NCBI RefSeq assembly: GCF_000147355.1
Contig: NC_014506.1
Coordinates: forward strand, 1,922,001-1,986,000
Origin: Sulfurimonas autotrophica DSM 16294
Lineage (GTDB): Bacteria > Campylobacterota > Campylobacteria > Campylobacterales > Sulfurimonadaceae
DNA length: 64,000 bases
Direction of reading: 5' to 3'
Shown here: piece after piece, positions 1 to 64,000 of the stretch
Position numbering within the stretch: position 1 is the stretch's first letter
How the letters are laid out: every line of letters begins with the position of its first letter
Made by a program: the position numbers and the translations under genes
The notes under the pieces: generated by a model
Database searches by the model: none
Told to the model about the DNA's origin: nothing
What the model saw: the letters and a program-made list of their open reading frames with translations, nothing else

Positions 1-829
1 TGCCGGACGTGACGGAGAGGACAGTGAAGTGCTGCTTCTTTTTAATGCAGGTGATATGGCGCAGCACAAAAGATTTTTAGCAGATATAACAAATGAAGAG
101 TACAAAACCCACCTCGATAAAAAAATAGACAAAATCTATAAATATGCGACAAGTGAAATCTGTTTTCACAAACAGCTCGCTGAGTACTTTAATGACACAC
201 TTGATGCCTGCAAAGAGCGATGTGACAACTGCTTGAGCTCTGATGACAAACGCCAAGACATCACCAAAGAAGCACAGATGATTTTAAGTACCATCTATAA
301 AACCAATCAGGGTTTTGGGAAAAACTACATAATAGATATTTTACGCAGTTCCACAGAGCAAAAAATTCTCTCAAATGGTGCTGACAAGCTCTCTGTTTAC
401 GGAATCGGAATAGGACTGAGCAAGAAAGAATGGTTTGTAATTGTTGAGCGTCTTTTGGAACTAAAAATTTTAATGCTTGGAGATTTCAATGTGCTCAAGC
501 TTACAAATGAAGCTATAGAGATTTTAAAATCACAAAAACTCGTAGATATTAAATCATCAAGACTACAGATAAATATAAAAGAGAAAAAAATCAAGCAGGA
601 AAAAGAGTTTGATTATGACGAAGAACTGTTTGAAAAACTTCGCACAAAAAGGGCAGAATTAGCCGCCGAACTCGGTGTACCTGCTTACATCATTTTTAGC
701 GATAAAACACTCAAACATCTTGCAAATGATATGCCGACAAATAAAGAAGAGATGCTCGAAGTCAATGGAGTAGGCGAAAAGAAATTTGCACAGTTTGGAG
801 AAAAGTTTTTAGATGTTATTAAGGACTAA
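1..829 (+). CDS. recQ: ATP-dependent DNA helicase RecQ, C-terminal part (5' end outside the window)
   Basis: The reading frame is already open at base 2 and begins with AGRDGEDSEV, the end of helicase motif VI (GRAGRDG) of RecQ, so only the C-terminal portion is present. It is followed by the RecQ zinc-binding region (a Cys near CFHKQL, then CKERCDNC), a winged-helix RQC region, and a C-terminal HRDC domain (about the last 70 residues, with the hairpin-like VNGVGEKKFAQFG). RecQ unwinds DNA 3' to 5' in recombination and fork repair. The GTG at 29 is an internal Val, not the start. The 3' end overlaps the convergent mnmC-like gene by 11 bases. Confidence 0.93.
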   Translation, partial: AGRDGEDSEVLLLFNAGDMAQHKRFLADITNEEYKTHLDKKIDKIYKYATSEICFHKQLAEYFNDTLDACKERCDNCLSSDDKRQDITKEAQMILSTIYKTNQGFGKNYIIDILRSSTEQKILSNGADKLSVYGIGIGLSKKEWFVIVERLLELKILMLGDFNVLKLTNEAIEILKSQKLVDIKSSRLQINIKEKKIKQEKEFDYDEELFEKLRTKRAELAAELGVPAYIIFSDKTLKHLANDMPTNKEEMLEVNGVGEKKFAQFGEKFLDVIKD

Positions 830-1598
830 GGGCAAGGTTGAAAAATTCTTCATCGCTTAACGGTCTGATATCAGGATTACAAGCTATTTTATGCTCCATA
901 TCTACACTCTTATAATTTTCCAGCGCAATACAAGAAGCCACTGTCGCGTCCCTGTAATCATCCCCTGAATTTATATAAATGTTAAAACCGTTTACATGTA
1001 AAGCCAGACGAGTTTTGAGTGCTATGGAATATGTTGTCACAATCGCATCATTTTTCATACATTTTTTTATATCACTGAAATACTCTTGTGTCCAAAGAAC
1101 AGGATTGGAAGATGGTGAAAATGCATCCTGATATACTATATCAAACTTGTTTTCAAATTTTTTTACATATTCACGGGCATCTCCTACAAAGAGCTCTATA
1201 TAAAAATTTTCATCTTTATAAATTCCTTTGCTACTCAAAGCCTCAATAATCTTTTTTAAACTCTCAAATTCAGCAGGATATTCAAAATTTATCAATGATT
1301 TTATCAAAGAAGCATCAAGTTCCGGAGAATAAATATTTACTTTCATTTGCGGTGCATATTTTTTGTAATGCAAAATTGTTACTAAGGTATTGAATCCCAG
1401 TCCATAACAAATATCTAAAATATTTACTTCATTTTTACTCTTTACATGTAAAAAAGCAGGCAAAACATGTTTTGTCAATGATTCATGCAGGGCCCCGTCT
1501 CTGGTTGAATGATAATGTTCATCATACTCTTTTGAATAAGCCGTAAAAGAGCCGTCTTGACTCAGTGTAAGTGTATGCAGATCATCATTAAAACTCAA
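819..1598 (-). CDS. MnmC-like tRNA U34 methyltransferase (DUF752-type SAM-dependent methyltransferase)
   Basis: A 259-residue protein with a Rossmann SAM-binding motif (ILDICYGLGFNTL, about residues 79-91), an acidic motif after beta-2 (YSPELD), and the signature DIVYQDAFSPSSNPVLWTQE typical of the methyltransferase domain of MnmC. In E. coli MnmC this domain methylates nm5s2U to mnm5s2U at the wobble position of tRNA; here the FAD oxidase domain of the bifunctional enzyme is absent, as in many Campylobacterota. The start is 4 bases inside the upstream gene, so the two are probably translationally coupled. Function is inferred from the family. Confidence 0.8.
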   Translation of the reverse strand: MSFNDDLHTLTLSQDGSFTAYSKEYDEHYHSTRDGALHESLTKHVLPAFLHVKSKNEVNILDICYGLGFNTLVTILHYKKYAPQMKVNIYSPELDASLIKSLINFEYPAEFESLKKIIEALSSKGIYKDENFYIELFVGDAREYVKKFENKFDIVYQDAFSPSSNPVLWTQEYFSDIKKCMKNDAIVTTYSIALKTRLALHVNGFNIYINSGDDYRDATVASCIALENYKSVDMEHKIACNPDIRPLSDEEFFNLALSP

Positions 1599-2086
1599 AG
1601 CCCGTTACCCCACATATGCATTTTTTTTGCCATAACCAAATCAAACTCATCTAAAATATCTATTTCATTAGGTGCACGAAATTCAAATTTTTCAAGCATC
1701 TCTTTTGTTGCTCTTATATCCATAGTTCCTTTTTCTTGCATTATTATCACATCAGCTGTATTTGCCAGCGTTGTGTATGTAATTCTAAGCAATAATTGAG
1801 GGTTTTTATGTTGCAATAATATATCTTTAAATATTACCATGTCATTATCACGAGGCAAAGCACGAAAAGGATTTGAAAGATTGGTTATTAATTGTATTTT
1901 AGTATCTGAGAGTTCATCCGGTATTTTCGGTTTTTCTTCTGCATAAAGTGCAAGATGAAATTCTCCATCCACTTCTGAGATGAGTTTTTGCAAAGCCAGT
2001 GTTGTTGCATCAATTTTATCAGTTATTTGAATGTAATGATTTCCCGGAAGGGGGTTAAAAAGTTCTAAAAACTGTTTTAACTCCAT
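1595..2086 (-). CDS. Conserved hypothetical protein, possibly a reduced methyltransferase-like fold
   Basis: A 163-residue soluble protein that I do not recognise with certainty. The middle (NPFRALPRDNDMVIFKDIL, then a helix and ANTADVIIMQEKG) resembles the C-terminal half of a SAM-dependent methyltransferase fold (strand, helix, loss-of-G turn, strand), but the SAM-binding GxGxG motif is missing. It overlaps the mnmC-like gene by 4 bases and is 8 bases downstream of the next gene, so it belongs to a luxS-to-mnmC transcription unit. A role in methyl-group metabolism would fit the neighbours but is only a guess. Confidence 0.6.
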   Translation of the reverse strand: MELKQFLELFNPLPGNHYIQITDKIDATTLALQKLISEVDGEFHLALYAEEKPKIPDELSDTKIQLITNLSNPFRALPRDNDMVIFKDILLQHKNPQLLLRITYTTLANTADVIIMQEKGTMDIRATKEMLEKFEFRAPNEIDILDEFDLVMAKKMHMWGNGL

Positions 2087-2094
2087 AGTGCTTC

Positions 2095-2397
2095 CTAATA
2101 TGCCAGGTCGTGAAGTTCGCGAAATAAAAATGCTTCTACAATTTCATCAATTGTTTTTTGCGTGTGTGCAACAAGCACAATCATAGACATATTGATAAAA
2201 TCCATAACTGCCTCTCCATCATTAGATACAACGACTGCCTCCGGCCATGCTTCAAAACCGTCGTACGTGTCTGCATGAAGTACTTCTACAAGCTCACCCT
2301 CTTCTATACGTAATTCTGCCCAGGTTTTTGCTTCTAAAACTGATGTGATTTGTGCTTCTTGCACATCAGTACTGTCCATTGGTACGACAACTAGCAT
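2095..2397 (-). CDS. Small conserved hypothetical protein, weakly NifX/NifB-cofactor-domain-like
   Basis: A 100-residue acidic protein with no signal peptide or membrane segment. The opening [20 protein letters not shown] and the pattern of short strands (EVLHADTYDG, AVVVSND) loosely recall the dinitrogenase iron-molybdenum cofactor domain family, but no conserved ligand set can be seen, so no function is assigned. It overlaps luxS by one base (TAATG-type junction) and is probably co-transcribed with it. Confidence 0.6.
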   Translation of the reverse strand: MLVVVPMDSTDVQEAQITSVLEAKTWAELRIEEGELVEVLHADTYDGFEAWPEAVVVSNDGEAVMDFINMSMIVLVAHTQKTIDEIVEAFLFRELHDLAY

Positions 2398-2912
2398 TAG
2401 CCGTTTATCTCTTTGAGTTTCTTTTTACTCAGCTTTAATTTTTCATTATCCATCACACCTATATTATGTGAAAGTATATCGCTTGCAATTTTTTTGGCAT
2501 TTTTAAGTGAATGCATTTTGTAACTTCCGCATTGGTAAACATTTAGTTCAGGAATATCTTTTTTGCTTTTCACTTTTAAAACATCTTCCATAGACTTTTT
2601 CCAAGCCTTTGCAACTCTTTTTTCATCAGGGGTCCCTATTAATGACATATAAAAACCTGTACGGCATCCCATAGGAGAAATATCAATGATCTCAACATCT
2701 TTAGAATTTAAATGCTCTCTCATAAAACCTGCAAAGAGGTGTTCAAGAGTATGAATTCCGCGTCCGTCCATTTTCTCTACATTTGGTTTGTAAAAACGTA
2801 AATCAAAAACCGTAATTTTATCTCCGCATGGTGTTTTCATAACTTTTGCTTTACGCACTGCAGGTGCAGGCATAATTGTGTGGTCTACTGTAAATGAGTC
2901 TAATAATGGCAT
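2397..2912 (-). CDS. luxS: S-ribosylhomocysteine lyase LuxS
   Basis: A 171-residue LuxS with all hallmarks: the HTLEH (HxxEH) metal-binding motif at residues 54-58, the third metal ligand Cys in [10 protein letters not shown] near residue 128, and the conserved GCRTGFYM segment. It cleaves S-ribosylhomocysteine to homocysteine and DPD, the autoinducer-2 precursor, in the activated methyl cycle. First gene of a unit with three downstream genes, two of which look methyltransferase-related, which suits a role in recycling SAM by-products. Length is normal for the family. Confidence 0.97.
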
Positions 2913-3024
2913 CTCTAATTCCTTAATTTTATTTCGATTATTTTATATTTAAAGTATTTTATCATGTTTTGATTTATATTTATTGAAAAAGAAAAGTTAG
3001 ATAAATAAAAAGTAAAAACTGAAG

Positions 3025-3125
3025 AAGTTTTAGATTTAGTGTAGATTGTGCAAAATATCCAACTAAGGCTAGGCTATAGCCTGCCGTGTTGGATTTTTGT
3101 GCTAGATTCACTGAAGCTAGAAGTT
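3025..3125. repeat. Imperfect inverted repeat of about 50-base arms between luxS and the por operon
   Basis: Bases 3025-3041 match the reverse complement of 3109-3125 at 13 of 17 positions. Further in, TCCAAC (3058-3063) pairs with GTTGGA (3088-3093), and the core AGGCTATAGCCT (3071-3082) is a perfect palindrome. The right arm runs up to the 3' end of porB. It can act as a terminator for porGDAB on the minus strand, although the T-run is better on the plus strand (ATTTTTG after 3093). Arm divergence suggests an old palindromic element rather than a simple terminator. Confidence 0.55.
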
Positions 3126-3130
3126 CGCTA

Positions 3131-4087
3131 CTATACGCGAGCTTCTTCACGTCTGTTTAGATACGCCCAGTTTGCGTCTACACGCTCTTGCCACTCTTTA
3201 ATTAAGTACTTATACTCATCTTTAAAAAGATGTTTAAAACGCCCTTGTGCTGCAAGATATTCTTCAACAGGAACAACATTTTTAGGTCTGTAAGTAATAT
3301 TTAACTCATGCCCGTCAATGATTTCATACAATGGAAATACCAATGAATCAGTTGCAAGATCTGTTATGTGCATCGTATCTTTAGGGTCAAATTTCCACTC
3401 AGTAGTACAAGGAGAAACTGCATTGATAAATACAGGTCCGTCAACTTCCATACCATGTTGGATTTTTTTCACCATGTCTTTCCATTTATTTGGAGCAACC
3501 TGTGCCGCATATGGTATATGATGGGCAGCCATAATACTCATCATATCTTTTTTGTTTTTAGTCTCACCATAACTTACACGACCAGCAGGTGTTGTTGTTG
3601 CTGATGCACCGATTGGTGTTGATGATGAACGTTGTCCACCCGTATTTGCATATACTTCATTATCAAGAACAACATACATCATGTTGTGACCACGTTCCAT
3701 ACAGCCAGATATCCACTGAAAACCGATATCATAAGAAGCACCGTCTCCACCAAAAGCAACAAACTTAGGATTACGGTCAGGCTGCTTTAGGCGACCTTTA
3801 TTCTTCAGTGCTTTATACATAGCTTCAGCACCTGCAACTGCAGTTGAACCGTTTTCAAAACCGATATGAATCCAAGAAGCATCCCAAGATGTATATGGAT
3901 AAACAGCCGTACATACTTCCAAACATCCAGTTGATGCTGCAAGAACCAAGTCATCATTTGTCGCGTTTAAAACTTCACGAACAATGATAGAGTGTGCACA
4001 ACCGGGGCAAAGAAGGTTTGCACCTTCAAAACGGTCTGCTGATGTAGAAAACTCTTTTAAGTTTTTTATTTTTTTCATTTCACTCAT
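3131..4087 (-). CDS. porB: Pyruvate:ferredoxin (flavodoxin) oxidoreductase, beta subunit
   Basis: A 318-residue TPP-binding subunit. Visible are the cluster-binding CPGC at residues 27-30 with a further Cys at 55, the TPP/Mg motif GDGASYDIGFQW starting at 114, and DNEVYANTGGQRS at 142. It decarboxylates pyruvate (or runs in reverse, making pyruvate from acetyl-CoA and CO2) with reduced ferredoxin or flavodoxin as partner. It is last in the operon porG-porD-porA-porB. In autotrophic Campylobacterota this enzyme feeds carbon from the reductive TCA cycle into pyruvate; which direction dominates here cannot be read from the sequence. Confidence 0.95.
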   Translation of the reverse strand: MSEMKKIKNLKEFSTSADRFEGANLLCPGCAHSIIVREVLNATNDDLVLAASTGCLEVCTAVYPYTSWDASWIHIGFENGSTAVAGAEAMYKALKNKGRLKQPDRNPKFVAFGGDGASYDIGFQWISGCMERGHNMMYVVLDNEVYANTGGQRSSSTPIGASATTTPAGRVSYGETKNKKDMMSIMAAHHIPYAAQVAPNKWKDMVKKIQHGMEVDGPVFINAVSPCTTEWKFDPKDTMHITDLATDSLVFPLYEIIDGHELNITYRPKNVVPVEEYLAAQGRFKHLFKDEYKYLIKEWQERVDANWAYLNRREEARV

Positions 4088-4096
4088 AGTTTTCTC

Positions 4097-5320
4097 CTAT
4101 AAAAATTGTAATTTCGGTCCACGAACACCGATGAATTGTTGTAGTGGAGTCAATACTTTTCCTGCATCAACATTTGCCTGAAGTTCACTGTAAAGATCAG
4201 TTAAATGTTTTTTTGTTAAGTCACGCCCACCAAGACCGTAAACATAGCCAGAAAGCAATGCTTTTGTATCTGTATTATATAAAGCACCTGCAAGTTCATT
4301 GAACAACATGCCCGGCGCACCATTTGGAGATGAACGATCAAGTGCTGCAATAGCTTTAACATCTTTCAATGCTTCTTGAACTTCAAAGAATGGGAAAGGA
4401 CGAATAACGCGAAGTCCTACAACACCGGCTTTTACACCTTTTCCTCTCATCTCTTTTGCCACTTCACGAGCAGTTTCAACTGAAGTACCCATACAAACAA
4501 CGGCAATATCTGCATCTTCCATGTCGTACTTTTCAACTATGTTATATTTACGACCTGTTAACTTTTCAAAATCATCAAACGCAGTTTGAATCTTAGGCAT
4601 AACTTTTGTCATAAGGTCATTATGTTGACGTGCTTTATGTTCAAAGTGCCAGTCTTCTTCAGTTTGTACACCATGTGTTACCGGATGTTCAAAGTCAAGC
4701 ATATCATTCATAGGTTTAAAATCACCTACAAAGCTATACGCCGTATCATCATCCATAGTTTTAACACCTTGAGCCGTATGAGAAGTCATAAATCCATCTT
4801 GGTGTACCATACATGGAAGTCTTACATCATGATCTTCAGCGACACGGAATGCGATGAAATTTAAATCATAAGCCTCTTGAGGAGAATATGCATCAAGTTG
4901 AATCCAGCCAGAGTCACGGCCAAGATACATATCAGAATGGTCACCATTAACGTTCAGCGGTGCAGCAAGTGCACGGTTTACAACGTTAAGAACGATCGGT
5001 AAACGCATACCAGAAGCCTGATAGAGTGTTTCAACCATAAGTGCAAAACCTTGTGAAGATGTTGCCGTTGCAACACGTCCACCTGCAGCAGAAGCACCGA
5101 TACAGCCACTCATTGCAGCATGCTCAGACTCAACCATTACAAATTCACCCTCAATGTAATTATCTGCTAAAAATTTTGCATATCCTTCAACAATAGGAGT
5201 TGACGGTGTAATTGGGTATGCCGACACAACATCAATTTGACACTGTCTTAGTGCTTGTGCAGCTGCGAAGTTTCCATCCCATACTTCGATATCTCTTAAT
5301 TCCATTTTATCAAATGCCAT
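4097..5320 (-). CDS. porA: Pyruvate:ferredoxin oxidoreductase, alpha subunit
   Basis: A 407-residue subunit that starts with the substrate/TPP-pyrimidine domain (VVSAYPITPSTPIVEGYAKF, VMVESEHAAMSGCIGASAAG, TATSSQGFALM), followed by the C-terminal domain (DIAVVCMGTSVETAREVAKE, VIRPFPF, IAALDRSSPNGAPG). These motifs are standard for the alpha chain of four-subunit 2-oxoacid oxidoreductases and favour pyruvate over 2-oxoglutarate. It follows porD by zero spacing and precedes porB by 9 bases, so expression is coupled. Confidence 0.95.
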   Translation of the reverse strand: MAFDKMELRDIEVWDGNFAAAQALRQCQIDVVSAYPITPSTPIVEGYAKFLADNYIEGEFVMVESEHAAMSGCIGASAAGGRVATATSSQGFALMVETLYQASGMRLPIVLNVVNRALAAPLNVNGDHSDMYLGRDSGWIQLDAYSPQEAYDLNFIAFRVAEDHDVRLPCMVHQDGFMTSHTAQGVKTMDDDTAYSFVGDFKPMNDMLDFEHPVTHGVQTEEDWHFEHKARQHNDLMTKVMPKIQTAFDDFEKLTGRKYNIVEKYDMEDADIAVVCMGTSVETAREVAKEMRGKGVKAGVVGLRVIRPFPFFEVQEALKDVKAIAALDRSSPNGAPGMLFNELAGALYNTDTKALLSGYVYGLGGRDLTKKHLTDLYSELQANVDAGKVLTPLQQFIGVRGPKLQFL

Positions 5321-5719
5321 CTATTTCTCCTTTGTTTCTTTAGCAGGCCAATTTGCTATTTCTGTCTCTTCGTCTGCTTTTTCCGGGAACATTAAAAGTG
5401 ATTTTGGATTTGTAGGACAAACCTCAACACAGATACCACACCCTTTACAGTGATCCATATCTATACCTATCATTTTTTTATCTCTTGAAATAATTGAAAT
5501 GTCTGGACAATATACCCAGCAAAATTGACAATCTATACAAAAATCTTTATTAAAAACCGGTTTTTCAATTCTCCAATCTGCCACACTCGCACGAAACGAA
5601 CTGTTCTCTGTGTAATTACGATCTTCCTGAAGTGTTCCGGCTATATCACCAGCCTCACCCTCAAATGTACGAAGCATTGCTCCGATTTCAAATTCGTCCC
5701 AACCTGTATTTGCCATCAT
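5321..5719 (-). CDS. porD: Pyruvate:ferredoxin oxidoreductase, delta subunit (2[4Fe-4S] ferredoxin-like)
   Basis: A 132-residue subunit with two 4Fe-4S motifs, CIDCQFCWVYCP and CKGCGICVEVCP, that relay electrons from the TPP centre to ferredoxin or flavodoxin. The N-terminal 50 residues are an extension seen in Campylobacterota delta chains. It lies between porG (7-base gap) and porA (adjacent). Confidence 0.93.
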   Translation of the reverse strand: MMANTGWDEFEIGAMLRTFEGEAGDIAGTLQEDRNYTENSSFRASVADWRIEKPVFNKDFCIDCQFCWVYCPDISIISRDKKMIGIDMDHCKGCGICVEVCPTNPKSLLMFPEKADEETEIANWPAKETKEK

Positions 5720-5726
5720 CAGCTCC

Positions 5727-6284
5727 TTATTTTACTTCGTCATATGCGCGTTGAATCGCTATCATATTTGCATCAATAATCTTTTGTGGTAATTTTTTAA
5801 GAATTCTCTGCATACTTTCTTTGAAAAAATCAATGTCATACATACCGGATATTTTCATAAAGGCACCAAGCATCGGTGTATTTGGAATTGCACGACCAAT
5901 AGTCTCTTGTGCTATTTTAATACAGTCAACAGTATGTACTTCTTTACCTTCTAATTTTGGTTGAGATGCAACAAGTTCATCTGTGCTCATATGTGTTGTG
6001 ATTATATATTTTGTATCTTCTTTGCCATTAATAGTTACATCTGTTGTGTAAACTAAAGCCGGGTCAATTACAAAGACATAATCCGGTTCCATGTATTTTT
6101 CATGGTTCATAATGACTTTATCATCAACACGGTTATATGCTGTCATAGCAGCTCCACGTTTTGCAGAACCGTAGAATGCAAATGCCTGTACTTCTTTTCC
6201 CGTTGTAGAAATAACGTCAGCCAAGCCTTTAGCACCTGTTACAGCACCTTGACCCGCACGACTATGCCATCTAATTTCTAGCAT
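5727..6284 (-). CDS. porG: Pyruvate:ferredoxin oxidoreductase, gamma subunit
   Basis: A 185-residue gamma chain beginning MLEIRWHSRAGQGAVTGAKGLA, the conserved nucleotide-like motif of the family, with later SAKRGAAMTAYNRVDD and VDCIKIAQETIGRAIPNTPMLGAF. It forms the structural and CoA-facing part of the complex. It is the first gene of the por operon; the 120-base region upstream (6285-6404) should contain the promoter, but I could not pick one convincingly. Confidence 0.94.
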   Translation of the reverse strand: MLEIRWHSRAGQGAVTGAKGLADVISTTGKEVQAFAFYGSAKRGAAMTAYNRVDDKVIMNHEKYMEPDYVFVIDPALVYTTDVTINGKEDTKYIITTHMSTDELVASQPKLEGKEVHTVDCIKIAQETIGRAIPNTPMLGAFMKISGMYDIDFFKESMQRILKKLPQKIIDANMIAIQRAYDEVK

Positions 6285-6404
6285 AAATTCTCCTTCAATT
6301 TTTTCAAGAAATTTTTAATATTTTCTTTTCATACTATTTATCTGTATTTTAGGCAACCGGCACTTAAATATAGCTTGATGATATAATTAAGATTACTCCG
6401 TAAG

Positions 6405-7052
6405 TTAATAGTGTGATGATTTTCTACTCTCTAAGTACTTAACAGCATCTAGTGAATCACGAAATATAATATTTGTAAACTCTTTCAATGTCTCTTTTTT
6501 ATCATATCCGCTTAAAACACCTATAGAATTTATACCTGCATTTTTAGCTGAAATCAAATCAAGCTGTGTATCGCCTATCATCCATATTTCTTTGTTATTT
6601 GTATCAAAACTTTCCAATGCTCTTAAAATCGGTTCTGCATGCGGCTTCGGGTTTTGTACATGTTCTCTGCCTATAAGGACATCAAACTTATCCATCAATC
6701 CAAAATGTTCCATCAAAACCTGAGAATATTTTCCTGTTTTTGTCGTAACAATACCCAAAGAAGCAAACTTTGCAGCAGACTCAACTGCCTCTTTGGCATT
6801 TTGCAATAGTATTGTTTTTTGTGTCGATATTTTTCTGTAATGTTCCTTATATGTATTTACAAAGTCCCAAATCATATCTTCTTTCATACCAAGTTCCCTA
6901 TACATAACATCCAAAGGATGCCCAATAAGTGCTTTTATCTGTTCATCATCAGGCGATGAAAAATCATATACTGCAAATGAGTTGTGAAAACTCTCCAAAA
7001 TCGCTTCAGTTGAATCTATAAGTGTTCCGTCTAAATCAAATAATATTATCAA
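6405..7052 (-). CDS. HAD-superfamily phosphatase, phosphoglycolate phosphatase-like
   Basis: A HAD hydrolase with the nucleophile motif FDLDGTLIDST at the N-terminus, a helical cap, the Lys motif region (VTTKTGKY, KPHAEPI) and the acidic motif MIGDTQLDLISAKNAG. This arrangement is that of Gph-type phosphatases. I choose the TTG at 7052 as the start: it has a GGGAGA ribosome site 8 bases before it and sits one base after the stop of the upstream gene. A longer ATG frame from 7097 would add 15 residues overlapping that gene and lacks a ribosome site. Substrate is not determined. Confidence 0.82.
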   Translation of the reverse strand: MIILFDLDGTLIDSTEAILESFHNSFAVYDFSSPDDEQIKALIGHPLDVMYRELGMKEDMIWDFVNTYKEHYRKISTQKTILLQNAKEAVESAAKFASLGIVTTKTGKYSQVLMEHFGLMDKFDVLIGREHVQNPKPHAEPILRALESFDTNNKEIWMIGDTQLDLISAKNAGINSIGVLSGYDKKETLKEFTNIIFRDSLDAVKYLESRKSSHY

Positions 7053-7053
7053 A

Positions 7054-8562
7054 TTAATTTTTCTCCCATTGTATGTAGTTATGCCATATACCCCCAAGTG
7101 CCGGTTCTATATGCTTAATATCTTTATTGACAGCCGTGATGGAATTTGATATATATAAAAAAAGATAGGGATTGTCATTGGTTATGATGTCAAACATTTT
7201 TCGCCATAATATACCTAGTTTTTTCCTGTCAATTGTCGCCTGTGACTCTTCTATCATCGTATCAATACGTTTATTGTGATACCCCACCAGATTAAAACCG
7301 CCCGGTTTATCGCTTTTAGAGTGCCAGAACATATACGGGTCAGGTGTAGGAGAGAGTCCCCAGCCCAGAAGCACCGTATCGAACTTGTGCGGGAAAACCA
7401 CCATATTTAAAAAAGCCTGCCACTCCATAACGCGCAGTTTTACAATAACACCTGCTTTTTTGAGCTGATACTGCAGTATCTCCGCCGCATAGGGGCGGAT
7501 AGAACTCGCATTTGAGGTGGCTATTTCAAATGTAAAAGGGTGTTTTTCATCATAGCCTGCCTCTTTTAAAAGTCTTTTTGCCTTTTGTATATTTTGTCTA
7601 GGTGCTTTGACATCGGGGTTAAAAGCAAGTGTTCCCGGTAAAAAAGGGCCTGTACATACTTTGGCATGTTTTAAGAAGAGTATGTCAATTAACTCCTGTC
7701 TGTTAATCGCCAAAGAGAGTGCACGTCTTATGTTAGGATTTTGAAACTTCTTTTTTCGCAGATTAAATCCAAGATATGTATAAGAGAGACTGATTTTCTC
7801 ATATATATTGAAAGTATCAAAAAACTCTTTTTTAAGCTGCCTTTCATACACAAATGGTTCAACACTGCCCACATCAAGCTGAGCAGATTTAAGCATTAAA
7901 AACCGTGTCATGGCATCGCCAATTACATGAAAAGAGATAGTGTCTATTTTTGCTCTTCCCTCGAAATACTCATCAAAAGCTGAGAGTTCTATATTTTTAG
8001 AATATTCCAGCTGTTTGAGTTTATAGGCTCCCGTACCTATCGGATGGGTGTTAAAAGAAGAATTCATCAGATTTTTTTCATTTTTTAAAATATGTTCAGG
8101 CAGTATGCCCATCATCCATGTTTCTAAGGCTTTAAAGTAAGGTTTGGTGTATGTGACCTCAATTTTATAATCATTGAGTATCTTCACGCTTTTAACAAAT
8201 CGAAAATCCGAACTGTAGGGTGAAGCTATTTTATCTGAAATGAGTATTTTATAGGTAAAAAGCACATCTTTTGCGGTGAATTTTTTCCCGTCATGCCATA
8301 AAACATTTTTCTTGAGTTCAAACACAAGTGTTTTGTTATTTTTAAAATAAAACTTCTCTGCCAAATTGCCTATAATCTCTTTGGAATCTTTATCATACTT
8401 TACAAGCCCGTTAAATAAAAAGCTGGTAATTTCCGCCGAGGAAGAGTCCGTTGCCAAAATCGGGTTAAGCCTTGCAGGGTTTGAAGAGGTTGCAAGATGC
8501 AGGGTCGCAGCATCTACATGTAAACACAGATATAAAAAAAGAAAAACAAACAGGCGTATCAT
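7054..8562 (-). CDS. Periplasmic peptide/nickel-type ABC transporter substrate-binding protein (SBP family 5)
   Basis: A 502-residue protein with a Sec signal peptide (hydrophobic residues 3-17, cleavage probably after VDA). The mature part contains family 5 signatures: ATSSNPARLNPILATDSSS, WHDGKKFTAKDVLFTYK, HPIGTGAYKL and RRALSLAINRQELID. It should bind oligopeptides or a similar ligand for an ABC importer, but no permease or ATPase genes are adjacent, so it may feed a transporter encoded elsewhere. It overlaps the DUF945 gene by one base and precedes the HAD gene directly. Confidence 0.85.
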   Translation of the reverse strand: MIRLFVFLFLYLCLHVDAATLHLATSSNPARLNPILATDSSSAEITSFLFNGLVKYDKDSKEIIGNLAEKFYFKNNKTLVFELKKNVLWHDGKKFTAKDVLFTYKILISDKIASPYSSDFRFVKSVKILNDYKIEVTYTKPYFKALETWMMGILPEHILKNEKNLMNSSFNTHPIGTGAYKLKQLEYSKNIELSAFDEYFEGRAKIDTISFHVIGDAMTRFLMLKSAQLDVGSVEPFVYERQLKKEFFDTFNIYEKISLSYTYLGFNLRKKKFQNPNIRRALSLAINRQELIDILFLKHAKVCTGPFLPGTLAFNPDVKAPRQNIQKAKRLLKEAGYDEKHPFTFEIATSNASSIRPYAAEILQYQLKKAGVIVKLRVMEWQAFLNMVVFPHKFDTVLLGWGLSPTPDPYMFWHSKSDKPGGFNLVGYHNKRIDTMIEESQATIDRKKLGILWRKMFDIITNDNPYLFLYISNSITAVNKDIKHIEPALGGIWHNYIQWEKN

Positions 8563-9941
8563 TATTGTACTGTTTTATCATTTATCATAAGTTTTGCATC
8601 TTGAAAATGTATGTCAAAATAAACTGAATCGGCATCTTTTTTGACATAAGAGGCAATCGTAGGTGCCATAGGAGAATCTTCAATCAGTTTCAAATAGAGT
8701 GCATTTGCCAGTTTTATGTTCATATCCATCTCTATATTTGAAAGCAAAAGCATAGGAGTAATTTTGCTTTTAGCTGCGAGGTCTTTGTCTGCTTTGACTT
8801 TTAAATCACTTTGAATTTTCATACTGCCGAGTTCTTCTACTTTATTGATAGTAATGTTTTGCAGCGATATATCTGATACCTTTACATGTAACCCATGCGA
8901 GAGCAGCGTGAGCAGACTTTTTTGCATTTTTTGCTGTAGCAGTGCTTTGTTCATAGTTTTTGATTGTGCCAGTAATAGAGAAAAATTTTCATAACTTTGT
9001 TTATCTAGTGCATTGACGGATATATCGCTGTTAAATGTTTGAAGTGAAAAATCTATCTTTTTAGAGTGAAACACTAAACTCTCTATAAAACTTTTTGAAC
9101 GTAAAGCTACCTTTTCATTTTTCACAGTAGATGTGGAAGATACGTCAAGCTTATCAAGACTTATATTTATATCATCTTGGGGACTTTTAAACAAAAGATT
9201 TATAAAAAAGACTTTCGTGCTGCTTGTATATTTTGAAAATGACTCAAAATCACTGCTGCTTCGTAAAGTATTGATATCTGCTGAAAAAATATTGATGCCG
9301 TCATTGACATCAAATTTCATTTTATTTAAAGTAAATGACAAACGTTTCGGTGCCAGTATATCTCCATGACCCCTAAAACGCGCACCTTGTAATTGCATCA
9401 AAAGTTTCGCACCGTCTTTAAACGTGTAAGCATCATCTATGTCTTTTATAAAACCGTTAAAGTCTTTACTTACTAAATTGTATTCTATATGATAAAGAAT
9501 CCCTTTTGAAGCAAGAAAATGCACAAAATGTTTGTAAGCATCCGGATCATTCATTTGCATTTCCTGCATCAATGTGCTTGAGAGACGCAACATATATATC
9601 TGCAGAGTGATTGCTTTTGAAAAAGGGATATTGCTGTACTGGGCATCAACCGCTAGGGTTACACCGCTCAATATTTTTTTGACATAAGAGGGCATTTTGG
9701 TTTTTGTATACGCACTTACATAATTTGTAAAAGCATCGGCATTTTGTAAAACAAATTCAAAATGCTTTTTTGTGTTGAGATAACCGCTATCACCCGTAAC
9801 ACGTTTGAGCACTAAGCCGTTTACTTTTAAGGCTTCTACATTCTCATCTATGAGTTTTTGCATGAAAGTATTTCCAATCAATGGAGCAAGAATAATAAGA
9901 AGAATAATCAGTATAGATGCAATAAGTGTCGTTTTTTTCAT
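8562..9941 (-). CDS. DUF945 (YdgA-type) family membrane-anchored periplasmic protein
   Basis: A 459-residue protein with one N-terminal membrane anchor (residues 5-24) and a large periplasmic region of repeating beta-rich segments, with the early motif NGLVLKRVTGDSGYLNTKKHFEF that is typical of DUF945. E. coli YdgA and relatives have no established biochemical activity. First gene of a three-gene unit with the peptide-binding protein and the HAD phosphatase. Contains one TACATGTA palindrome at 8883. Confidence 0.75.
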   Translation of the reverse strand: MKKTTLIASILIILLIILAPLIGNTFMQKLIDENVEALKVNGLVLKRVTGDSGYLNTKKHFEFVLQNADAFTNYVSAYTKTKMPSYVKKILSGVTLAVDAQYSNIPFSKAITLQIYMLRLSSTLMQEMQMNDPDAYKHFVHFLASKGILYHIEYNLVSKDFNGFIKDIDDAYTFKDGAKLLMQLQGARFRGHGDILAPKRLSFTLNKMKFDVNDGINIFSADINTLRSSSDFESFSKYTSSTKVFFINLLFKSPQDDINISLDKLDVSSTSTVKNEKVALRSKSFIESLVFHSKKIDFSLQTFNSDISVNALDKQSYENFSLLLAQSKTMNKALLQQKMQKSLLTLLSHGLHVKVSDISLQNITINKVEELGSMKIQSDLKVKADKDLAAKSKITPMLLLSNIEMDMNIKLANALYLKLIEDSPMAPTIASYVKKDADSVYFDIHFQDAKLMINDKTVQ

Positions 9942-10004
9942 ATAAAAATACCTGTTTGAGTTATTAAGATACAGACATTATATAGTAATAGAATTAATTT
10001 ATTT

Positions 10005-10050
10005 TGATGGAGTAAAAAAAGATTTTACCAATGCAAAAGCATTGATAAAA
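10005..10050 (-). terminator. Rho-independent terminator after rpsI
   Basis: Read on the minus strand, a CAATGC-TTTT-GCATTG hairpin (10029-10044), extendable by TTTA/TAAA pairs across one mismatch, is followed by a T-rich tract (CTTTTTT, ending near 10014). It lies 20 bases past the rpsI stop. Confidence 0.8.
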
Positions 10051-10064
10051 AAGGTACCAAACGA

Positions 10065-10457
10065 TTAACGTTTAGAGAATTGACGAGAACGACGAGCTTT
10101 ACGCTTACCTGGTTTCTTACGTTCAACAACACGTGAATCACGAGTCATCATACCCTCAGGTTTAAGAGTTGCTTTTAATTCCGGGTTAAATGCTACAAGT
10201 GCACGAGAAATACCGTGACGAAGTGCATCTGCCTGACCACCGAAACCACCACCTAAAGTAGTTGCTACGATATCAACATTCGCATCTTGCTTAGTGATTA
10301 CAAGTGGTTGTTTAACACGAAGTTTTTTCGCTTCAAGTCCACCTAACCATGCATCTAATGAAAGACCGTTGATAGTGATTTTACCTGTTCCTGGAGTTAA
10401 CCATACTTTTGCTATAGACGCTTTACGACGACCAGTTGCATATATTTTCTTTGCCAT
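10065..10457 (-). CDS. rpsI: 30S ribosomal protein S9
   Basis: A 130-residue S9, beginning [15 protein letters not shown] and ending in the basic tail [16 protein letters not shown], whose terminal Lys-Arg reaches the P-site tRNA anticodon loop. Follows rplM by 11 bases in the usual L13-S9 operon. Confidence 0.98.
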
Positions 10458-10468
10458 ATAATCAGTCC

Positions 10469-10891
10469 TTATTTAGCAATTTGTGCAGTGTGAGGATGTT
10501 CAGCACCAGCATAAATTTTTAATTTTTTAAGCATTTTAGCACCAAGCTTAGTTTTAGGAAGCATACCGCGAGTCGCTAATTTGTATAGTTTCTCAGGATT
10601 TTTTTCTAAAAGCTCAGTCATTTTAACACTTCTTGTGCTACCGAAGTAACCTGAGTGAGAAAAATATTCTTTATTTGCTATTTTTCCAAGACCGTTAAAT
10701 TTTGCCTTAGAAGCATTGATGATAACTACGTAGTCACCACAGTCGATATTAGGAGTAAAACATGCTTTGTTCTTACCACGAAGTATAGTAGCTACTTCAG
10801 TGATCATACGACCGAATGTTTTACCCTCAGCATCAATCAAAACCCATTTTTGATCGATTTGTTCAGGAGTTGCAATTTTTGTAAATTTCAT
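10469..10891 (-). CDS. rplM: 50S ribosomal protein L13
   Basis: L13 with [21 protein letters not shown] at the N-terminus and the conserved [21 protein letters not shown] segment. I take the ATG at 10891 ([10 protein letters not shown]), giving 140 residues, because an AAGG-type site (CTTGAAGGG) precedes it; an upstream ATG at 10906 would add only MKGSR, encoded by the ribosome-binding site itself. Divergent from modE, with the shared promoter region at 10892-11047. Confidence 0.96.
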
Positions 10892-11047
10892 TCTCGAACC
10901 CTTCAAGTAATTTTATTTGATGGAAGTATAGCCGCATAAACTTACAAATAACTGAATTTAAGTCATTTATAAGGTTTTGCAACCCTTTATATCCGACTTT
11001 ATGTTAGAATGTGAAACTTACATCCTAATGAGGTTTAAAAGTATAGC

Positions 11048-11821
11048 ATGAATATAAAAAGTAATATATGGTTTGAAAATGACAAGCATGGTTTTTTTGG
11101 TAAAGGACGCATCGAACTCCTAGAAAAAATAAATGAATATGGTTCCATAAGTGCTGCCGCAAAAGCTATGAAGATGAGCTATAAGGCAGCTTGGGATGCT
11201 ATAAATGAAATGAATAATTTATCTGAAACTCCAATAGTAAAAAGAGAGAGTGGGGGAAAAGGAGGCGGAGGCACAGTTCTTACCGAGCAAGGGCATATTA
11301 CTATTGCATTATATAAAAAACTTGAAAAGATGCAGAAACATTTTTGGAATTCTATCGAAAGTATCGGTGATGATATAGATTTACTAGAAAATTTTTCAAA
11401 AAGAATGACCTTTCAAACAAGTGCTAGGAACCAACTACTTGCAGCTGTCACAAATATTGATACAACGAAACTAGGTGCAACTTTAACATTAGTCTTATCC
11501 GGAGGAGAAAATATAAAGGTATATATAACCCGTCGCAGTTTGGATGAAATGCAGATTACAAATACAACAAAACTTTTTGTTTTATTAAAATCATCATGGA
11601 TTGAAGTATCAAACAACTCTAAAGAAGGCTGCAACAATATACCTTGCAAACTTACAAATATCACAACAGATTCACATAATGCAGAAATTGATCTGCTTAC
11701 ATCCGGCGGAAATGCCTTAACTGCCTCTTTAAGTTTAAAATCTTTTAAAGATCTTTCATTACGAGAAGGTGACACTGCATGGATGTATTTTAAACCATCC
11801 AATGCAATAGTAGCTCTTTAG
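11048..11821 (+). CDS. modE: Molybdate-responsive transcriptional regulator ModE
   Basis: A 257-residue ModE. Residues 15-115 form the LysR-like winged helix (RIELLEKINEYGSISAAAKAMKMSYKAAWDAINEMNN, with the wing GGKGGGGTVLT). The C-terminus carries two TOBE/Mop molybdate-binding units (SARNQLLAAVTNIDTTKLGA and PCKLTNITTDSHNAEIDL). With molybdate bound, ModE binds operators and usually represses molybdate uptake genes. Two matching operators lie just downstream of it, before the porin-modABC genes, so it probably controls them. Confidence 0.95.
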   Translation: MNIKSNIWFENDKHGFFGKGRIELLEKINEYGSISAAAKAMKMSYKAAWDAINEMNNLSETPIVKRESGGKGGGGTVLTEQGHITIALYKKLEKMQKHFWNSIESIGDDIDLLENFSKRMTFQTSARNQLLAAVTNIDTTKLGATLTLVLSGGENIKVYITRRSLDEMQITNTTKLFVLLKSSWIEVSNNSKEGCNNIPCKLTNITTDSHNAEIDLLTSGGNALTASLSLKSFKDLSLREGDTAWMYFKPSNAIVAL

Positions 11822-11841
11822 CGTTACAAACTGTAACGTAT

Positions 11842-11865
11842 CGTTATGTATTTTTAAATATAACG
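11842..11865. promoter_or_regulatory. ModE operator 1
   Basis: CGTTATGTA, six bases, AATATAACG: a 9-6-9 inverted repeat inside the slightly longer palindrome TATCGTTAT...ATAACGATA (11839-11868). It agrees with the E. coli ModE consensus of CGTTATATA half-sites. Lies upstream of the likely -35 region of the porin gene. Confidence 0.85.
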
Positions 11866-11881
11866 ATATATTTGAATTTTT

Positions 11882-11905
11882 CGTTATATATTTTATTATA
11901 CTACG
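11882..11905. promoter_or_regulatory. ModE operator 2, overlapping the porin -10
   Basis: CGTTATATA, six bases, TATACTACG: the same 9-6-9 spacing as operator 1, with a weaker right half. Its centre is exactly 40 bp from that of operator 1. The right half covers TATACT (11897-11902), a good -10 hexamer for the porin-mod operon, so ModE bound here would block RNA polymerase. Confidence 0.7.
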
Positions 11906-11930
11906 GTACAACTAACATGGAGAAAAAACA

Positions 11931-13376
11931 ATGTATCGTAAATATTCGTTTATACTATTAACACTCGGCTTACTCACGCCAATACTTATGGCGGACACTC
12001 CCAAGGAGGCAATCAAAACAAACAATCAACTTGTATATGAAAAGCAAAAAAGCGTAAACAGTGTTGGCAAAATGTTTTCAAACGGAGAGTTTTTCGGCCG
12101 TCTTCGCTCAAATACATTTTCTTATACATGGGAGAAAGAGACTGCAACATATAAAGATTATCTTATCAGCGGTTTAGGCGGTTCTTTGGTTTATAAAAGC
12201 GCCCGTTTTAATGCTGTTTCTTTTGGCGTGGGACTTTACTATTCACATGCCTTTTTTAATGATTCAAAATACCCTGTAAACACATTAACAAAAGGAAAAG
12301 ATCTGCTCAGCAGGTTTGATTTTGTCAATACCGGCAGTAAAGATATGGCTGTGCTTGGACAGGCTTACATAGATTATACCGGCATAAAGCATACAAAAAT
12401 CACTCTAGGTCGTCAGCTTGTTGAGACTTTTTATACAAAAAGCAATGATACAAAGATGATACCAAACACTTTCGATGGTGTTGTTTTAGAAAATGCTTCA
12501 CTGCCATCTACAAAAATAAAACTTGCTTACCTCGTAAAACAAAAGCTGCGTGACCATACGGCAGCACACTCTGTTCTTATGTACGGCGATGCAAATTCCA
12601 CCTCTTCACTGCGTCCCGAGTGGAGCGAAAATGATGACTCGGCTATGCATAAAGGTTTGACATATACAGCTTTAAAAGCAGCCGGCGTTTCCACAGATGC
12701 GCCGCTAATAACAGGAGATTTACACAACACTTCTATTAAAAATCTCAAAACAGATCTTTCTTTTTACTATGTACCTGAACTGCTCAGTGAGCTTATGGCT
12801 GAAGCAAATTACAATATTGCGTTTGCAGGTTTCACGCTTACGCCGGGACTGCGCTATATTAAACAGATAGATGACAAAGCCGGATCAATCGGCGGTGCTG
12901 CCTACAATGCAAGCGCTGCTTCTCTTGCAGGGTATAAAAATCCCAATTCACTTGATTCACAGATGCTTGCAGCCAGAATAGTTCTAAAAATCAAGAACTA
13001 TAAAGTGAATATCGGGTATTCAAAAGTTTTTGACGAAGCCGACCTTATTACCCCATGGAGAGGCTTTCCGACAAGCGGATACACACGTTCTATGGCAAGA
13101 TACAATTGGCAGGCAAATACAAAAAGTTACCGCATTGAACTTGTAAGAAATGCAAACAAAACAGGCATTTACAAAAATACATTCATACAGGCTTCTGTAT
13201 TACATACGGATGCAGACGAGAAAAAAGGCTATTTTGATGAAAACTATTACTACATAGGTTTTGTTCAAAATCCCCTCCAAAACCTGCAATGGAGACTCCG
13301 TTTAGGGTATCAGGATACAAAAAAAGTTGACGGTGACGGACTTGACAGCCGTTTGGAACTGAATTATCTCTTTTAG
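11931..13376 (+). CDS. Outer membrane porin (OprD-like), first gene of the molybdate uptake operon
   Basis: A 481-residue outer membrane beta-barrel: signal peptide (residues 1-21, cleavage after LMA), then alternating aromatic/polar strands throughout and a terminal strand ending LELNYLF with the C-terminal Phe needed for barrel assembly. Style and length match the Campylobacterota OprD-family porins. GGAG lies 8 bases before the ATG. Position between ModE operators and modA (9-base gap) suggests it admits molybdate through the outer membrane; this substrate is inferred from context only. Confidence 0.8.
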   Translation: MYRKYSFILLTLGLLTPILMADTPKEAIKTNNQLVYEKQKSVNSVGKMFSNGEFFGRLRSNTFSYTWEKETATYKDYLISGLGGSLVYKSARFNAVSFGVGLYYSHAFFNDSKYPVNTLTKGKDLLSRFDFVNTGSKDMAVLGQAYIDYTGIKHTKITLGRQLVETFYTKSNDTKMIPNTFDGVVLENASLPSTKIKLAYLVKQKLRDHTAAHSVLMYGDANSTSSLRPEWSENDDSAMHKGLTYTALKAAGVSTDAPLITGDLHNTSIKNLKTDLSFYYVPELLSELMAEANYNIAFAGFTLTPGLRYIKQIDDKAGSIGGAAYNASAASLAGYKNPNSLDSQMLAARIVLKIKNYKVNIGYSKVFDEADLITPWRGFPTSGYTRSMARYNWQANTKSYRIELVRNANKTGIYKNTFIQASVLHTDADEKKGYFDENYYYIGFVQNPLQNLQWRLRLGYQDTKKVDGDGLDSRLELNYLF

Positions 13377-13384
13377 GAAAGAAA

Positions 13385-14131
13385 ATGAAAAAAATAATAA
13401 CAGCACTTCTTTTTATAAGTTTTTCTCTTTATGCCAAAAGTATAAATGTGGCTGTAGCGGCAAATGTAAGCTATGCCATTCATAACCTTGTAAATGAATT
13501 TAACAAGCACCATCCCGATGCAAAAGTACAAATCACACTGGGAAGCAGCGGAAAACTCACGGCACAAATACACAACGGTGCGCCTTATGATATTTTGATG
13601 TCTGCTAATATGAAATATCCAAATGCTTTGTATAAAAACTCTCTGGCAATCACAAAACCCGTCGTATATGCAAAGGGTGCTCTTGCAATGTTGAGTACAA
13701 AAAAAAGAGACTTTACCGGAGGCATTCACATAGTGACTGACAAAAACATCAGAAGAATTGCCATCGCAAATCCAAATACTGCACCTTATGGCAAAGCAGC
13801 TGTTGAAGCACTCAAAAGTGCCGGCTTGTATGCAGAAGTCAAGAACAAGTTTATTTATGGAGAATCTGTCTCTCAAACCGTAGCCTATACCGTAACGGCG
13901 GCAGATTTGGGCTTTATTGCCAAATCGTCCCTCTTTTCACCCAAAATGAAACAGTATAAAAAAGGTATAAATTTCATAGACGTAGACCCAAAACTCTACA
14001 CGCCCATTAAGCAGGGTATAGTTTTGCTCAAACGTGCTGCTGACAATGCAGATGCACAGGCTTTTTACACATTTGTACTCTCAAAAAAGTGTAAAAATAT
14101 TTTCAAAACATACGGGTACCAGGTACAATGA
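13385..14131 (+). CDS. modA: Molybdate ABC transporter, periplasmic binding protein ModA
   Basis: A 248-residue ModA with signal peptide (to about residue 18), then SINVAVAANVSYAIHNLV, the anion-contacting LGSSGKLTAQIHNGAPYDILMSA, and NPNTAPYGKAAVEAL. It captures molybdate (or tungstate) in the periplasm for ModBC. Its last 4 bases overlap the next start (ATGA). Confidence 0.94.
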   Translation: MKKIITALLFISFSLYAKSINVAVAANVSYAIHNLVNEFNKHHPDAKVQITLGSSGKLTAQIHNGAPYDILMSANMKYPNALYKNSLAITKPVVYAKGALAMLSTKKRDFTGGIHIVTDKNIRRIAIANPNTAPYGKAAVEALKSAGLYAEVKNKFIYGESVSQTVAYTVTAADLGFIAKSSLFSPKMKQYKKGINFIDVDPKLYTPIKQGIVLLKRAADNADAQAFYTFVLSKKCKNIFKTYGYQVQ

Positions 14132-14523
14132 GTCACATCATAGCTCAAGTTCAAGAGATTCAAAGTGTGCAAAATCTCAATATTCTCAGCTTTACATGTA
14201 AAGATATAGCACTTAAAATGATGAGTCTGGATTTAAACGATACGATTACAAAAGACTCACAGGTAATGCTTACATGTAAGCCTACGGCAATAGCCATCGG
14301 TAAAAATATACAGGGCGAGCTCAGCTATGCAAACCAGTTACATGTAACAATTGTATCATTAGAAGTCGGTCAGCTTTTATGTGCATTAAAATTACAGTTT
14401 AAAGAATTTGTTTTGGAGTCTATCATTACAACAGATTCCCAAAAAAGAATGCAGCTGCAAGCAGGAGACGAAGTCACCGCACTTATAAAGTCGAGTGATT
14501 TATCTATAAAAGAGGTGCTTTAA
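14128..14523 (+). CDS. Stand-alone TOBE/Mop domain protein (molybdate-binding)
   Basis: A 131-residue protein made of two TOBE-like units, about residues 2-65 and 66-131 (IAIGKNIQGELSYANQLHV and TALIKSSDLSIKEVL are the characteristic pieces). Such di-Mop proteins bind molybdate or tungstate oxyanions in the cytoplasm and act as stores or sensors. ModC here lacks a clear second TOBE, so this protein may supply that role in trans. It overlaps modA by 4 bases and abuts modB by one. Holds three TACATGTA palindromes, the densest cluster in the window. Confidence 0.78.
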   Translation: MSHIIAQVQEIQSVQNLNILSFTCKDIALKMMSLDLNDTITKDSQVMLTCKPTAIAIGKNIQGELSYANQLHVTIVSLEVGQLLCALKLQFKEFVLESIITTDSQKRMQLQAGDEVTALIKSSDLSIKEVL

Positions 14524-15194
14524 TGAATTATGAACCTTTTGTCATATCATTTAAACTTGCAGCTTTGACGGCTTTGATACTTTTTTGTATTGCCCTGCCT
14601 CTTGCGTGGTACCTCTCACAAACCAAGTCTCGGACAAAACCTTTTTTAGAAGCACTCACCGCTCTGCCCATTGTCCTGCCGCCTTCCGTTTTAGGTTTTT
14701 ATCTACTCTGGGCACTCTCGTATAATTCCCCAATCGGTCACTTTTTTGAAGAGACTTTTGGTGTAAAACTTGTGTTTTCTTTTACAGGTCTGGTAGTTGC
14801 GAGCTGTTTTTATTCTCTTCCCTTTATGGTACAGCCTCTGCAAAACGGCTTTGAGAGCATAAACAAAAATATGCTTGAGGCAAGTTATATTGCAGGAAAA
14901 AGCAAACTTCAAACCATATTTGCCGTAGCACTGCCAAATATGAAGCCCGCTGTTATGACGGCAATCATTGTAACATTTGCCCACACAGTCGGAGAGTTTG
15001 GCGTTGTTTTAATGGTAGGTGGCAGCATACCCGGCGAGACAAAAGTAGCCTCTGTTGCCATTTATGAAATGGTTGAAAGTATGGACTACACCTCAGCACA
15101 CATTTACAGCGCCATTATGGTGGGTATATCTTTTGTTGTACTTTTAAGCGTATATCTTTTTAATGCCAGACAAAACAGAAGGTTCGGATTATGA
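14523..15194 (+). CDS. modB: Molybdate ABC transporter permease ModB
   Basis: A 223-residue permease with five to six membrane segments, ALPIVLPPSVLGFYLLW near residue 47, and the cytoplasmic coupling loop EASYIAGKSKLQTIFAVALPNMKPA (EAA motif). It forms the channel of the ModABC importer. Overlaps modC by 4 bases. Confidence 0.94.
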   Translation: MNYEPFVISFKLAALTALILFCIALPLAWYLSQTKSRTKPFLEALTALPIVLPPSVLGFYLLWALSYNSPIGHFFEETFGVKLVFSFTGLVVASCFYSLPFMVQPLQNGFESINKNMLEASYIAGKSKLQTIFAVALPNMKPAVMTAIIVTFAHTVGEFGVVLMVGGSIPGETKVASVAIYEMVESMDYTSAHIYSAIMVGISFVVLLSVYLFNARQNRRFGL

Positions 15195-16039
15195 TAGAAA
15201 TTGGCATTAACAAAGCACTCCACGGAGCCGACGGAGCTATGGACTTGTCTGTAAACCTGCATATAAAAGAGGGAGAATTTGTAGCCCTGAGCGGAAAAAG
15301 CGGCAGCGGGAAAACAACACTGCTTCGTATATTGGCCGGCTTGGAAGAAGCAAGCGGCAGCATAAAAATTCATAACAAATTCTGGCTCCAAGAAAACAAA
15401 TCACTCCCCGTTCAAAAAAGAGAAATCGGTTTTGTATTTCAAGATTATGCACTTTTTGAAAATATGACAATAGAAAAAAACCTGCTTTTTGTAAATAACA
15501 ACAAAGCATTGGCAGATAAACTTCTACAACTCACAGAGCTTCATGAACTCAAATACAGATATCCAAACAGTCTCAGTGGCGGGCAAAAACAAAGAGTGAG
15601 CATTTGCCGTGCATTAATGAAAAAACCAAAAATTCTACTCCTTGATGAACCGCTCTCTGCACTTGATGCAAATATGCGTACAAAACTGCAAAATGAGTTG
15701 CTGAGTCTGCATAAAGAGTTTGGCACAACAACTATTATGGTCAGTCATGACCCAAGCGAAATTTACCGTCTGGCAAATCGTGTTATAGTTTTGCAAAACG
15801 GAAAAGTCATCAACGACGGCTCGCCAAAAAAAGTACTGCTAAAAACACAGGGAAGTCAAAAGTTTTCATTTGAAGGAGAACTTCTTGATATAAAAAAAGT
15901 AGATGTCATTTACATAGCCATTATAGCTATAGGACAGCAACTCGTCGAAGTTGTTGTAAGTTCTGAGGAAGCAAAAAATCTTCAAATCGGTAATATTGTG
16001 AATGTCAGCACCAAAGCTTTTAACCCAATTTTAACATAA
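15191..16039 (+). CDS. modC: Molybdate ABC transporter ATP-binding protein ModC
   Basis: A 282-residue ABC ATPase: Walker A SGKSGSGKTTLLRIL, Q-loop GFVFQDYALF, signature LSGGQKQRVSI, Walker B ILLLDEPLSALD, H-loop VSHDP. The C-terminal 70 residues are shorter than in E. coli ModC (352 residues) and contain at most one TOBE unit. End of the porin-modA-TOBE-modB-modC operon. Confidence 0.94.
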   Translation: MIEIGINKALHGADGAMDLSVNLHIKEGEFVALSGKSGSGKTTLLRILAGLEEASGSIKIHNKFWLQENKSLPVQKREIGFVFQDYALFENMTIEKNLLFVNNNKALADKLLQLTELHELKYRYPNSLSGGQKQRVSICRALMKKPKILLLDEPLSALDANMRTKLQNELLSLHKEFGTTTIMVSHDPSEIYRLANRVIVLQNGKVINDGSPKKVLLKTQGSQKFSFEGELLDIKKVDVIYIAIIAIGQQLVEVVVSSEEAKNLQIGNIVNVSTKAFNPILT

Positions 16040-16127
16040 TTACTCCCTCTATGGACTTTTAGAAGACTTTAATAACCTAAGTGATATTATGTAGAAATAT
16101 AATTATATTTAGCATTAAGGATAAAAT

Positions 16128-17786
16128 TTGTCACCTAAATTTTGGGAAATTCTACTTGTTGATGATAATACCAAACTGCATGAGTTGATAAAAAATAATC
16201 TTAATGGCATACTCATAAATAAAAAAAAAGTAAAAATTTTACATGCATACAATGCAGCGGAGGCAAAAGAGCTTATTGGCAAAAACAGTGATATTGCCAT
16301 AGCTTTTATAGATATAGCCATGCAGGCACCTGATGCCGGATTGGAGTTGGTAAACTATATACGGAATACTCTATATAATACTTCAATGAGAATTATCATT
16401 ATTGACAGTGAGAGTTTACCTGTTCCTGCAAGTGATATTATCGAGCATTATGATATAAATGACTACAAAGATCAACGGTGCATAGAATCCCAAAAACTTT
16501 TTACAACTATTCGGACAGCTATCAAACAATATCAACAGTTTAAAGATTTAAAAGACAAAAAAGATCAAATTTACAAAAAAATGACGACCAATGAAATCAC
16601 CTCTCTTCCAAACAGAATGAAACTCACTGAAAATATTGACACTGTCGGGGGTAAATCACTTATACTCATCAATATTGATGATTTCTCTCTTATAAACAAC
16701 TATAATGGTTTTGAATTTGGTGATGATGTATTACGAGTATTTGCAGACTTTTTAGTTTATAATTATGCAAAATTTGCAGAAATTTATCATCTTGAAGCAG
16801 ATATTTTTGCTTTATTTTGTCTAAGAACAGATACTCGCACACAAGAGCAGAGCATATCAATAATCAAAGAAAATATTAGCCACCATGAATTCAGTGTAAA
16901 CGGAATAAAAATCCATTTGACGGCAAGTCTCGGAGCTGTGTTAAATGAATATGGAAATGTAATACAAAAAGCAGAATTTGCACTTAAAGAGGCGAGACTT
17001 TATGGTAAAAACAATGCGAGAAAATATAGTGATGATTTACAAATAGTTCGAACGATTCACTCGAATTCTATATGGACAGGTCGCATTCGGAAGGCTATTG
17101 CACACAACAAAATACTTGCATACTTTCAGCCGATACAAAATCTTAAAACCGGAAAAATAGAAAAGTATGAAACACTTGTACGTTTAGAATATGATAAAAA
17201 AATCTATTCTCCTTTTCATTTTTTAGATGCCGCTCTGTACAGTGGACAAATGTTTAAAATATTTAAAATAATGTTGAGCGAAGCCTGCAAAAAAGCACAA
17301 ACCACTTCTTACATTTTTGGTGTTAATATAAGTGAATACGACTTGAAACATCCTAAATTTGTTCAAACTATTCATGAGATTATGAAACAATATAGCGTTA
17401 CTCCAAATCGAATAGTATTTGAAATTTTGGAAAACAACAGTATTGCGAGAAATAAAAACATACAAGATGTTCTCAATGTCTTGCATGAAGATGGCTTCAA
17501 ACTCGCCATTGATGACTTTGGAGCAGACTGTTCCAACTTTGCACAGCTTAACAACCTGCCTATAAATTTTATAAAAATAGACGGGCAGTTTATCAAAAAC
17601 ATTGTAAAAGACAGAAACTCACAAATCACTGCAAAAACAATTCTCGACTATGCCCATCAAAAAGAGATACCTGTTGTTGCTGAGTTTGTCTGCTCAAAAG
17701 AGGTGTATGATTATGTTAAAGAAATGGGAGTTGATTTTGTGCAAGGCTATGAAATAGCAGAGCCTAAACCAATACTCCTTGACTAA
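16128..17786 (+). CDS. Response regulator with degenerate GGDEF and EAL domains (probable c-di-GMP phosphodiesterase)
   Basis: A 552-residue protein: receiver domain (residues 5-125; ILLVDDN and the acidic FIDIAMQAPDAG phospho-acceptor region), a short coiled linker, GGDEF domain (about 150-300) and EAL domain (about 310-550). In the GGDEF domain the active loop reads LEADIF instead of GGDEF, so it cannot make c-di-GMP. The EAL domain keeps the Glu of the EAL motif (as ETL in YETLVRL), FEILEN, AIDDFGADCSNF, IKIDGQF, AEFV and FVQGY, so hydrolysis looks possible. Start is a TTG at 16128, with AAGGA 6 bases before it. No histidine kinase is adjacent. Confidence 0.85.
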   Translation: MSPKFWEILLVDDNTKLHELIKNNLNGILINKKKVKILHAYNAAEAKELIGKNSDIAIAFIDIAMQAPDAGLELVNYIRNTLYNTSMRIIIIDSESLPVPASDIIEHYDINDYKDQRCIESQKLFTTIRTAIKQYQQFKDLKDKKDQIYKKMTTNEITSLPNRMKLTENIDTVGGKSLILINIDDFSLINNYNGFEFGDDVLRVFADFLVYNYAKFAEIYHLEADIFALFCLRTDTRTQEQSISIIKENISHHEFSVNGIKIHLTASLGAVLNEYGNVIQKAEFALKEARLYGKNNARKYSDDLQIVRTIHSNSIWTGRIRKAIAHNKILAYFQPIQNLKTGKIEKYETLVRLEYDKKIYSPFHFLDAALYSGQMFKIFKIMLSEACKKAQTTSYIFGVNISEYDLKHPKFVQTIHEIMKQYSVTPNRIVFEILENNSIARNKNIQDVLNVLHEDGFKLAIDDFGADCSNFAQLNNLPINFIKIDGQFIKNIVKDRNSQITAKTILDYAHQKEIPVVAEFVCSKEVYDYVKEMGVDFVQGYEIAEPKPILLD

Positions 17787-18196
17787 TTATCATCTCTTAC
17801 ACACATAGCATACGCACTGTCACACTTGTCACTTGATGAGACAAAACCGTTCCCGCTAAAGACGGTAACAACATTGATATCATCATTTTTATCTTCCTCT
17901 GAAGTCCAAAACACTCCATCTTCCAAATAAGAAAATTTTGTTTTACCCTCTTTTGATTTTGTAAGATACATAAGCTCTTTTTTCGTTGGAAGCCGCCAGT
18001 CATCATGACCACCGACAGACAACCCTCCACAACGTGCTTTTGCCAATCTCCATATATCATTAAACTCCTGCATGGATGCAGTATCCTGCCACTGCAGATG
18101 ATGTTTTGTATCTCTAACGCTTTGAGGTTTTTTAACCCAGTCCGCACCAAAAGCAGAGGAAATTATAAGAAACAATACAATTACAACAATTCTCAT
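17783..18196 (-). CDS. Secreted DUF1566 (Lcl-type) domain protein
   Basis: A 137-residue exported protein: signal peptide to about residue 17 (SSAFGA), then a DUF1566 fold recognisable by LQWQDT, AKARCGGLSVGGHDDWRLPTKKEL, DGVFWTSEE and the final AYAMCVRDD. Related domains occur in adhesins and exported proteins; its function is not known. Overlaps the convergent EAL gene by 4 bases. Confidence 0.75.
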   Translation of the reverse strand: MRIVVIVLFLIISSAFGADWVKKPQSVRDTKHHLQWQDTASMQEFNDIWRLAKARCGGLSVGGHDDWRLPTKKELMYLTKSKEGKTKFSYLEDGVFWTSEEDKNDDINVVTVFSGNGFVSSSDKCDSAYAMCVRDDN

Positions 18197-18277
18197 ATCT
18201 ATTTTGCCTTTTTAAAAATATCTGCAATTTTATCAAAATAATGTGTAAAGTTTGTGCAATTTTCAATAAAATCAGCT

Positions 18278-20992
18278 TTACAACACCTTTACTGTTTTAA
18301 TTGCATCTTCTAAAATATAGCAAATATAGCCCTCGACTGCTTCATCGGTAATTTCTTGAACAGCCTTTATGTAGTATCTGACCTGTTTGATATGATGCTG
18401 TGTATATTTTAGTGAACTTTTATAATCTATCACACACCATTTTCCATCATCTTTTTTAACCAATAAATCAAGATAACGAAGGTTATTTTTATATCGCAGG
18501 GCCTTTTCCCTGTAACAGGTTCCCTGGGTCAGGTTTAAAAACTCTTCGGAATCAACAAGCCTGCTTATTCTCTGCACTATATCGTCAATTTCTGACTCTT
18601 CAAGCATAAAACCATACTTGTTGAGCATCATATTTTTGGCACATTGGAGAGCTTCTTGCGTAAATTCATGCATCATTTCTAAGGTATAATGCAGGGCAAT
18701 TCCAAAATTTATTGCCTGCAGGTCCTCTTGTTCTTGACTCTCCAGTGCTAACAAATCACTCTGCGTTCCATAATAAATATTTTCAAAAGAGAGTTTTTTA
18801 TGCTCTTGGGGCACACTTTTGGCTTTACATGTAGAACGTAGCTCTCCAAAACTTCCCGTTTGCAAATCCAGCAAATCAAATGTCGAATCTTTTGATTTTT
18901 CAATTATGATGAGATTTTCTCTGGCTCTGGTAAAAGCGACATACAAAGCATTTAAGCTGTCATCACGCATAAGTTCCTTCTCTTTTGCAAGCGCATAAGC
19001 ATAGTCATTGTCGATGAGTTCTCTGTTTTTTGTTCTGAGATAAAGATTTTGCAGTTTGATACCGTCATAATTATAAATAATGGCATCACGCGCGGCAGGG
19101 GCCTTTTTAAGTCTGTCCATCACGATTACATGCTCATACTCCAAGCCTTTTGATTTATGCACGGTCAACACACGTACTCCGCTGATGTCAGCTGCTGCCG
19201 CAGAAGTGTCGAGTCGTTCATACTCAAACAAAAGTGCTTCAATGTCTGCATAATTTGCAACAGCACTCAAAAAGCGAATAAGATGAAAATCATCATGAAA
19301 GAGTTTGTACTCATCGATACATTTCTTCACTACATCCACAAGTGTAACACCGCTAAAATCCACATAACGAATTGGGCTGACATCTTTGTCAATCAAGGCA
19401 AAAAAGTTATGTTTGTAAATATCTTCTCGAAAATAGAGATACTTCAAATACTCCAAAACAGCCTTGACGCTTCTTTGGTTTATCAGCTTCGTGGTTGTCT
19501 CTGTCACAACCTCAATATTTTCTTCTTCAAGTGCATTTTTTATTGCCTGCCCGTCACTGTTGGTTGCGCAAAGAATGGCGATGTCATTCACATCTGCGCC
19601 CAAAGTAATCAAACGTTTTACCTGTGTAGCAAGTTCTTCTAAAAGTTCATCATTTACAATCACTTCAACATACCCGCCCTGCGCCTCTTTACGAACAAGC
19701 TGCGGCGTATAGTCTTTCATTTTGTTTATAAAGACACTGTTGACAAACTCTATGACCTCTTTTTGCGAGCGGTAATTTGTTACAAGTTTTTTCACCTCGG
19801 TACGGTTCTCTTTTACAACCTCGCCAAAAAGTGCCGAAACACCGCCGCGAAAACGATAAATAGACTGTTTGACATCCCCCACAAAGAAAAAGCTTCCCTC
19901 GCTGCAGATGCCCTCGCCTGAGGTTATCTCTTGAATCAGCGGTTTTAAAATCTCATACTGCAGTACACTTGTATCTTGAAACTCATCAAGCAGCATATGC
20001 TCTATTGTTGCGTCCAGACGAAAGTATAAAAATTCACTCTCATCCAAACGGTTGAGTATTTCATATACCAAAAGCGTGACATCAGAAAAACTGAGTTCAC
20101 TCTCATCAATATACAGTGCTTTTTTTGCTTTTTTATAAATATCTACCAGTTCATTTAAAGCAGAAAAAAAGTTCTGCTCTTTTACTTTTATCTGTGCTTT
20201 AACTGCATCTTGAATTTTTTGCAGTGTCATGTCCATCTCAGGGATGAAACATTTTTTAAATACCCAGTAATTCAGGCTCTCTTTATAGACCCAGGTTTTG
20301 GCTTTTAACTCATCAAAATTCTGGGCAACAACCGCTTTTTGCAAAGTCGGTGAAGCACCTTTGCAGTTTGCTATGATACTTTGCAAAGTACCGAGTACTT
20401 CCATCGCCTCTTGTTCGAGCTCTTTTGTTGACGTTTTGTTGAATTTTAGATGTGAAAGCTCCTCTTTTTTGAGGTAAAAATCATCAAGCAGGGCAAATAT
20501 ATCACTAACCCTTTTACTCGATTCCAAAGAGAGGTTTATCAGCGTCGAACGTTTATTGGCAACACTCACTTCTTTTAAAAATCGTGACATTAGTTTCACT
20601 TCATGCTGAGCATTTGCAGTTGTAAAGTCCGGCATCAACGAAGCATACAAAGAGAACTTTCTGAGTATCTGGGTAAAAAAGCTGTCAATCGTCATAATTT
20701 TTGTATGTGCATTTAAAAATTCGGCTAAAATTTTAGAGCGTTGTGCCAAAATGTCATCCTCATCCATGCCGCACTCTTTGGCAATTTCTGAGAGTTCTGT
20801 GCGGGAGTCCAGATCTTCTAACGTTTCAATGATACGCTCGCTCATTTCAGAAGCAGCTTTATTTGTAAAGGTGAGTGCCAAAACTTTTGAAGGCTCGGCT
20901 CCTTTAAACAGGAGTGAGAGATAGCGCACAACAAGCATAAATGTCTTTCCGCTGCCTGCACTCGCTTCGTAAGCCAAATTGTTAATGAACAT
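18278..20992 (-). CDS. addA: AddA-like helicase-nuclease (RecB-type UvrD helicase)
   Basis: A 904-residue SF1A helicase with C-terminal nuclease. Walker A ASAGSGKTFMLV near residue 10, motif Ia LALTFTNKAASEMSER, Walker B LLDEFQDTSVLQYE, NYRSQKEVIEFV, VLTVHKSKGLEYEHVIV (motif V) and ALYVAFTRARENLII (motif VI) are in order. The C-terminal nuclease has a CVIDYKSS PD-(D/E)XK core. With AddB it processes double-strand ends for RecA loading. Shorter than Bacillus AddA, as in Campylobacter and Helicobacter. One gene away from addB. Confidence 0.9.
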   Translation of the reverse strand: MFINNLAYEASAGSGKTFMLVVRYLSLLFKGAEPSKVLALTFTNKAASEMSERIIETLEDLDSRTELSEIAKECGMDEDDILAQRSKILAEFLNAHTKIMTIDSFFTQILRKFSLYASLMPDFTTANAQHEVKLMSRFLKEVSVANKRSTLINLSLESSKRVSDIFALLDDFYLKKEELSHLKFNKTSTKELEQEAMEVLGTLQSIIANCKGASPTLQKAVVAQNFDELKAKTWVYKESLNYWVFKKCFIPEMDMTLQKIQDAVKAQIKVKEQNFFSALNELVDIYKKAKKALYIDESELSFSDVTLLVYEILNRLDESEFLYFRLDATIEHMLLDEFQDTSVLQYEILKPLIQEITSGEGICSEGSFFFVGDVKQSIYRFRGGVSALFGEVVKENRTEVKKLVTNYRSQKEVIEFVNSVFINKMKDYTPQLVRKEAQGGYVEVIVNDELLEELATQVKRLITLGADVNDIAILCATNSDGQAIKNALEEENIEVVTETTTKLINQRSVKAVLEYLKYLYFREDIYKHNFFALIDKDVSPIRYVDFSGVTLVDVVKKCIDEYKLFHDDFHLIRFLSAVANYADIEALLFEYERLDTSAAAADISGVRVLTVHKSKGLEYEHVIVMDRLKKAPAARDAIIYNYDGIKLQNLYLRTKNRELIDNDYAYALAKEKELMRDDSLNALYVAFTRARENLIIIEKSKDSTFDLLDLQTGSFGELRSTCKAKSVPQEHKKLSFENIYYGTQSDLLALESQEQEDLQAINFGIALHYTLEMMHEFTQEALQCAKNMMLNKYGFMLEESEIDDIVQRISRLVDSEEFLNLTQGTCYREKALRYKNNLRYLDLLVKKDDGKWCVIDYKSSLKYTQHHIKQVRYYIKAVQEITDEAVEGYICYILEDAIKTVKVL

Positions 20993-21001
20993 CCAAAGCT
21001 C

Positions 21002-21718
21002 CTATTTTACGCTTGTATTTACTGTTTTGATGTAGGCATTTCCAAACTTGAAACTTTTATATGTCTCTGCTTCAAGCAGACCATAACAGTCGGTTTTCAA
21101 TGCTATAAAATACTTTTTTTTCTTTTTCGCCACTTTAATCTTATAAAAGTTCTTCTCTTTAGAAATCAAATACAATTTATTCGTCTTTTTTTGATCCATA
21201 TACTTGATTTCACCCTTTTTGAATAAACTGATATTTTTCATCAACGTCAGGTAATCATTGTCTGCATAATCAATTTCTTTTGATTTATCTTCAATCTCAG
21301 TATGATATTGTCTTTTTTTTGAAAAAAGGTGCTTCACATCTATGGAAAGTACCTTTTTTTCTATATGTGTTTTTTTTGTTATACTCATTTTTTCAGCATT
21401 ACAAAAATAGCTGATTTGTTTCTTTTCATGCCTTTTCAGAGTCAGTTCACTAAAAAAGACAGGAATATATCTGCCATCTGGTGCAATATGCCCAATACTT
21501 TTATATTGCACTTTTTTAATCCCAGATACAGCACGTATAAACGAAGTAGGTTTTGCATTTAAAAATAGTCCGTAATTTTTTCCATTTTTTACTTCTTTAT
21601 AAGAAGCAGAACCGATTTTTCCATATAATGTGACAGAAACAACATATTCTCGTTGAATTTCCGAGCCAAAAAGTTTTGTCATTATAAGTACCAGCAGTAA
21701 GATTATTTTCAAACTCAT
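21002..21718 (-). CDS. Exported DUF3108-like protein between addA and addB
   Basis: A 238-residue protein with an N-terminal signal sequence (residues 3-18) and Lys-rich beta-strand segments. The pattern (EYVVSVTLYGKIGSASYK, a two-strand hairpin, then DYLTLMKNISLFKKGE) recalls DUF3108 proteins, thought to be periplasmic or envelope proteins of unknown function. Its place between two recombination genes is probably only operon organisation: it is 3 bases from addB and 9 from addA. Confidence 0.6.
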   Translation of the reverse strand: MSLKIILLLVLIMTKLFGSEIQREYVVSVTLYGKIGSASYKEVKNGKNYGLFLNAKPTSFIRAVSGIKKVQYKSIGHIAPDGRYIPVFFSELTLKRHEKKQISYFCNAEKMSITKKTHIEKKVLSIDVKHLFSKKRQYHTEIEDKSKEIDYADNDYLTLMKNISLFKKGEIKYMDQKKTNKLYLISKEKNFYKIKVAKKKKKYFIALKTDCYGLLEAETYKSFKFGNAYIKTVNTSVK

Positions 21719-21721
21719 ATT

Positions 21722-24070
21722 CTATGCAGCCCTATTACATATTATTGCATATTCACAAAATTGACAAGCTTTTACATCTTCACATTTTTCAAAGTTTACT
21801 GATTCAATGCTGAGCAAATCTTTTATATGCGACTTGAGAATTTCTAGTTTTTCATCTAAAAAGCTCTCAGGCACTATACGAGACTCTTTTAAATCATAAA
21901 AACCGCAGCTCTGCACATTACCCAGACCTCCGGCTAAAAGATAATAAAATTCAAGCTGAAAATCTGTCGCATCCGTGAAGTTATTTTTGGTATTGAGCGT
22001 ATAGGAACCGGTTTTGTAGTCAAGCACTTCTATGAGATTTTCTTTTTTATCTATTCTGTCAATCTGCCCTGCTATTGTTATACCGGCATATGGTGCTTTA
22101 AAATACTCTTCAGTTGAAGCGACATGCCAACCCTGCTCAAATCTTTGTATTTCCACGTCTACAAAAGCTTCTAAGCGTTTTTTTTGCATGCTGACAAGAT
22201 ATTTGTCAAGTTCACTTTCACCGCAAAACTCATCAAGCGCTTTGTCTATATCTCTTTTAAGCTTTTGCGTATCTGTATAATAATTCTGTTTTTCGTAAAC
22301 CTCTTTGAGTGCTCGGTGTACTACATTTCCTATTTCATATTCTTGTGGCATATCTTTTGGTATTTCGTGGTTTTTAATGTACTTTATGTATTTGTAATAG
22401 TATTTACGTTTACATGTAAGGAAGGTTTTAAGTCTGGTAGCTGAGAGTTCTATATTTTTAAAACTGTATTCCTGCACGATTTCTGACTCTTGTTTTGGCT
22501 CTTGTTTGACACGTGCAAAAAGAATCTCTGCATAATCAAGCTCACTGTGCAGATTATTTTCTTGTATGCCGAGCTGTTTTAAAAACCTTGAGCCACTGCT
22601 TTGTTCTGAGCTGACATAGGATATCGCTACCTCTTGTGAGCGCGCCATTAACATCTCATAATAATGTTTTTGCAGGTTTTCTCTGTCACTCATAGTTGGC
22701 AGAGATGCGACCTTGCGTATCTGTGTGTTCAAAAACATATCTTTATCACTACGTTTTGGCACATTTTTGTCATCAAAATCTATAATGATGACTGCATCAA
22801 AATGCACACTTCTTGTCTCTAAAACACCCATCACGGTAACCTTACCCCCGCGCACATCATCAAGTGTTCTTGCGGCTAGCCTTTGCATAAAAATATTCAT
22901 CAGTGATTTTACGCTCATGTCCTGCATAAAAGGAAGAATCATCTGTATTTTATGCAGTTCTTCACTAAATATTTTTTTTTCTTGTTTATTGGTAAAAATT
23001 TCGCCGACTGCATTCATCTGGTTTAAAAAATCTATCTCTGCAACTTTTTTATAATAAATCGCATAGAGATTTAAAAAGAGTTCATCGCCTACTCTTTGCA
23101 CTCTTGCCTCATTTTCTTTGGAATCCTGTTCTATGGCATTTAACGTGGCATTGAGTTTTGCATAAAGTCTTGCATTACGAAACGAATCTCCCATAGCAAG
23201 ATTTAAATTACACTTTTCATCAAAGCTTTTAAGTATCTCTGCCATTGACTCATTTGGCAGTATTACTGCAATATTTTGTGGGTTATAGCCTTTTTGAACA
23301 AACTCATAAATTTTTTGCTGCACAAAGCCTACCTGCAGGAGTGATTCGCTAAACGTGTTACATGTAAGCTTGTAATCTTTTTGGATTTTTTCTTTCGTGA
23401 GAATTTTTGATTCATTCAGAGATAACTCATATATAAATCCGGCTTCCAGATCAAAGCCGAGTTCACACAGCTTACCTTGCATCTTTTCATTAAAGCGTGT
23501 TGCCCAAAAATGAAGTGTTATACTTGTAAACTTCAGCGCTTTTTCTAAAAGCTCAAGTTCAAAGTTTGTCAAATGCCCGTCAAGTTGAATTACAATATTT
23601 TTATGTGTTTTTGCATAGACCTCATTAAATTCGTAAAGCTTTGGCAAAAAGATTCTATCTAACAGTTTTCTTTCATCACATAATTTTTCATAGCGTTTAT
23701 ATAACTCTTGCAAAATTGCAATATGTTCTTCATATTCTGCATATACATCAGCATTACAGAGCTGATGTATATCGTAAAGTTCAGCGCTCAGCTCTTCAAA
23801 AAATTTAAATATATAAGAGCTGTTTTTTGTAAAAGTAAAAAAGTTTCGCTCGATTTGCAGAGCTGAAAAATCTTTAAAGTCTGATGCTTCAAGTAAAAGA
23901 AGCACTCTGCTGTCTTCATCTATAAATTTATAATCTTTAACAAGTGTGAGTTTGGATATAAAATCACTCATGGTGATATAGTTGGGTAAAAAAAGAGTCT
24001 GGCTCTCTTGTGTAAGCTGCTCGTGACGGATTGCACGAGCAGAGGGAAGAACTATGGTTGATTCATCCAT
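21722..24070 (-). CDS. addB: AddB-like nuclease/helicase-like subunit with Fe-S nuclease domain
   Basis: A 782-residue AddB-like protein. Helicase-like motifs are degenerate (no intact Walker A at the N-terminus), with VMGVLETRSVHFDAVIIIDFDD as a relic of motif V. The C-terminal RecB-type nuclease has VIEVLDYKTGSYT, and cysteines in TCKRKYYYKY and the terminal CEDVKACQFCEYAIIC can hold a 4Fe-4S cluster as in AddB. Partner of the addA product. Two TACATGTA palindromes lie in it, one encoding the LTCK containing the first cluster cysteine. Confidence 0.85.
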   Translation of the reverse strand: MDESTIVLPSARAIRHEQLTQESQTLFLPNYITMSDFISKLTLVKDYKFIDEDSRVLLLLEASDFKDFSALQIERNFFTFTKNSSYIFKFFEELSAELYDIHQLCNADVYAEYEEHIAILQELYKRYEKLCDERKLLDRIFLPKLYEFNEVYAKTHKNIVIQLDGHLTNFELELLEKALKFTSITLHFWATRFNEKMQGKLCELGFDLEAGFIYELSLNESKILTKEKIQKDYKLTCNTFSESLLQVGFVQQKIYEFVQKGYNPQNIAVILPNESMAEILKSFDEKCNLNLAMGDSFRNARLYAKLNATLNAIEQDSKENEARVQRVGDELFLNLYAIYYKKVAEIDFLNQMNAVGEIFTNKQEKKIFSEELHKIQMILPFMQDMSVKSLMNIFMQRLAARTLDDVRGGKVTVMGVLETRSVHFDAVIIIDFDDKNVPKRSDKDMFLNTQIRKVASLPTMSDRENLQKHYYEMLMARSQEVAISYVSSEQSSGSRFLKQLGIQENNLHSELDYAEILFARVKQEPKQESEIVQEYSFKNIELSATRLKTFLTCKRKYYYKYIKYIKNHEIPKDMPQEYEIGNVVHRALKEVYEKQNYYTDTQKLKRDIDKALDEFCGESELDKYLVSMQKKRLEAFVDVEIQRFEQGWHVASTEEYFKAPYAGITIAGQIDRIDKKENLIEVLDYKTGSYTLNTKNNFTDATDFQLEFYYLLAGGLGNVQSCGFYDLKESRIVPESFLDEKLEILKSHIKDLLSIESVNFEKCEDVKACQFCEYAIICNRAA

Positions 24071-24073
24071 AGT

Positions 24074-24601
24074 TTAATATTGTGAAGCCTCTTGAATACT
24101 TCTATCATTTATAATTCTCGTATCGGTTTTTATCGCATAAAATCTGCTTTTATCGCCGATATCCACTTTTAACAATAAATTCCAAACACCTACTTTTGGA
24201 AACTTTACATCATGGAAAACATAAACATTCTCTTCAAATTCCGGATTTTTCAATGTTTTAGTATATGTCTCAACCTCAGGACGACTTATTTCTAAAAGCA
24301 TCTTTGCGCCTTTTACTGCTTTGCCGTCTTTGGTTGTCAGGGCATACTTCACATCACAGCCGTTTTGTGAAATTTTGTCTGAAACATATTTCAGCTTGTA
24401 ATCTTTATCAAAAGCAATTCGTGATTTAATCAGCTTGTTTGCATTTGCATCTGCATCCTGATAGTTCGTCATATAGGCGTCACTCGGCTGTATATCAGCT
24501 TTGCCTGTTTCTATTATTGTCCATATACCTAAACCGAATACTCCCGCAATTGCCAGCCCAATTGCATAGGGCCAAAGTTTACCACTTTTTATAATGCTCA
24601 T
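24074..24601 (-). CDS. FixH-like membrane-anchored protein of the cbb3 oxidase locus
   Basis: A 175-residue protein with one N-terminal membrane helix (PYAIGLAIAGVFGLGIWTII) and a periplasmic beta-sandwich domain of FixH/CcoH type (YALTTKDGKAVKGAKMLLEISRP, FPKVGVWNLLLKVDIGDKSRFYAIKTD). FixH proteins help cbb3 oxidase copper delivery and assembly, which fits the operon. I take the ATG at 24601, because AGAAGG is 7 bases upstream; the ATG at 24625 would lie inside the previous gene. Overlaps that gene by 23 bases. Confidence 0.75.
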   Translation of the reverse strand: MSIIKSGKLWPYAIGLAIAGVFGLGIWTIIETGKADIQPSDAYMTNYQDADANANKLIKSRIAFDKDYKLKYVSDKISQNGCDVKYALTTKDGKAVKGAKMLLEISRPEVETYTKTLKNPEFEENVYVFHDVKFPKVGVWNLLLKVDIGDKSRFYAIKTDTRIINDRSIQEASQY

Positions 24602-25295
24602 TTTTATGCCTTCTTTTATAAACAATTCTTCTTATATACATAATAATACCATATAAAACAAAACCATAGAACAATAGTTTTACAAAAAAGAGTGTTGTTT
24701 GGTTTGTATCGCCAAAATCATTCTCCAACTTTACATTTTTGCTACGCGCTATTTGCTGTGCGATATCAAGATAACCGTTAAACATTGCAGCAGAGTACTT
24801 CCCTGTAATTTCACCCTTCTTCGCTTTACCACCGAGTAAAGGAAGGATGGAACCATCACTATGTGTCATAATATCTTTAAAATCATTCCAGTTTTTTGCA
24901 TACATGACACCCATTAAAAATGCCTGTACTTTTGATGCAACCGGGCTTAAAATACCTTTCTTGTCAAAATACTTATATAAAGATTCATCATTAGCTAAAA
25001 TATCAACCTGCTTGTTCATTTCTGTAAATGTAAGAAGTACAGTAGGTTGGTTAAATTGTTTAAGAAGATTTTTTTCATAAACAACAATATTTTCACCATT
25101 TGGTAGTTCTCTTAGTATTACCAGCCGCAATGTAATACCCGTTTTTTTGTATAATTCGCTTCCTAGAGCCTCAACTTCTTCACTGAACTTAGGGTTATGA
25201 ATTATTTCATCTTTATATAAATACTCTGCAAATAAATGTGTTTGAAACAATATGATGAGGGTGAGGGCATAAAGCCCTCTTGTTAAAATATTCAA
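24579..25295 (-). CDS. TPM-domain-like exported membrane protein
   Basis: A 238-residue protein: signal peptide to about residue 23 (HLFA), a periplasmic region resembling the TPM fold (ELYKKTGITLRLVILRELPNGENIVVYEKNLLKQF, then QPTVLLTFTEMNKQVDILAND), and a membrane helix at about 205-223 followed by a short basic tail. TPM domains are linked to photosystem repair and other unclear roles. It is downstream of the cco genes and may be involved in oxidase maintenance; this is context only. Confidence 0.6.
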   Translation of the reverse strand: MNILTRGLYALTLIILFQTHLFAEYLYKDEIIHNPKFSEEVEALGSELYKKTGITLRLVILRELPNGENIVVYEKNLLKQFNQPTVLLTFTEMNKQVDILANDESLYKYFDKKGILSPVASKVQAFLMGVMYAKNWNDFKDIMTHSDGSILPLLGGKAKKGEITGKYSAAMFNGYLDIAQQIARSKNVKLENDFGDTNQTTLFFVKLLFYGFVLYGIIMYIRRIVYKRRHKNEHYKKW

Positions 25296-25303
25296 TGAAT
25301 TTC

Positions 25304-25393
25304 CTAACCGATATAAAGGTGATTAGGAGTTACTACGGCCCACAAAGTATATACTGCCATGATTACTAGACCCCATGAAATAATTTTTTCCAT
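25304..25393 (-). CDS. 29-residue single-helix membrane peptide in the cco operon
   Basis: The ATG at 25393 has a perfect AAGGAG 9 bases upstream and opens a 29-codon frame that reads MEKIISWGLVIMAVYTLW and ends in PNHLYIG with TAG. Residues 4-21 are one transmembrane helix. It lies 11 bases after the DUF4006 gene and 8 bases before the TPM-like gene, filling what would otherwise be a 109-base gap. Small single-helix subunits (such as CcoM of Pseudomonas stutzeri) are known in cbb3 oxidases, so this is a candidate accessory subunit. It is not homologous to anything I can name. Confidence 0.7.
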   Translation of the reverse strand: MEKIISWGLVIMAVYTLWAVVTPNHLYIG

Positions 25394-25404
25394 TTCTAGA
25401 CTCC

Positions 25405-25638
25405 TTATTTTGCGTCTACAACATGATCAGCCATTGTTGATACAGTGTGACCTGAACCAAAACCAATACCTGAACCGATAGACTTTTCATCTTTTATTTT
25501 ATAAAAGTTTTGAGCCTGCGCATGTTGTACACTTACTGCATTAACACTTAAAAAAGCCAGTATGCTAAGTAGCAGAACAGTTGCAATCAGCATTCCTGTA
25601 ACACCGTCAAGAGCGAAAACACTTCTATTTTCATTCAT
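25405..25638 (-). CDS. DUF4006 family protein of the cbb3 oxidase operon
   Basis: A 77-residue protein with one membrane helix (residues 14-33, MLIATVLLLSILAFLSVN) and a short C-terminal part facing outward. DUF4006 proteins are found in Campylobacterota next to ccoNOQP; their role is unknown. It begins one base after the ccoP stop. Confidence 0.8.
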   Translation of the reverse strand: MNENRSVFALDGVTGMLIATVLLLSILAFLSVNAVSVQHAQAQNFYKIKDEKSIGSGIGFGSGHTVSTMADHVVDAK

Positions 25639-25639
25639 G

Positions 25640-26581
25640 TTACTCTCCTTTGCTTAAGCTCATTACATATGCTGCAATAGCTTCTTTTTGTTTAGGGTTC
25701 AATCTATCCATTGCAGGCATTTTACCGATTGCACCTTGTTTGCCGTTATCTAATACGTTAATGACCAGTTGTTTATTCCAAGTAGCGATATCCGGAGCAA
25801 CGTACGCCATACCTTTACCGTCAGGACCGTGACATGCAGCACATACATTAGCAAACACATTTGCACCTGCACTGTTTGTATCTTTAAGACCACCCGCAAC
25901 ATACTTAGCAACTTCATCAATCTCTTTGTCAGTGATTAACGCACCTGTTTCAGCATTAAACAGACCATTACGATCCGGCATCGGCATTTCAGTACCTAAA
26001 AGTTTATTATTAGAACCGTGGTTAATAACATATTTGATACTTTTTTCTGAAATTCTTTGATTTAAATCAGCAGCATCAATTTCATTGTTACCATCAGCAT
26101 TCAGACCGTGACAAGCAACACATTCAACAAGGTAAACTGATTCACCCATATTTACAAGTTGTTCGCCTTTGATGTTTGCATATTTCTTTTCAAATTCAGC
26201 ATCTTTTTCTTTTACTTCTTCATTGTATTGTCCAATTTGAGAAAAAGCATTTACCGGATAACCGATTGTGAAGTACCACATACCCCAAATCATCGTGCCT
26301 AAAAACATAATTGCCCAACCAAAAGGTACCGGGTTTTTATATTCACCTATATTGTCCCATGATTCATCTGCCAACTCACCGCTTGCGTGGTCAACCTGCA
26401 TTTGACGCACATACTTGATTACAACAAAAATTGTAATAATTACAAGCGCAACTGCACCTGCAATAGCAAGCATATTGACGATATCACCATTGAGACCACC
26501 TTTTTGGTATCCAACTGTTGCATATGTTGCACCCAACATTGCTGCAGTTATGATAATTCCCCAAAGATAAAGCTTATTCAT
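25640..26581 (-). CDS. ccoP: cbb3-type cytochrome c oxidase, diheme subunit CcoP
   Basis: A 313-residue subunit with membrane segments near residues 37-57 and 88-107 and two c-type heme motifs, CVACH (154-158) and CAACH (247-251), followed by Met ligands in EMPMPDR and GKMPAMDRL. It passes electrons from soluble cytochrome c to CcoO. Third heme-bearing gene of the operon. Confidence 0.96.
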   Translation of the reverse strand: MNKLYLWGIIITAAMLGATYATVGYQKGGLNGDIVNMLAIAGAVALVIITIFVVIKYVRQMQVDHASGELADESWDNIGEYKNPVPFGWAIMFLGTMIWGMWYFTIGYPVNAFSQIGQYNEEVKEKDAEFEKKYANIKGEQLVNMGESVYLVECVACHGLNADGNNEIDAADLNQRISEKSIKYVINHGSNNKLLGTEMPMPDRNGLFNAETGALITDKEIDEVAKYVAGGLKDTNSAGANVFANVCAACHGPDGKGMAYVAPDIATWNKQLVINVLDNGKQGAIGKMPAMDRLNPKQKEAIAAYVMSLSKGE

Positions 26582-26590
26582 ATATCTCTC

Positions 26591-26794
26591 CTATTTTTCT
26601 TTATCGCGTGATACAGGTTTTACCGGAGTATCACCTATATCATCTTTCAGTGCCATATCACTATAGTGCTCATAATCAACTCCGGTAGAGTCTTTCCTTT
26701 TTGTATAAAGATGATAAACATACGAGTATGTTCCTACCACCAAAAACAGTATTAAAAAGAAATACGCATACGCTGCAAATTCATTAAAATCCAC
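26591..26794 (-). CDS. ccoQ: cbb3-type cytochrome c oxidase, subunit CcoQ
   Basis: A 67-residue protein with one membrane helix (FLILFLVVGTYSYVYHLYT) and a polar tail, between ccoO and ccoP. CcoQ/FixQ stabilises the complex. Confidence 0.88.
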   Translation of the reverse strand: MDFNEFAAYAYFFLILFLVVGTYSYVYHLYTKRKDSTGVDYEHYSDMALKDDIGDTPVKPVSRDKEK

Positions 26795-26809
26795 TATAAA
26801 ACACCTTTC

Positions 26810-27502
26810 CTATTTCAGACTGTTTAAATATGCAATTAAAGCAACTATCTCAGGTACTTCACCACGTGCCACTGCATCTTTAACGTCTTGATCTTTCATT
26901 TTTGATGTAATCTCTTTTGCTTCTGCCAATGCCATAGCATGTGCTCCGGCAACAGAATCTGCCATTTTAACTACTGTAGTTGATCCATCTTTCATAGGAA
27001 CAGGTTTGTTATATGGTACACCAAAGAATTCTGCATTTGTCAACTGTGTAGCATATGCAGTATCTATATCTGCATTGTTTGTATACAACCATGCATAGCC
27101 GGGCATAATACTTGACGGCATTACAGACTTAGGATTTTTCATGTGATTTTCATGCCACTCTGTAGTTCTATAGTTACCTACTCTGTGTAAATCCGGACCG
27201 GTTCTTTTAGACCCCCAAAGAAATGGTCTGTCATATGCATACTCACCACTTAAAGAGTAGTGACCGTAACGGTCAGTCTCAGCTTTAAACGGACGAATCA
27301 ACTGTGAATGACATGCATTACAGCTATTTTTAATATACACGTCACGACCAGCTTGCTCTAGTAAAGTTATCGGCTTCGTTCCGATAACTGGACGAGAAGC
27401 CTGAGCAAAGTTTGGCACGATTTCAATCAAACCGGCAAAAGCAATTGTAACGAATACACCTACCGCGAAAAAGAACGGATGTTTTTCTAACCAATGAAAC
27501 AT
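26810..27502 (-). CDS. ccoO: cbb3-type cytochrome c oxidase, monoheme subunit CcoO
   Basis: A 230-residue subunit: one N-terminal membrane helix (10-30), heme motif CNACH at 61-65, the conserved GPDLHRVGNYRTTEWHENHMKNP and the Met-ligand segment SSIMPGYAWLY. Electron entry to the CcoN heme b. Confidence 0.96.
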   Translation of the reverse strand: MFHWLEKHPFFFAVGVFVTIAFAGLIEIVPNFAQASRPVIGTKPITLLEQAGRDVYIKNSCNACHSQLIRPFKAETDRYGHYSLSGEYAYDRPFLWGSKRTGPDLHRVGNYRTTEWHENHMKNPKSVMPSSIMPGYAWLYTNNADIDTAYATQLTNAEFFGVPYNKPVPMKDGSTTVVKMADSVAGAHAMALAEAKEITSKMKDQDVKDAVARGEVPEIVALIAYLNSLK

Positions 27503-27520
27503 AATATAAACTCCTTTCTA

Positions 27521-29014
27521 TTAAGCGCCCATAGGCGATGCATTTTGAAGCTCAGACTCTTCAACAGGGCGAGCAGACATAGTTTTATAAATGTTATAAG
27601 CAAACATAAAGAAACCAACTAAGTATAACAATCCACCTGTACCACGTAGTGCATAGTAAGGGTGTAAAACATCAACAGTATCCATGAATGAGTACGCTAA
27701 GTTACCAAATTCATCGTGAGCACGCCACATCATACCTTGAGTAATACCTGCAATCCACATAGAAGTAAAGTATAATACGATACCTAATGTTTGAATCCAG
27801 AATTGTGCAGCCATAAGACCTTTTGAATATAACTCACGTTTGAATACACGTGGAGCCATATGGTAAAGTGCAGCTATGATCATGAACCCAACCCAACCAA
27901 GAGTACCATCATGAACGTGACCAACAATCCAGTCAGTAAAGTGTGCAATAGCATTTACAGATTTAATCGCTTGAATAGGACCTTCTAATGTTGAGAACAT
28001 ATAAAATGTTGAAGCAAGAACCATGAATTTAATCAATGGAGATGCCGCAACCTGTTGCCATTCACCCTTCATTGTAAGAAGCATATTGATCGCTGAACCC
28101 CATGACGGCAAAATAAGAATTACTGAGAAAACAGAACCCATAGTCTGCATCCAGTCAGGAACAGTTGAATAAAGAAGGTGGTGACCACCAGCCCATAGAT
28201 ACACAAACATTAGACCCCAGAATGCAAGTAAAGACAATTTATATGAATAGATAGCCTGACCAGATTCTTTTGGCAAAAAGTAGTAAATCATAGCAATAAT
28301 AGGCACAGTAAATACGAATGCAACAGCATTGTGTCCATACCACCATTGAACTAGTGCATCATTTGTACCGGCATACATAGAAATTGAGTGATACCATGCA
28401 CCGATGCCGCTTTCACCTGCAGCAGATGTTGCTAACATTGTAGGGATTTCCATATTATTAAACAGATAAAGCATAGCCACACCTAAGAATGTAGCAATAT
28501 AATACCAGATTGAGATATAAAGTGATTTTTCACGGCGAATACCGATAAGACCGAAAATACTAATACCCCATAGTACCCATACCACAACAATAGCAATGTC
28601 AATAGGCCATTCAAATTCAGCGTATTCTTTAGAAGTTGTAATACCCATAAATAATGAAACAACAACTGCGGTAACACCTAAAATATAAAGCCAGAAATGT
28701 AATTTTGCAATAAACATTAAAAACTTAGATTCAGCCATAGATACCTTAAGTACCCTTTGACCAACATAATACCAAGTGGCCCAAATACCACTTAACGTAA
28801 AACCAAATGCAACTGCATCAGTGTGCAATGGACGAAGACGACTAAAGTTTGTATATTCTGCAAGACCGCTTCCAAGAACTGTATTTAGTCCCGGGAATGC
28901 TAGTTCAAATGCAATAAATACACCGATACTCATACCAACAATTCCTAAAATAATTGTTGTCAACATGAACATCTTTGCAACCGTATAGTCGTACTCTAAT
29001 GGACGATTCTCCAT
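27521..29014 (-). CDS. ccoN: cbb3-type cytochrome c oxidase, catalytic subunit CcoN
   Basis: A 497-residue heme-copper oxidase subunit I of type C with about 12 membrane helices. Metal ligands are seen in RLRPLHTDAVAF (low-spin heme His), WWYGHNAVAFVFT (CuB His with the Tyr region), AGGHHLLYS (CuB His pair) and DWIVGHVHDGTLGW (heme b3 and b His). This is the high-affinity terminal oxidase for microaerobic growth. AGGAG precedes the ATG; upstream DNA is rich in inverted repeats. Confidence 0.97.
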   Translation of the reverse strand: MENRPLEYDYTVAKMFMLTTIILGIVGMSIGVFIAFELAFPGLNTVLGSGLAEYTNFSRLRPLHTDAVAFGFTLSGIWATWYYVGQRVLKVSMAESKFLMFIAKLHFWLYILGVTAVVVSLFMGITTSKEYAEFEWPIDIAIVVVWVLWGISIFGLIGIRREKSLYISIWYYIATFLGVAMLYLFNNMEIPTMLATSAAGESGIGAWYHSISMYAGTNDALVQWWYGHNAVAFVFTVPIIAMIYYFLPKESGQAIYSYKLSLLAFWGLMFVYLWAGGHHLLYSTVPDWMQTMGSVFSVILILPSWGSAINMLLTMKGEWQQVAASPLIKFMVLASTFYMFSTLEGPIQAIKSVNAIAHFTDWIVGHVHDGTLGWVGFMIIAALYHMAPRVFKRELYSKGLMAAQFWIQTLGIVLYFTSMWIAGITQGMMWRAHDEFGNLAYSFMDTVDVLHPYYALRGTGGLLYLVGFFMFAYNIYKTMSARPVEESELQNASPMGA

Positions 29015-29044
29015 ATATAGCCTCCTTAAGATTCAAAGCAATTA

Positions 29045-29148
29045 AGTCTTTTAAATGCGTCATCACACTTAAAAGACTAATCAACGCTCTTATATTAGCA
29101 ATAGATTTGTTTAATCTATCTTAAAAGTGACATGAAAATGACACTTTT
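29045..29148. promoter_or_regulatory. Three consecutive inverted repeats upstream of ccoN
   Basis: AGTCTTTTAA/TTAAAAGACT (29045-29054 with 29069-29078, perfect 10 bp), ATAGATT-TGTTT-AATCTAT (29101-29119, perfect 7 bp) and AAAAGTG/CACTTTT (29123-29129 with 29142-29148). They lie between convergently read carA transcripts and ccoN. The distal one may end the carA transcript; the others lie where the cco promoter and leader should be and may be regulator sites or leader hairpins. Confidence 0.5.
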
Positions 29149-29227
29149 CTTAATATTATTCTAAAAGTAAACAATTAATTGAGAAATACTTGGTTAATGT
29201 AAGAAAATAATGAAAAAAGAGCGAGTT

Positions 29228-30367
29228 TTATCTTTTTATCAAAGATAAAAACTCATTGAAAATATAGCGGCTCTCTTTTGGTCCGGGAGAAGCTTCCGGA
29301 TGATGCTGCACAGAGAATACAGGAGCTTCATTGTAGCAAAGACCCTCGATAGTGCCGTCAAAAAGATTTGTATGTGTTACTGACGCAATTTCGACAATAT
29401 TATCAGGTACATTATAGTTATGATTTTGAGCCGTAATCTCTACCAAACCTGTTTTTTCATTCTTAACAGGATGATTTCCTCCATGATGACCGAACTTTAA
29501 CTTAAACGTATCATAGCCATGAGATATTGAAAGGAGTTGATGCCCTAAACAAATACCAAACATCGGCACTTTTGCATCTATAAGTTTTTTGATTTGTTCT
29601 TGTTCACGTTTGAGTACAAGCGGATCACCTGGACCGTTCGATAAAAAAACACCGTCAATAAGTTTTTCATTATATTTTTCTATTAAATCTTCGGCAATAA
29701 AATCATTGGGTACAACTTCAACTTCTATACCGGCAGATACAAGTTCATTTAAAATATTACGCTTGACACCAAAATCTATGGCAACAATTTTTGCCTGTAC
29801 TTTTGGAGGCTCATCATATTTAAATTCTCTGTATGAAAAAGTGCTTGAAGTGTGCTTATACGGCTCTTTTGTACTCACTTGTTCTATATAATTCACATCT
29901 TCAATGCGAGGAGAGTTCTCTAAAATCTTTTTGAGTTCTTCTTTATCGCTTACTTTAGTTGAAGCAACCATCATCATGGAACCTTCACTTCTAAGCATTT
30001 TTGTAAGGTATCTTGTATCAATATCACAAATACCCATAACATCATTGTCGATTAAAAAGTTATGCAGTGAATTCTCGGCTCTGAAATTTGAATATCGCCC
30101 TTGATATTTTCTTACTATCATACCCTTTGCATGAGCTTTTGAACTTTCCATATCCTGCTCATTTACACCGACATTGCCGATTTCGGGCATAGTAAAAGTA
30201 ACGAACTGCCCTGCATAAGAGGGGTCACTCATTATCTCCTGGTAGCCGCTCATAGAAGTATTAAACACTATTTCTCCGACTTCTGTTTTGTTCGCACCAA
30301 AACTGTTTGCTTCCAAAAAAGTACCGTTTTCCAAATATATCCAGGCTTTTTTTAATGAATTGCTCAT
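29228..30367 (-). CDS. carA: Carbamoyl-phosphate synthase small (glutaminase) subunit
   Basis: A 379-residue CarA with N-terminal GEIVFNTSMSGYQEIMSDPSYAGQ and the class I glutaminase triad: Cys in MFGICLGHQLLSISHG, His and Glu in FSVQHHPEASPGP. It releases ammonia from glutamine for CarB in pyrimidine and arginine synthesis; carB is not in the window. Begins 4 bases after the DUF507 gene. Confidence 0.96.
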   Translation of the reverse strand: MSNSLKKAWIYLENGTFLEANSFGANKTEVGEIVFNTSMSGYQEIMSDPSYAGQFVTFTMPEIGNVGVNEQDMESSKAHAKGMIVRKYQGRYSNFRAENSLHNFLIDNDVMGICDIDTRYLTKMLRSEGSMMMVASTKVSDKEELKKILENSPRIEDVNYIEQVSTKEPYKHTSSTFSYREFKYDEPPKVQAKIVAIDFGVKRNILNELVSAGIEVEVVPNDFIAEDLIEKYNEKLIDGVFLSNGPGDPLVLKREQEQIKKLIDAKVPMFGICLGHQLLSISHGYDTFKLKFGHHGGNHPVKNEKTGLVEITAQNHNYNVPDNIVEIASVTHTNLFDGTIEGLCYNEAPVFSVQHHPEASPGPKESRYIFNEFLSLIKR

Positions 30368-30371
30368 ATGC

Positions 30372-30923
30372 TTACTCCATTCCTCTTTTCATTAATTCTT
30401 CTCTGTAAAGTTTTTCATGTAAAATTTCAAATTCATCAGTGCCTGGGATAAATTTTCTTTTGTATGAACGTATTTTATCCATTACTGCATCTTCTATTTC
30501 CGATGTATCAGCAATAAACGATGTAATTGCATTATAAATGATATTTTTAATACGATTTTCCGTTACATCAAAATGAATCAAGTCTTCTTCATACAGTTCA
30601 TCAAGTATTTTGTGAGAAATGTCCGAATATCTCTCTTCATAATTTAGAATCACTCCATATTCAGGCGCTAACTTCTTTTTGATCATAAAAAACAGTTGTC
30701 TCTCATCCGCAAGCATGAACTCTATTTCTTCTTCATTATCTTCACAGATTTCATTCACTTTTTCTTCAAGTGCCATCTCCTGTTTTACATTATCTTCTAA
30801 AACTTTTTGAGCTTCATGCGCGACACTCTCAAGCCCTTTAGTCATTGTAACAACACCACTTTTGTTTAAATCAATTGCAATTTTATTTGCTATATGGGGA
30901 ATAGTTTTGAGTGATATTTTCAT
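30372..30923 (-). CDS. DUF507 family protein
   Basis: A 183-residue acidic, helix-rich soluble protein (KISLKTIPHIANKIAIDLNKSG, EEEIEFMLADERQLFFMIKKKLAPEYG, REELMKRGME at the end) characteristic of DUF507, which occurs in Campylobacterota beside carA. No known function. Confidence 0.8.
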   Translation of the reverse strand: MKISLKTIPHIANKIAIDLNKSGVVTMTKGLESVAHEAQKVLEDNVKQEMALEEKVNEICEDNEEEIEFMLADERQLFFMIKKKLAPEYGVILNYEERYSDISHKILDELYEEDLIHFDVTENRIKNIIYNAITSFIADTSEIEDAVMDKIRSYKRKFIPGTDEFEILHEKLYREELMKRGME

Positions 30924-30964
30924 AGATTCGGCCTGCTTATTAATTAAATTTTGATATTTTACAA

Positions 30965-31474
30965 TTATTTAGCTAATAGTTGTGTTAACTCTGATGCTTT
31001 TTTTGGATCCATCTTTGTTAATATTTTACCTACTACTTTTGGTTTTAAAGACTGCAAGATAGACCCAGCCTCTTTGGAGTCCATATCTGAGAGTACATTT
31101 GCAGCCGCACCCGCTTTCATTTTTGCAAAAGTCTGCGATATTTTACTCATTTTTGTCGATTGAAGCTCTTTTAAAATTTTTGAATTTTTCTCAACCATCT
31201 CTTTGATGGCTTTTTCTTTTTGGCTTACCTGAGCAAGTTTTGCATTTACGGCTTCTTCTTTTAAAGCCAATTTCGCTTCTTTTTTTTTCAATAGATCTTC
31301 AGTAGCCGTTTTTAAGGCATTTAAAGCCTGCTTTTGTTCATCTATCCGTTCTAGTTCAACCAAAAGCTCATTTTTTCTCTCTTTAAATATTTTCGTACAT
31401 TCAAAAAGTTTGTCGCTGTTTTGCATAGAAAAAAGAGAAGAATATAGCAGTGCAATAAGTAAAATATATTTCAA
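30965..31474 (-). CDS. MotE-like flagellar chaperone (coiled coil plus MgtE-N-like helices)
   Basis: A 169-residue exported protein: signal peptide (1-16), a long coiled coil (about 25-110, rich in Lys/Glu/Ala heptads) and a C-terminal helical repeat MKAGAAANVLSDMDSKEAGS...LKPKVVGKILTKMDPKKASEL, like the MgtE N-terminal domain of MotE/PDP proteins, which guide MotC or stator parts. It overlaps the FliJ-like gene by 4 bases, consistent with a flagellar role. Confidence 0.75.
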   Translation of the reverse strand: MKYILLIALLYSSLFSMQNSDKLFECTKIFKERKNELLVELERIDEQKQALNALKTATEDLLKKKEAKLALKEEAVNAKLAQVSQKEKAIKEMVEKNSKILKELQSTKMSKISQTFAKMKAGAAANVLSDMDSKEAGSILQSLKPKVVGKILTKMDPKKASELTQLLAK

Positions 31475-31899
31475 GAAGCTTCCTTGTTTTTATTGGTATA
31501 TGTCATTAAGGCAATTTCATCTAGATCTTTTGCCTCTTGAATTTTTATTTCTTTAAGCGCTTTTTGTATCTCTTCATATTCTAAATATTTATATTTTTCA
31601 TACTCTATCATATCTTTTTTTAGCTGTTCTTTTGCCTGCCCAACTTCTTTTTCTGTATATACAAGCCACTCTTCATTATGTTGTATTATGGCTCTTTGGG
31701 AATCTAGAAGTGATCTGTTTGCTAGAAACTCTGCAATTTTTCCATGAGAAGGAGGCTCGATTTCTTGCAGAAAGGCTAATGAATCTTTTAGTGCTTTATT
31801 AGCTTTATTGAAATTTGCATTTGCCTGTTGTAAAAGACGCTCACGCTTTTGCATGATGTTTTTCTTTACATGTACTAAAGAGCTAAAGCGTGTCTTCAA
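31471..31899 (-). CDS. FliJ-like flagellar export coiled-coil protein
   Basis: A 142-residue coiled-coil protein of FliJ size and pattern (MKTRFSSLVHVKKNIMQKRE start, heptads to about residue 125). FliJ couples the FliI ATPase to the export gate. It precedes the MotE-like gene and follows purA by 10 bases. Identification rests on length, position and helix pattern, because FliJ conserves little sequence. Confidence 0.7.
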   Translation of the reverse strand: MKTRFSSLVHVKKNIMQKRERLLQQANANFNKANKALKDSLAFLQEIEPPSHGKIAEFLANRSLLDSQRAIIQHNEEWLVYTEKEVGQAKEQLKKDMIEYEKYKYLEYEEIQKALKEIKIQEAKDLDEIALMTYTNKNKEAS

Positions 31900-31909
31900 A
31901 GTGAAATCC

Positions 31910-33169
31910 TTATAGAATTATAGTATCTTCTCTCTCAGGTGATGTAGAAATTATACCGACTTTTGTTTTACTTATTTCTTCAATAAGTTTTACATAATCT
32001 TGTGCAGTAGCAGGCAGTTCATCAAATGTTCTTGCACCTACTGAGTTGTCCCAGCCTTTAAATGTTTTATAAATCGGTGTCACATTTTCCAAATCAATTG
32101 GAACATAATCTATTGTTTTGCCATTATATTCATAAGCAACACACACTTTCACCTCATCAAAACCATCAAGTACATCAAGTTTCATCAATGCAAGTTCATC
32201 ACAACCGTTTAAGCGACTTGCATATCTTGTAGCGACAGCATCAAACCAGCCGCAGCGTCTTGCGCGTCCTGTAGTCGTTCCAAATTCATGTCCCTGCTCG
32301 CCAAGGCGTTTTCCATCTTCACCTTTATCTTCACTTGGAAATGGTCCATTACCGACACGAGTACAGTATGCCTTAACAATTCCTGTCACTTTTCCGATGT
32401 CTTTTGGATTGAGACCAAGTCCAGTACATGCACCCGCACTTACTGTTGAAGATGAAGTAACATACGGATATGTACCATGGTCAATGTCCAGCAAAGTCCC
32501 TTGAGCACCCTCAAGCAGTACACGCTTGTTTTCATCATCAAGCGCACGCCATACCATCTGTGTTGTATCTGTAATAAATGGAGCAAGTTTTTCTTTAAAA
32601 CCTTCAAGTTCAGCCAAAAGTTCCTCTTTTTTTGGTGCATGCAGATCCATAACATCAAAAATAGGCTTGTTCTGCTCAAAATAATCTAAAATAGTTTGGC
32701 ATAATTTTTCAGGGTTTAAAAGCTCGCCTACGCGATGTCCTATACGGTTAATTTTATCAGAATACGCAGGCCCGATACCTTTTCCTGTCGTACCGATAGC
32801 TTTGTCACCTTTAAGACGCTCTTTTGCCTGGTCAATCTGCGCATGATAAGAAAGATTTAAGTGTGCTTTATCTGAGATAAAAAGACGACCCTCAAGCCCT
32901 TCAAACTGTTGCATCTCTTTTATTATAGATGATGGAGAAAGAACAACACCGTTGCCTACCACATTTACAGCTTTAGGATTTAATACCCCTGATGGAATAA
33001 GGTGCAATGCATATTTTACACCGTCTACCCAAATAGTATGACCAGCATTGTGTCCGCCTTGAGAACGGCATACCATATCATATTCAAGGGCAAGTTTATC
33101 TACTATCTTGCCTTTTCCTTCGTCACCCCACTGTATTCCTACAATTACGTCTGCTTTATTTGTATACAT
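31910..33169 (-). CDS. purA: Adenylosuccinate synthetase
   Basis: A 419-residue PurA. The N-terminal GTP-binding motif is [15 protein letters not shown], with [48 protein letters not shown] and [15 protein letters not shown]. It joins IMP and aspartate with GTP on the route to AMP. Confidence 0.98.
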
Positions 33170-33191
33170 ATTTTATCTTTTTCCTCTTTTT

Positions 33192-34040
33192 CTATTGCTC
33201 TAAGGCATCACACAATGTGTCTGTATAAATTGCAAATCCTACAGATGTTAATTCGGCATTTTTATATCTTCCGCCGCGTGCATATACTTCATTTCCTACA
33301 ATACATCTAAAAAACAACTCATCATAATAGAGCATTTTTGCATAATACATCGGTGCTAAAACAGCATTTTCGCATCCTGCCTCTGAACATAAATCTTTCA
33401 TCTTTTGCAGTTCTATTTTTATAGCTTCGGGTACTTTGTTTATGATATCATCTATCTGCTCTACATACTGCAGATAAACAAGTTCACTCAGCCACTCAAC
33501 GTTTAGATTAATAAACTTGTCAATATTAATATGCCTGAAATCATCTATGCTTAACTCATCAAACATTGCAACTAAAAGTTCAGGTATTTTTATATTTGAA
33601 ATCTGCATTAAAGGCTTTACATGTAACTTCTCGAAAATCTCCAAGGCAAGACTTGCTACGGATGAAAGCTTTTTTTCTCCCATAAATTCAACGCCTACTT
33701 GATACTGTTCAGTAGTCGGATAGGTAAAAACAGGCTGAATATAAAACCATTTTTTCTGTTTTGTATTACTCCCGAGTCTTTTTTCTATGATACGTACAAC
33801 GTCTATAGTTGAGTCCGCACGCAGTGATAACGCATTGTTTTTCTCATCATTAATGCGAATCAATTCTTTCTCATCGGCTATACTTTTATGCTGATGGTAT
33901 GAAAATATCGGTGTTACAATCTCTTCATATCCGTTTTTATCAAGAATATCACTCGCTATATTCTCTATATGGCGTTTTACTTTTGCAGACTCGCCAAAGT
34001 AAAGTTTTGAACCATTAGGAATCTCGTGTTCTAGTATCAT
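33192..34040 (-). CDS. hisZ: ATP phosphoribosyltransferase regulatory subunit (HisZ-like)
   Basis: A 282-residue class II histidyl-tRNA synthetase-like protein without a tRNA-binding domain: VTPIFSYHQHKSI, LRADSTIDVVRII, QPVFTYPTTEQYQVGVEFMG, and the terminal GGRYKN...TSVGFAIYTDTL. HisZ activates the short HisG in histidine synthesis. A 22-base gap separates it from purA. Its ATG directly abuts the TAA of a 16-codon ORF upstream. Confidence 0.85.
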   Translation of the reverse strand: MILEHEIPNGSKLYFGESAKVKRHIENIASDILDKNGYEEIVTPIFSYHQHKSIADEKELIRINDEKNNALSLRADSTIDVVRIIEKRLGSNTKQKKWFYIQPVFTYPTTEQYQVGVEFMGEKKLSSVASLALEIFEKLHVKPLMQISNIKIPELLVAMFDELSIDDFRHINIDKFINLNVEWLSELVYLQYVEQIDDIINKVPEAIKIELQKMKDLCSEAGCENAVLAPMYYAKMLYYDELFFRCIVGNEVYARGGRYKNAELTSVGFAIYTDTLCDALEQ

Positions 34041-34091
34041 TTATTTGTCGCCTTTTATTAACTTTTTAGAAAGCGTTTGTTCTAATATCAT
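34041..34091 (-). CDS. 16-codon ORF immediately before hisZ, mimicking the hisZ start
   Basis: Starting at the ATG at 34091, directly after the aminotransferase stop, the frame reads MILEQTLSKKLIKGDK and ends with TAA fused to the hisZ ATG (TAAATG). The first four residues are those of HisZ (MILEH), and the DNA around the two starts is repeated (13 of 15 bases), so a small duplication made it. It could act as a leader that couples translation of hisZ to the upstream gene, or be a chance relic. Confidence 0.35.
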   Translation of the reverse strand: MILEQTLSKKLIKGDK

Positions 34092-35219
34092 CTATATCTC
34101 TTTTTTTTCTAATGCAGTTTTAAAATAAGTTTCATTATATACTTTAGAAGCAATACCGGCATATTCTAATCTTCCCATGCGGTGCAGTATAAGCTCTATT
34201 GCATTGACCACCCAAATGGATTCATACGGCTCAATTAATCCCATTTGGTTTATACGGAATATTTTACCTTTAAGATGATCTTGTCCGCCGGCTACATTTA
34301 CGCCATACTCGTCTTTTAAGGCTGTACGTATTTTTGCTGCATCTTTATCATCAATAGTCGTCATACTTCTTGCAGGAACTTTAGGGTAGCTGTGCAGTCC
34401 AATCACTTCTAGTGCCGCTCTTGTCGCTTTGGCTCGTCTTGCTGTATTGCAATAAAGCACACCAAATCCACCCTGCTTTTCAATAGTCTCTAAAACTTCC
34501 AAAAGTCCAATAATTAGTGTTGTTGCAGCAGTGTAAGCTGTCGTATTCTGCTTTTGTTTCTTAATCTCAGAAGCAAGGTTAAAATAATACCCCACTCCAT
34601 CACCGATTTTGTCTATTGCTGCGTTTGAGAGTCCGATAATTGCAAGACCCGGAGGAAGCATAAGCGCTTTTTGGCTTCCTGCTATCAATGCATCAATATT
34701 TGTTACATCTATTCGCTCAACACCAATAGCCGTAATCCCGTCAGCGATAATCATAATATTTGGGTTGATTTTCTTGACAGCCGCGGCTATCTCTTCAACA
34801 GGATGACGTAATCCGCCGGCACTCTCAGAAATTTGAACGGCAATTGCGTCAATATCATTGTTGGCTTTTACAGCCTCAACGACGTCATCTACACTGACAG
34901 GCGTATCCCATTCGTTTTTAATTTCAATATTTTTCAATCCGTGTGCTTTTGCGATTTTTCCAAAACGCTCACCGAATTTACCAGAGTTTACATTTAAGAG
35001 TGTATTTTTACAAAGATTAATTACAGATGCTTCCATAGCCCCTGTTCCGCTTGATGCAAGCATTACCACTTCATCAGTAGCAAAAAGCTTAAAAAGATGT
35101 TGACGCGTTTTTTCAAAAATAGCTTCAAATTCAGGTGTACGATGATGCATTGTCTCATCACTCATGGCATTACGGACATTTTGGGGAACTGGAGTAGGAC
35201 CGGGTGTAAAAAGTAACAT
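34092..35219 (-). CDS. Class V aminotransferase (serine-pyruvate/alanine-glyoxylate type)
   Basis: A 375-residue PLP enzyme with LLFTPGPTPVPQNVRNAM, SSGTGAMEASVINLC, the helper IIADGITAIGVE and the Schiff-base Lys in LIAGSQKALMLPPGLA. Family members interconvert serine, alanine or aspartate with pyruvate or glyoxylate. In Campylobacterota this one is often labelled as a serine- or aspartate-type aminotransferase; the substrate cannot be read from the sequence. Confidence 0.9.
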   Translation of the reverse strand: MLLFTPGPTPVPQNVRNAMSDETMHHRTPEFEAIFEKTRQHLFKLFATDEVVMLASSGTGAMEASVINLCKNTLLNVNSGKFGERFGKIAKAHGLKNIEIKNEWDTPVSVDDVVEAVKANNDIDAIAVQISESAGGLRHPVEEIAAAVKKINPNIMIIADGITAIGVERIDVTNIDALIAGSQKALMLPPGLAIIGLSNAAIDKIGDGVGYYFNLASEIKKQKQNTTAYTAATTLIIGLLEVLETIEKQGGFGVLYCNTARRAKATRAALEVIGLHSYPKVPARSMTTIDDKDAAKIRTALKDEYGVNVAGGQDHLKGKIFRINQMGLIEPYESIWVVNAIELILHRMGRLEYAGIASKVYNETYFKTALEKKEI

Positions 35220-35306
35220 ATGTAATTTCCTATAAATTTTAGGTTGTTTAAAAATAAAACCTCGTATTATATCGAAATAAGTTTAAATTTTAAAAAAAGG
35301 TTTTTT

Positions 35307-36077
35307 ATGACACTCTTTGACTCTGTTATTTTAGGTATTATTGAAGGTTTTACCGAATTTCTGCCGATTTCTTCAACCGGACACCTTATTGTGGCAAGTC
35401 AATTTTTAGGCATAGACCAGACAAGCGTCACAAAAGCCTATGAAGTCATTATTCAATTTGCTGCTATTTTAGCTGTAGTATTCAACTACAAAGAAAAGTT
35501 TACACTCAAGCATATTAGTTTATGGACAAAAGTATTTCTTGCTTTTTTACCTATAGGTATCGTCGGCTTCATTTTCTCTCATCAGATCAAAGCACTTTTT
35601 AGTATCAATATCGTAGCTACTATGTTCATCATAGGCGGTATTATATTTCTGCTCGTCGAAAAGTTTTATATTCCCAAAGAAAAAAAGCTGACTAAAGATG
35701 TCGAAGATGTTACACTCAAACAGTCTTTATGGATTGGAATTGCACAGGTTTTTGCTCTTATTCCCGGAACTTCACGAGCGGGAGCGACTATTATCGGAGC
35801 GCTCCTAGTCGGTTTAGACAGAAAAGCGAGTGCAGAGTTTAGCTTTTTACTTGCCTTTCCCGTTATGGGTGCCGTCAGCGGATATGATTTGCTCAAACAC
35901 TACCATGAATTTTCATCTGCAAATATTGAAGCCTTGGCAGTAGGCTTTTTCGTCGCCTTTATTGTTGCTTACCTGACAATCAAACTCTTTTTAAAGTTTT
36001 TAGAAAAATTTACCTTTGTTGCCTTTGGTGTGTACAGAATTCTTTTTGGTGTGATACTTTTAACACTATTTAACTAA
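35307..36077 (+). CDS. uppP: Undecaprenyl-diphosphatase UppP (BacA)
   Basis: A 256-residue integral membrane enzyme with the two catalytic motifs [14 protein letters not shown] near the N-terminus and [12 protein letters not shown] in the middle, and about eight membrane helices. It recycles the undecaprenyl carrier for peptidoglycan. I take the ATG at 35307 (AAGG 7 bases upstream); an earlier ATG at 35244 lies in the leader and adds an unlikely basic extension. Confidence 0.95.
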
Positions 36078-36134
36078 TGGAACAGCTTTTGCTTCATCTT
36101 TCTTGTTAGACATTTTAATGTACAAGGAGATATC

Positions 36135-36227
36135 ATGCGAAAGATTAGCAGATATAACGACCACTTACATTCATTACTACATAAATTAGAAAAAACATTC
36201 TATCTGGCAAGCCGTAAGTTTTTATAA
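36135..36227 (+). CDS. Candidate 30-residue basic small protein downstream of uppP
   Basis: A consensus AAGGAG lies 6 bases before the ATG, and the frame reads MRKISRYNDHLHSLLHK and ends in RKFL, TAA; net positive, amphipathic, no membrane segment. It occupies the gap between uppP and rdgB and overlaps the convergent rdgB stop by 6 bases. No homologue is known to me. The strong, well-spaced ribosome site is the main support. Confidence 0.55.
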   Translation: MRKISRYNDHLHSLLHKLEKTFYLASRKFL

Positions 36228-36812
36228 GCTTTTTAAGATTTTGCCTGCCAGATTTAAAGCTTTCGAGCGGTGAGAGAGTTCTTTTTTAACTTTCTCATCC
36301 AATTCACCGAGTGTTTTATCGTATCCAAGCGGTACAAACATCGGGTCATATCCAAAACCACCCTCACCTTTTGCCTCAGTTAATGCCGTTCCATGCATCC
36401 AGCCATGCACCGTTTTCTCAATGTCTTTTGTTACAATTGCAATAGCAGCTGTATAATGCGCAGGCGAACTTGTGATACCTTTTGCTTTAATGTCCTGCAT
36501 TAGTTTTTTAAGATTATCTTTGTCATCTGCATCTTCGCCCCCGTATCTGGCACTGTAAATTCCCGGTGCGCCGTCAAGTATATCCACGCTGATACCGCTG
36601 TCATCAGCCATAACAACCGCATCTTCTTCGCCTAAAGCCTTATATACCGCTCGTGCTTTAATCAGTGCGTTTTCTTTGAATGTATCAGCATCTTCTATTA
36701 TTTCAAAGGCATCTATTATATCTGTATAAGGCACAACCTCATACTCTTTGCAAAGTACTTTAATTTCTCTTACCTTGCCCTTATTGGATGTTGCTAAAAC
36801 TAATTTTTTCAA
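36222..36812 (-). CDS. rdgB: dITP/XTP pyrophosphatase (RdgB/HAM1 family)
   Basis: A 196-residue protein with LATSNKGKVREI, MADDSGISVDILDGAPGIYSARY, GGFGYDPMFVP and LSHRSKAL, the full set of Ham1 motifs. It removes non-canonical purine nucleoside triphosphates. Confidence 0.96.
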   Translation of the reverse strand: MKKLVLATSNKGKVREIKVLCKEYEVVPYTDIIDAFEIIEDADTFKENALIKARAVYKALGEEDAVVMADDSGISVDILDGAPGIYSARYGGEDADDKDNLKKLMQDIKAKGITSSPAHYTAAIAIVTKDIEKTVHGWMHGTALTEAKGEGGFGYDPMFVPLGYDKTLGELDEKVKKELSHRSKALNLAGKILKSL

Positions 36813-36939
36813 CTTTTTTCCTTAAATTATCTTTTAATTTATTTATTTTATCTTTTGCAAATCAATTATAAATAATAGTTACTCTATAATTTCAAAATTA
36901 TACTATAAGTAGTTATAAATCATTTCATAAAGGCTTTAT

Positions 36940-38265
36940 ATGTTCAAAAAAGTTTTACCCCTCTCAAGTATTCTTTTCCTCAGATTTTTAGGACTTTTTA
37001 TCGTTTTACCGGTTCTTTCAGTATATGCACTCAGTCTCAAAGGGGCAACGCCTCTTTTAGTCGGTGTTATTGTTGGTGGTTATGCTCTGACACAGGCAGC
37101 ATTTCAAATACCATTTGGTTCAATGAGTGATAAAATAGGGAGAAAACCAACTCTCTTTATAGGGCTGATTATATTTATGATTGGTTCTATTATTGCAGGA
37201 TATGCAGATAATATATATACGCTCATGTTAGGGCGTTTTTTACAAGGAGCAGGTGCTATCGGTTCTGTTGTAGTCGCTATGATTGCCGATTTGGTTGAAG
37301 AAAAAACAAGAGCCCATGCAATGGCAATTATGGGTGGATTTATCGCAATGAGTTTTGCTGTTGCTATGGTTGCAGGACCTGTACTCGGCGGACTTTACGG
37401 TGTCGGAAATCTGTTTTACATAACAGCAGGCCTCTCTTTAATCGCTATCGTTTTACTTTTTACAAAAGTTCCAACTCCTCCAAAAATTGTACATATTTAC
37501 AATAAAAAAGCAAAAATCTCAGAAATTTTAAAAGATAAAAATCTTTTTAATATGATTATTGTTGATTCAATGCAAAAAGGTTTAATGACAATGGCATTTG
37601 TTCTTATTCCTGTATTTTTAACGCATACTGATTACAATTTTGATTGGCAAAAAACAGAACTATGGAAAGTTTATGTTCCTGCTATGATTATGGGTATATT
37701 AGCTATGGGACCTGCAGCAATCTTTGGCGAAAAATACAATAAACCAAAAACAGTTTTCTTAGTTGCCATAGTACTTTTTATACTCTCTTTTGCAATAATG
37801 GGTCTTACTAATTCAAGTTTAGTTTTTGTCTTTGGCGTAATCTTCTTCTTTGTGGCATTTAATATGATGGAACCGCTTGTGCAGTCAATGATAAGTAAGT
37901 TTGCAAAAGTACACCAAAAAGGAACGGCACTAGGTGTTGCAAATACATCTGCGTATCTTTCAACCTTTGTCGGAGCTATGATTGCAGGTATTATGATGGG
38001 ACATGCTGATAGAAGTACAATCGGTATCAGTATTGCTGTTGTCGCAGCATTATGGCTTGTTTGGATGTTAGTAAGATTTGAAAATCCAACAAAACATGCC
38101 TTCTTATTTATACCTTTAAATGAAGTAGATATGGATAAACTTAAAAATTTAGAACATGAACATATTGCAGAATGGTATATCAATGAAACGGAACAGGTAG
38201 CAGTTATAAAATATGCAAGTGAATCATTAGATGAAGATACTATTAAAGCACAAATAGTGAAATAG
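36940..38265 (+). CDS. MFS transporter, drug/metabolite exporter type
   Basis: A 441-residue protein with 12 membrane segments, motif A GSMSDKIGRKPTLFIG between helices 2 and 3, motif B/C RFLQGAGAIGSVVVAM and a cytoplasmic C-terminal tail of about 50 residues. The tail is longer than usual and contains a short acidic/basic region (LNEVDMDKLKNLEHEH). Substrate unknown. Confidence 0.88.
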   Translation: MFKKVLPLSSILFLRFLGLFIVLPVLSVYALSLKGATPLLVGVIVGGYALTQAAFQIPFGSMSDKIGRKPTLFIGLIIFMIGSIIAGYADNIYTLMLGRFLQGAGAIGSVVVAMIADLVEEKTRAHAMAIMGGFIAMSFAVAMVAGPVLGGLYGVGNLFYITAGLSLIAIVLLFTKVPTPPKIVHIYNKKAKISEILKDKNLFNMIIVDSMQKGLMTMAFVLIPVFLTHTDYNFDWQKTELWKVYVPAMIMGILAMGPAAIFGEKYNKPKTVFLVAIVLFILSFAIMGLTNSSLVFVFGVIFFFVAFNMMEPLVQSMISKFAKVHQKGTALGVANTSAYLSTFVGAMIAGIMMGHADRSTIGISIAVVAALWLVWMLVRFENPTKHAFLFIPLNEVDMDKLKNLEHEHIAEWYINETEQVAVIKYASESLDEDTIKAQIVK

Positions 38266-38267
38266 TA

Positions 38268-38281
38268 TTGATTTATATCAT
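38268..38281 (+). promoter_or_regulatory. FNR/NNR-type box with class II -10 upstream of the second nosL
   Basis: TTGAT-TTAT-ATCAT, one mismatch from the FNR consensus TTGATNNNNATCAA. The -10 hexamer TAGAAT is at 38304-38309; its centre is exactly 32 bp from the box centre, the spacing of a class II (-41.5) activated promoter. The nosL start is at 38331. Confidence 0.72.
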
Positions 38282-38330
38282 GAAGGAAATAAACATATTA
38301 AGATAGAATAAACGGAAAAAGGTTCTCTTT

Positions 38331-38780
38331 ATGAAATATTTTCTTTTGGTTTTTGGCTTGACTTTTAGCTTGTTAAATTTTACAGGATGTGATAAAAAAG
38401 GTGTTAATACACAACCGGCTGAAGTCCACTGGGACAGAGACATGTGTACTCGTTGTGCCATGGTTGTAAGTGATAGAGACAATACGACGCAAGTCATCAA
38501 TCCTGCAAACGGAAAAGTTTATATGTTTGACGATATAGGATGTGCGATACTTTGGTTTCATGATGAAGAAATTCCCTGGAAAGATAAAGCCGTCATCTGG
38601 ATAACAGATGCAAAAACGGGAAAATGGATAGATGCAAGAAAAGCATATTATGATACGGAAAATATAACTCCTATGGCTTATGGTTTTTCAGCACACAAAT
38701 TAAAAGAAGATATTACAAAAGGTCAAGAAATTATAGACTTTAATGAAGTTGTTAAACGTGTTAAGGAAATTGGTAGGTAG
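38331..38780 (+). CDS. nosL: NosL-family copper-binding lipoprotein (second nosL copy)
   Basis: A 149-residue lipoprotein: signal with lipobox-like NFTGC (Cys20), then the NosL Cu(I) site segment DMCTRCAMVVSDR and the C-terminal region FDDIGCAILWF, VIWITDAKTGKWIDARKAYY, MAYGFSAH. NosL delivers copper to NosZ. It is divergent from the other nos genes and converges with nosD2, which it overlaps by 20 bases. Has its own FNR-type promoter. Confidence 0.9.
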   Translation: MKYFLLVFGLTFSLLNFTGCDKKGVNTQPAEVHWDRDMCTRCAMVVSDRDNTTQVINPANGKVYMFDDIGCAILWFHDEEIPWKDKAVIWITDAKTGKWIDARKAYYDTENITPMAYGFSAHKLKEDITKGQEIIDFNEVVKRVKEIGR

Positions 38781-39969
38781 GTTTTTTGTCTTCCATGATG
38801 AGATTTGGTTCGATAAATGGAGCCAAATGCGATAAGAAGTTAAGCATACTCATAATAGGACTGGCATAAAAGAACTTCACTTTATGATTATAGTGCCAAA
38901 GTTGATCCGCATACTGATATACATCATAAGGAATATCGCCTATACCATCATTATTTTCATCAAAACCTGCATATCTGTCCCAATAATTATATTCTACTAC
39001 ATTGGAAGATTCAAAATTTTTACCGGCATCTTTAACGACATCATCTATATTTGAAAATATTTTATTATTTGTAATCGTATTATCTTTAATGGAAGCATGA
39101 AAATGCAAAGCTTCTCCATTATAAGAAATTTCATTACCTATGATGTAACGTTTCATGCCCTTTGCTTTTTCCTGCCCCTGAATATAAAGGGCTTTGGCAT
39201 TATAACTGACTCTATTATTTTTAAAAATAAAATTTGCAACGCTTCCTATCATGACACCAATACCTGCCGCACCATTAGAACTTAGTATCTCGTTGCCAAT
39301 TACTTGAGTATTTTGCGCTCCCATGAACATCATAGCAACTGAATTGTATTTGTAAATATTATTAATAAAACGATTGTTGTGGCTCAAAGAGAGATGTGTT
39401 GCAAATCTGTTGCCTTGAAATTGATTTTTCTTAAAAAGATTATGGTGAGAATAATTCAATGTAACATCCCTCACATTTTCAATGATATTAAACTCTATCA
39501 CATTATGGTTTGCATAGTAAAGTTTTAAAGCATTTGCCCGTAACGGTAAATCATTTTTTTTCGTCGTAATATAGTTATGAGAAATCATAGAATTATTTAC
39601 CCTATCCATATCTATGCCATAAAGAACTTCAGAAATATTGCAGTCACGTATCTCACAATTTTGTACCTGTTTCATGGATATAGCAGCATCAATACTCTGC
39701 ATATTCATGCCGCTGTTTTGAATGATAAGATGTTTAAGTATAACCTCAGAACTTCTAACAGAAATAACATTCTTCACGCCATCACCTTTGATAATAACAT
39801 GCTCGCCAATACCTATGATTGTAAGTGGTTTATCAATATGAATATTGCCCTTATAAAGAGCATTTTGAAGTTTTAAAGTTGCATAAGGAGGCGCTACATC
39901 TATCGCATCCTGGAGTGCATTAGCAAAAACAAGTGCAGAAGAGAATAGCACTAAAAAGAAAAATTTCAT
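38761..39969 (-). CDS. nosD: NosD-like periplasmic parallel beta-helix protein (second copy)
   Basis: A 402-residue exported protein: signal peptide (1-17), then right-handed beta-helix turns (repeated N-x-I/V-x-x-N patterns such as NHNVIEFNIIEN, NNRFINNIYKYNSVAMMF) and a C-terminal DRYAGFDENNDGIGDIPYDVYQYADQLWHYN typical of NosD. NosD helps load CuZ into NosZ together with NosFY. A close paralogue lies at 45287-46519, and this copy is the last gene of the nos operon, after a PAS gene. Confidence 0.9.
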   Translation of the reverse strand: MKFFFLVLFSSALVFANALQDAIDVAPPYATLKLQNALYKGNIHIDKPLTIIGIGEHVIIKGDGVKNVISVRSSEVILKHLIIQNSGMNMQSIDAAISMKQVQNCEIRDCNISEVLYGIDMDRVNNSMISHNYITTKKNDLPLRANALKLYYANHNVIEFNIIENVRDVTLNYSHHNLFKKNQFQGNRFATHLSLSHNNRFINNIYKYNSVAMMFMGAQNTQVIGNEILSSNGAAGIGVMIGSVANFIFKNNRVSYNAKALYIQGQEKAKGMKRYIIGNEISYNGEALHFHASIKDNTITNNKIFSNIDDVVKDAGKNFESSNVVEYNYWDRYAGFDENNDGIGDIPYDVYQYADQLWHYNHKVKFFYASPIMSMLNFLSHLAPFIEPNLIMEDKKPTYQFP

Positions 39970-39990
39970 ATTATCTGATTCCTAAAAATC

Positions 39991-40515
39991 TTAATAAAAT
40001 CTGTGAATTTCTTCCATTAAATTGGCAAAAGTGACATCATCACCTTTTTCTTTAAGATATGCGTTGAGATATTTTTCACTTGCATCCACACCATCGCTTT
40101 TTTCAACGGTTAAAAGCTCTTTATACAACTCTGTAATAATCTCAATAACATGCTTAGAAATTGTTTTTCTTGACGCATGATAACCGATAATCTCTCCGTT
40201 ATCTGTATTTTTACGAATTTCAAATTCTGTAAAAATCCAGTAGTATCTTCCATCTTTAGCCAGATTTTTTACAACAGCATTGATATTTTTACCCTGTTTG
40301 AGATTTTCCCATAAAAGTTTAAACACTACTTTTGGCATATCAGGATAGCGGACTATACTGTGAGGCTGTCCAATGAGTTCTTCTTCACTGTAACCTGATA
40401 CTTCACAAAAATAATCATTTACATAGGTAATTTTACCCTTGGCATCTGTCTCACTGACTATATATCGTTTTGGATCTAATATTATCTCTTCATCAATTGG
40501 TGTTGGCTTTGTCAT
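39991..40515 (-). CDS. PAS-domain protein (Aer-like sensor without output domain)
   Basis: A 174-residue cytoplasmic protein made of one PAS domain (residues 15-125: IVSETDAKGKITYVNDYFCEVSGYSEEELIGQPHSIVRYPDMP, and the GRYYWIFTEFEIR strand) and a helical C-terminus. PAS domains of this type bind FAD in Aer aerotaxis receptors. No methyl-accepting, kinase or DNA-binding domain follows. It overlaps nosL by one base and so is co-expressed with nos genes; it could sense redox or oxygen for the N2O pathway. Confidence 0.75.
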   Translation of the reverse strand: MTKPTPIDEEIILDPKRYIVSETDAKGKITYVNDYFCEVSGYSEEELIGQPHSIVRYPDMPKVVFKLLWENLKQGKNINAVVKNLAKDGRYYWIFTEFEIRKNTDNGEIIGYHASRKTISKHVIEIITELYKELLTVEKSDGVDASEKYLNAYLKEKGDDVTFANLMEEIHRFY

Positions 40516-40994
40516 TATATTGCTCCATTTAAAAGTTTTATTAATCCATAATTCACTTCTTTAAATCCTAATACCCTTGATCCATGATGTTTTTTTGAAA
40601 ACTCCGTCGCATCCTTATATGAGTTAAAAGGAACTAAATCATCTCCACCCGGTGAAGTAATATCACTTCCGTAAACATAAAAAGCACCTTTTGCATTTAT
40701 GGCTTTTAAAGTTTTAAAATCCGTTACATAAATTGTTTTAAAATCACTTTCACTTTTCAAATGAAACAGGCTATACCATCCGGCTGGATGAAAATAAAAC
40801 TCAAACATTCCTTTTGGTGAAGAAAAAAGCACCCTCTTCCCATCTGCAAGAATAATTTCAGATACCCAACTTGGATTCTTATATACCTTCAGATGTCTTA
40901 CCATTCCTGTAGAATTTCTATCAAAATTTATCTCATGTGAAAACACTAAACTCGAAAACACCAATAACGCGACAAATATCTTACCCATAGCCAA
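40515..40994 (-). CDS. nosL: NosL-domain exported protein
   Basis: A 159-residue protein with signal peptide (1-20) and a NosL-type domain: FSSPKGMFEFYFHPAGW, TIYVTDFKTLKAINAKGAFYVYGSDITSPGGDDLVPFNSYKDATEF. It lacks the CxxC-like N-terminal cysteines of the lipoprotein NosL at 38331, so the two may divide labour. Position after nosY matches nosL of the Wolinella nos cluster. Confidence 0.8.
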   Translation of the reverse strand: MAMGKIFVALLVFSSLVFSHEINFDRNSTGMVRHLKVYKNPSWVSEIILADGKRVLFSSPKGMFEFYFHPAGWYSLFHLKSESDFKTIYVTDFKTLKAINAKGAFYVYGSDITSPGGDDLVPFNSYKDATEFSKKHHGSRVLGFKEVNYGLIKLLNGAI

Positions 40995-40998
40995 TCCT

Positions 40999-41826
40999 TT
41001 ATACTAAATCTTTTTTCTCAAATATTTTATAACCTAAAAATGCAAACACTAATCCCAAAATAAGAGGATATCCAATAGAAACTAAAACAAATACTGACTG
41101 ACTCATAGAGTCTAATATATAAAATGCAACCGGTCCCATAACTGTAAGCTGCGGATCGAACAATGAAATAGCTGCAACACGAAATATTTCCATAGGGTTT
41201 ATTAGACTAATAAAAATGATTAAACCTGAACTCATACGTTCTTGCATCATAAGTGAAATAAGCGCTATATCAATAAATGCAAGTAAAAATATCCATATAA
41301 AAAATGATAATCCAAGTGCCACTTCAGAAGATTTCACAAATGAAGATATAAAAAATGCTATACCTAAAAAGGCACTACTCATTGCAAAAAGTAATCCTGT
41401 ATAGAGAAAAAAGATATTCCAAGGAATAGCAGCACCTTTAAATGCTCCGTAAATAATTGCTATAACCATAGCAAAAAATACCGGTAGAAAAACAGTTATA
41501 AATCTGCCAATTACTTTTCCCCAATAGTACTGTTTTAAAGATATCGGAAAAGAGAGCATATATTCTAGTACATTGCTGTCCCTGTCACCGGAGATGGAAC
41601 GTACAGTCGTAATCAGAATGAAAATCGGTAAAATGACTATAGTTATTTGAATATACATCAACAAAAGACGGCTTAAACCACTAAAACCCATCACTTGAGA
41701 CTCTGTAACACCGGCTATAAAAAAGAGCGCAATTAAACCGCCAAACACAAGAGAATAAACAACAAACCATTTTGCCCGCAGTGATTCTTTTAAATCAAGA
41801 TATGCTATTAAATATAGATTTTTCAT
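40999..41826 (-). CDS. nosY: NosY-type ABC transporter permease
   Basis: A 275-residue integral membrane protein with six helices and the ABC-2 motif SISGDRDSNVLEYMLSFPISLKQYYWGKVIGRF. With NosF and NosD it supplies sulfur or copper species for the CuZ centre. Zero-gap junction with nosF. Confidence 0.92.
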   Translation of the reverse strand: MKNLYLIAYLDLKESLRAKWFVVYSLVFGGLIALFFIAGVTESQVMGFSGLSRLLLMYIQITIVILPIFILITTVRSISGDRDSNVLEYMLSFPISLKQYYWGKVIGRFITVFLPVFFAMVIAIIYGAFKGAAIPWNIFFLYTGLLFAMSSAFLGIAFFISSFVKSSEVALGLSFFIWIFLLAFIDIALISLMMQERMSSGLIIFISLINPMEIFRVAAISLFDPQLTVMGPVAFYILDSMSQSVFVLVSIGYPLILGLVFAFLGYKIFEKKDLV

Positions 41827-42465
41827 TTAAAACCTCTCATCTGATACTATTTTTCCCAAATCCATATAAATCTGTCTATTTACCAAATCCCTAACTTCTT
41901 CTAGTCGGTGCGTTACAAACAGCAGTACTTTATCTTCTTCGTTTTGCTTAAGCAACCTGTAAAAATCATCTCTTGCTTTTGGATCAAGATTTGCAGTAGG
42001 CTCATCATAGATAATAATATCACTTTTTTTCGCTAAAGAGATGGCTATAAGAAGTTTTTGCTTCATTCCGCCACTCAACTTAAAAAATGATTTACTCAAG
42101 TTTGAAGTAATATCAAGTTTCATCTCATTTGCATAATACTTAATAAGCTCTCTATCTACTTTAGCACTGACCCCAATATATTCAATTAATTCAGCAATAC
42201 TCAAGCGAATTGGAGGCGGAAGCTGCGGCACAAAACTAATGTGATCTAAAACATCAAGACGATCTTTTATGGGATTTTGCCCATTAATGAGCACTTCACC
42301 CTCATTTGGATGGTAATATCCCATAATAGAACGGACAAGTGTAGTTTTTCCTGCACCGTTTGCTCCCATTAAAGCAATAGACTCATTTTTTTTGAATTCA
42401 CAGTTAATGCTGTCTAGCGATACATTTGAACCAAATTTCTTTGTTAAATTAGATATTTTTATCAT
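41827..42465 (-). CDS. nosF: NosF-type ABC transporter ATPase
   Basis: A 212-residue ATPase: Walker A GANGAGKTTLVRSIMG, Q-loop FVPQLPPP, signature LSGGMKQKLL, Walker B IIIYDEPTANLDP, H-loop THR. Shorter than Pseudomonas NosF (about 300). Partner of NosY and NosD. Confidence 0.92.
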   Translation of the reverse strand: MIKISNLTKKFGSNVSLDSINCEFKKNESIALMGANGAGKTTLVRSIMGYYHPNEGEVLINGQNPIKDRLDVLDHISFVPQLPPPIRLSIAELIEYIGVSAKVDRELIKYYANEMKLDITSNLSKSFFKLSGGMKQKLLIAISLAKKSDIIIYDEPTANLDPKARDDFYRLLKQNEEDKVLLFVTHRLEEVRDLVNRQIYMDLGKIVSDERF

Positions 42466-42467
42466 AA

Positions 42468-43373
42468 TTACACCAAACTTTTTAATCTAAAATCAAAATT
42501 AAGAGCATCTTCATGACAAACATCTATGCATCTTCCGCAAAGCGTACAATCTGCACCGGTAATATACTCATGGGTGATGCCCTCTTCTTCTCTTTGTTTG
42601 TCATATTTAGCTTTTGTAATCTCTAGAACCTGATTTTCAAAACAGACATCAGAACAGACCATACAGTGATCACAGTTATCATTCCACTCAATACGTAAAG
42701 CAGAAACTTTACCGATCATACCATAAGTAGCACCAATAGGACAGATATAAGTACACCATGCACGTCGAGCAAAGAAAACTTCAAAAGCAAATACAATGAG
42801 TACCCAAACTAGTGATAAACTCCATCCATATGCAATGGCGCGACTCAAAATTCCAACAACACTAAAAGTTTCAAAGACCAAATAACCGCTTGTAAAAGCT
42901 AAAATCAAAAAAATTGCCCAGAAAAAGTATTTTATACGATGATCAAATTTACGATCTTTAATAATCTTTTTTGCAACTAAAGTATTATGCCATTTTTCAC
43001 CTATCTCACTCAGTATTCCATAAGGGCATACCCAGGCACAGTAACTTCTACCTCCAACAAGCAGATAAAAGATAGTAATAGTACTTACACCAATAATAAT
43101 ATTAATATGTAGATGATGCTCTGCCATAAACATCTCTAATGTTGTAAAAGGATCAATAAGGTGAAATCCTAAAAATCTTGAACCGTTGAGCGTTCCTTCA
43201 AGTGTTTGAATATCAATAGCAAAAGAGAGAAAAAAGAGAAGATGCACAGAGATGACAACAATCCATCTTTTGGCTCTAATACTCAGTTTTTTCTTTCCAT
43301 CTTTTGTTGTACTGAAAAATGTTGATAAAAACGATGTTCTTTTTATGGTCTCTCTACTATTATACTTATCCAT
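42468..43373 (-). CDS. nosH: NosH/NapH-type polyferredoxin membrane protein
   Basis: A 301-residue protein with four membrane helices, two CxxxCP motifs in the loops (CAWVCPYG, CTYICPIG), and a C-terminal 2[4Fe-4S] domain (CDHCMVCSDVC, CTLCGRCIDVC). Like NapH it takes electrons from menaquinol, and with NosG and the two cytochromes passes them to NosZ. Confidence 0.92.
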   Translation of the reverse strand: MDKYNSRETIKRTSFLSTFFSTTKDGKKKLSIRAKRWIVVISVHLLFFLSFAIDIQTLEGTLNGSRFLGFHLIDPFTTLEMFMAEHHLHINIIIGVSTITIFYLLVGGRSYCAWVCPYGILSEIGEKWHNTLVAKKIIKDRKFDHRIKYFFWAIFLILAFTSGYLVFETFSVVGILSRAIAYGWSLSLVWVLIVFAFEVFFARRAWCTYICPIGATYGMIGKVSALRIEWNDNCDHCMVCSDVCFENQVLEITKAKYDKQREEEGITHEYITGADCTLCGRCIDVCHEDALNFDFRLKSLV

Positions 43374-43385
43374 TTTTCTACCCTG

Positions 43386-43892
43386 TTATTTAGAATTTTT
43401 AAGTGCCTCAGCGCGTGCTGGAAATTCCCCTATCTCTTTTGCCAATCTTTTCAAATCATCTTGAGACAAGTGAAGTAACAAACCTCGCATAATCATATTC
43501 TCTTTTCTACCGGATTTAAAATCATCCAGTTTTTTATAAAGTTCATCAGCACTTTGTCCAAAAAGTTTAGGACCCATGAGTTTTTTACCATACTGCATAC
43601 CGCTGCCATCAACACCATGGCAAGAAGAACATTTACTTTTATACTCATCACTTACTTTAAAGCTTCCAATATTTCCGGCTTTATCTCTAAGTGCCGTTAA
43701 TGCTTCATTCTCTTTTTCTCTATCACTTTTTGCTTTTGGCTCACTGTCTATTTTTGTCGTAGCGACTCTATTACCGATATCTTCAGTAATCCTACCAGCT
43801 TCTCCACCATTATAAGCACCTCCATTTGAGGCAACCCATGCCATTAAACCAATTGTTAGTAGTATAAAGAATCCTGCTATTATATTTCTCAT
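43386..43892 (-). CDS. nosC2: Membrane-anchored monoheme cytochrome c (NosC2)
   Basis: A 168-residue protein with an uncleaved-looking N-terminal helix (3-20) and one c-type heme motif CSSCHG; a Met in IMRG may be the sixth ligand. Electron carrier to NosZ. Adjacent to nosC1 with zero gap. Confidence 0.88.
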   Translation of the reverse strand: MRNIIAGFFILLTIGLMAWVASNGGAYNGGEAGRITEDIGNRVATTKIDSEPKAKSDREKENEALTALRDKAGNIGSFKVSDEYKSKCSSCHGVDGSGMQYGKKLMGPKLFGQSADELYKKLDDFKSGRKENMIMRGLLLHLSQDDLKRLAKEIGEFPARAEALKNSK

Positions 43893-44522
43893 CTATTTAT
43901 TCCTTATCTTTTGAATTTGAACATTAAAGTTATATATATCTTCTGCTATTGAGCGTATCTCTTTATCGCTCATATTATGAATCAAGTCATTCATGAATAC
44001 ATTTTTTTTCTTTCCACTTTTAAAAGCCATAATCTTATTATAGATATAATCAGCATCACGGCCAAGCAGTGAGGGCCCGAGGACACCATTGGCATAATCA
44101 TCATGACATGCAGAACATTTCAATCTAAATGTAGGGCTTAGCTGTTTTGCAAGTAAAGAAACCTGAACTCTTTCATAGGGACTTCTGATATGGGTATAGG
44201 CATCGAGCTTCGTTCGCGGTCGAACACGGACAGAAGCATCTTCATTTGCAGGTTGTGCATTTTGATCATACTCACTTTTTTCACCATAATCATAATAAAA
44301 AGAATTTTTATTCCCAGATTTGCCCTTATTGATTTCATCTGTATTTGATTTTACTTTTACAGCATACTCATTTTTATTTGCTACAACTTCAATTTTTGGA
44401 GTAGCTGCCGTAGCTGTGACACTATCTATCTGTTTCTTTTCATCAGACTCTTTTTTATCTCCGCAAGCAGAAAAACTAATGATTATTAAAAAAGTCGATG
44501 CTAATAATATACTCTTATTCAT
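43893..44522 (-). CDS. nosC1: Lipoprotein monoheme cytochrome c (NosC1)
   Basis: A 209-residue protein with lipobox FSAC (Cys20), a low-complexity charged linker, then a cytochrome c domain with CSACHD at about 144 and KKNVFMND as the likely Met ligand segment. Overlaps nosG by 4 bases. Confidence 0.88.
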   Translation of the reverse strand: MNKSILLASTFLIIISFSACGDKKESDEKKQIDSVTATAATPKIEVVANKNEYAVKVKSNTDEINKGKSGNKNSFYYDYGEKSEYDQNAQPANEDASVRVRPRTKLDAYTHIRSPYERVQVSLLAKQLSPTFRLKCSACHDDYANGVLGPSLLGRDADYIYNKIMAFKSGKKKNVFMNDLIHNMSDKEIRSIAEDIYNFNVQIQKIRNK

Positions 44523-45274
44523 GATATTCCTTGACTTTTATTTCCATAGTACTCTTCATAAGTCATTCTGGGTTTTACTACTATTGACGGTGTTGACGTC
44601 GGACAGACATCCTGACATGCACCGCATCCTATACATCCCTCATAAATCTCCGGACGTTTTCCACCTTTGGCATCAGGTACCATGGCAATTGCACTTAGGG
44701 GATTTGGTACTGGGCACATATCAGCACATAAATTGCATGCTTCTCCTTCTCGGCCCATAAACTTTTTAATAAGTTCTTCCTCTTCAGGTGTTTCATTTCT
44801 TACAGATTTTGTAAAGGCTATCATCTTATTATCATAACCTTCTGGAATTGGTGTACGACTAATACCTAAACAGGTATCCGGAAACTCTAAAACAGCAATT
44901 CCCATTCTGATATCTTCTGCTTTTTCTGTCTTATGATCGAGCGCCCCACTTGGACATGCCAAAACACACGGTACTGCATTACAAGCATAACACGCTCGTA
45001 TATTAGGGTCTATAAAAGGTGTTCCTTCTCCGGTCCCTTTATTAATATCGTTGAGTTTTATTGAATGATAGGGACAGACCTGCAAACACTGACCGCATTT
45101 AATGCAAAGAGCTAAAAAATCTTTTTCAGGAACTGCTCCCGGCGGTCGAAGTTTGTTTTCTTTCCCTTCAAGATAAGGACTAAAAACAATACCTCCCCCC
45201 ATCACAAGACCCAATAAACCTAATGTAGAATATTTAACAAAATCTCTTCTGTCTGTTTGTACTTTTTTTGCCAT
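44519..45274 (-). CDS. nosG: NosG/NapG-type periplasmic polyferredoxin
   Basis: A 251-residue protein with a Tat signal (DRRDFVKYSTLG at residues 8-19) and four 4Fe-4S motifs: CIKCGQCLQVCP, CYACNAVPCVLACP, CNLCADMCP and CIGCGACQDVCP. It links the membrane polyferredoxin NosH to periplasmic cytochromes. Confidence 0.93.
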   Translation of the reverse strand: MAKKVQTDRRDFVKYSTLGLLGLVMGGGIVFSPYLEGKENKLRPPGAVPEKDFLALCIKCGQCLQVCPYHSIKLNDINKGTGEGTPFIDPNIRACYACNAVPCVLACPSGALDHKTEKAEDIRMGIAVLEFPDTCLGISRTPIPEGYDNKMIAFTKSVRNETPEEEELIKKFMGREGEACNLCADMCPVPNPLSAIAMVPDAKGGKRPEIYEGCIGCGACQDVCPTSTPSIVVKPRMTYEEYYGNKSQGIS

Positions 45275-45286
45275 GATTATCCTTTA

Positions 45287-46519
45287 TTAAATTGCTTTTC
45301 GCATTTTTGGTTTTTTATCTTCCATTAAAAAGAGTGGTTTTGAAAATGGAGCAAGTTTTGCTAAAAAATTTAGTAGCGATATAACCGGTGAACCGTAGAA
45401 AAATTTCACATTATTGTTATAGATCCAAAGCTGATCGGCATATCTGTAGACTTTATGCGGTGTATCACCTATTCCGTCACCATTATTATCAAAACCCGTA
45501 TAATTATCCCAATAATTGCCTTCAATTTCATTCTCTTGCGTTCTATCCCGCTTACTGTCATTGACTATATCTTCAATATTTCCAATAATAACGTTATTTT
45601 TAATAATATTATTTATACTTAAAGAGTGAAAATGGATAGCTTCTGCGTTATACAGGATTTTGTTCCCTTCTATAATATTATGCGTATCTGGTTCAAAAGG
45701 TGATCTATCAATATAAAATCCCTGTGCACAGTAGATGACAGTATTGTTTTTCAGGGTAAAATTGGAAGCATCTTTAAGTCCTATACCCATTCCTGTCGCA
45801 CCTAAAGAACTTTTAACAATATTTCCTGTTGCTATAGAGTCTTGTGAATACATAAAAAATATACCTACTGAATTGTTTTCATATCTATTGTTTTTAATAA
45901 AATTTTTTCCTGCATACATAAAGTGCAGAGAATATCTGTTATCTTTTCCAAAATTATTTTTAATAGTATTACCATGAGAATACCAGACAACCATATCACG
46001 TGATTTTATTAAAGAGTTGCCCTTTATGATATTGTTGTTTGAGTACCACAAACGTAAACCGTCTCCACGCAAGCCTAAAGGAAGTTTTTTGGAAGTAATT
46101 TGATTATTGCTTATAATTGAATTGTTAACCATCTGTAAATCTATACCAAAAAGACAATTTTTAATAATGCAGTTACTAACTTCGCACTGTTTTATTTTTT
46201 TCATTTTACTCTTGGCCATAGAGATCGCACCATCAAGTTTCTCATGTCTGCTGCCACTGTTAATAATAGTCAAATTTTTCAGCGTCACATATGAACTCTG
46301 CACTTTTATGACGATACCTTTGTTTTGACCATCAATGATAACGCCTTTTGCCTGTCCTATAATAGAAAGTGGTTTATTGATATGGATGTTGCCTTTATAG
46401 ACTCCGGCAGGAAGTTTTAAAATTGAACCGGTAGGTGCACCGTCTATTGCATCTTGCAATACATTGGCACTCAAATGGCTAATAATAACAATAGCAACAA
46501 TCAATAAACCTTTTAACAT
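45287..46519 (-). CDS. nosD: NosD periplasmic copper-processing beta-helix protein (first copy)
   Basis: A 410-residue exported protein (signal 1-18) with the same beta-helix architecture as the copy at 38761 (NNSIISNNQIT, NNIIKGNSLIKS, HNIIEGNKILYNAEAIHFH) and the C-terminal DNYTGFDNNGDGIGDTPHKVYRYADQLW. It lies at the canonical position between nosB and nosG. Confidence 0.93.
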   Translation of the reverse strand: MLKGLLIVAIVIISHLSANVLQDAIDGAPTGSILKLPAGVYKGNIHINKPLSIIGQAKGVIIDGQNKGIVIKVQSSYVTLKNLTIINSGSRHEKLDGAISMAKSKMKKIKQCEVSNCIIKNCLFGIDLQMVNNSIISNNQITSKKLPLGLRGDGLRLWYSNNNIIKGNSLIKSRDMVVWYSHGNTIKNNFGKDNRYSLHFMYAGKNFIKNNRYENNSVGIFFMYSQDSIATGNIVKSSLGATGMGIGLKDASNFTLKNNTVIYCAQGFYIDRSPFEPDTHNIIEGNKILYNAEAIHFHSLSINNIIKNNVIIGNIEDIVNDSKRDRTQENEIEGNYWDNYTGFDNNGDGIGDTPHKVYRYADQLWIYNNNVKFFYGSPVISLLNFLAKLAPFSKPLFLMEDKKPKMRKAI

Positions 46520-46533
46520 TTGTACAACCTGAC

Positions 46534-47322
46534 TTATTTTTTATTTTCCATCTCTTTAAGAGCTTTTTGTTTTGCAAAAAACGCCAAAAGGCTGAAAAGA
46601 CTTATCAGAAGTATCATATAAAAACCTATTGTCGGGTAGGAGTGTGTTGTAAATTGAGCAATTTTTCCATCTCCAAAAACAGTCGGCATAAAGGGTTTAA
46701 TTTTAAAAGCTCCCCAATCATGTAAATTATGTCCAAACCAATAGAGCCAATAGGAATAATCGCCAATAAAGATAAGCGGCAATGCTATAGGAATAAGCAT
46801 AATATAACTAAAAATTTTATTATTATAAATCATAAAAAATATCATTCCTAAAGAAAGTGCTAAAAGAGCATATGGTCCGATTGCTCTTTCAAAATGTCCA
46901 CCTCTCCACATTGGGTCCATTCCAACATAGTGATTGATTGTATCCATTTCATGTACCTCTCCACTATATCCGTCAAAATGAAAATAAACAGGAATACCTT
47001 GTGGAAAAGCTTTTTTTGGATAATTTGGTGCTTCTAAGGAAACTGCCCATATTGGTAGCGATGCCGGTCCAATTTCTGATTCACTTTCAATCATCTTTTC
47101 TAAATTGTTATGAGCACTTTTAGGAGTTGCGACACTTTTATATTTACCTTTATTGTAAAGATTCCAGACAGATATACTAAGAGGAGATATTTCATTAATC
47201 TTACCTACATCTATCTTGTTAAGCGTTCCATGAAATGTTATCATTGGAAATGTAAAAGAAAAAGTTAAAATCAGTAAAGCTATAAAAGTAAAAATTCTAG
47301 CTTTTATTAAACTTGGGTGCAT
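46534..47322 (-). CDS. nosB: NosB-type membrane protein of clade II N2O reductase clusters
   Basis: A 262-residue integral membrane protein with about six helices, an N-terminal helix with FSFTFPMITFHGTL, and a periplasmic loop containing HFDGYSGEVHEMDTINHYVGMDPM, the conserved part of NosB. The function is not established, but it always travels with clade II nosZ. First gene of the nosB-to-nosD2 operon; its own FNR-type box and TATAAT lie at 47355-47396. Confidence 0.9.
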   Translation of the reverse strand: MHPSLIKARIFTFIALLILTFSFTFPMITFHGTLNKIDVGKINEISPLSISVWNLYNKGKYKSVATPKSAHNNLEKMIESESEIGPASLPIWAVSLEAPNYPKKAFPQGIPVYFHFDGYSGEVHEMDTINHYVGMDPMWRGGHFERAIGPYALLALSLGMIFFMIYNNKIFSYIMLIPIALPLIFIGDYSYWLYWFGHNLHDWGAFKIKPFMPTVFGDGKIAQFTTHSYPTIGFYMILLISLFSLLAFFAKQKALKEMENKK

Positions 47323-47382
47323 AATAATTCCTTGTTTATAAATTAAATTACATTATTATACTTAGATATAATTAATATAAAT

Positions 47383-47396
47383 TTAACTTAAATCAA
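47383..47396 (-). promoter_or_regulatory. FNR/NNR-type box with class II -10 for nosB
   Basis: TTAAC-TTAA-ATCAA. On the minus strand the -10 TATAAT is at 47355-47360, box centre to -10 centre exactly 32 bp. An independent promoter for nosB after the nosZ terminator hairpin. Confidence 0.7.
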
Positions 47397-47432
47397 CAAA
47401 ACTATGAAAATATCGAAAGACAGGGAAAAGAG

Positions 47433-47460
47433 GAGGTGTGGATGAAGATATCCACACCTC
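47433..47460 (-). terminator. Strong hairpin after nosZ
   Basis: GAGGTGTGGAT and ATCCACACCTC pair over 11 bp with a 6-base loop. On the minus strand it is followed by CCTCTTTTCC, a weak T-run, so it may end most nosZ transcripts, or protect their 3' ends while letting some run into nosB. Confidence 0.75.
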
Positions 47461-47489
47461 AATTTAAAAGTTGTAAAAATATCTATTTT

Positions 47490-50093
47490 TTAAAATAGAT
47501 TTGCATTTTCGTCTACCCATTTAAAGTATTCGACAATGTTATTTACTTCTTCTTTTGTCATATGTTGATTAGGCATTCTAAGATTAAAGTAATTAATCAT
47601 ACCTTCTACATATGGATCATGATATTTACTTTTTGGATTAAGAATAAAGTTTCTTACCCATTTTTCAGCATTTTCATGTCTTTGAAGTACACCTGTTAAG
47701 TCCGGACCAGATGAAACTTTACCAATAACGTGACATCCGCCACATCCACCTTCACCAAATGCTCTTTCACCAGCAGCAGCAGCAGCAGATTGTTTTGTTG
47801 CAACTTTTTTCACAAGTAGGTTTTTCGCTCTGATTCCAACATCAGCAGTTTTAACCATATATTGCCAAATCATATTTTCAAACAGAACAGCTTTTTCCAA
47901 ATCACCGGCTTTTACAGCTTTATCTGAAAGTTTTTTCTGAGCCGGAATTTTTCCATACTGATCAAGTGCATCCACAACAAGTGCTTTTACAGTTGGATAT
48001 TTCTCATAATGATTTGCTTTTAAGAATTTAACAACTGATTGAATAACAGCATCCGTAGCAGTGTTTACTGCAACAGTTTTATCATATTCAGCTTTTAACT
48101 CTGCTTTAGACATAGTTTTCATTTTAAGTTTTTGAGCACTAACATATTTTTTGTTAGGATCTTTAACCATCAAATAACCCATCATTTCTAAGTGAAGTGC
48201 TGAACAAAACTCTGTACAGTAGTAAGGAAAAACTCCCTCTAAATCAGCTTTAAATTTAACAGATGCAGTTTTACCTGGCTCTAATGAAGCATGAACATCG
48301 TAGTTATCAACTGTAAATCCGTGTGTTTCATCTTCTGCACGTTCTAAATTTGTTAAATAGAATGTTACAATATCACCTTTATTTACAGTAACTCTTTCAG
48401 GATTGATGTGAGATCTAACTAATGTCGCATATACTGTTACATTATGACCTTTTCTTACAACTCTCTCTTGACCAGCTAATGTTTTACCTTTAGAAATTTT
48501 TCCGGTTCTTGAGTTTGTACCCATTTTATAACGAACTTCCGGATGTAATTTACTCATACGAATAGCAACAGCTTGATGTGGTTCACCTAAAGGAATTGCC
48601 ATATCATAAAGAAGATCCATTTTTTTACCACTAATATCTATTAATTGGTGATTTTGTGGGTGAAGAGGTCCTACCGGATCAAATCTATCAATAGCAAGTT
48701 TATTTAAAGAAATAATATACTTCCCTTGAGGATCAGCAGATTTACCTTCCATACCACATAAATGACCAACGTTATAATGAACATTTACTTTGTCTAAAAC
48801 TTTTAAATGTTTATAATCCCATTTTACAATTTGTGAGTCAACATATAAAGATGTATAAATTTCACCATCTTTCCAATGTTTACCATACTGGTTATGTAGT
48901 GGCCCAAGACCTAATTCAACTTGACCGTGTAAAGAATCTTTCATACTTAAGATAGGAATCCCATAAGGATCTTTACCCGCATATTTATGATCTTTAATCA
49001 ACTTTTGAATCTTGCTCCATTTATACACGGAAGCATGCGTATCAAGTTTACCACAAACAACAATGTACTCACCATCAGGAGAAACATCAACACCGTGAGG
49101 TGATTTTGGTTCTGGAATTAAGAAAAGTGCATTGTTAGCAACAGCAACACTCATTGGAATAACTTTAATCCCATTAATTACTTTGTAATTCTTTTTATTT
49201 TTAGTAAGAGTTGCTAATTTTTTCCAGTTATATACATGTAAAAAGTCAGTGTCATTTCTTGAACAACCTGCTTCAAACGGAGGCATACCTACTTCAATAC
49301 CACCTGTATACATTTCAGAGTTAAATGAGTTTGTAAAGCCCCAACCATTAGAAGCACCTTTACCGGCATCACTCAAATCCTGCATATATGGAGGTAATTC
49401 AAGAACAAAAGATTTCTTTTGATTAATACGCCCAATTTTATCATTGAACTTCCAAAAAGTAATACCCCCGCGGTATGTCTCTTTATATTCTTCAATTGGA
49501 TGATAGTTATTATCAAAAGGTGCAGCATATTGAGAAGCTTCTAAAATATACTCAGAATTTGGTGTAAAGAAAGCTCCCCCATGGTCTGATTTAAAAACAG
49601 GGTTGACAACTATCTGCTTTGTTTCAAAATCATTTAAATCTAAAATAGCAATACGAGGATTAGCTTTATCGTTAATTGCCAGCCATTTTCCATCATATAC
49701 ACCATTTGTTTCTGAAATAGCCGGGTGGTGAGTATCTCCCCAGTTAATTTCACGTCCACGGATATTTCCCTCTCGTAAAACTTTTTTACTCTCTTCATCG
49801 TAACCATACCCTTGCCATGGTTCGGGAGTAAAAACACCGATATACTTTAAGATTTTCATACTTGGAACACCATAGACCATTATCTGCCCAGACTGTCCAC
49901 CAGAACTGAAAATCATGAATTCATCTCTGCCACCGCTTGGTGTATAAGTTTTTGCAGCATGAATTACGTCATTTTCTGTAAGTCCCCTTGCTTTCATCAC
50001 TTTTTCAAGCTCTCCACCATTAGCTGATGCCATAGTAGCAGCTAAAGAAGTACCTAAAAGAAGTGAAGTCAGCCTACTTATATTTGTAGCCAT
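47490..50093 (-). CDS. nosZ: Nitrous oxide reductase, clade II, with C-terminal cytochrome c domain
   Basis: An 867-residue NosZ. Sec-type signal (SLLLGTSLAATMASA), not Tat, as in clade II. CuZ histidines include WGDTHHPAISETN and SPHGVDVSPDGEY; the CuA domain has YYCTEFCSALHLEMMGY. After it comes a monoheme cytochrome c domain with CGGCHVIG and MPNQHM, found only in Campylobacterota-type cNosZ. It reduces N2O to N2 in the periplasm. I start at the ATG at 50093, with AAGGAG 7 bases upstream; ATGs further up encode residues within the leader. Own FNR-type promoter. Confidence 0.96.
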   Translation of the reverse strand: MATNISRLTSLLLGTSLAATMASANGGELEKVMKARGLTENDVIHAAKTYTPSGGRDEFMIFSSGGQSGQIMVYGVPSMKILKYIGVFTPEPWQGYGYDEESKKVLREGNIRGREINWGDTHHPAISETNGVYDGKWLAINDKANPRIAILDLNDFETKQIVVNPVFKSDHGGAFFTPNSEYILEASQYAAPFDNNYHPIEEYKETYRGGITFWKFNDKIGRINQKKSFVLELPPYMQDLSDAGKGASNGWGFTNSFNSEMYTGGIEVGMPPFEAGCSRNDTDFLHVYNWKKLATLTKNKKNYKVINGIKVIPMSVAVANNALFLIPEPKSPHGVDVSPDGEYIVVCGKLDTHASVYKWSKIQKLIKDHKYAGKDPYGIPILSMKDSLHGQVELGLGPLHNQYGKHWKDGEIYTSLYVDSQIVKWDYKHLKVLDKVNVHYNVGHLCGMEGKSADPQGKYIISLNKLAIDRFDPVGPLHPQNHQLIDISGKKMDLLYDMAIPLGEPHQAVAIRMSKLHPEVRYKMGTNSRTGKISKGKTLAGQERVVRKGHNVTVYATLVRSHINPERVTVNKGDIVTFYLTNLERAEDETHGFTVDNYDVHASLEPGKTASVKFKADLEGVFPYYCTEFCSALHLEMMGYLMVKDPNKKYVSAQKLKMKTMSKAELKAEYDKTVAVNTATDAVIQSVVKFLKANHYEKYPTVKALVVDALDQYGKIPAQKKLSDKAVKAGDLEKAVLFENMIWQYMVKTADVGIRAKNLLVKKVATKQSAAAAAGERAFGEGGCGGCHVIGKVSSGPDLTGVLQRHENAEKWVRNFILNPKSKYHDPYVEGMINYFNLRMPNQHMTKEEVNNIVEYFKWVDENANLF

Positions 50094-50166
50094 TTTATTC
50101 TCCTTCGTTTTCATTTTGAGAAATAACCCCAAATGATAGAAGTATAATAATATATATTCAAGACTA

Positions 50167-50190
50167 ATAATTTGACTTAGGTCAAATTAT
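50167..50190 (-). promoter_or_regulatory. FNR/NNR-type palindrome with class II -10 for nosZ
   Basis: ATAATTTGAC-TTAG-GTCAAATTAT, a perfect 10-bp inverted repeat containing TTGAC-N4-GTCAA. On the minus strand TATTAT (50144-50149) lies with its centre 32 bp from the box centre. The nosZ start is at 50093. Confidence 0.85.
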
Positions 50191-50200
50191 AAAACTAATT

Positions 50201-51154
50201 TTATTTTTTAAAGTTATCTAAATTTATTTTCAAAGATCGAAGTCTCTGCAATGATGCACTGAGTTCATCTAGTGCTTCTATTAGAATATCTTCTTTTTTC
50301 ACCAGTTCTTTATCAAGTCTATTTCCTGCATCCATTGTTTCGATAAGTTCCAGTAAATCTTCAATATTTTTTTCAATACATTCTAATGAATTTGAAGCAT
50401 TTTTTATGGATTCGCTTGAATAATCAATAGATTTATCTATCTTTTCAACAAAAAAATTAAAATCATCCACCGCCTGAGTAACATCGGCTATGTTTGCATT
50501 TTTCTCAATCGGTTTTATACCGATCACCGTTGATTTTTGTACAATTTTTTTAGATGTGTTCAAAAACTTTTGAATAAATGTAATTAAGTCTTTTAGTTGA
50601 GAAAAAAGATACATAAGTAAAAGTATTAAAATAACAAAGAGAGTAATCTGTATTGTTTTATTTTTATTTTTCACTGTGTCAACATACTTCTTATGCATTT
50701 CTATTAGCTTATTAAACTCTCCGACAAGCTGTAAATTTTTATTATATATATCTTTTACCAGCCTTTGTATTACAAGATTTGTATAGCCATTTTGCACTCT
50801 GTAAGCATCTCTGAATTTTTGCACAAGCAGATAAAAATCATTCCATAAATAAATTATTTTTTTTGATTCCTGTTTTATATCTTGAGAAAATATTTCATCT
50901 AAAACTTCATCTTTATGATTCATATTATTTACAAAAGCTTTTACGGATGCATCAAGCTGTTTTACCGAAGCATCTTTATTTCTATATATAAAAAAAATGT
51001 TTTTAGCAATCTCCTGAGTAAAGGCTTTTTGTTCATTAATAATTTTTAAAAGCTTGAGATTTGCTTCATTTTGTGTAGAAATATGTTTGGAATACAAGGC
51101 TAAGACGACAGAGAGTATAAAAATCAATGCACCCACAAATTTTATTTTAGTCAT
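50201..51154 (-). CDS. PilJ/NarX-sensor-like membrane protein lacking an output domain
   Basis: A 317-residue protein: N-terminal membrane helix, a periplasmic four-helix-bundle region (about 30-165, like type IV pili methyl-accepting and NarX sensor domains: KAFTQEIAKNIFFIYRNKD...), a second helix (about 171-188, LFVILILLLMYLF) and a cytoplasmic coiled coil. No methyl-accepting hairpin, kinase or DNA-binding part follows. The ATG at 51154 has AAGGA 8 bases upstream and overlaps the Crp/Fnr gene by 8 bases, so the two are translationally coupled. It may sense an N-oxide for the regulator; this is inference. Confidence 0.72.
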   Translation of the reverse strand: MTKIKFVGALIFILSVVLALYSKHISTQNEANLKLLKIINEQKAFTQEIAKNIFFIYRNKDASVKQLDASVKAFVNNMNHKDEVLDEIFSQDIKQESKKIIYLWNDFYLLVQKFRDAYRVQNGYTNLVIQRLVKDIYNKNLQLVGEFNKLIEMHKKYVDTVKNKNKTIQITLFVILILLLMYLFSQLKDLITFIQKFLNTSKKIVQKSTVIGIKPIEKNANIADVTQAVDDFNFFVEKIDKSIDYSSESIKNASNSLECIEKNIEDLLELIETMDAGNRLDKELVKKEDILIEALDELSASLQRLRSLKINLDNFKK

Positions 51155-51815
51155 CTGTTTTATCCTTGTAAATTTCTTGCAAAGCTGCTGCATCGATTAC
51201 TGTAACTCTGCCATGTATTATATCAATAATACCATTTCGTTTTAATCTATTGAGTACGCGAGAAAGTGTTGCCGGCTGAATATGAAGCATCAAAGAGATG
51301 TCATGGCGTTTTAGTTTGTTAAACATTTCAAGATCATCATGCAACATCATGCTTACCTTTGAAACAGCATCAAAAATAAATTCTCTATTCACTAAAGACT
51401 GCAACTGTAATGACCTTTTTATAATCTCTTTTGTCAGGTTTTTACATAATATATTTTTGTTTAAAAAATTTTCTTTAAATTTTTTATAGTTTATACTTAA
51501 AATCTGTGAATCATCTATAAGTTGGATATTGGAAAAAGAATGTAAATTATCAGAATCAATATTTGAAACTTCTGAAATCATAGAATTGCCATATATATAA
51601 TAAAGAAAGATTTCATTGTCGTGTTTGTCTATTTTATACGCTTTTGCCAAACCATCTATTAAAAAAAACAATTCATTCGTATTAATATTTTCATAATGGA
51701 GAATATAGTCTTTTTTATAGTGATGTACTAAAGATATTGATACTAATTCATCTAACTCTTCATCATTTAAAGAAGAAAAAAAAGTTTGAGATTTAATTAT
51801 ATCTTTTATAGACAA
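51147..51815 (-). CDS. Crp/Fnr-family transcriptional regulator (NssA/Nnr-like)
   Basis: A 222-residue regulator with an N-terminal cyclic-nucleotide-type beta-roll (KDYILHYENINTNELFFLIDGLAKAYK), a dimer helix, and a C-terminal HTH (DISLMLHIQPATLSRVLNRLKRNGII). It lacks the cysteine cluster of oxygen-sensing FNR, so it is more like NNR/DNR or the Wolinella Nss regulators of N-oxide respiration. FNR-type boxes before nosZ, nosB and nosL2 are plausible targets. It precedes the sensor-like gene. Confidence 0.88.
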   Translation of the reverse strand: MSIKDIIKSQTFFSSLNDEELDELVSISLVHHYKKDYILHYENINTNELFFLIDGLAKAYKIDKHDNEIFLYYIYGNSMISEVSNIDSDNLHSFSNIQLIDDSQILSINYKKFKENFLNKNILCKNLTKEIIKRSLQLQSLVNREFIFDAVSKVSMMLHDDLEMFNKLKRHDISLMLHIQPATLSRVLNRLKRNGIIDIIHGRVTVIDAAALQEIYKDKTDD

Positions 51816-51822
51816 TGCAAAT

Positions 51823-52272
51823 CTACCTAGGTGCTAAATAATTGCATTTGTCTTTTGTTATATCAAATCTAAATAATAGTTTATTTGTTTTTACACTCAT
51901 ATATATGTAAGAGATATTAACACCTGCTTTTAAGAATCGTTCTGAAGATTGACATATACCTTGTGTAACAGCTTTTTGCATTCTACTGTGATCTTCTTTT
52001 CGTATAGCTTCATCGCTTTTTGCTCCGCTATTTATGACAAAAGTATAAACAAGTGTGGGACCTTCATTTTGAATATTTCTCAATGTAGTATATTTATCAA
52101 TTTTTTTGGGAAGCCCTTTTGACATTTCTTTTGCTGCCAAAGTCGCAATTTCAAGATTTTGCTCTTGCATTTGTTTTTGTGAAACATTTTGATATTTCAC
52201 TTTTGCATCTTGTGCAACAAGATTTTGGATTATCAAAGTAAGCAGTGTTAATGTTAAAAAGAAATTTTTCAT
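51823..52272 (-). CDS. Secreted hypothetical protein
   Basis: A 149-residue protein, signal peptide to about residue 20 (QNLVAQDA), with two cysteines (ICQSSERF and KDKCNYL) that might pair. I start at ATG 52272, because AGAAGG precedes it. That ribosome site is the 3' arm of a perfect hairpin (52278-52297). No known family recognised. Sits 7 bases before the Crp/Fnr gene, so it may share its control. Confidence 0.65.
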   Translation of the reverse strand: MKNFFLTLTLLTLIIQNLVAQDAKVKYQNVSQKQMQEQNLEIATLAAKEMSKGLPKKIDKYTTLRNIQNEGPTLVYTFVINSGAKSDEAIRKEDHSRMQKAVTQGICQSSERFLKAGVNISYIYMSVKTNKLLFRFDITKDKCNYLAPR

Positions 52273-52277
52273 TATAA

Positions 52278-52297
52278 GCCTTCTATTTTTAGAAGGC
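52278..52297 (-). promoter_or_regulatory. Perfect hairpin enclosing a ribosome-binding site
   Basis: On the minus strand GCCTTCTA-AAAA-TAGAAGGC is an 8-bp stem with a 4-base loop. The 3' arm contains AGAAGG, the only ribosome site for the following gene, 5 bases before its ATG. It also lies 8 bases after the YeeE gene stop, so a terminator (followed by TTATA) is the simpler alternative. Confidence 0.6.
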
Positions 52298-52305
52298 ATT
52301 ATACA

Positions 52306-52911
52306 CTATATCTCTTCAAGCTGTTTTAAATCTACTTCATCAAACTCCTGACGAAGTGGAATCACAATGCTTACAGCAATTAAAACAATTCCAAAAATAA
52401 GTACTACCAGATTTTCATGTCCTTGAAAATATGTGATTAGTGTTGTTTTACCTAAACTCTCACCCATAATTTTTTTAAAAAAATCAAAGTAAACAGTAAA
52501 AACAAGTCCACCAAATATACCGCCTATAGCACCAACAAGTACATCAATACGTCCCTCAGCAATGGAAACAGGTCCCGTTCCCGGGCATTTCCCAAGTATC
52601 GCCATAGAAACACCAAAAATTGTACCTCCTATAATCAGTCCGCCTAAAATAATCGGTTTAGGATGATATGATGCATATCCTGCTTCAACCATAAAATAAA
52701 GGCCAACAGCAGCAAGTCCAATTGCCAAAAAGAGCATTTTAGGAACTACTGTATCACGAAGCATCGCAAATCCTGCAATTTTTTCAAACTTGTCAACCCG
52801 GCTGTACTGAATAATAACACCAAAAACAAGTCCAATTGCAAAAACAACAAATAATGAACCGTGAGATTCATTTGATACTGTTGTGAACATATTCAAAATT
52901 CTATCAAACAT
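52306..52911 (-). CDS. YeeE/YedE-family transporter, C-terminal-type half
   Basis: A roughly 201-residue membrane protein with five to six helices and the motif GKCPGTGPVSIAEGRIDVLVG, the conserved Cys-containing repeat of YeeE/YedE (TsuA-type) sulfur transporters. The start at 52911 gives a GAGG 6 bases upstream and an 8-base overlap with the preceding gene. Substrate is likely thiosulfate or a related sulfur compound. Confidence 0.85.
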   Translation of the reverse strand: MFDRILNMFTTVSNESHGSLFVVFAIGLVFGVIIQYSRVDKFEKIAGFAMLRDTVVPKMLFLAIGLAAVGLYFMVEAGYASYHPKPIILGGLIIGGTIFGVSMAILGKCPGTGPVSIAEGRIDVLVGAIGGIFGGLVFTVYFDFFKKIMGESLGKTTLITYFQGHENLVVLIFGIVLIAVSIVIPLRQEFDEVDLKQLEEI

Positions 52912-53419
52912 CATTTGCCTCACTTTTGTAAAATATTTTCCCGGTTATAATCACGCTAAGTAAAACTACTCCGCCAAATATCATACTGCTCACAGCTGTT
53001 TGCGCCATTCCGCTTAAAAAGTGTCCGCTTGTGCAACCTCCGGCCAAACGTGCACCAATTATAAGAAAAAATCCACTCACAAAACTCCAAACAAGTCTTG
53101 AAATTACTGAAGAATTTTTATATTTTTTCCAGCCTGTAGGCATAATGCTTAAACGAAAACTTTTTGTTACAAATACAGAAGTCAAAAAACCTCCTGTTAA
53201 TGCACCTAAAAGCATAACGCCTTCCCATGCACCTGCAAAATGCACTTCCTTTAAATAAGGATACTTTTCCGGGCTCAAATCAAAAAGTATTCCTGCAAAA
53301 TAAGGCACATACGTTGATGCACCGAAAGGTCTGTTTGCACCGAAAGTTGAAAATGTAAAAAGGACAAGTAACGCCATTAAAATCCCGGCTAGCCACCACG
53401 GCATACGTCTAATCATCAT
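52904..53419 (-). CDS. YeeE/YedE-family transporter, N-terminal-type half
   Basis: A 171-residue membrane protein with four helices and the hallmark GARLAGGCTSGHFLSGMAQ, the second conserved Cys repeat of YeeE/YedE. Together with the following gene it makes a split two-polypeptide transporter. Genes of this pair are common in sulfur-oxidising bacteria, where they import thiosulfate. Confidence 0.86.
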   Translation of the reverse strand: MMIRRMPWWLAGILMALLVLFTFSTFGANRPFGASTYVPYFAGILFDLSPEKYPYLKEVHFAGAWEGVMLLGALTGGFLTSVFVTKSFRLSIMPTGWKKYKNSSVISRLVWSFVSGFFLIIGARLAGGCTSGHFLSGMAQTAVSSMIFGGVVLLSVIITGKIFYKSEANDV

Positions 53420-53497
53420 AATCCTTATAAGTTAAATTATATGGAATTATAATACTTTTTTAATTAATAAATGGTTACATGTAAACAATGTAGAACA

Positions 53498-53520
53498 ATA
53501 AAGCCTGAAAAAGGCTTTAT
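53498..53520 (-). terminator. Rho-independent terminator after infC
   Basis: ATAAAGCCT-GAAAA-AGGCTTTAT, a perfect 9-bp stem, 23 bases beyond the infC stop, then ATTGTT on the minus strand. A TACATGTA palindrome (53476) follows. Confidence 0.8.
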
Positions 53521-53542
53521 CTAAAGAAGGTTGTTAGAAGAA

Positions 53543-54061
53543 TTATTTTTTTGGAACGACATACATATTGTAGTAACGCCCTTCAAATTTTGGTGGTTTT
53601 TCCATAACAGCTATGTCTTCAACCATAGGCCATACTTGCATAAGAACCTCTTTTGCAGCCTCTGGATGAGCCATTTCACGACCTCGTAAAAATACTCTGA
53701 ATTTAACATGAAAACCTTTTTCAAGAAACTCTCTTGCATGTTTTACTTTGTAAGCTATATCATTTTCTGCAATTTTTACAGAAAGTTTAATCTCTTTTAC
53801 AACGATTTTAACCTGATTTTTTCTCTGCTCTTTGAGCTTTTTTTCTTCTTGGTATTTAAACTTACCATAATCCATGATTTTCGCAACAGGCGGCTTGGCA
53901 TTTGGGGCAATTAATACAAGGTCTAAACCCATTTCATTTGCTTTTGTCATAGCTTCATCCGTAGAGACGACACCTAAAGGTTCACCTCCGTCTACATTAC
54001 ATCTCACCTCTGGAACACGGATGTCATCATTCATGATGACGCGGTCTTTGTTTTTACTCAA
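53543..54061 (-). CDS. infC: Translation initiation factor IF-3
   Basis: A 172-residue IF-3: [39 protein letters not shown] (linker), [27 protein letters not shown] and [12 protein letters not shown]. The start is a TTG that overlaps the thrS stop (TTGA), with GAGG before it; a rare start codon is expected of infC. Confidence 0.97.
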
Positions 54062-55866
54062 AAATTTACCTCATTTATTTTAGTTTGTATAAGCTTCAAA
54101 AATTCTTCTTCGCTTAAATTGTACTGCTCTCTAGTTCGTCTGTCACGAATGGCTACAGTTTTATTTGCTATCTCTTCATCCCCTATAACTACTATCATTG
54201 GAACACGAGTTTTTTCTGCAGTTCTGATTCTTTTATTTAAAGAATCATTTTTCGCATAAATTTCACTATCGGCATTAATATCAATAAGTTTATCTGATAA
54301 AAGCTTAGCATATTCTTTATGTGTTTCTGCAACAGGAACAATTGCTACCTGAGTAGGAGCCACAAACATTGGAAATTCTCCGGCATAATGTTCTGTTAAT
54401 ATCCCAATAAAACGCTCGAAAGAACCTAGAATCGCACGGTGAATCATAACCGGTTGAATTTTATCATTTTCTTCACCGTTGTACTCAAGTTTAAATCGCT
54501 CCGGCAGATTAAAATCTAACTGAACTGTTCCACACTGCCACTCACGCCCGATAGCATCTGTAATCTTAATATCGATTTTAGGACCGTAAAATGCTCCGCC
54601 GCCTTCATCAATTTCATACGCAAGTTCATTTTTATCCATTGCATTTTTCAATGCCTGTGTAGAAATTTCCCATACTTTGTCATCGCCAACAGCTTTTTCG
54701 GGTTTTGTAGAAATCATCATTTTATAGTCAAATTCAAAAGTTGACATGATTTTATCTACAAAATCAACTACTTCAATAATCTGCTCTTCAATCTGGTCTG
54801 CACGACAAAAAATGTGTGCATCATCTTGTGTAAATTCACGAACACGGAAAAGTCCGTGCAAAGCACCGCTTGCTTCGTGACGGTGAACAACACCGTATTC
54901 AAAATATTTAATTGGCAAATCTCTATAAGAGTGAAGTTCATCTTCATATACTTTAATATGACCGACACAGTTCATAGGTTTTACACCAAATTCCAGCTCA
55001 TCAATATGAGTAAAATACATATTTTCACCGTAATTTTGATAGTGTCCTGATGTCATCCATAAATCTGAACGTAGCATTTCAGGTCCACGTACAGGCTCAT
55101 ATCCGCGTTTTCTGTGTGCTTTAAACAGAAGTGATTCTAATCTTGCACGAAGACGTCCACCGGCCGGAAGCCAGATAGGAAAACCGGCACCTACCTCTTC
55201 ACGGAAAGTAAAAAGTTTCATCTCGTTTCCGATTTTTCGGTGATCGCGTTTCTCCGCTTCTGCTAACTGTTCCATATGTGCTTTTAGTGACTCTTTGTCT
55301 GCAAATGCTATACCGTATATACGGGTAAGCATTTCATTTTTAGAATCTCCGCCAAGATATGCACCCGAAATTTTTGTCAGTTTAAAGTAACGAATCAACC
55401 CGATATTTGGAAGATGCGGCCCGCGACAAAGATCTTCAAAGTCACCCTGCTTATAAATACTTACAGTGTCACTTGGAATTCTTTTCATTACTTCAAGCTT
55501 CAGATGATCATCTTTAAACTTTTCTTTTGCCTCATCCATTGTAATTTCATATTTTTCTATTTTGTATTTTTTCTTTGCAAAAGAGAGCATTTGCTTCTCG
55601 ATTTTCTTTAAATCACCCTCACCGATTTCAGCAGAGGTTTTAAAGTCATAGTAAAAGCCCTCTTTTACAACAGGTCCTACGTAAAATTCAGCATCAGGAT
55701 AAAGTGACTTAATAGCCTGCGCCATCAGATGTGCCGTTGAGTGACGTAAAACTTCCAAAGCTTCAGGAGAGTTGTCAAGATGAATCTGTTCGCCTTCAAA
55801 CCCCAGCTCTTTTGCTGTTTGTGTATCAATAATTTCACCATCTTTTTTTATAGCAATTTCATTCAA
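54058..55866 (-). CDS. thrS: Threonyl-tRNA synthetase
   Basis: A 602-residue class II synthetase: editing domain with [16 protein letters not shown] and [14 protein letters not shown], motif 1-3 ([46 protein letters not shown]) and a C-terminal anticodon-binding domain. No T-box. Slightly shorter at the N-terminus than E. coli ThrS. Operon ilvD-thrS-infC. Confidence 0.97.
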
Positions 55867-55881
55867 AATATATTTTCCTTC

Positions 55882-57573
55882 TTATAATTCTGTTTTTAGT
55901 ACGGCACCGTTTGATGCATTGGACACTAAAAGCTGGTAACGTTTCAACCATTTTGATTTTACTTCATTTTTATACGGTACATAATGGTCTTTTCTTCTTG
56001 CGAGTTCTTCACCGTCTACATTTAACTGCAGTATATGCTTATCTACATCAAGTTCTATCTCGTCACCGTCTTCTATTAAGGCAATCAGTCCGCCTTCTGC
56101 CGCTTCTGGAGAAACATGTCCGATTGAAGCGCCTTTTGTAGCACCTGAAAAACGACCGTCTGTAATAAGCGCAACACTCTCACCAAGCCCCATACCCTGA
56201 ATAAGTGCCGTTGGTGCAAGCATCTCTTGCATACCAGGACCACCTTTTGGACCTTCATAACGAATAACGACAACATTACCGGGTTTTACTTTATGAGCCA
56301 TAATTCCGGCAATTGCTTCTGGTTGAGAGTTAAAGCAGATAGCAGTCCCTTTAAAGTGACGCATGCTATCAACTATACCTGCAGCTTTAATAACTGCACC
56401 CTCGGTTGCAAGATTTCCAAAAAGAATTGAAAGGCCGCCGACAGGTGAAAAAGCATGCGCATTTGTATGGATGATTGATGTATCTTTAATCTCGGCATCT
56501 TTAATTCTCTCACCGATTGTCTCACCTGTAATCGTCAATGCATCAAGTTGTAAAACATCATTGCCTCTGTTGGAAACTTCTTTCATTACCGCATTTACTC
56601 CACCCGCATCATCGATATCTTTCATGTGAACAGTTGTTAATGATGGGGAAATCTTTGCAATATGCGCAACCTTTTCAGCTATTGCATTGATATTTTCTAT
56701 TTTAAAATCAACATCAGCTTCTTTTGCAATAGCTAACATATGAAGAACAGTATTTGAGCTTCCACCCATTGCCATATCTACTGTAAATGCATTGTGTACT
56801 GCTTTTTCATTTAAAATGTTTTTGAAGTTATATTTTTCGTTATTTTCCATTTTTGCAAGCTCAACAATACGTTTTGCCGCTTTTTTCACCATTGCAATTC
56901 TCTCAGGTGTCATAGCTAAAACAGTTCCGTTTCCAGGCAGTGCTATACCCATCGCTTCACAAAGAGTATTCATAGAGTTTGCTGTAAACATACCTGAACA
57001 GCTTCCACCGCTTGGACAGGCTTCACACTCTATTTCATGCAGTTCTTCTTCTGTCATCTTCCCATCATTAAACTCTCCAACTGCTTCAAATGCAGTTGAC
57101 AAATCAATAGGCGTACCGTCTTTTTTATGACCCGCCGGCATAGGACCACCGGAGACAAAAATAGTAGGAACATTTACGCGAAGTGCACCCATAATCATAC
57201 CCGGAACAATTTTGTCACAGTTAGGAATACAGATCATCGCATCAAGTTTATGCGCATTCATAACTGTCTCAATAGAATCAGCAATTATCTCACGCGAAGG
57301 CAGCGAATAAAGCATTCCGTCATGTCCCATAGCAATTCCGTCATCAACACCAATAGTATTAAATACAAAAGGAACTCCGCCCGCTTCACGAATAGCTTCT
57401 TTTACTATTTCACCATATTCATGTAAGAAAAAGTGTCCGGGAATAATATCAATGTAAGAGTTTGCAATTCCAATAAACGGCTTGTCAAAATCTTCATCTT
57501 TAAGACCGGTAGCACGCAACAATGAACGGTGTGGAGCTTTATCAAAGCCCTTTTTGATTATATCACTTCTCAT
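55882..57573 (-). CDS. ilvD: Dihydroxyacid dehydratase
   Basis: A 563-residue IlvD with cluster-binding cysteines in [15 protein letters not shown] and [20 protein letters not shown], and [23 protein letters not shown]. It makes 2-keto acids for valine, leucine and isoleucine. Confidence 0.97.
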
Positions 57574-57656
57574 GTGGTAATTCCTATAATAGTAGTTTTC
57601 TAATTAAATTATAAATGCGATTATAGCACTTTTTTACTATTTTTACCTAAAAACTC

Positions 57657-57685
57657 TTTACAAAGAAAAAAAAACAAGCTATAAT
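57657..57685 (+). promoter_or_regulatory. Promoter of the tRNA operon
   Basis: TTTACA (57657-57662), 17 bases, TATAAT (57680-57685). The short palindrome CTTACAAATTGTAAG (57694-57708) follows in the leader. The first tRNA begins at 57718. Confidence 0.85.
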
Positions 57686-57717
57686 TCCGGCTCACTTACA
57701 AATTGTAAGAGAAATAT

Positions 57718-57792
57718 GCGGGAATAGCTCAGTGGTAGAGCACAACCTTGCCAAGGTTGGGGTCGCGAGTTCGAACCTCGTTTCCCGCTCCA
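57718..57792 (+). tRNA. tRNA-Gly (GCC)
   Basis: GCGGGAA acceptor stem, D arm with AGCTCAGTGGTAGAGC, anticodon loop TTGCCAA, T arm GTTCGAACC, encoded CCA. Confidence 0.96.
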
Positions 57793-57827
57793 TTTATAAA
57801 TTGTTAAACTGTGAATTCATTCATTAT

Positions 57828-57914
57828 GCCCGGGTGGCGAAATTGGTAGACGCAGGGGACTTAAAATCCCCCGGTAGCAATACTGTGCCGGTTCGAGTCC
57901 GGCCCCGGGCACCA
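57828..57914 (+). tRNA. tRNA-Leu (TAA)
   Basis: GCCCGGG acceptor, long variable arm, anticodon loop CTTAAAA (TAA anticodon), T arm GGTTCGAGTCC, encoded CCA. Confidence 0.95.
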
Positions 57915-57937
57915 TTGATATGAAAGATAAATTGACT

Positions 57938-58011
57938 GGTGCCATCGCCAAGTGGTAAGGCCGCAGCCTGCAAAGCTGCTATCCCCAGTTCAAATCTGGG
58001 TGGCACCTCCA
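57938..58011 (+). tRNA. tRNA-Cys (GCA)
   Basis: GGTGCCA acceptor, anticodon loop CTGCAAA (GCA anticodon), T arm CAGTTCAAATCTG, encoded CCA. Confidence 0.95.
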
Positions 58012-58042
58012 GTTTTAATAATTTCTTATCAAAACAACACGT

Positions 58043-58131
58043 GGATCTTTGGCAGAGTTGGTCGAATGCACCGGTCTTGAAAACCGGCGAGGGTCATACC
58101 TCCCAGAGTTCGAATCTCTGAGGGTCCACCA
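58043..58131 (+). tRNA. tRNA-Ser (TGA), presumed integration site
   Basis: GGATCTT acceptor pairing with GGGTCC through wobble pairs, anticodon loop CTTGAAA (TGA anticodon), long variable arm, T arm GAGTTCGAATCTC, encoded CCA. A small CCCTA/TAGGG hairpin follows. Mobile-element genes begin immediately downstream, as expected for a tRNA attachment site. Confidence 0.93.
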
Positions 58132-58185
58132 CTTCAACCCCTAAATATAGGGATTTCAAACACTATTTTCACTAAAAATACTCAA

Positions 58186-58207
58186 CTGTAACAAAACTGT
58201 AACAAAA
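58186..58207. repeat. Tandem 11-bp direct repeats near tRNA-Ser
   Basis: CTGTAACAAAA twice, head to tail, 55 bases beyond tRNA-Ser. Short direct repeats near an attachment site can be integrase arm-binding sites. No second copy was seen by the integrase end of the element. Confidence 0.5.
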
Positions 58208-58269
58208 TCTACACCTTTTAAACCCGTTAGTATATATTTTATTTCGTTACCATAATCCTGTTTAACATG

Positions 58270-59157
58270 TTAAATTTTATGTTGTTCTTCAAAAACATTT
58301 AACCAATAATCAAGTAAAGGTTGATTACTTGCACACTCTATAAATAATGCTTTCTGAATAATATTTTCATCAATACTTTTAGTGTCAATTTCATCTAAAA
58401 TAATTTCTTTAAATTTTTCTATCATTTCCTCATTATTATACTTTGTGTATTTCTTTATGTAAATTTTTTCTAGTCTTTTAGCAAGTTCATCAAAGTAATT
58501 TCTCCATAATGTAACTATCTTTCTTCCTATCGCAACTGTTTTTATATGTTCCAAACATAGTTCTTGTTCTACCTGACTCAAGTCATCTATAATTTTAATA
58601 TTAAACTTAGCAGCTTCAAAAGGTGGAAGAATTTCACATACTATAAAATCATGACTATAAATATTAATATCATGATATGGATTTAATGCAAATCTTGTAT
58701 TAGTTGTCGTATTAATTGAAATATTACCTTTACTTGCATTACAGTCTGTGCAGATAACTATCATATTAGGTAAATATAACGAAAATTCTGGAAATATTGA
58801 TTTTGGTAAAAAATGGTCTATTTGTTTTGCTTCTGTAAGAGCACAATAAGGGCATAAAGTACCCTCTTTTAGTATTTTCTTTATATCTTTTAAATATTCT
58901 TTTGCATACTGCTCTGGTGAATTATACATATGAAGAAGGGAGTATTTTGCATTTATCTTTGTTGAAGGAACATTTAAACTAATAGTACTCTCTCCAATAT
59001 TTTCTAAATTAGTTTGATTTAAGTCATAAACTAGATACCTAGATTTAACATAATCCTGCACATATTTTAAAAGAGTTTTTCTTGCATTATTTTTATTATT
59101 AATAACCTTATCTAAGTATTTTGTATGTTCCCCATCCAACACATCTAATTTAATCAT
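58270..59157 (-). CDS. HNH endonuclease, Septu PtuB-like
   Basis: A 295-residue protein with an HNH/zinc-finger nuclease core: CPYC at 102-105, IDHFLPK at 113-119 (catalytic His), CTDCNASKG at 136-144 (second zinc pair and Asn/Lys). The rest is helical. In Septu systems PtuB carries such a nuclease and works with an ABC-type ATPase, as found here upstream with an 8-base overlap. Defence function is inferred from this pairing. Confidence 0.82.
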   Translation of the reverse strand: MIKLDVLDGEHTKYLDKVINNKNNARKTLLKYVQDYVKSRYLVYDLNQTNLENIGESTISLNVPSTKINAKYSLLHMYNSPEQYAKEYLKDIKKILKEGTLCPYCALTEAKQIDHFLPKSIFPEFSLYLPNMIVICTDCNASKGNISINTTTNTRFALNPYHDINIYSHDFIVCEILPPFEAAKFNIKIIDDLSQVEQELCLEHIKTVAIGRKIVTLWRNYFDELAKRLEKIYIKKYTKYNNEEMIEKFKEIILDEIDTKSIDENIIQKALFIECASNQPLLDYWLNVFEEQHKI

Positions 59158-60868
59158 TTAATATCTCATTTCTAATATACATCAACGACTCAGAATTTAA
59201 TTTATCTCTATATTGCTCTAAAATGTCACTAATACTATCATTCTTATCAATATTTTCTATCAGCCAGTTTTCAAATGGTCTTTCCTCTAATATATTATTA
59301 AAAGTATAGTTACAAATTGTATTTAAATTTCCACCAAATGTTTCTATTACTGCAGGTGTGTAGATAAATGATTTATCATTTTCTTGTATATCAAACACTC
59401 TTACAAATTTAGAAGGTGTTTCTCTTGTTATAATTAAAGAATGGGTGGCAATAATTGCATATGAATTAAATATATGTAAAATTTCTTTTAGTAATCTCAT
59501 AAAAACAATTTCTAAATTGGGGTGTAAATAGCTTTCTGGCTCATCAAAAATCAATAATGATTCTTTTTCAATTTTACCAAGTATGGCAAATATCATATAT
59601 GTGAAAATCTCTTGTCCAGAGCTTAAATTTAAAATATTATTATCATTATCCAAAAAACAAATCTCTTCTATAAATTTTGCTGGAACTTGTAAATTTGTTA
59701 TTTCTTGGTCTGTATAGCTTTTTAAAATATCTTTTGTATATATTGTTTGAACAATCATATTATCAATAAGTGTCATTTTATTATTTACATCTAATTTTTG
59801 TAAATTATCTATAAGTTTCTTATCTGCCCTTATTCCTATATTTTTTATTGAAGGAATTGCTATTTTCAATACTTCAAAAAGCTTATGTACTTTCATAATA
59901 GATGATTCAAAATCAAATCCATTTGTATCATCTATTATCATTTTTGATAAGGATTTTTTCATATCTTTAAAAACAATATCTTTAGTTATCTGATTTTCTT
60001 TATTTCTTAATCCACTATAACTAAATGATTTACTACCTCCCTGATTATAAAAATCTTCAAAAGGGCTATATGAGATAATAACAACTTTACTAAACTGTGG
60101 AGTTTTAGACAAAGCCTCTTCAGGCTTATATTGAAGTTTTACATCAGAAAATATATCTGCGACTCCTACACCCTGCAAGCATTCCGATAAATGCTTTAAT
60201 GTTTGTGATTTACCGGAACCATTTTTCCCAATTAATGTCATAATATTAGATGGGAAGAAATCATCATGAAAAGTAAAATCTATACTATGCTCATTACTAA
60301 CATTTTCCAATTGGAATGTGAAGTTGAAATCAAATCTATCTTTATCTAAATCTTCTCCAAAAAGAAAATACGAGGCTTCTTTTATCGCTTTTTTTGAGTC
60401 TGTATCTCTCGTTAACGAATTTTCAAATCCATCATCAGTATTTTTTAAATCTAAATCTTCAATTTCAGGATATTTTTTTTCTAAATAAGGAATATCATGT
60501 AAAGTATCTAAAATACTATATAGTTCTTCCTCAGATAAAAGTTCCTTTAACCTTGTATAATACTCACTAGAAGCACCTACGGAAATATATTTTTTATCAA
60601 TATCGATAGTATTGATTTTTATATATTTATCTTTATTTTTACCTTCCATTTTTTGAAAAACTGCATGTGAATCATCTTCATCTTCAAATAGTATTCTTAA
60701 ACCACCAATAGTATAAATTTTTTCTTTATACCAAAGAGACATATGAAAATATGTATAATGACCATAATCATTCCAGTTATCTTCTTTTAAAATTATATAA
60801 TTATTTTCTTTCTTATATCCTAATTTATTTTCATCCGTATGAAAACTTTTTATATATATTATTTTCAC
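59150..60868 (-). CDS. ABC/SMC-type ATPase, Septu PtuA-like, with N-terminal extension
   Basis: A roughly 572-residue ATPase: Walker A GKNGSGKS at about 214, ABC signature LNLSSGQE at about 415, Walker B SLLIFDEPESYLHP at about 438, H-loop IIATHS. About 200 residues precede the ATPase; typical PtuA begins almost directly with Walker A. The extension has DNWNDYGHYTYFHMSLWY, which seems familiar from other prophage ATPases, but I cannot name it. Start: GTG 60868 with AAGGAG 6 bases upstream, not the earlier ATG. TATAAT at 60910-60915 may be its -10. Confidence 0.83.
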   Translation of the reverse strand: MKIIYIKSFHTDENKLGYKKENNYIILKEDNWNDYGHYTYFHMSLWYKEKIYTIGGLRILFEDEDDSHAVFQKMEGKNKDKYIKINTIDIDKKYISVGASSEYYTRLKELLSEEELYSILDTLHDIPYLEKKYPEIEDLDLKNTDDGFENSLTRDTDSKKAIKEASYFLFGEDLDKDRFDFNFTFQLENVSNEHSIDFTFHDDFFPSNIMTLIGKNGSGKSQTLKHLSECLQGVGVADIFSDVKLQYKPEEALSKTPQFSKVVIISYSPFEDFYNQGGSKSFSYSGLRNKENQITKDIVFKDMKKSLSKMIIDDTNGFDFESSIMKVHKLFEVLKIAIPSIKNIGIRADKKLIDNLQKLDVNNKMTLIDNMIVQTIYTKDILKSYTDQEITNLQVPAKFIEEICFLDNDNNILNLSSGQEIFTYMIFAILGKIEKESLLIFDEPESYLHPNLEIVFMRLLKEILHIFNSYAIIATHSLIITRETPSKFVRVFDIQENDKSFIYTPAVIETFGGNLNTICNYTFNNILEERPFENWLIENIDKNDSISDILEQYRDKLNSESLMYIRNEILND

Positions 60869-61019
60869 AAAAAGCTCCTTTATGTAATAAGCCACTCATT
60901 TTAGCAAAAATTATACGGTAAAAATAAAAATAATAAGAAATAGTAAAAAGTAGCTATTTATTCCGTGACAACCTGCAATACTTTTTCAATAAAAATAATT
61001 TTTACTATACACTCCTAAA

Positions 61020-61322
61020 ATGGACACTAAAAAACTCTTAGAAAATATCAGTAATAACTGTTCATCTGAACTTACTAAATACAAATTTAATAAGGGTTTG
61101 GATATTTCTGATAAATACAGAAAAGGAAAAGTAACCTCTTACCAATATGTGTTGGATTTAATCTACCACTTTTTTGAAAAAGAGAGATTGTTAAAAATTG
61201 AATTTGAGAGTATAATTACTAAAGAGTTGGATAACACTTCTCTGTTAAAAAATGGTGATTACAGAAATGGAATTAATGAAGTTTTGAGTGAGATAAAATC
61301 TCAACTCAAAGAAAAAGCATGA
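61020..61322 (+). CDS. Hypothetical 100-residue protein of the element
   Basis: An acidic/basic helical protein (MDTKKLLENISNNCSSEL..., ending KSQLKEKA), no known domain. It is divergent from the ATPase gene. No ribosome site precedes the ATG; TATACA lies 10 bases upstream, so the mRNA may be leaderless. Real but unassigned. Confidence 0.55.
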   Translation: MDTKKLLENISNNCSSELTKYKFNKGLDISDKYRKGKVTSYQYVLDLIYHFFEKERLLKIEFESIITKELDNTSLLKNGDYRNGINEVLSEIKSQLKEKA

Positions 61323-61358
61323 AGATTATTTGCAAAATTCTGATGTACTAATAAACTG

Positions 61359-61826
61359 TTATCCATTATCATATCCCTGAATGAAGCAAATCTTTTTACC
61401 ATTATTATTAGTAAAATCAGAAAACAAAAAATTATGTTCAGTATCATTGAAAAATATAAATGATTTTTGTAAATAATTTTCAAAATCATCAAAGTTTTCT
61501 TCAGTAAACCTCTGAATAATACAAATACATTTTCCATAAATATATGTACTAGCACCATATTCATTAGATATTCCAAACATAGATTTCTTTTCAAATACTG
61601 ATTTATCATAAATAAGCTTTCCAAACATACAGACACCATTATTTTCCATAACAATATCTCTTTCAGTTAACCTATTTGTATCCAAAATTTCAAATTCATC
61701 ACCCCAACTCCCAACTCCCAATTTAGTGATATTCTCATTCAATGCAAAAGGATTTATAAAAAAGGCAATATGTTTATCATATATACCGTCCAATAATGGA
61801 TAAATTATATTTGAATATTCAATCAT
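61359..61826 (-). CDS. Hypothetical 155-residue protein of the element
   Basis: Soluble protein of mixed composition (GVGSWGDEFEILDTNRLTER, ASTYIYGKCICIIQRFTEENF). AGGAG precedes the ATG. No family recognised. Translationally coupled to the 45-residue gene upstream (8-base overlap), a pairing typical of small regulator/effector or toxin-antitoxin pairs, but no such domain is visible. Confidence 0.65.
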   Translation of the reverse strand: MIEYSNIIYPLLDGIYDKHIAFFINPFALNENITKLGVGSWGDEFEILDTNRLTERDIVMENNGVCMFGKLIYDKSVFEKKSMFGISNEYGASTYIYGKCICIIQRFTEENFDDFENYLQKSFIFFNDTEHNFLFSDFTNNNGKKICFIQGYDNG

Positions 61827-61956
61827 TCTTATCTCCTACTATATAAATTTTTTGAGTTAATTCTTTGATTTTAATTTTACTCTTGTCTATTTCAAAATAA
61901 TCATATTTTAAAACACTACCTTTGATTTCGTTGTTTATAAATTCTCTTAAATTCAT
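61819..61956 (-). CDS. Hypothetical 45-residue protein overlapping the 155-residue gene
   Basis: The ATG at 61956 has AAGGA 5 bases upstream; the frame begins MNLREFINNEIKGS and ends IYIVGDKND with TGA. Its end contains the ribosome site and start of the next gene. Charged and probably helical. Not similar to known antitoxins that I can recall. Confidence 0.6.
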   Translation of the reverse strand: MNLREFINNEIKGSVLKYDYFEIDKSKIKIKELTQKIYIVGDKND

Positions 61957-62054
61957 AAATATCCTTTGTTATTAATTACTATCTATTTTACATTTTTAAA
62001 TTAGTTTATTAAGTTGAAGTAAGATAAAATATAAGTTAAATAAAGGGGAAAGAA

Positions 62055-62132
62055 GTGGACTTATTTGATACATTTTACCTCAAGCTAAAAATCTCTCTAC
62101 ACCTTCTAAAGAAGAAAATGTTGAGAGTGTAA
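62055..62132 (+). pseudogene. Possible remnant of a small gene
   Basis: After a GGGGA ribosome-like site, GTG 62055 starts MDLFDTFYLKLK and continues 25 codons to TAA. In another frame the downstream half reads STPSKEENVESVS and stops, which looks like real coding, so a one-base shift may have broken a gene of about 26 residues or more. Very tentative. Confidence 0.25.
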
Positions 62133-62133
62133 G

Positions 62134-63387
62134 CTAAGCTCCTTTTTTCAGAAATTCACTAATCGCACTTACATCAGTAAACTTACCCTCGTGCTGTCTC
62201 TTATTTTTAACATACTTGTTAAGAGTCGTACTTACATTTCTATGTCCAAGTTGAGAACTTACAGAAACTATCCCTACACTATCTTTTTGTTTATTGATAA
62301 GATTAGTCGCAAATGTATGTCTCAGATTATAAAATCTTCTGTAAGGTATTTTACAATATTTTAAATATGATTTCCAAGTACCTTTACTAACCATAGACGG
62401 GTTTTTATAGTTCTTTTTCTCTTGTGTTAAAAATACATAATCTGATTCAACATCTTCAAACAATTCATACTGATTTACTAGTAGATTAAATGATTCATCA
62501 TTCATATCAATTATTCTCTTACCGCTATAAGTTTTGGTTCCTTTAACTCTACCATTTCTAATAGTTTTGGTAATATCAATTTTCTTATTCACAAAATCAA
62601 TATCTGCCCATGTAAGTGCAACCAGTTCTCCACTTCTTATTCCAGTTCCAGCAGATAGGTAAATCATATTCTTTAACTGTCTTCTTGTTCTCGACCAAAC
62701 TTTATGAGTTGTTTCATCTATGTAGTCATCAATACTAGTTAAGATTGTTGTCATCTCTGTATCTGTATATACAATCTCATCATCATCCTCTCTAACTGGG
62801 TTATATTTTTGAGCATTCACAACTGGATTAACTTTAATATACTCTTTTTGCTTTGCTTGTACTAGAATAATATTCAACACACTTCTAATATCTTTTACGG
62901 TTTTTCTCTTAAAGTTCTTCAGAACCCATATCTGCCAATCATCAATATCAGAAGTTTTAATTTTATTAAGCCTATACCCTTTAAAATATGGTGAAATATA
63001 GGCATTGAATTTTTGTTTGTATTCTTTAATTGTATCAATAGATATATTATTTAAAGCCAATTTTTTATCGAATGCTTCTTCATAGAAATCTTCCAAAAGT
63101 GGGATTTTACTCTCCTCATCATCCCCTAACCTTTCTAAATCATATTCTGCTTTTAGATTACTCAAATCCCATAGTAATTGTTTGTCATGTTTTTCTACAT
63201 AGTTAATATTTTTTTTCAGATAATCAAAGCCAGTAGATTTATTTACTTTTTCAGTTTTTCCTCTGAATGTCAATACACCCCTGATGTAAAGTTTTCCATC
63301 CCTTTCTCTAAAACCTATCGTTCCATACTCTCTATCATAAAAAGCTGGGTCCTGAGCTTCAGCTAGTTTTTTCTCTATAGCATCCAT
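62134..63387 (-). CDS. Tyrosine-type site-specific integrase
   Basis: A 417-residue recombinase: N-terminal arm-binding region (about 20-50), core-binding SAM-like domain (about 95-200), catalytic domain with GTGIRSGELVAL (R251), YNLRHTFA (R356; the usual first His is Tyr353, also seen in some phage integrases), LGHRNVSTT (H382) and nucleophile Tyr392. It overlaps the upstream small gene by one base (TAATG). Likely moves the element at the tRNA-Ser. Confidence 0.93.
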   Translation of the reverse strand: MDAIEKKLAEAQDPAFYDREYGTIGFRERDGKLYIRGVLTFRGKTEKVNKSTGFDYLKKNINYVEKHDKQLLWDLSNLKAEYDLERLGDDEESKIPLLEDFYEEAFDKKLALNNISIDTIKEYKQKFNAYISPYFKGYRLNKIKTSDIDDWQIWVLKNFKRKTVKDIRSVLNIILVQAKQKEYIKVNPVVNAQKYNPVREDDDEIVYTDTEMTTILTSIDDYIDETTHKVWSRTRRQLKNMIYLSAGTGIRSGELVALTWADIDFVNKKIDITKTIRNGRVKGTKTYSGKRIIDMNDESFNLLVNQYELFEDVESDYVFLTQEKKNYKNPSMVSKGTWKSYLKYCKIPYRRFYNLRHTFATNLINKQKDSVGIVSVSSQLGHRNVSTTLNKYVKNKRQHEGKFTDVSAISEFLKKGA

Positions 63388-63665
63388 TATGCAACCCTCC
63401 TTCTTTTTCTTTGTAGTGTATGGTTTATAGATTTGTGAATATAAATCTCGCCATCCATATGTTTGTAGTGTTTGCCAAACTGGTAATTACCACTCTCCAC
63501 GACTCTGTTATACATTTGTCTATAACTTAAATCATTATTTCTTGCTGTATCTGTAATTGAAATCCAATCTGGAAAAAACTCTATAATTTCACTTAGTGAA
63601 ACCATTCTTGTGTATATACTTTCTAACAAATCTCTATCTGAGATATTTATGATATTTGCTTTCAT
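63387..63665 (-). CDS. Small DNA-binding/excisionase-like protein
   Basis: A 92-residue protein: WISITDTARNNDLSYRQMYNRVVESG is a helix-turn-helix-like segment, ending in a basic tail RKRRRVA. Size and place directly before the integrase match recombination directionality factors. The role is inferred. Confidence 0.6.
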   Translation of the reverse strand: MKANIINISDRDLLESIYTRMVSLSEIIEFFPDWISITDTARNNDLSYRQMYNRVVESGNYQFGKHYKHMDGEIYIHKSINHTLQRKRRRVA

Positions 63666-63815
63666 ATCATTTCCTAATATTTGTTACCATCTAGTGGCTT
63701 AATCCCTTTTATTAGTGATACCACCTAAGTCTGTATCTTCACTCATTTTACATTTTAAAATCAGATAATATAGATAAATCCCCTTATTATTAAAAGAATT
63801 AACGGATTTGTTTTT

Positions 63816-64000
63816 TTACCTAACTAGACACTCTCTAACATCTTCTATCGTTGGGGTATAATAATTTAATGTCGTTGATATATTTTTATGAGACATAAGT
63901 GCCTGAGTTAATTTTGGGTTTATTCCATTCATCGACATTTGAGTAATTAAGCCCTTTCTAAAGCTGTGAGTTGAAAATTCTTTACCTAGTACCAACTGTA
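63816..64000 (-). CDS. Tyrosine recombinase, C-terminus only (5' part beyond the window)
   Basis: The frame from the right edge reads STHSFRKGLITQMSMNGINP, KLTQALMSHKNISTTLNYYTPT, ending CLVR and TAA. HSFR and SHKN supply the HxxR and H motifs, NYYTP the Tyr nucleophile. Different from the integrase at 62134 (about 30 percent by eye), so the region has a second recombinase. Confidence 0.85.
   Translation of the reverse strand, partial: QLVLGKEFSTHSFRKGLITQMSMNGINPKLTQALMSHKNISTTLNYYTPTIEDVRECLVR

Follow-up and report, generated by a model that had tools for sequence, protein, structure and literature searches.

Which protein, or proteins, control nitrous oxide respiration in Sulfurimonas autotrophica, a deep-sea sulfur bacterium? 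Nitrous oxide is a strong greenhouse gas, and organisms with a clade II nosZ, such as Sulfurimonas, are sinks for it whose control is poorly known. We analyzed a stretch of 64,000 nucleotides of the S. autotrophica genome (the window), in which a sequence-only reading had placed three FNR-type promoters of identical geometry ahead of nosZ, nosB and nosL2 and had named the Crp/Fnr gene near nosZ as the best candidate for their activator. We find that the arrangement of box and hexamer is real and common to relatives, and that two different control proteins probably stand behind the three promoters. We propose, as the reading that is likely though well short of certain, that the three sites are class II Crp/Fnr promoters within a genome-wide denitrification regulon, and that control is split between Crp A at nosZ and another Crp/Fnr protein at nosB and nosL2. 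The evidence is genomic throughout (sequence, spacing, conservation and co-occurrence), and the binding partners, activation and signal are inferred from it. The outcome is a set of testable start sites, a shortlist of two regulators that differ in their operators, and a list of genes that may belong to the regulon.

Three predicted promoters in the nos region

The nosZ operator (50167-50190, minus strand) is, as first read, a perfect 10-bp inverted repeat with arms ATAATTTGAC and GTCAAATTAT around TTTGAC-CTAA-GTCAAA, and its core box lies at 50172-50185. The -10-like hexamer TATTAT (50144-50149) is centered 32 bp from the box center. Downstream on the same strand is nosZ (47490-50093), encoding a Sec-dependent (clade II) nitrous oxide reductase (TIGR04246, 871.5 bits); its start was chosen from the sequence as the ATG behind AAGGAG, and an upstream TTG at 50132 was passed over. 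The nosB promoter, also on the minus strand, consists of the box TTGATTTAAGTTAA (47383-47396, letters of the minus strand) and the hexamer TATAAT (47355-47360), again 32 bp from the box center, ahead of the nosB homologue (46534-47322). Pfam and NCBIfam profiles gave no match to this protein, which is named after the earlier reading and for its place behind nosZ; homologues are present in 67 of 81 nosZ loci, the window counted in. On the plus strand, the box TTGATTTATATCAT (38268-38281) and the -10-like hexamer TAGAAT (38304-38309), at the same 32-bp distance, precede nosL2 (38331-38780), encoding a NosL-like lipoprotein that matches PF05573 at 23.3 bits, slightly below the cut-off of 24. Boxes, hexamers, strands and center distances are thus as originally described at all three promoters. 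The nosZ box fits a TTGAY-N4-RTCAA-type palindrome at 10/10 positions, and the nosB and nosL2 boxes at 9/10 each. Only at nosZ is the choice of the -10 hexamer ambiguous, because rival hexamers with a 5/6 match to TATAAT also lie at 27, 29 and 35 bp from the box.

In E. coli, class II activators bind with the box center near -41.5, which is 32 bp upstream of the -10 element. By the same mechanism, a dimeric Crp/Fnr regulator would sit on each palindrome near -41.5 and stand in for the -35 element, and RNA polymerase would then use the hexamer 32 bp downstream. The predicted transcription starts are approximately 50137 (nosZ), 47348 (nosB) and 38316 (nosL2). At nosZ, the longer dedicated operator TTTGAC-N4-GTCAAA would be read by the nearby Crp A. 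The nosB and nosL2 promoters would be served by an ordinary Dnr/Fnr-type box, TTGAT-N4-ATCAA with one deviation each, more likely read by another Crp/Fnr protein, for which the best candidate here is Crp B.

An extended operator at nosZ and two candidate regulators

Crp A (51147-51815, minus strand) is a Crp/Fnr-superfamily regulator (PF13545, PF00027) with the recognition helix QPATLSR and is our candidate for nosZ. The claim that it has no FNR cysteine cluster is borne out, as its single cysteine lies in the middle of the protein; an N-terminal cluster of the FNR type is likewise absent from Crp B, neither of whose two cysteines is N-terminal. The Crp A gene is close to nosZ, though not next to it as had been thought: a gene for a 317-aa partner protein (50201-51154, minus strand) lies between them.

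The exact operator TTTGAC-N4-GTCAAA occurs only once in the genome, at nosZ, and the nosZ operator has the same form in many relatives. It is found in 21 of 25 nosZ boxes from loci with Crp A and in 3 of 24 from loci without Crp A nearby, some of which may hold the gene elsewhere since Crp A was scored from the fetched locus. It is also found in 3/3 loci where only the partner gene is visible and in 3/8 loci that were not judgeable (11 loci were not judgeable for Crp A). In 56 nosZ genomes searched for the exact operator (61 nosZ copies entered, partial G138 included; the G006 fragments and a second one from G045 omitted), it is present in 42 of 43 genomes with Crp A and in 0 of 13 without: 42 genomes have both, 13 have neither, one has Crp A alone, and none has the operator alone. 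The one genome with Crp A only (G007) seems to be the same record as locus L061, whose operator is one base off. Two genomes, G031 and G123, have the operator even though their Crp A and nosZ genes are on different contigs. Second nosZ copies in four genomes (G064, G071, G073 and G093) are without the exact form.

The association between Crp A and the operator was not significant in a tree-aware test (sign test p 0.125-0.25; 66 of 77 rows labelled, with loci showing only the partner gene, as well as L028 and L031, labelled as having Crp A). It rests on few evolutionary events because the test yields only 4 independent pairs on supported branches, of which 3.5 agree on average and none oppose. 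With one mismatch allowed, the operator is also found in 4/36 loci without Crp A nearby, and in three Crp A loci (L033, L035 and L045) one half-site is TTTGCC. Nor does the operator belong to Crp A alone: four genomes of another genus of the family (g14) carry it ahead of napA, and three of these have a Crp of only 32-34% identity roughly 1 kb away. A count of the nearness of boxes to Crp genes covered 60 box sites and Crp matches of at least 43% identity (except a fragment in G113) plus 18 more distant ones, so that nearness to distant Crps was only partly counted. We consider Crp A a strong genomic candidate for the regulator of the nosZ promoter.

The same role for Crp A at nosB, part of the original proposal, was not supported. 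The extended form is seen in 0 of 43 nosB boxes, and one operator class for all three sites was rejected on this ground. A nosB promoter is found in 26 of 37 genomes with Crp A and in 7 of 10 without (counted by hand; 11 of 58 stretches without nosB or the nosZ end were excluded). A single regulator for nosZ, nosB and nosL2 appears unlikely, because the extended operator of nosZ tracks Crp A and the nosB promoter does not. In particular, we judge it unlikely that Crp A alone controls all three promoters, with the nosZ site as the strongest version of one motif. The identical spacing at the three sites, the position of the gene within the nos region and the presence of nosZ in all 43 searched genomes with Crp A are consistent with such a model. 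However, the nosB promoter is equally frequent with and without Crp A, the extended form is absent from the 43 nosB boxes, and the same geometry recurs at nap and nir/nor-type promoters.

The second candidate, Crp B (genome positions 802758-803402), is another Crp/Fnr protein, with the recognition helix PETLSR. A nosB promoter is present in 21 of 23 genomes with a Crp B orthologue of at least 52% identity, a cut chosen by us within a continuous list, and in 12 of 24 without. This is moderate evidence that Crp B fits nosB and nosL2 better than Crp A does. Crp B is not required for a nosB promoter, as those 12 genomes show, and the idea that it alone regulates nosB was dropped because the association is only moderate. 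Could one other Dnr/Nss-type regulator such as Crp B serve all sites including nosZ, the pairing of Crp A with the operator being shared inheritance? Its recognition helix keeps the E-x-x-S-R type expected for TTGA boxes, Crp A mostly has Ala in place of that Glu (23/30), and the tree-aware test counts few independent events. The strict pairing of Crp A and operator, even across contigs, and the lack of the exact operator where these genomes carry a second nosZ copy argue against this model, which we also regard as improbable.

Crp A, its partner protein and related regulators

The recognition helix of Crp A orthologues reads P-A-T-L-S-R in 23 of 30 cases and P-E-T-L-S-R in 7, with the same operator in both groups; at this position Crp A of loci L025 and L045 has Ser. 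In our own alignment, which was anchored on the T-L-S-R motif and numbered as in PMC1274295, Crp A carries Ala at the position of E. coli CRP Glu181. The covariation of residue 181 with the half-site, as outlined in PMC1274295, would suggest a changed half-site for Crp A, yet the Crp A-linked operator retains TTGAC. The idea that this Ala rules out Crp A as the nosZ binder was dropped, since the 7 orthologues with Glu have the same operator.

The partner protein is predicted to be all-helical; we take it to be a membrane protein that contains a helical bundle and a coiled coil and lacks an output domain. It is found together with Crp A in relatives. No Pfam family scored above cut-off in the table for the first member of its family, weak PilJ matches occur in 2 of 24 members, and PDB fold matches point only weakly to the sensor domains of NarQ and of chemoreceptors, with every E-value at least 0.17; a sensor role is therefore a guess. 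Building on this guess, it is conceivable, if rather doubtful, that Sulfurimonas has a dedicated nosZ module made up of Crp A, an output-less NarQ/chemoreceptor-like membrane protein and a private extended operator, in which Crp A would be gated by the partner in response to a periplasmic signal (nitrate, N2O or copper state). If so, nosZ would have its own control layer above the general denitrification regulon, and Crp A would depart from the published covariation of Glu181 loss with a changed TTGA half-site.

Several known regulators resemble parts of this system. Like Crp A, NssR of Campylobacter jejuni is a Campylobacterota Crp/Fnr protein without Glu at position 181; as described in PMC1274295, NssR reads TTAACnnnnGTTAA, whereas the Crp A-linked operator keeps TTGAC. 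HcpR of deltaproteobacteria has the motif wyTTGACnnnnGTCAArw, close to the nosZ operator (PMC1274295); HcpR controls hcp and frdX, whereas the operator here is found at nosZ. DNR of betaproteobacterial denitrifiers, for which the same source gives the box CTTGATnnnnATCAAG before nirS, nirK, norB and nosZ (PMC1274295), is comparable to Crp B with its E-T-L-S-R type recognition helix, but comes from another bacterial group. The Nss regulators of Wolinella succinogenes (NssA, NssB and NssC), likened here by description, have the consensus TTGA-N6-TCAA as cited in PMC11539149, and that citing text mentions no separate extended nosZ operator. Among the papers listed, none deals, by its title or the opening of its abstract, with regulators of nosZ in Sulfurimonas.

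The 32-bp spacing and the wider gene set

In the window, exactly 3 of 22 oriented boxes (at least 9/10 positions) have a TANNAT hexamer at 32 bp, and these are nosZ, nosB and nosL2; 60 Markov resamples of the window gave a mean of 0.22 and a maximum of 1. The box alone is not enriched there (11 sites when one mismatch is allowed, against a shuffle mean of 17.05; at least 11 in 97 of 100 shuffles). The genome search for this arrangement suggested by the sequence-only reading returned 9 of 64 oriented exact boxes with TANNAT at 32 bp, whereas the other distances between 15 and 60 averaged 0.87 such boxes and never exceeded 3. Relatives show the same peak. For nosZ, 77 upstream regions gave 60 with a box of at least 9/10, or 52 after near-identical ones were removed, and in 39 of these 52 a -10-like hexamer lies exactly at 32 bp, with a further 10 at 33 bp. 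For nosB, a box of this quality is present in 47 of 65 regions, or 40 non-redundant ones, of which 35 have the hexamer exactly at 32 bp. The shuffles of these profiles preserved base composition only. At nosL2, the gene on the opposite strand, box and hexamer at 32 bp are kept in only 4 of 13 relatives, with no more than two NosL2 matches taken from any locus. L024 was left out (contig end), and L041 was not counted, because its box is poor and, despite a hexamer at 32 bp, lies 160 bases from the gene. Window, genome and relatives together support the proposed class II-type Crp/Fnr geometry; for nosL2 taken alone, the case against chance is thinner.

A similar spacing is on record in Nitrosophilus labii, where the first base of TTGA-N6-TCAA is given as lying 48 bases ahead of the predicted nosB and norE starts and 49 bases ahead of the predicted napA start (PMC11539149). 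By our own conversion these distances put the box center near -41.5, so that by that account class II spacing at nosB is already known, with the same box at essentially the same position at napA, norE and nosB. The N. labii report differs in describing two Crp/Fnr genes upstream of nap and nor, and no Crp beside nosZ in the text available (PMC11539149). It gives no exact box at nosZ and some candidate sites that overlap predicted starts, and its authors infer negative regulation of nosZ from a negative correlation and path analysis (PMC11539149). On this precedent the boxes might bind a repressor, or the regulator might repress nosZ. N. labii is another genus, however, and those data are correlative. 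The nosZ -10 is poor in many relatives (TACTAT, TAATAT and similar), which suits activation. In E. coli, a box centered 32 bp ahead of the -10 element is in the position of a class II activator, and we hold repression to be very unlikely. That AT-rich intergenic DNA merely supplies TANNAT near any box, as the unenriched box and the several fitting hexamers at nosZ might suggest, is refuted at nosZ and nosB by the sharp 32-bp peaks in relatives and genome, which like that in the window stand far above other distances, and chance is an almost negligible explanation overall.

By promoter pattern, the regulon reaches past the nos genes. Of the 9 genomic sites with exact box and hexamer, 7 are intergenic and ahead of respiratory or associated genes; the nosZ box, flagged as within an open frame by stop-to-stop frames, is counted as intergenic because it precedes the start codon. 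The genes behind these 7 sites include a napA-like gene, a siroheme decarboxylase gene (heme d1) and nosZ, and another site stands before a gene cluster whose members include one of the COX1 family and one for cytochrome cd1. A nos-only regulon, as originally envisaged, was rejected, as the identical pattern lies ahead of nap, nir/nor-type and heme d1 genes. The three sites are part of a wider nitrate-to-nitrogen (denitrification) gene set, and judged by promoter pattern alone the nitrogen-oxide respiration regulon comprises nap, nir/nor-type, heme d1 and nos genes. S. autotrophica is stated to carry all denitrification genes (PMC4584964). As the species is also reported to be unable to reduce nitrate (PMC3035374), this regulon may be little used in it.

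Geometry and conservation of the nos promoters

The Crp/Fnr-type boxes before nosZ (minus strand), nosB (minus) and nosL2 (plus) and their -10-like hexamers match the sequence-only reading, the centres of box and hexamer being 32 bp apart in all three, and a perfect 10-bp inverted repeat (50167-50190) encloses the nosZ box. The box alone is no more frequent than expected by chance. In the window, it shows no enrichment (11 sites versus 17 expected, one mismatch allowed), and in the genome, a single contig of 2,153,198 bp of which the window is 1922001-1986000, 81 sites fit the degenerate box TTRAYN4RTYAA versus 64 for the reversed pattern. The combination of box and hexamer, however, exceeds chance. 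We find a box of at least 9/10 with TANNAT at 32 bp three times in the window, once before each of nosZ, nosB and nosL2; in 60 Markov resamples the mean is 0.22 and the maximum 1. The genome holds 32 exact TTGAYN4RTCAA boxes (64 orientations). Nine of these orientations have TANNAT 32 bp away; elsewhere between 15 and 60 bp the count averages 0.87 and never exceeds 3. When one mismatch across the two elements is tolerated, the genome search returns 27 matches versus 9 in the reversed control.

The geometry is widely conserved. From 80 fetched nosZ relatives we obtained 77 usable nosZ upstream regions, counting the window, and 65 upstream regions for nosB. A perfect 10/10 box is present in 57/77 and 36/65 of these, respectively (shuffles expect 0.2 and 0.0), and 17/77 and 18/65 have no box of at least 9/10. 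Once redundant regions and those whose box scores below 9 are removed, a -10-like hexamer is 32 bp away in 39/52 nosZ regions (10 at 33 bp; highest other counts 15 at 27 bp and 12 at 35 bp) and in 35/40 nosB regions, where no other distance counts more than 6. The nosL2 arrangement is kept in only 4/13 opposite-strand relatives, which makes this site a younger or less stable member of the set. Box-to-start spacing at nosB, nor and nap has already been published for Nitrosophilus labii (PMC11539149), and by our own conversion it would be class II; new here are the quantified conservation and the genome-wide site list. We regard the box-hexamer sites as candidate activating elements.

Two NosD-like genes lie in this one nos region. 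The gene at 45287-46519 is the only one with a family match (TIGR04247); the other (38761-39969), which we read as NosD-like from its sequence, is at the far end and overlaps the end of nosL2 on the opposite strand.

A nosZ operator paired with Crp A

A longer operator, TTTGAC-N4-GTCAAA, accompanies the Crp/Fnr-superfamily gene we call Crp A (51147-51815, minus strand). It makes up 21/25 nosZ boxes in loci with Crp A, 3/3 in loci that show the partner gene but not Crp A itself, 3/8 where Crp A could not be judged, 3/24 with no Crp A nearby and 0/43 boxes at nosB. In S. autotrophica the exact operator occurs at nosZ only (with one mismatch, 19 genome sites versus 7 in the reversed control). Across 151 family genomes, the exact operator with a correctly placed TANNAT has 60 occurrences, spread over 56 genomes, and the reversed control has none. 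It lies within 2.5 kb of 40/43 genes counted as Crp A by an identity of at least 56%, versus 1/37 homologues of 43-55%. In 56 nosZ genomes, Crp A and operator occur together in 42, neither in 13, Crp A only in 1 and operator only in 0 (Fisher 7e-12, kinship not corrected for). The sole exception, G007, appears to be the same as locus L061, where the operator is one base off. Second full-length nosZ genes in four genomes (G064, G071, G073, G093) lack the exact operator, and two genomes have it even though separate contigs carry Crp A and nosZ. On a nosZ tree built by a quick method, with one operator mismatch allowed, the operator is found in 30/30 loci with Crp A and 4/36 with none nearby, and each trait changes six times. 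The tree test is not significant because only four independent pairs lie on supported branches; on average 3.5 of these agree, and none opposes. The distinct nosZ operator and its association with Crp A are new here, in that they were not found in the literature searched, a library with most subscription journals outside its coverage. One genome has a second TTTGAC operator (G030:C1:1779877) about 520 bases upstream of Crp A, which would suit autoregulation.

Several observations complicate a simple reading. Rodionov and colleagues report that Glu181 loss goes with a changed half-site (PMC1274295). In our own alignment, Crp A has Ala at this position in 23/30 orthologues and Glu in 7/30, and the TTGAC operator is the same in both; two further relatives have Ser, and one half-site is TTTGCC in three Crp A loci. 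Either the Glu181 rule would have an exception at Crp A, or a different protein would read the nosZ site. The same operator and -10 geometry also precede napA-like genes in genus g14, in four genomes (L170, L171, L172, L177), and in three of these a Crp of 32-34% identity is encoded about 1 kb away. The same combination precedes genes reading like anaerobic ribonucleotide reductase at L168 (genus g5) and L174-L176 (g14), all of these names being read from sequence.

The partner gene (50201-51154, minus strand) sits between Crp A and nosZ, its start overlapping the Crp A end, and it accompanies Crp A in relatives as well. Its 317-aa product has no family above cut-off. The predicted structure (mean pLDDT 78, pTM 0.46) is all helical, a helical bundle and coiled coil with no output domain. 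By fold it comes closest to a chemoreceptor ligand domain and NarQ, both of them weak matches (E at least 0.17). A sensor role would be a guess.

The nosB promoter and Crp B

Crp A had been put forward as the general nos activator. This does not hold, because the nosB promoter does not follow Crp A and leans moderately towards a second Crp/Fnr protein, Crp B: by hand count it is as common without Crp A (7/10 genomes) as with it (26/37), versus 21/23 genomes in which Crp B has an orthologue of at least 52% identity and 12/24 in which it has none (Fisher 0.003, kinship not corrected for). Four Crp-type HTH proteins in S. autotrophica exceed the cut-off; two of them, Crp A and Crp B, have an FNR-like T-L-S-R helix and the other two do not. 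Crp B (PETLSR; G000:C1:802758-803402, equal to L139:5759-6403) ends 16 bases before a box-hexamer promoter at 803418. We therefore propose Crp B as the better, though not exclusive, candidate in S. autotrophica. A heme d1 gene lies some 3 kb from Crp B. Among six Glu-type Crp A genomes readable for nosB, the promoter is missing in G071, G109, G133 and G148 and present in G105 and G143.

Sites beyond the nos genes

We examined the gene context of the nine exact genome sites. One is within a gene, one has no correctly oriented downstream gene, and seven are intergenic. In these seven, 46-114 bases separate the box's first base from a start codon, whose choice is uncertain at some sites. By family matches, the intergenic sites precede nosZ; a napA-like molybdopterin oxidoreductase; a 108-aa gene with a COX1-family gene and a cytochrome cd1 (NirS-type) gene behind it; a protein with matches to the two siroheme decarboxylase subunits (heme d1 synthesis); and a 204-aa gene followed by a second COX1-family gene. 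The remaining two precede a 117-aa and a 411-aa gene immediately past Crp B, and a 426-aa protein with no family match beyond the nap genes. Contrary to the sequence-only reading, the regulon is thus not confined to nos, since napA-like, cytochrome cd1-cluster and heme d1 genes share the pattern. From these predicted targets, the set looks like a denitrification regulon, similar to the DNR regulon described for betaproteobacteria (PMC1274295) and the Nss-protein regulon described for Wolinella (PMC6682613). S. autotrophica is reported as not reducing nitrate (PMC3035374), although all denitrification genes are stated to be in its genome (PMC4584964). The site with no correctly oriented downstream gene (G000:C1:234036-234049) lies just past a gene reading like a radical SAM activase and possibly reflects chance or a small RNA.

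Follow-up and report, generated by a model that had tools for sequence, protein, structure and literature searches.

The closest described relatives of the gene pair analyzed here are the Septu systems, where the ABC-type ATPase PtuA is partnered by the HNH nuclease PtuB, and the type I-A retrons Ec78/Eco7 and Ec83, which encode a reverse transcriptase together with PtuA and PtuB. In infected cells, the target of PtuAB of retron-Eco7 and of Septu EcB88 is tRNA-Tyr, which is depleted or cleaved (PMC13096335, PMC11555353), and the Walker and HNH residues of Septu EcB88 are both essential (PMC13096335). For another Septu, from E. coli ATCC 25922, the reported target is nicked phage DNA (PMC13096335, PMC11555353). 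A similar two-gene logic is found in WonAB / PD-T4-4, which joins an ABC ATPase (Walker lysine of WonA at residue 34) to a nuclease (PMC12137116), with the ATPase required for nuclease toxicity and with abortive infection; this nuclease is of the PD-(D/E)xK type, whereas the pair described below has an HNH. Finally, PDC-M01 is an unpublished PDC candidate of PADLOC, attributed to Payne et al. 2021 (PMC11811056). In the open-access literature, we found no paper describing a function for PDC-M01 or for Ea59-Ea31 of phage lambda, nor experiments on any member of this branch. Lambda ea59 and ea31 are non-essential for plaque formation by CRISPRi (PMC10695390), and no other phenotype was found for them in the same literature.

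Here, we analyzed two overlapping genes of Sulfurimonas autotrophica DSM 16294 within a stretch of 64,000 nucleotides (the window). We read the pair as a probable anti-phage system of two genes, belonging to the PDC-M01/Ea59-Ea31 family, in which the ATPase would gate the HNH nuclease and its N-terminal domain would act as a sensor; to this reading we give a probability of roughly 75%.

Anatomy of the pair and its closest relatives

The pair lies behind a tRNA Gly-Leu-Cys-Ser cluster (Table 1). A first-pass annotation, made from the sequence alone, had placed the two genes at 58270-60868 behind tRNA-Ser, with overlapping ends, and both ORFs are exactly there, with 8 bp in common (59150-59157). 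No stop-free run exceeded 144 codons across 500 shuffles, whereas the ATPase frame has 581, hence the reading frames are not due to chance. The ATPase frame stays open up to GTG 60895, from which we count its residues (the number of the first-pass annotation plus nine). The same annotation put Walker A near residue 214, which is correct for a start at GTG 60868, the one with a Shine-Dalgarno in front. The H-loop THS is also intact, and the ATPase has a weak Pfam similarity to SMC_N. The nuclease scores above the cut-off of Pfam HNH and has all the motifs previously listed for it (CPYC, IDHFLPK, CTDCN), with two intact CxxC pairs; C102, C105, H115, N131, C136, and C139 are invariant in 60 relatives.

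Table 1. Coordinates of the pair, of its element, and of the HAD genes with the same N-terminal domain. Positions without prefix refer to the window; those prefixed L107 lie past its end, and the other prefixes denote loci in other genomes.
Feature	Position	Strand	Remarks
tRNA-Ser	58043-58131		
tRNA-Ser 3' end, TTCGAATCTCTGAGGGTCCACCA	58109-58131	+	exact repeat 10.6 kb downstream (L107:11668-11690)
HNH nuclease (PtuB-like, Ea31-type)	58270-59157	-	295 aa; PADLOC, Pfam HNH, PHROG
HNH core CPYC...IDH...N...CTDCN	58738-58854	-	alignment of 60 relatives
ATPase (ABC-type, PtuA-like, Ea59-type)	59150-60868	-	572 aa from GTG 60868; PADLOC, PHROG, motifs
Walker B IFDEPES	59531-59551	-	intact
ABC signature LSSGQ	59612-59626	-	S425, S426, G427 invariant in 13 relatives
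Walker A GKNGSGKS	60206-60229	-	residues 223-230 (214-221 counted from GTG 60868)
N-terminal domain core	60398-60808	-	about residues 30-166; alignments, AlphaFold models
Shine-Dalgarno AAAGGAG	60875-60881	-	six bases upstream of GTG 60868
Tyrosine recombinase/integrase of the element	62134-63387	-	Pfam Phage_integrase, E 1.3e-21
DndC-family PAPS-reductase-like gene and DUF6997 protein (weak Cas4-like similarity)	L107:7252-9398		just past window end, same element
AbiEii-like nucleotidyltransferase gene and neighbour	L107:9539-11298		same element
MNT/HEPN toxin-antitoxin-like pair	L107:11839-12584		second small segment, between two tRNA-Ser repeats
HAD with C-terminal Ea59 N-terminal domain, just before hsdR	L188:4846-6180, L189:11027-12406, L190:4920-6188		
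HAD with C-terminal Ea59 N-terminal domain, standing alone	L191:4825-6075, L192:4192-5442		

The best PADLOC models are PDC-M01A for the ATPase (E 2.4e-100, residues 11-576 on positions 2-558 of the 564 of the profile) and PDC-M01B for the HNH protein (E 3.2e-31). The two proteins also fall in the PHROG families of lambda Ea59 (8066, E 9.7e-59) and Ea31 (10378, E 1.6e-17), and in a tblastn search against phages they match Ea59 over ATPase residues 30-580 (E about 1e-18) and Ea31 (E 3e-7). Judged by these matches, the window pair is a divergent member of the catalogued candidate family PDC-M01A/PDC-M01B, and Ea59-Ea31 of lambda is a member of the same family. The pair resembles PDC-M01 over nearly the full length of both proteins, N-terminal extension included, and differs in divergence only, with 23-36% identity to relatives. 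The lambda pair belongs to the b region of the phage, where ea59 adjoins ea31 in the same order as in the window, with a 4-bp overlap; the domain layout with an N-terminal extension is also shared. In contrast, identity is about 24%, the two ATPases fall in different subclades of the core tree (see below), and the lambda pair adjoins attP, whereas that of the window is in a chromosomal tRNA-Ser element.

Some observations concern the lambda pair itself. Of 5426 E. coli genomes, 68 have it intact, and many of these are K-12 derivatives used in the laboratory. In the DE3 strains among the hits (H99-H104), ea59 is cut down to its first 870 bp and ea31 has no match, hence the intact pair is absent from common BL21(DE3) strains. 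Three 48.5-kb "plasmid" records (H23-H25) are lambda-sized and appear to be lambda DNA. A Shewanella canadensis assembly (L071) and a Holosporaceae MAG (L073) also apparently contain lambda sequence, since the length and profile score of their ATPase are those of Ea59.

We then compared the pair with Septu. In profile comparisons, which the first-pass annotation had proposed as a check, the ATPase is homologous to PtuA (hhalign, 99.1%) and the HNH protein to PtuB (98.5%, E 2.2e-15 over the HNH core). The AlphaFold model of the full-length ATPase (pLDDT 77.9, pTM 0.78) has its best fold matches, spanning residues 182-581, in PtuA of the retrons Ec83 and Ec78 and of E. coli Septu (Z 17.6-14.5). 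Among these, the type I-A retrons give the highest score of any solved relative (Z 17.6), and their HNH proteins are related to that of the window. Septu, for example E. coli Septu 8eea and Septu EcB88, has a fold match with Z about 17 and shares the Walker, signature, and H-loop motifs. The 16 residues from H to N in the HNH (H115-N131) equal the spacing in PtuB of the functional Septu EcB88 (H75-N91) and in PtuB relatives (H61-N77). The window HNH protein is longer than its Septu counterpart and scores 24.5 bits against the NCBIfam PtuB model NF041761, whose equivalog cut-off is 150; being so far under it, its substrate need not be that of PtuB. By these comparisons, the pair is a sister branch of Septu, homologous to the PtuA-PtuB of Septu and retrons. 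It was not classed as a retron, because no reverse transcriptase ORF was seen within the element around it and the HNH protein is under the PtuB cut-off. The OLD, Gabija, and PARIS systems were rejected too, since Pfam found no TOPRIM domain in either protein and the C-terminal part of the ATPase aligns with PtuA to its end.

The N-terminal extension and its reuse in restriction operons

In the structure comparison, the first residue of Septu PtuA falls on residue 187 of the ATPase, hence the first ~186 residues of the latter are extra. Septu PtuA lacks them and starts directly with the ATPase, and retron PtuA has a leader of only ~45-60 residues before the aligned part. In the short PtuA-like proteins of our data Walker A is mostly at 30-51, as early as the first-pass annotation had said of PtuA; the canonical position around 30-50 compares with 214/223 in the window ATPase. 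Among 80 relatives, most have this motif near residues 178-270, and a subset of longer proteins has it near 343-364. The match to Septu claimed by that annotation thus stands for homology to PtuA and PtuB, as given by hhalign and the PtuA fold matches, and fails for the canonical PtuA architecture. Likewise, its description of the extension as unusual is right with respect to canonical PtuA and wrong within the PDC-M01A/Ea59 family. The suggestion of a distinct subtype is not supported in the sense of one peculiar to this locus: the extension is common to this family across many phyla, PADLOC already lists the family as a candidate, and lambda has the extension too. It is not common to all PtuA relatives, canonical PtuA being without it.

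The extension is well conserved. All of 71 diverse sequences have D43, Y113, and R163, and L36, W41, G64, K67, L99, S105, D134, and S160 are nearly invariant among them; in the domain core the conserved residues are L36, W41, D43, T48, G64, S105, D134, S160, and R163. The extension is genuine and defines the whole Ea59 clade, rather than being peculiar to the window genome. Residues 1-190 modelled alone, following another check proposed at first pass, fold into a small beta-sheet followed by helices (pLDDT 75.7) without a convincing match, and the model of the whole protein agrees on the domain. No Pfam family matches the extension, in line with its initial description as an unidentified domain, and 54 members of the domain gave scattered single weak hits only. 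A profile search of the PDB with the domain returned nothing below E 0.09, and the best Foldseek matches of the N-terminal fragment had E 1.5 in the PDB and E 0.3 in a viral library. The best match of this fragment in the VIA fold search, to the YTH domains of YTHDC1 (Z 3.0), was discarded as within the range of unrelated folds. As all scores for the fragment are in this range, we claim no fold for it.

Some relatives have further domains in front. In the longer members from Bacteroidota, AbiJ_NTD3, a domain of abortive-infection proteins, precedes the extension (Pfam, E down to 2e-35), and it occupies the N-terminal ~150 residues of the ATPases of L008, L044, and L051. The equally long ATPases of the actinobacterial L038 and L086 have an N-terminus without Pfam match. 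Outside the Ea59 type, four PtuA-like ATPases (L153:2307-3779, L157:2456-3946, L155:1725-3512, and L158:2428-3813) carry other N-terminal additions, which put Walker A at 141-276; PtuA-like ATPases in general may have varied front domains.

The extension is also found in another protein. Its profile, searched in 249 genomes of the phylum Campylobacterota, matched Ea59-type ATPases and, in five genomes, the C-termini of HAD-family phosphatases (Pfam HAD) of 416-459 aa. The two versions of the domain match in profile-profile comparison (98.7%, E 2.9e-16) and share L36, W41, D43, T48, F50, G64, S105, D134, S160, and R163. The C-terminus of the HAD proteins comes immediately after the SLxR motif, and this delimits the domain to roughly residues 30-166. 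Type I restriction-modification (R-M) operons contain the HAD-domain gene, between an hsdS-like gene and hsdR, in three of the five genomes; NCBIfam confirmed hsdR there, and hsdM and hsdS were called from gene order and similarity of sequence. The gene is solitary in the remaining two genomes. In samples of 349 and 249 genomes from two other phyla, the domain occurred in Ea59-type ATPases only. Two alphaproteobacterial plasmids have a HAD without the domain in an annotated operon hsdM-rhuM-hsdS-Shedu-HAD-hsdR-SprT: in those of Methylocystis rosea (L206:3063-5355) and Neotabrizicola (L207:3039-5343), the Shedu nuclease and HAD genes are next to each other between hsdS and hsdR, and a SprT metalloprotease follows. 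The reuse of the domain in type I restriction operons supports a role in recognition or sensing, and the idea of an added sensor, put forward at first pass, is plausible given the conservation and portability of the domain.

These results bear on the simplest alternative, namely that the pair is an ordinary Septu whose N-terminal part is a lineage-specific decoration without function of its own. The ATPase core and the HNH are indeed homologous to PtuA and PtuB, a PADLOC PtuA1 model spans ATPase residues 28-578, and PDC-M01 and Septu calls are in some cases the same in B. cereus (PMC11811056). Yet, in a tree of ATPase cores one branch separates 45 Ea59-type rows from 13 short PtuA-like or other related ATPases with a support of 100/100, although long branches call for caution on detail. 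The window core falls in the Ea59 clade, not among the short PtuA. Together with the invariance of D43, Y113, and R163 and the reuse of the domain in the HAD phosphatase, this makes a mere decoration unlikely in our opinion.

Distribution and the tRNA-Ser element

A genome scan with the ATPase alignment identified 80 loci in Pseudomonadota, Bacillota, Bacteroidota, Actinomycetota, Acidobacteriota, Planctomycetota, and others; they were found by the ATPase alone and at least two (L071 and L073) look like lambda sequence. A scan of viral contigs with the single protein gave no match; the alignment was needed. A same-family HNH gene is directly downstream of the ATPase in 79 loci, and the 80th ends at a contig end. 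In other words, the pairing is obligate across the family. The ATPase is present in 3 of 397 genomes of the phylum sample, and in full length in 2 of 100 genomes of the genus. The pair is thus acquired and not part of the core genome. In the core tree, the neighbours of the window ATPase are a copy from an Aliarcobacter plasmid and copies from Vibrionaceae and Rhizobium.

The repeats of the tRNA-Ser 3' end are probably the attL and attR of an integrative element that carries the pair and its own integrase. A second tRNA-Ser 3' fragment is found 1 kb past the repeat, just ahead of the core gene hrpB. Of 41 genomes of the genus, 40 have the tRNA cluster, and several have extra tRNA-Ser 3' repeats, hence the site resembles an integration hotspot; in one relative, just 2.85 kb separates tRNA-Ser from the hrpB behind it. 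A second tyrosine recombinase is reduced to 96 aa of its C-terminal part, with the N-terminal part missing (63816-64000, continuing to L107:7106), and is a remnant of an earlier element. No other dnd genes were seen around the DndC-like gene. At the opposite edge of the window, an ORF (2-829) has a PADLOC match (E 1.7e-67) to DpdF, which belongs to the 7-deazaguanine DNA modification system.

Such a context could also suit a selfish or accessory module of mobile elements, serving for example competitor exclusion or, as a toxin-antitoxin-like pair, plasmid or prophage maintenance rather than host defence. Such pairs are carried by lambda, plasmids, and an integrative element, their distribution is patchy (see the phylum sample above), and the ATPase could keep a toxic nuclease inactive. 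However, carriage by mobile elements is equally expected for phage-defence genes, the closest solved relatives are defence effectors, and there are many defence families among the neighbours: 146 pair-adjacent genes matched 322 PADLOC families, against 35 for 60 core window genes, which is weak support since families rather than proteins were counted and the genes of the two sets are not from the same genomes. We regard such a module as even less likely than an ordinary Septu. A third possibility, DNA repair or recombination of SMC/RecF type with an HNH partner, is suggested by the SMC_N similarity and by SMC/Rad50 heads among the lower-ranked fold matches, and was rejected as very improbable, because PtuA structures score Z 17.6, above the roughly 14 of these heads, and align through the C-terminal part up to residue 581, and because the patchy distribution is unlike that of core repair genes.

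Proposed function

We therefore retain the reading of the pair as an anti-phage system. The observations in its favour are the pairing with HNH in 79 of 80 loci together with the PtuA-like fold and the PADLOC and lambda matches; the H-to-N spacing shared with Septu EcB88, where both activities are essential; the tRNA-Ser element with its DndC-like, DUF6997, AbiEii-like, and MNT/HEPN genes; and AbiJ_NTD3 ahead of some relatives, along with the domain in type I R-M operons. In the proposed mechanism, the ABC-type ATPase would dimerise or oligomerise, an oligomer being expected by analogy with PtuA, and would restrain the HNH nuclease. During infection, the N-terminal domain would sense a trigger, and ATP binding or hydrolysis would alter the complex. 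The nuclease would then cut nucleic acid, either host tRNA, as in retron-Eco7 and Septu EcB88, or phage DNA, as in the Septu of ATCC 25922, and this would halt phage production. This scheme is inferred throughout, from the defence activity and the oligomer to the sensing, its trigger, and the substrate of the nuclease.

Two points go beyond the existing catalogue: the pair is linked to lambda Ea59-Ea31, and its portable domain also occurs in the R-M-associated HAD phosphatase. A bolder idea, against which we lean slightly, is that the extension is a mobile recognition domain of defence proteins by which two unrelated enzymes, PtuA-like ATPases (Ea59 included) and this phosphatase, perceive the same kind of infection signal, with lambda carrying an unrecognised Septu-like exclusion. 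Placing Ea59 and Ea31 with PtuA and PtuB matters because they are among the few lambda genes without a known role. As for the trigger sensor of Septu-like systems, the N-terminal domain, conserved in many phyla and reused within R-M operons of type I, offers a concrete candidate.
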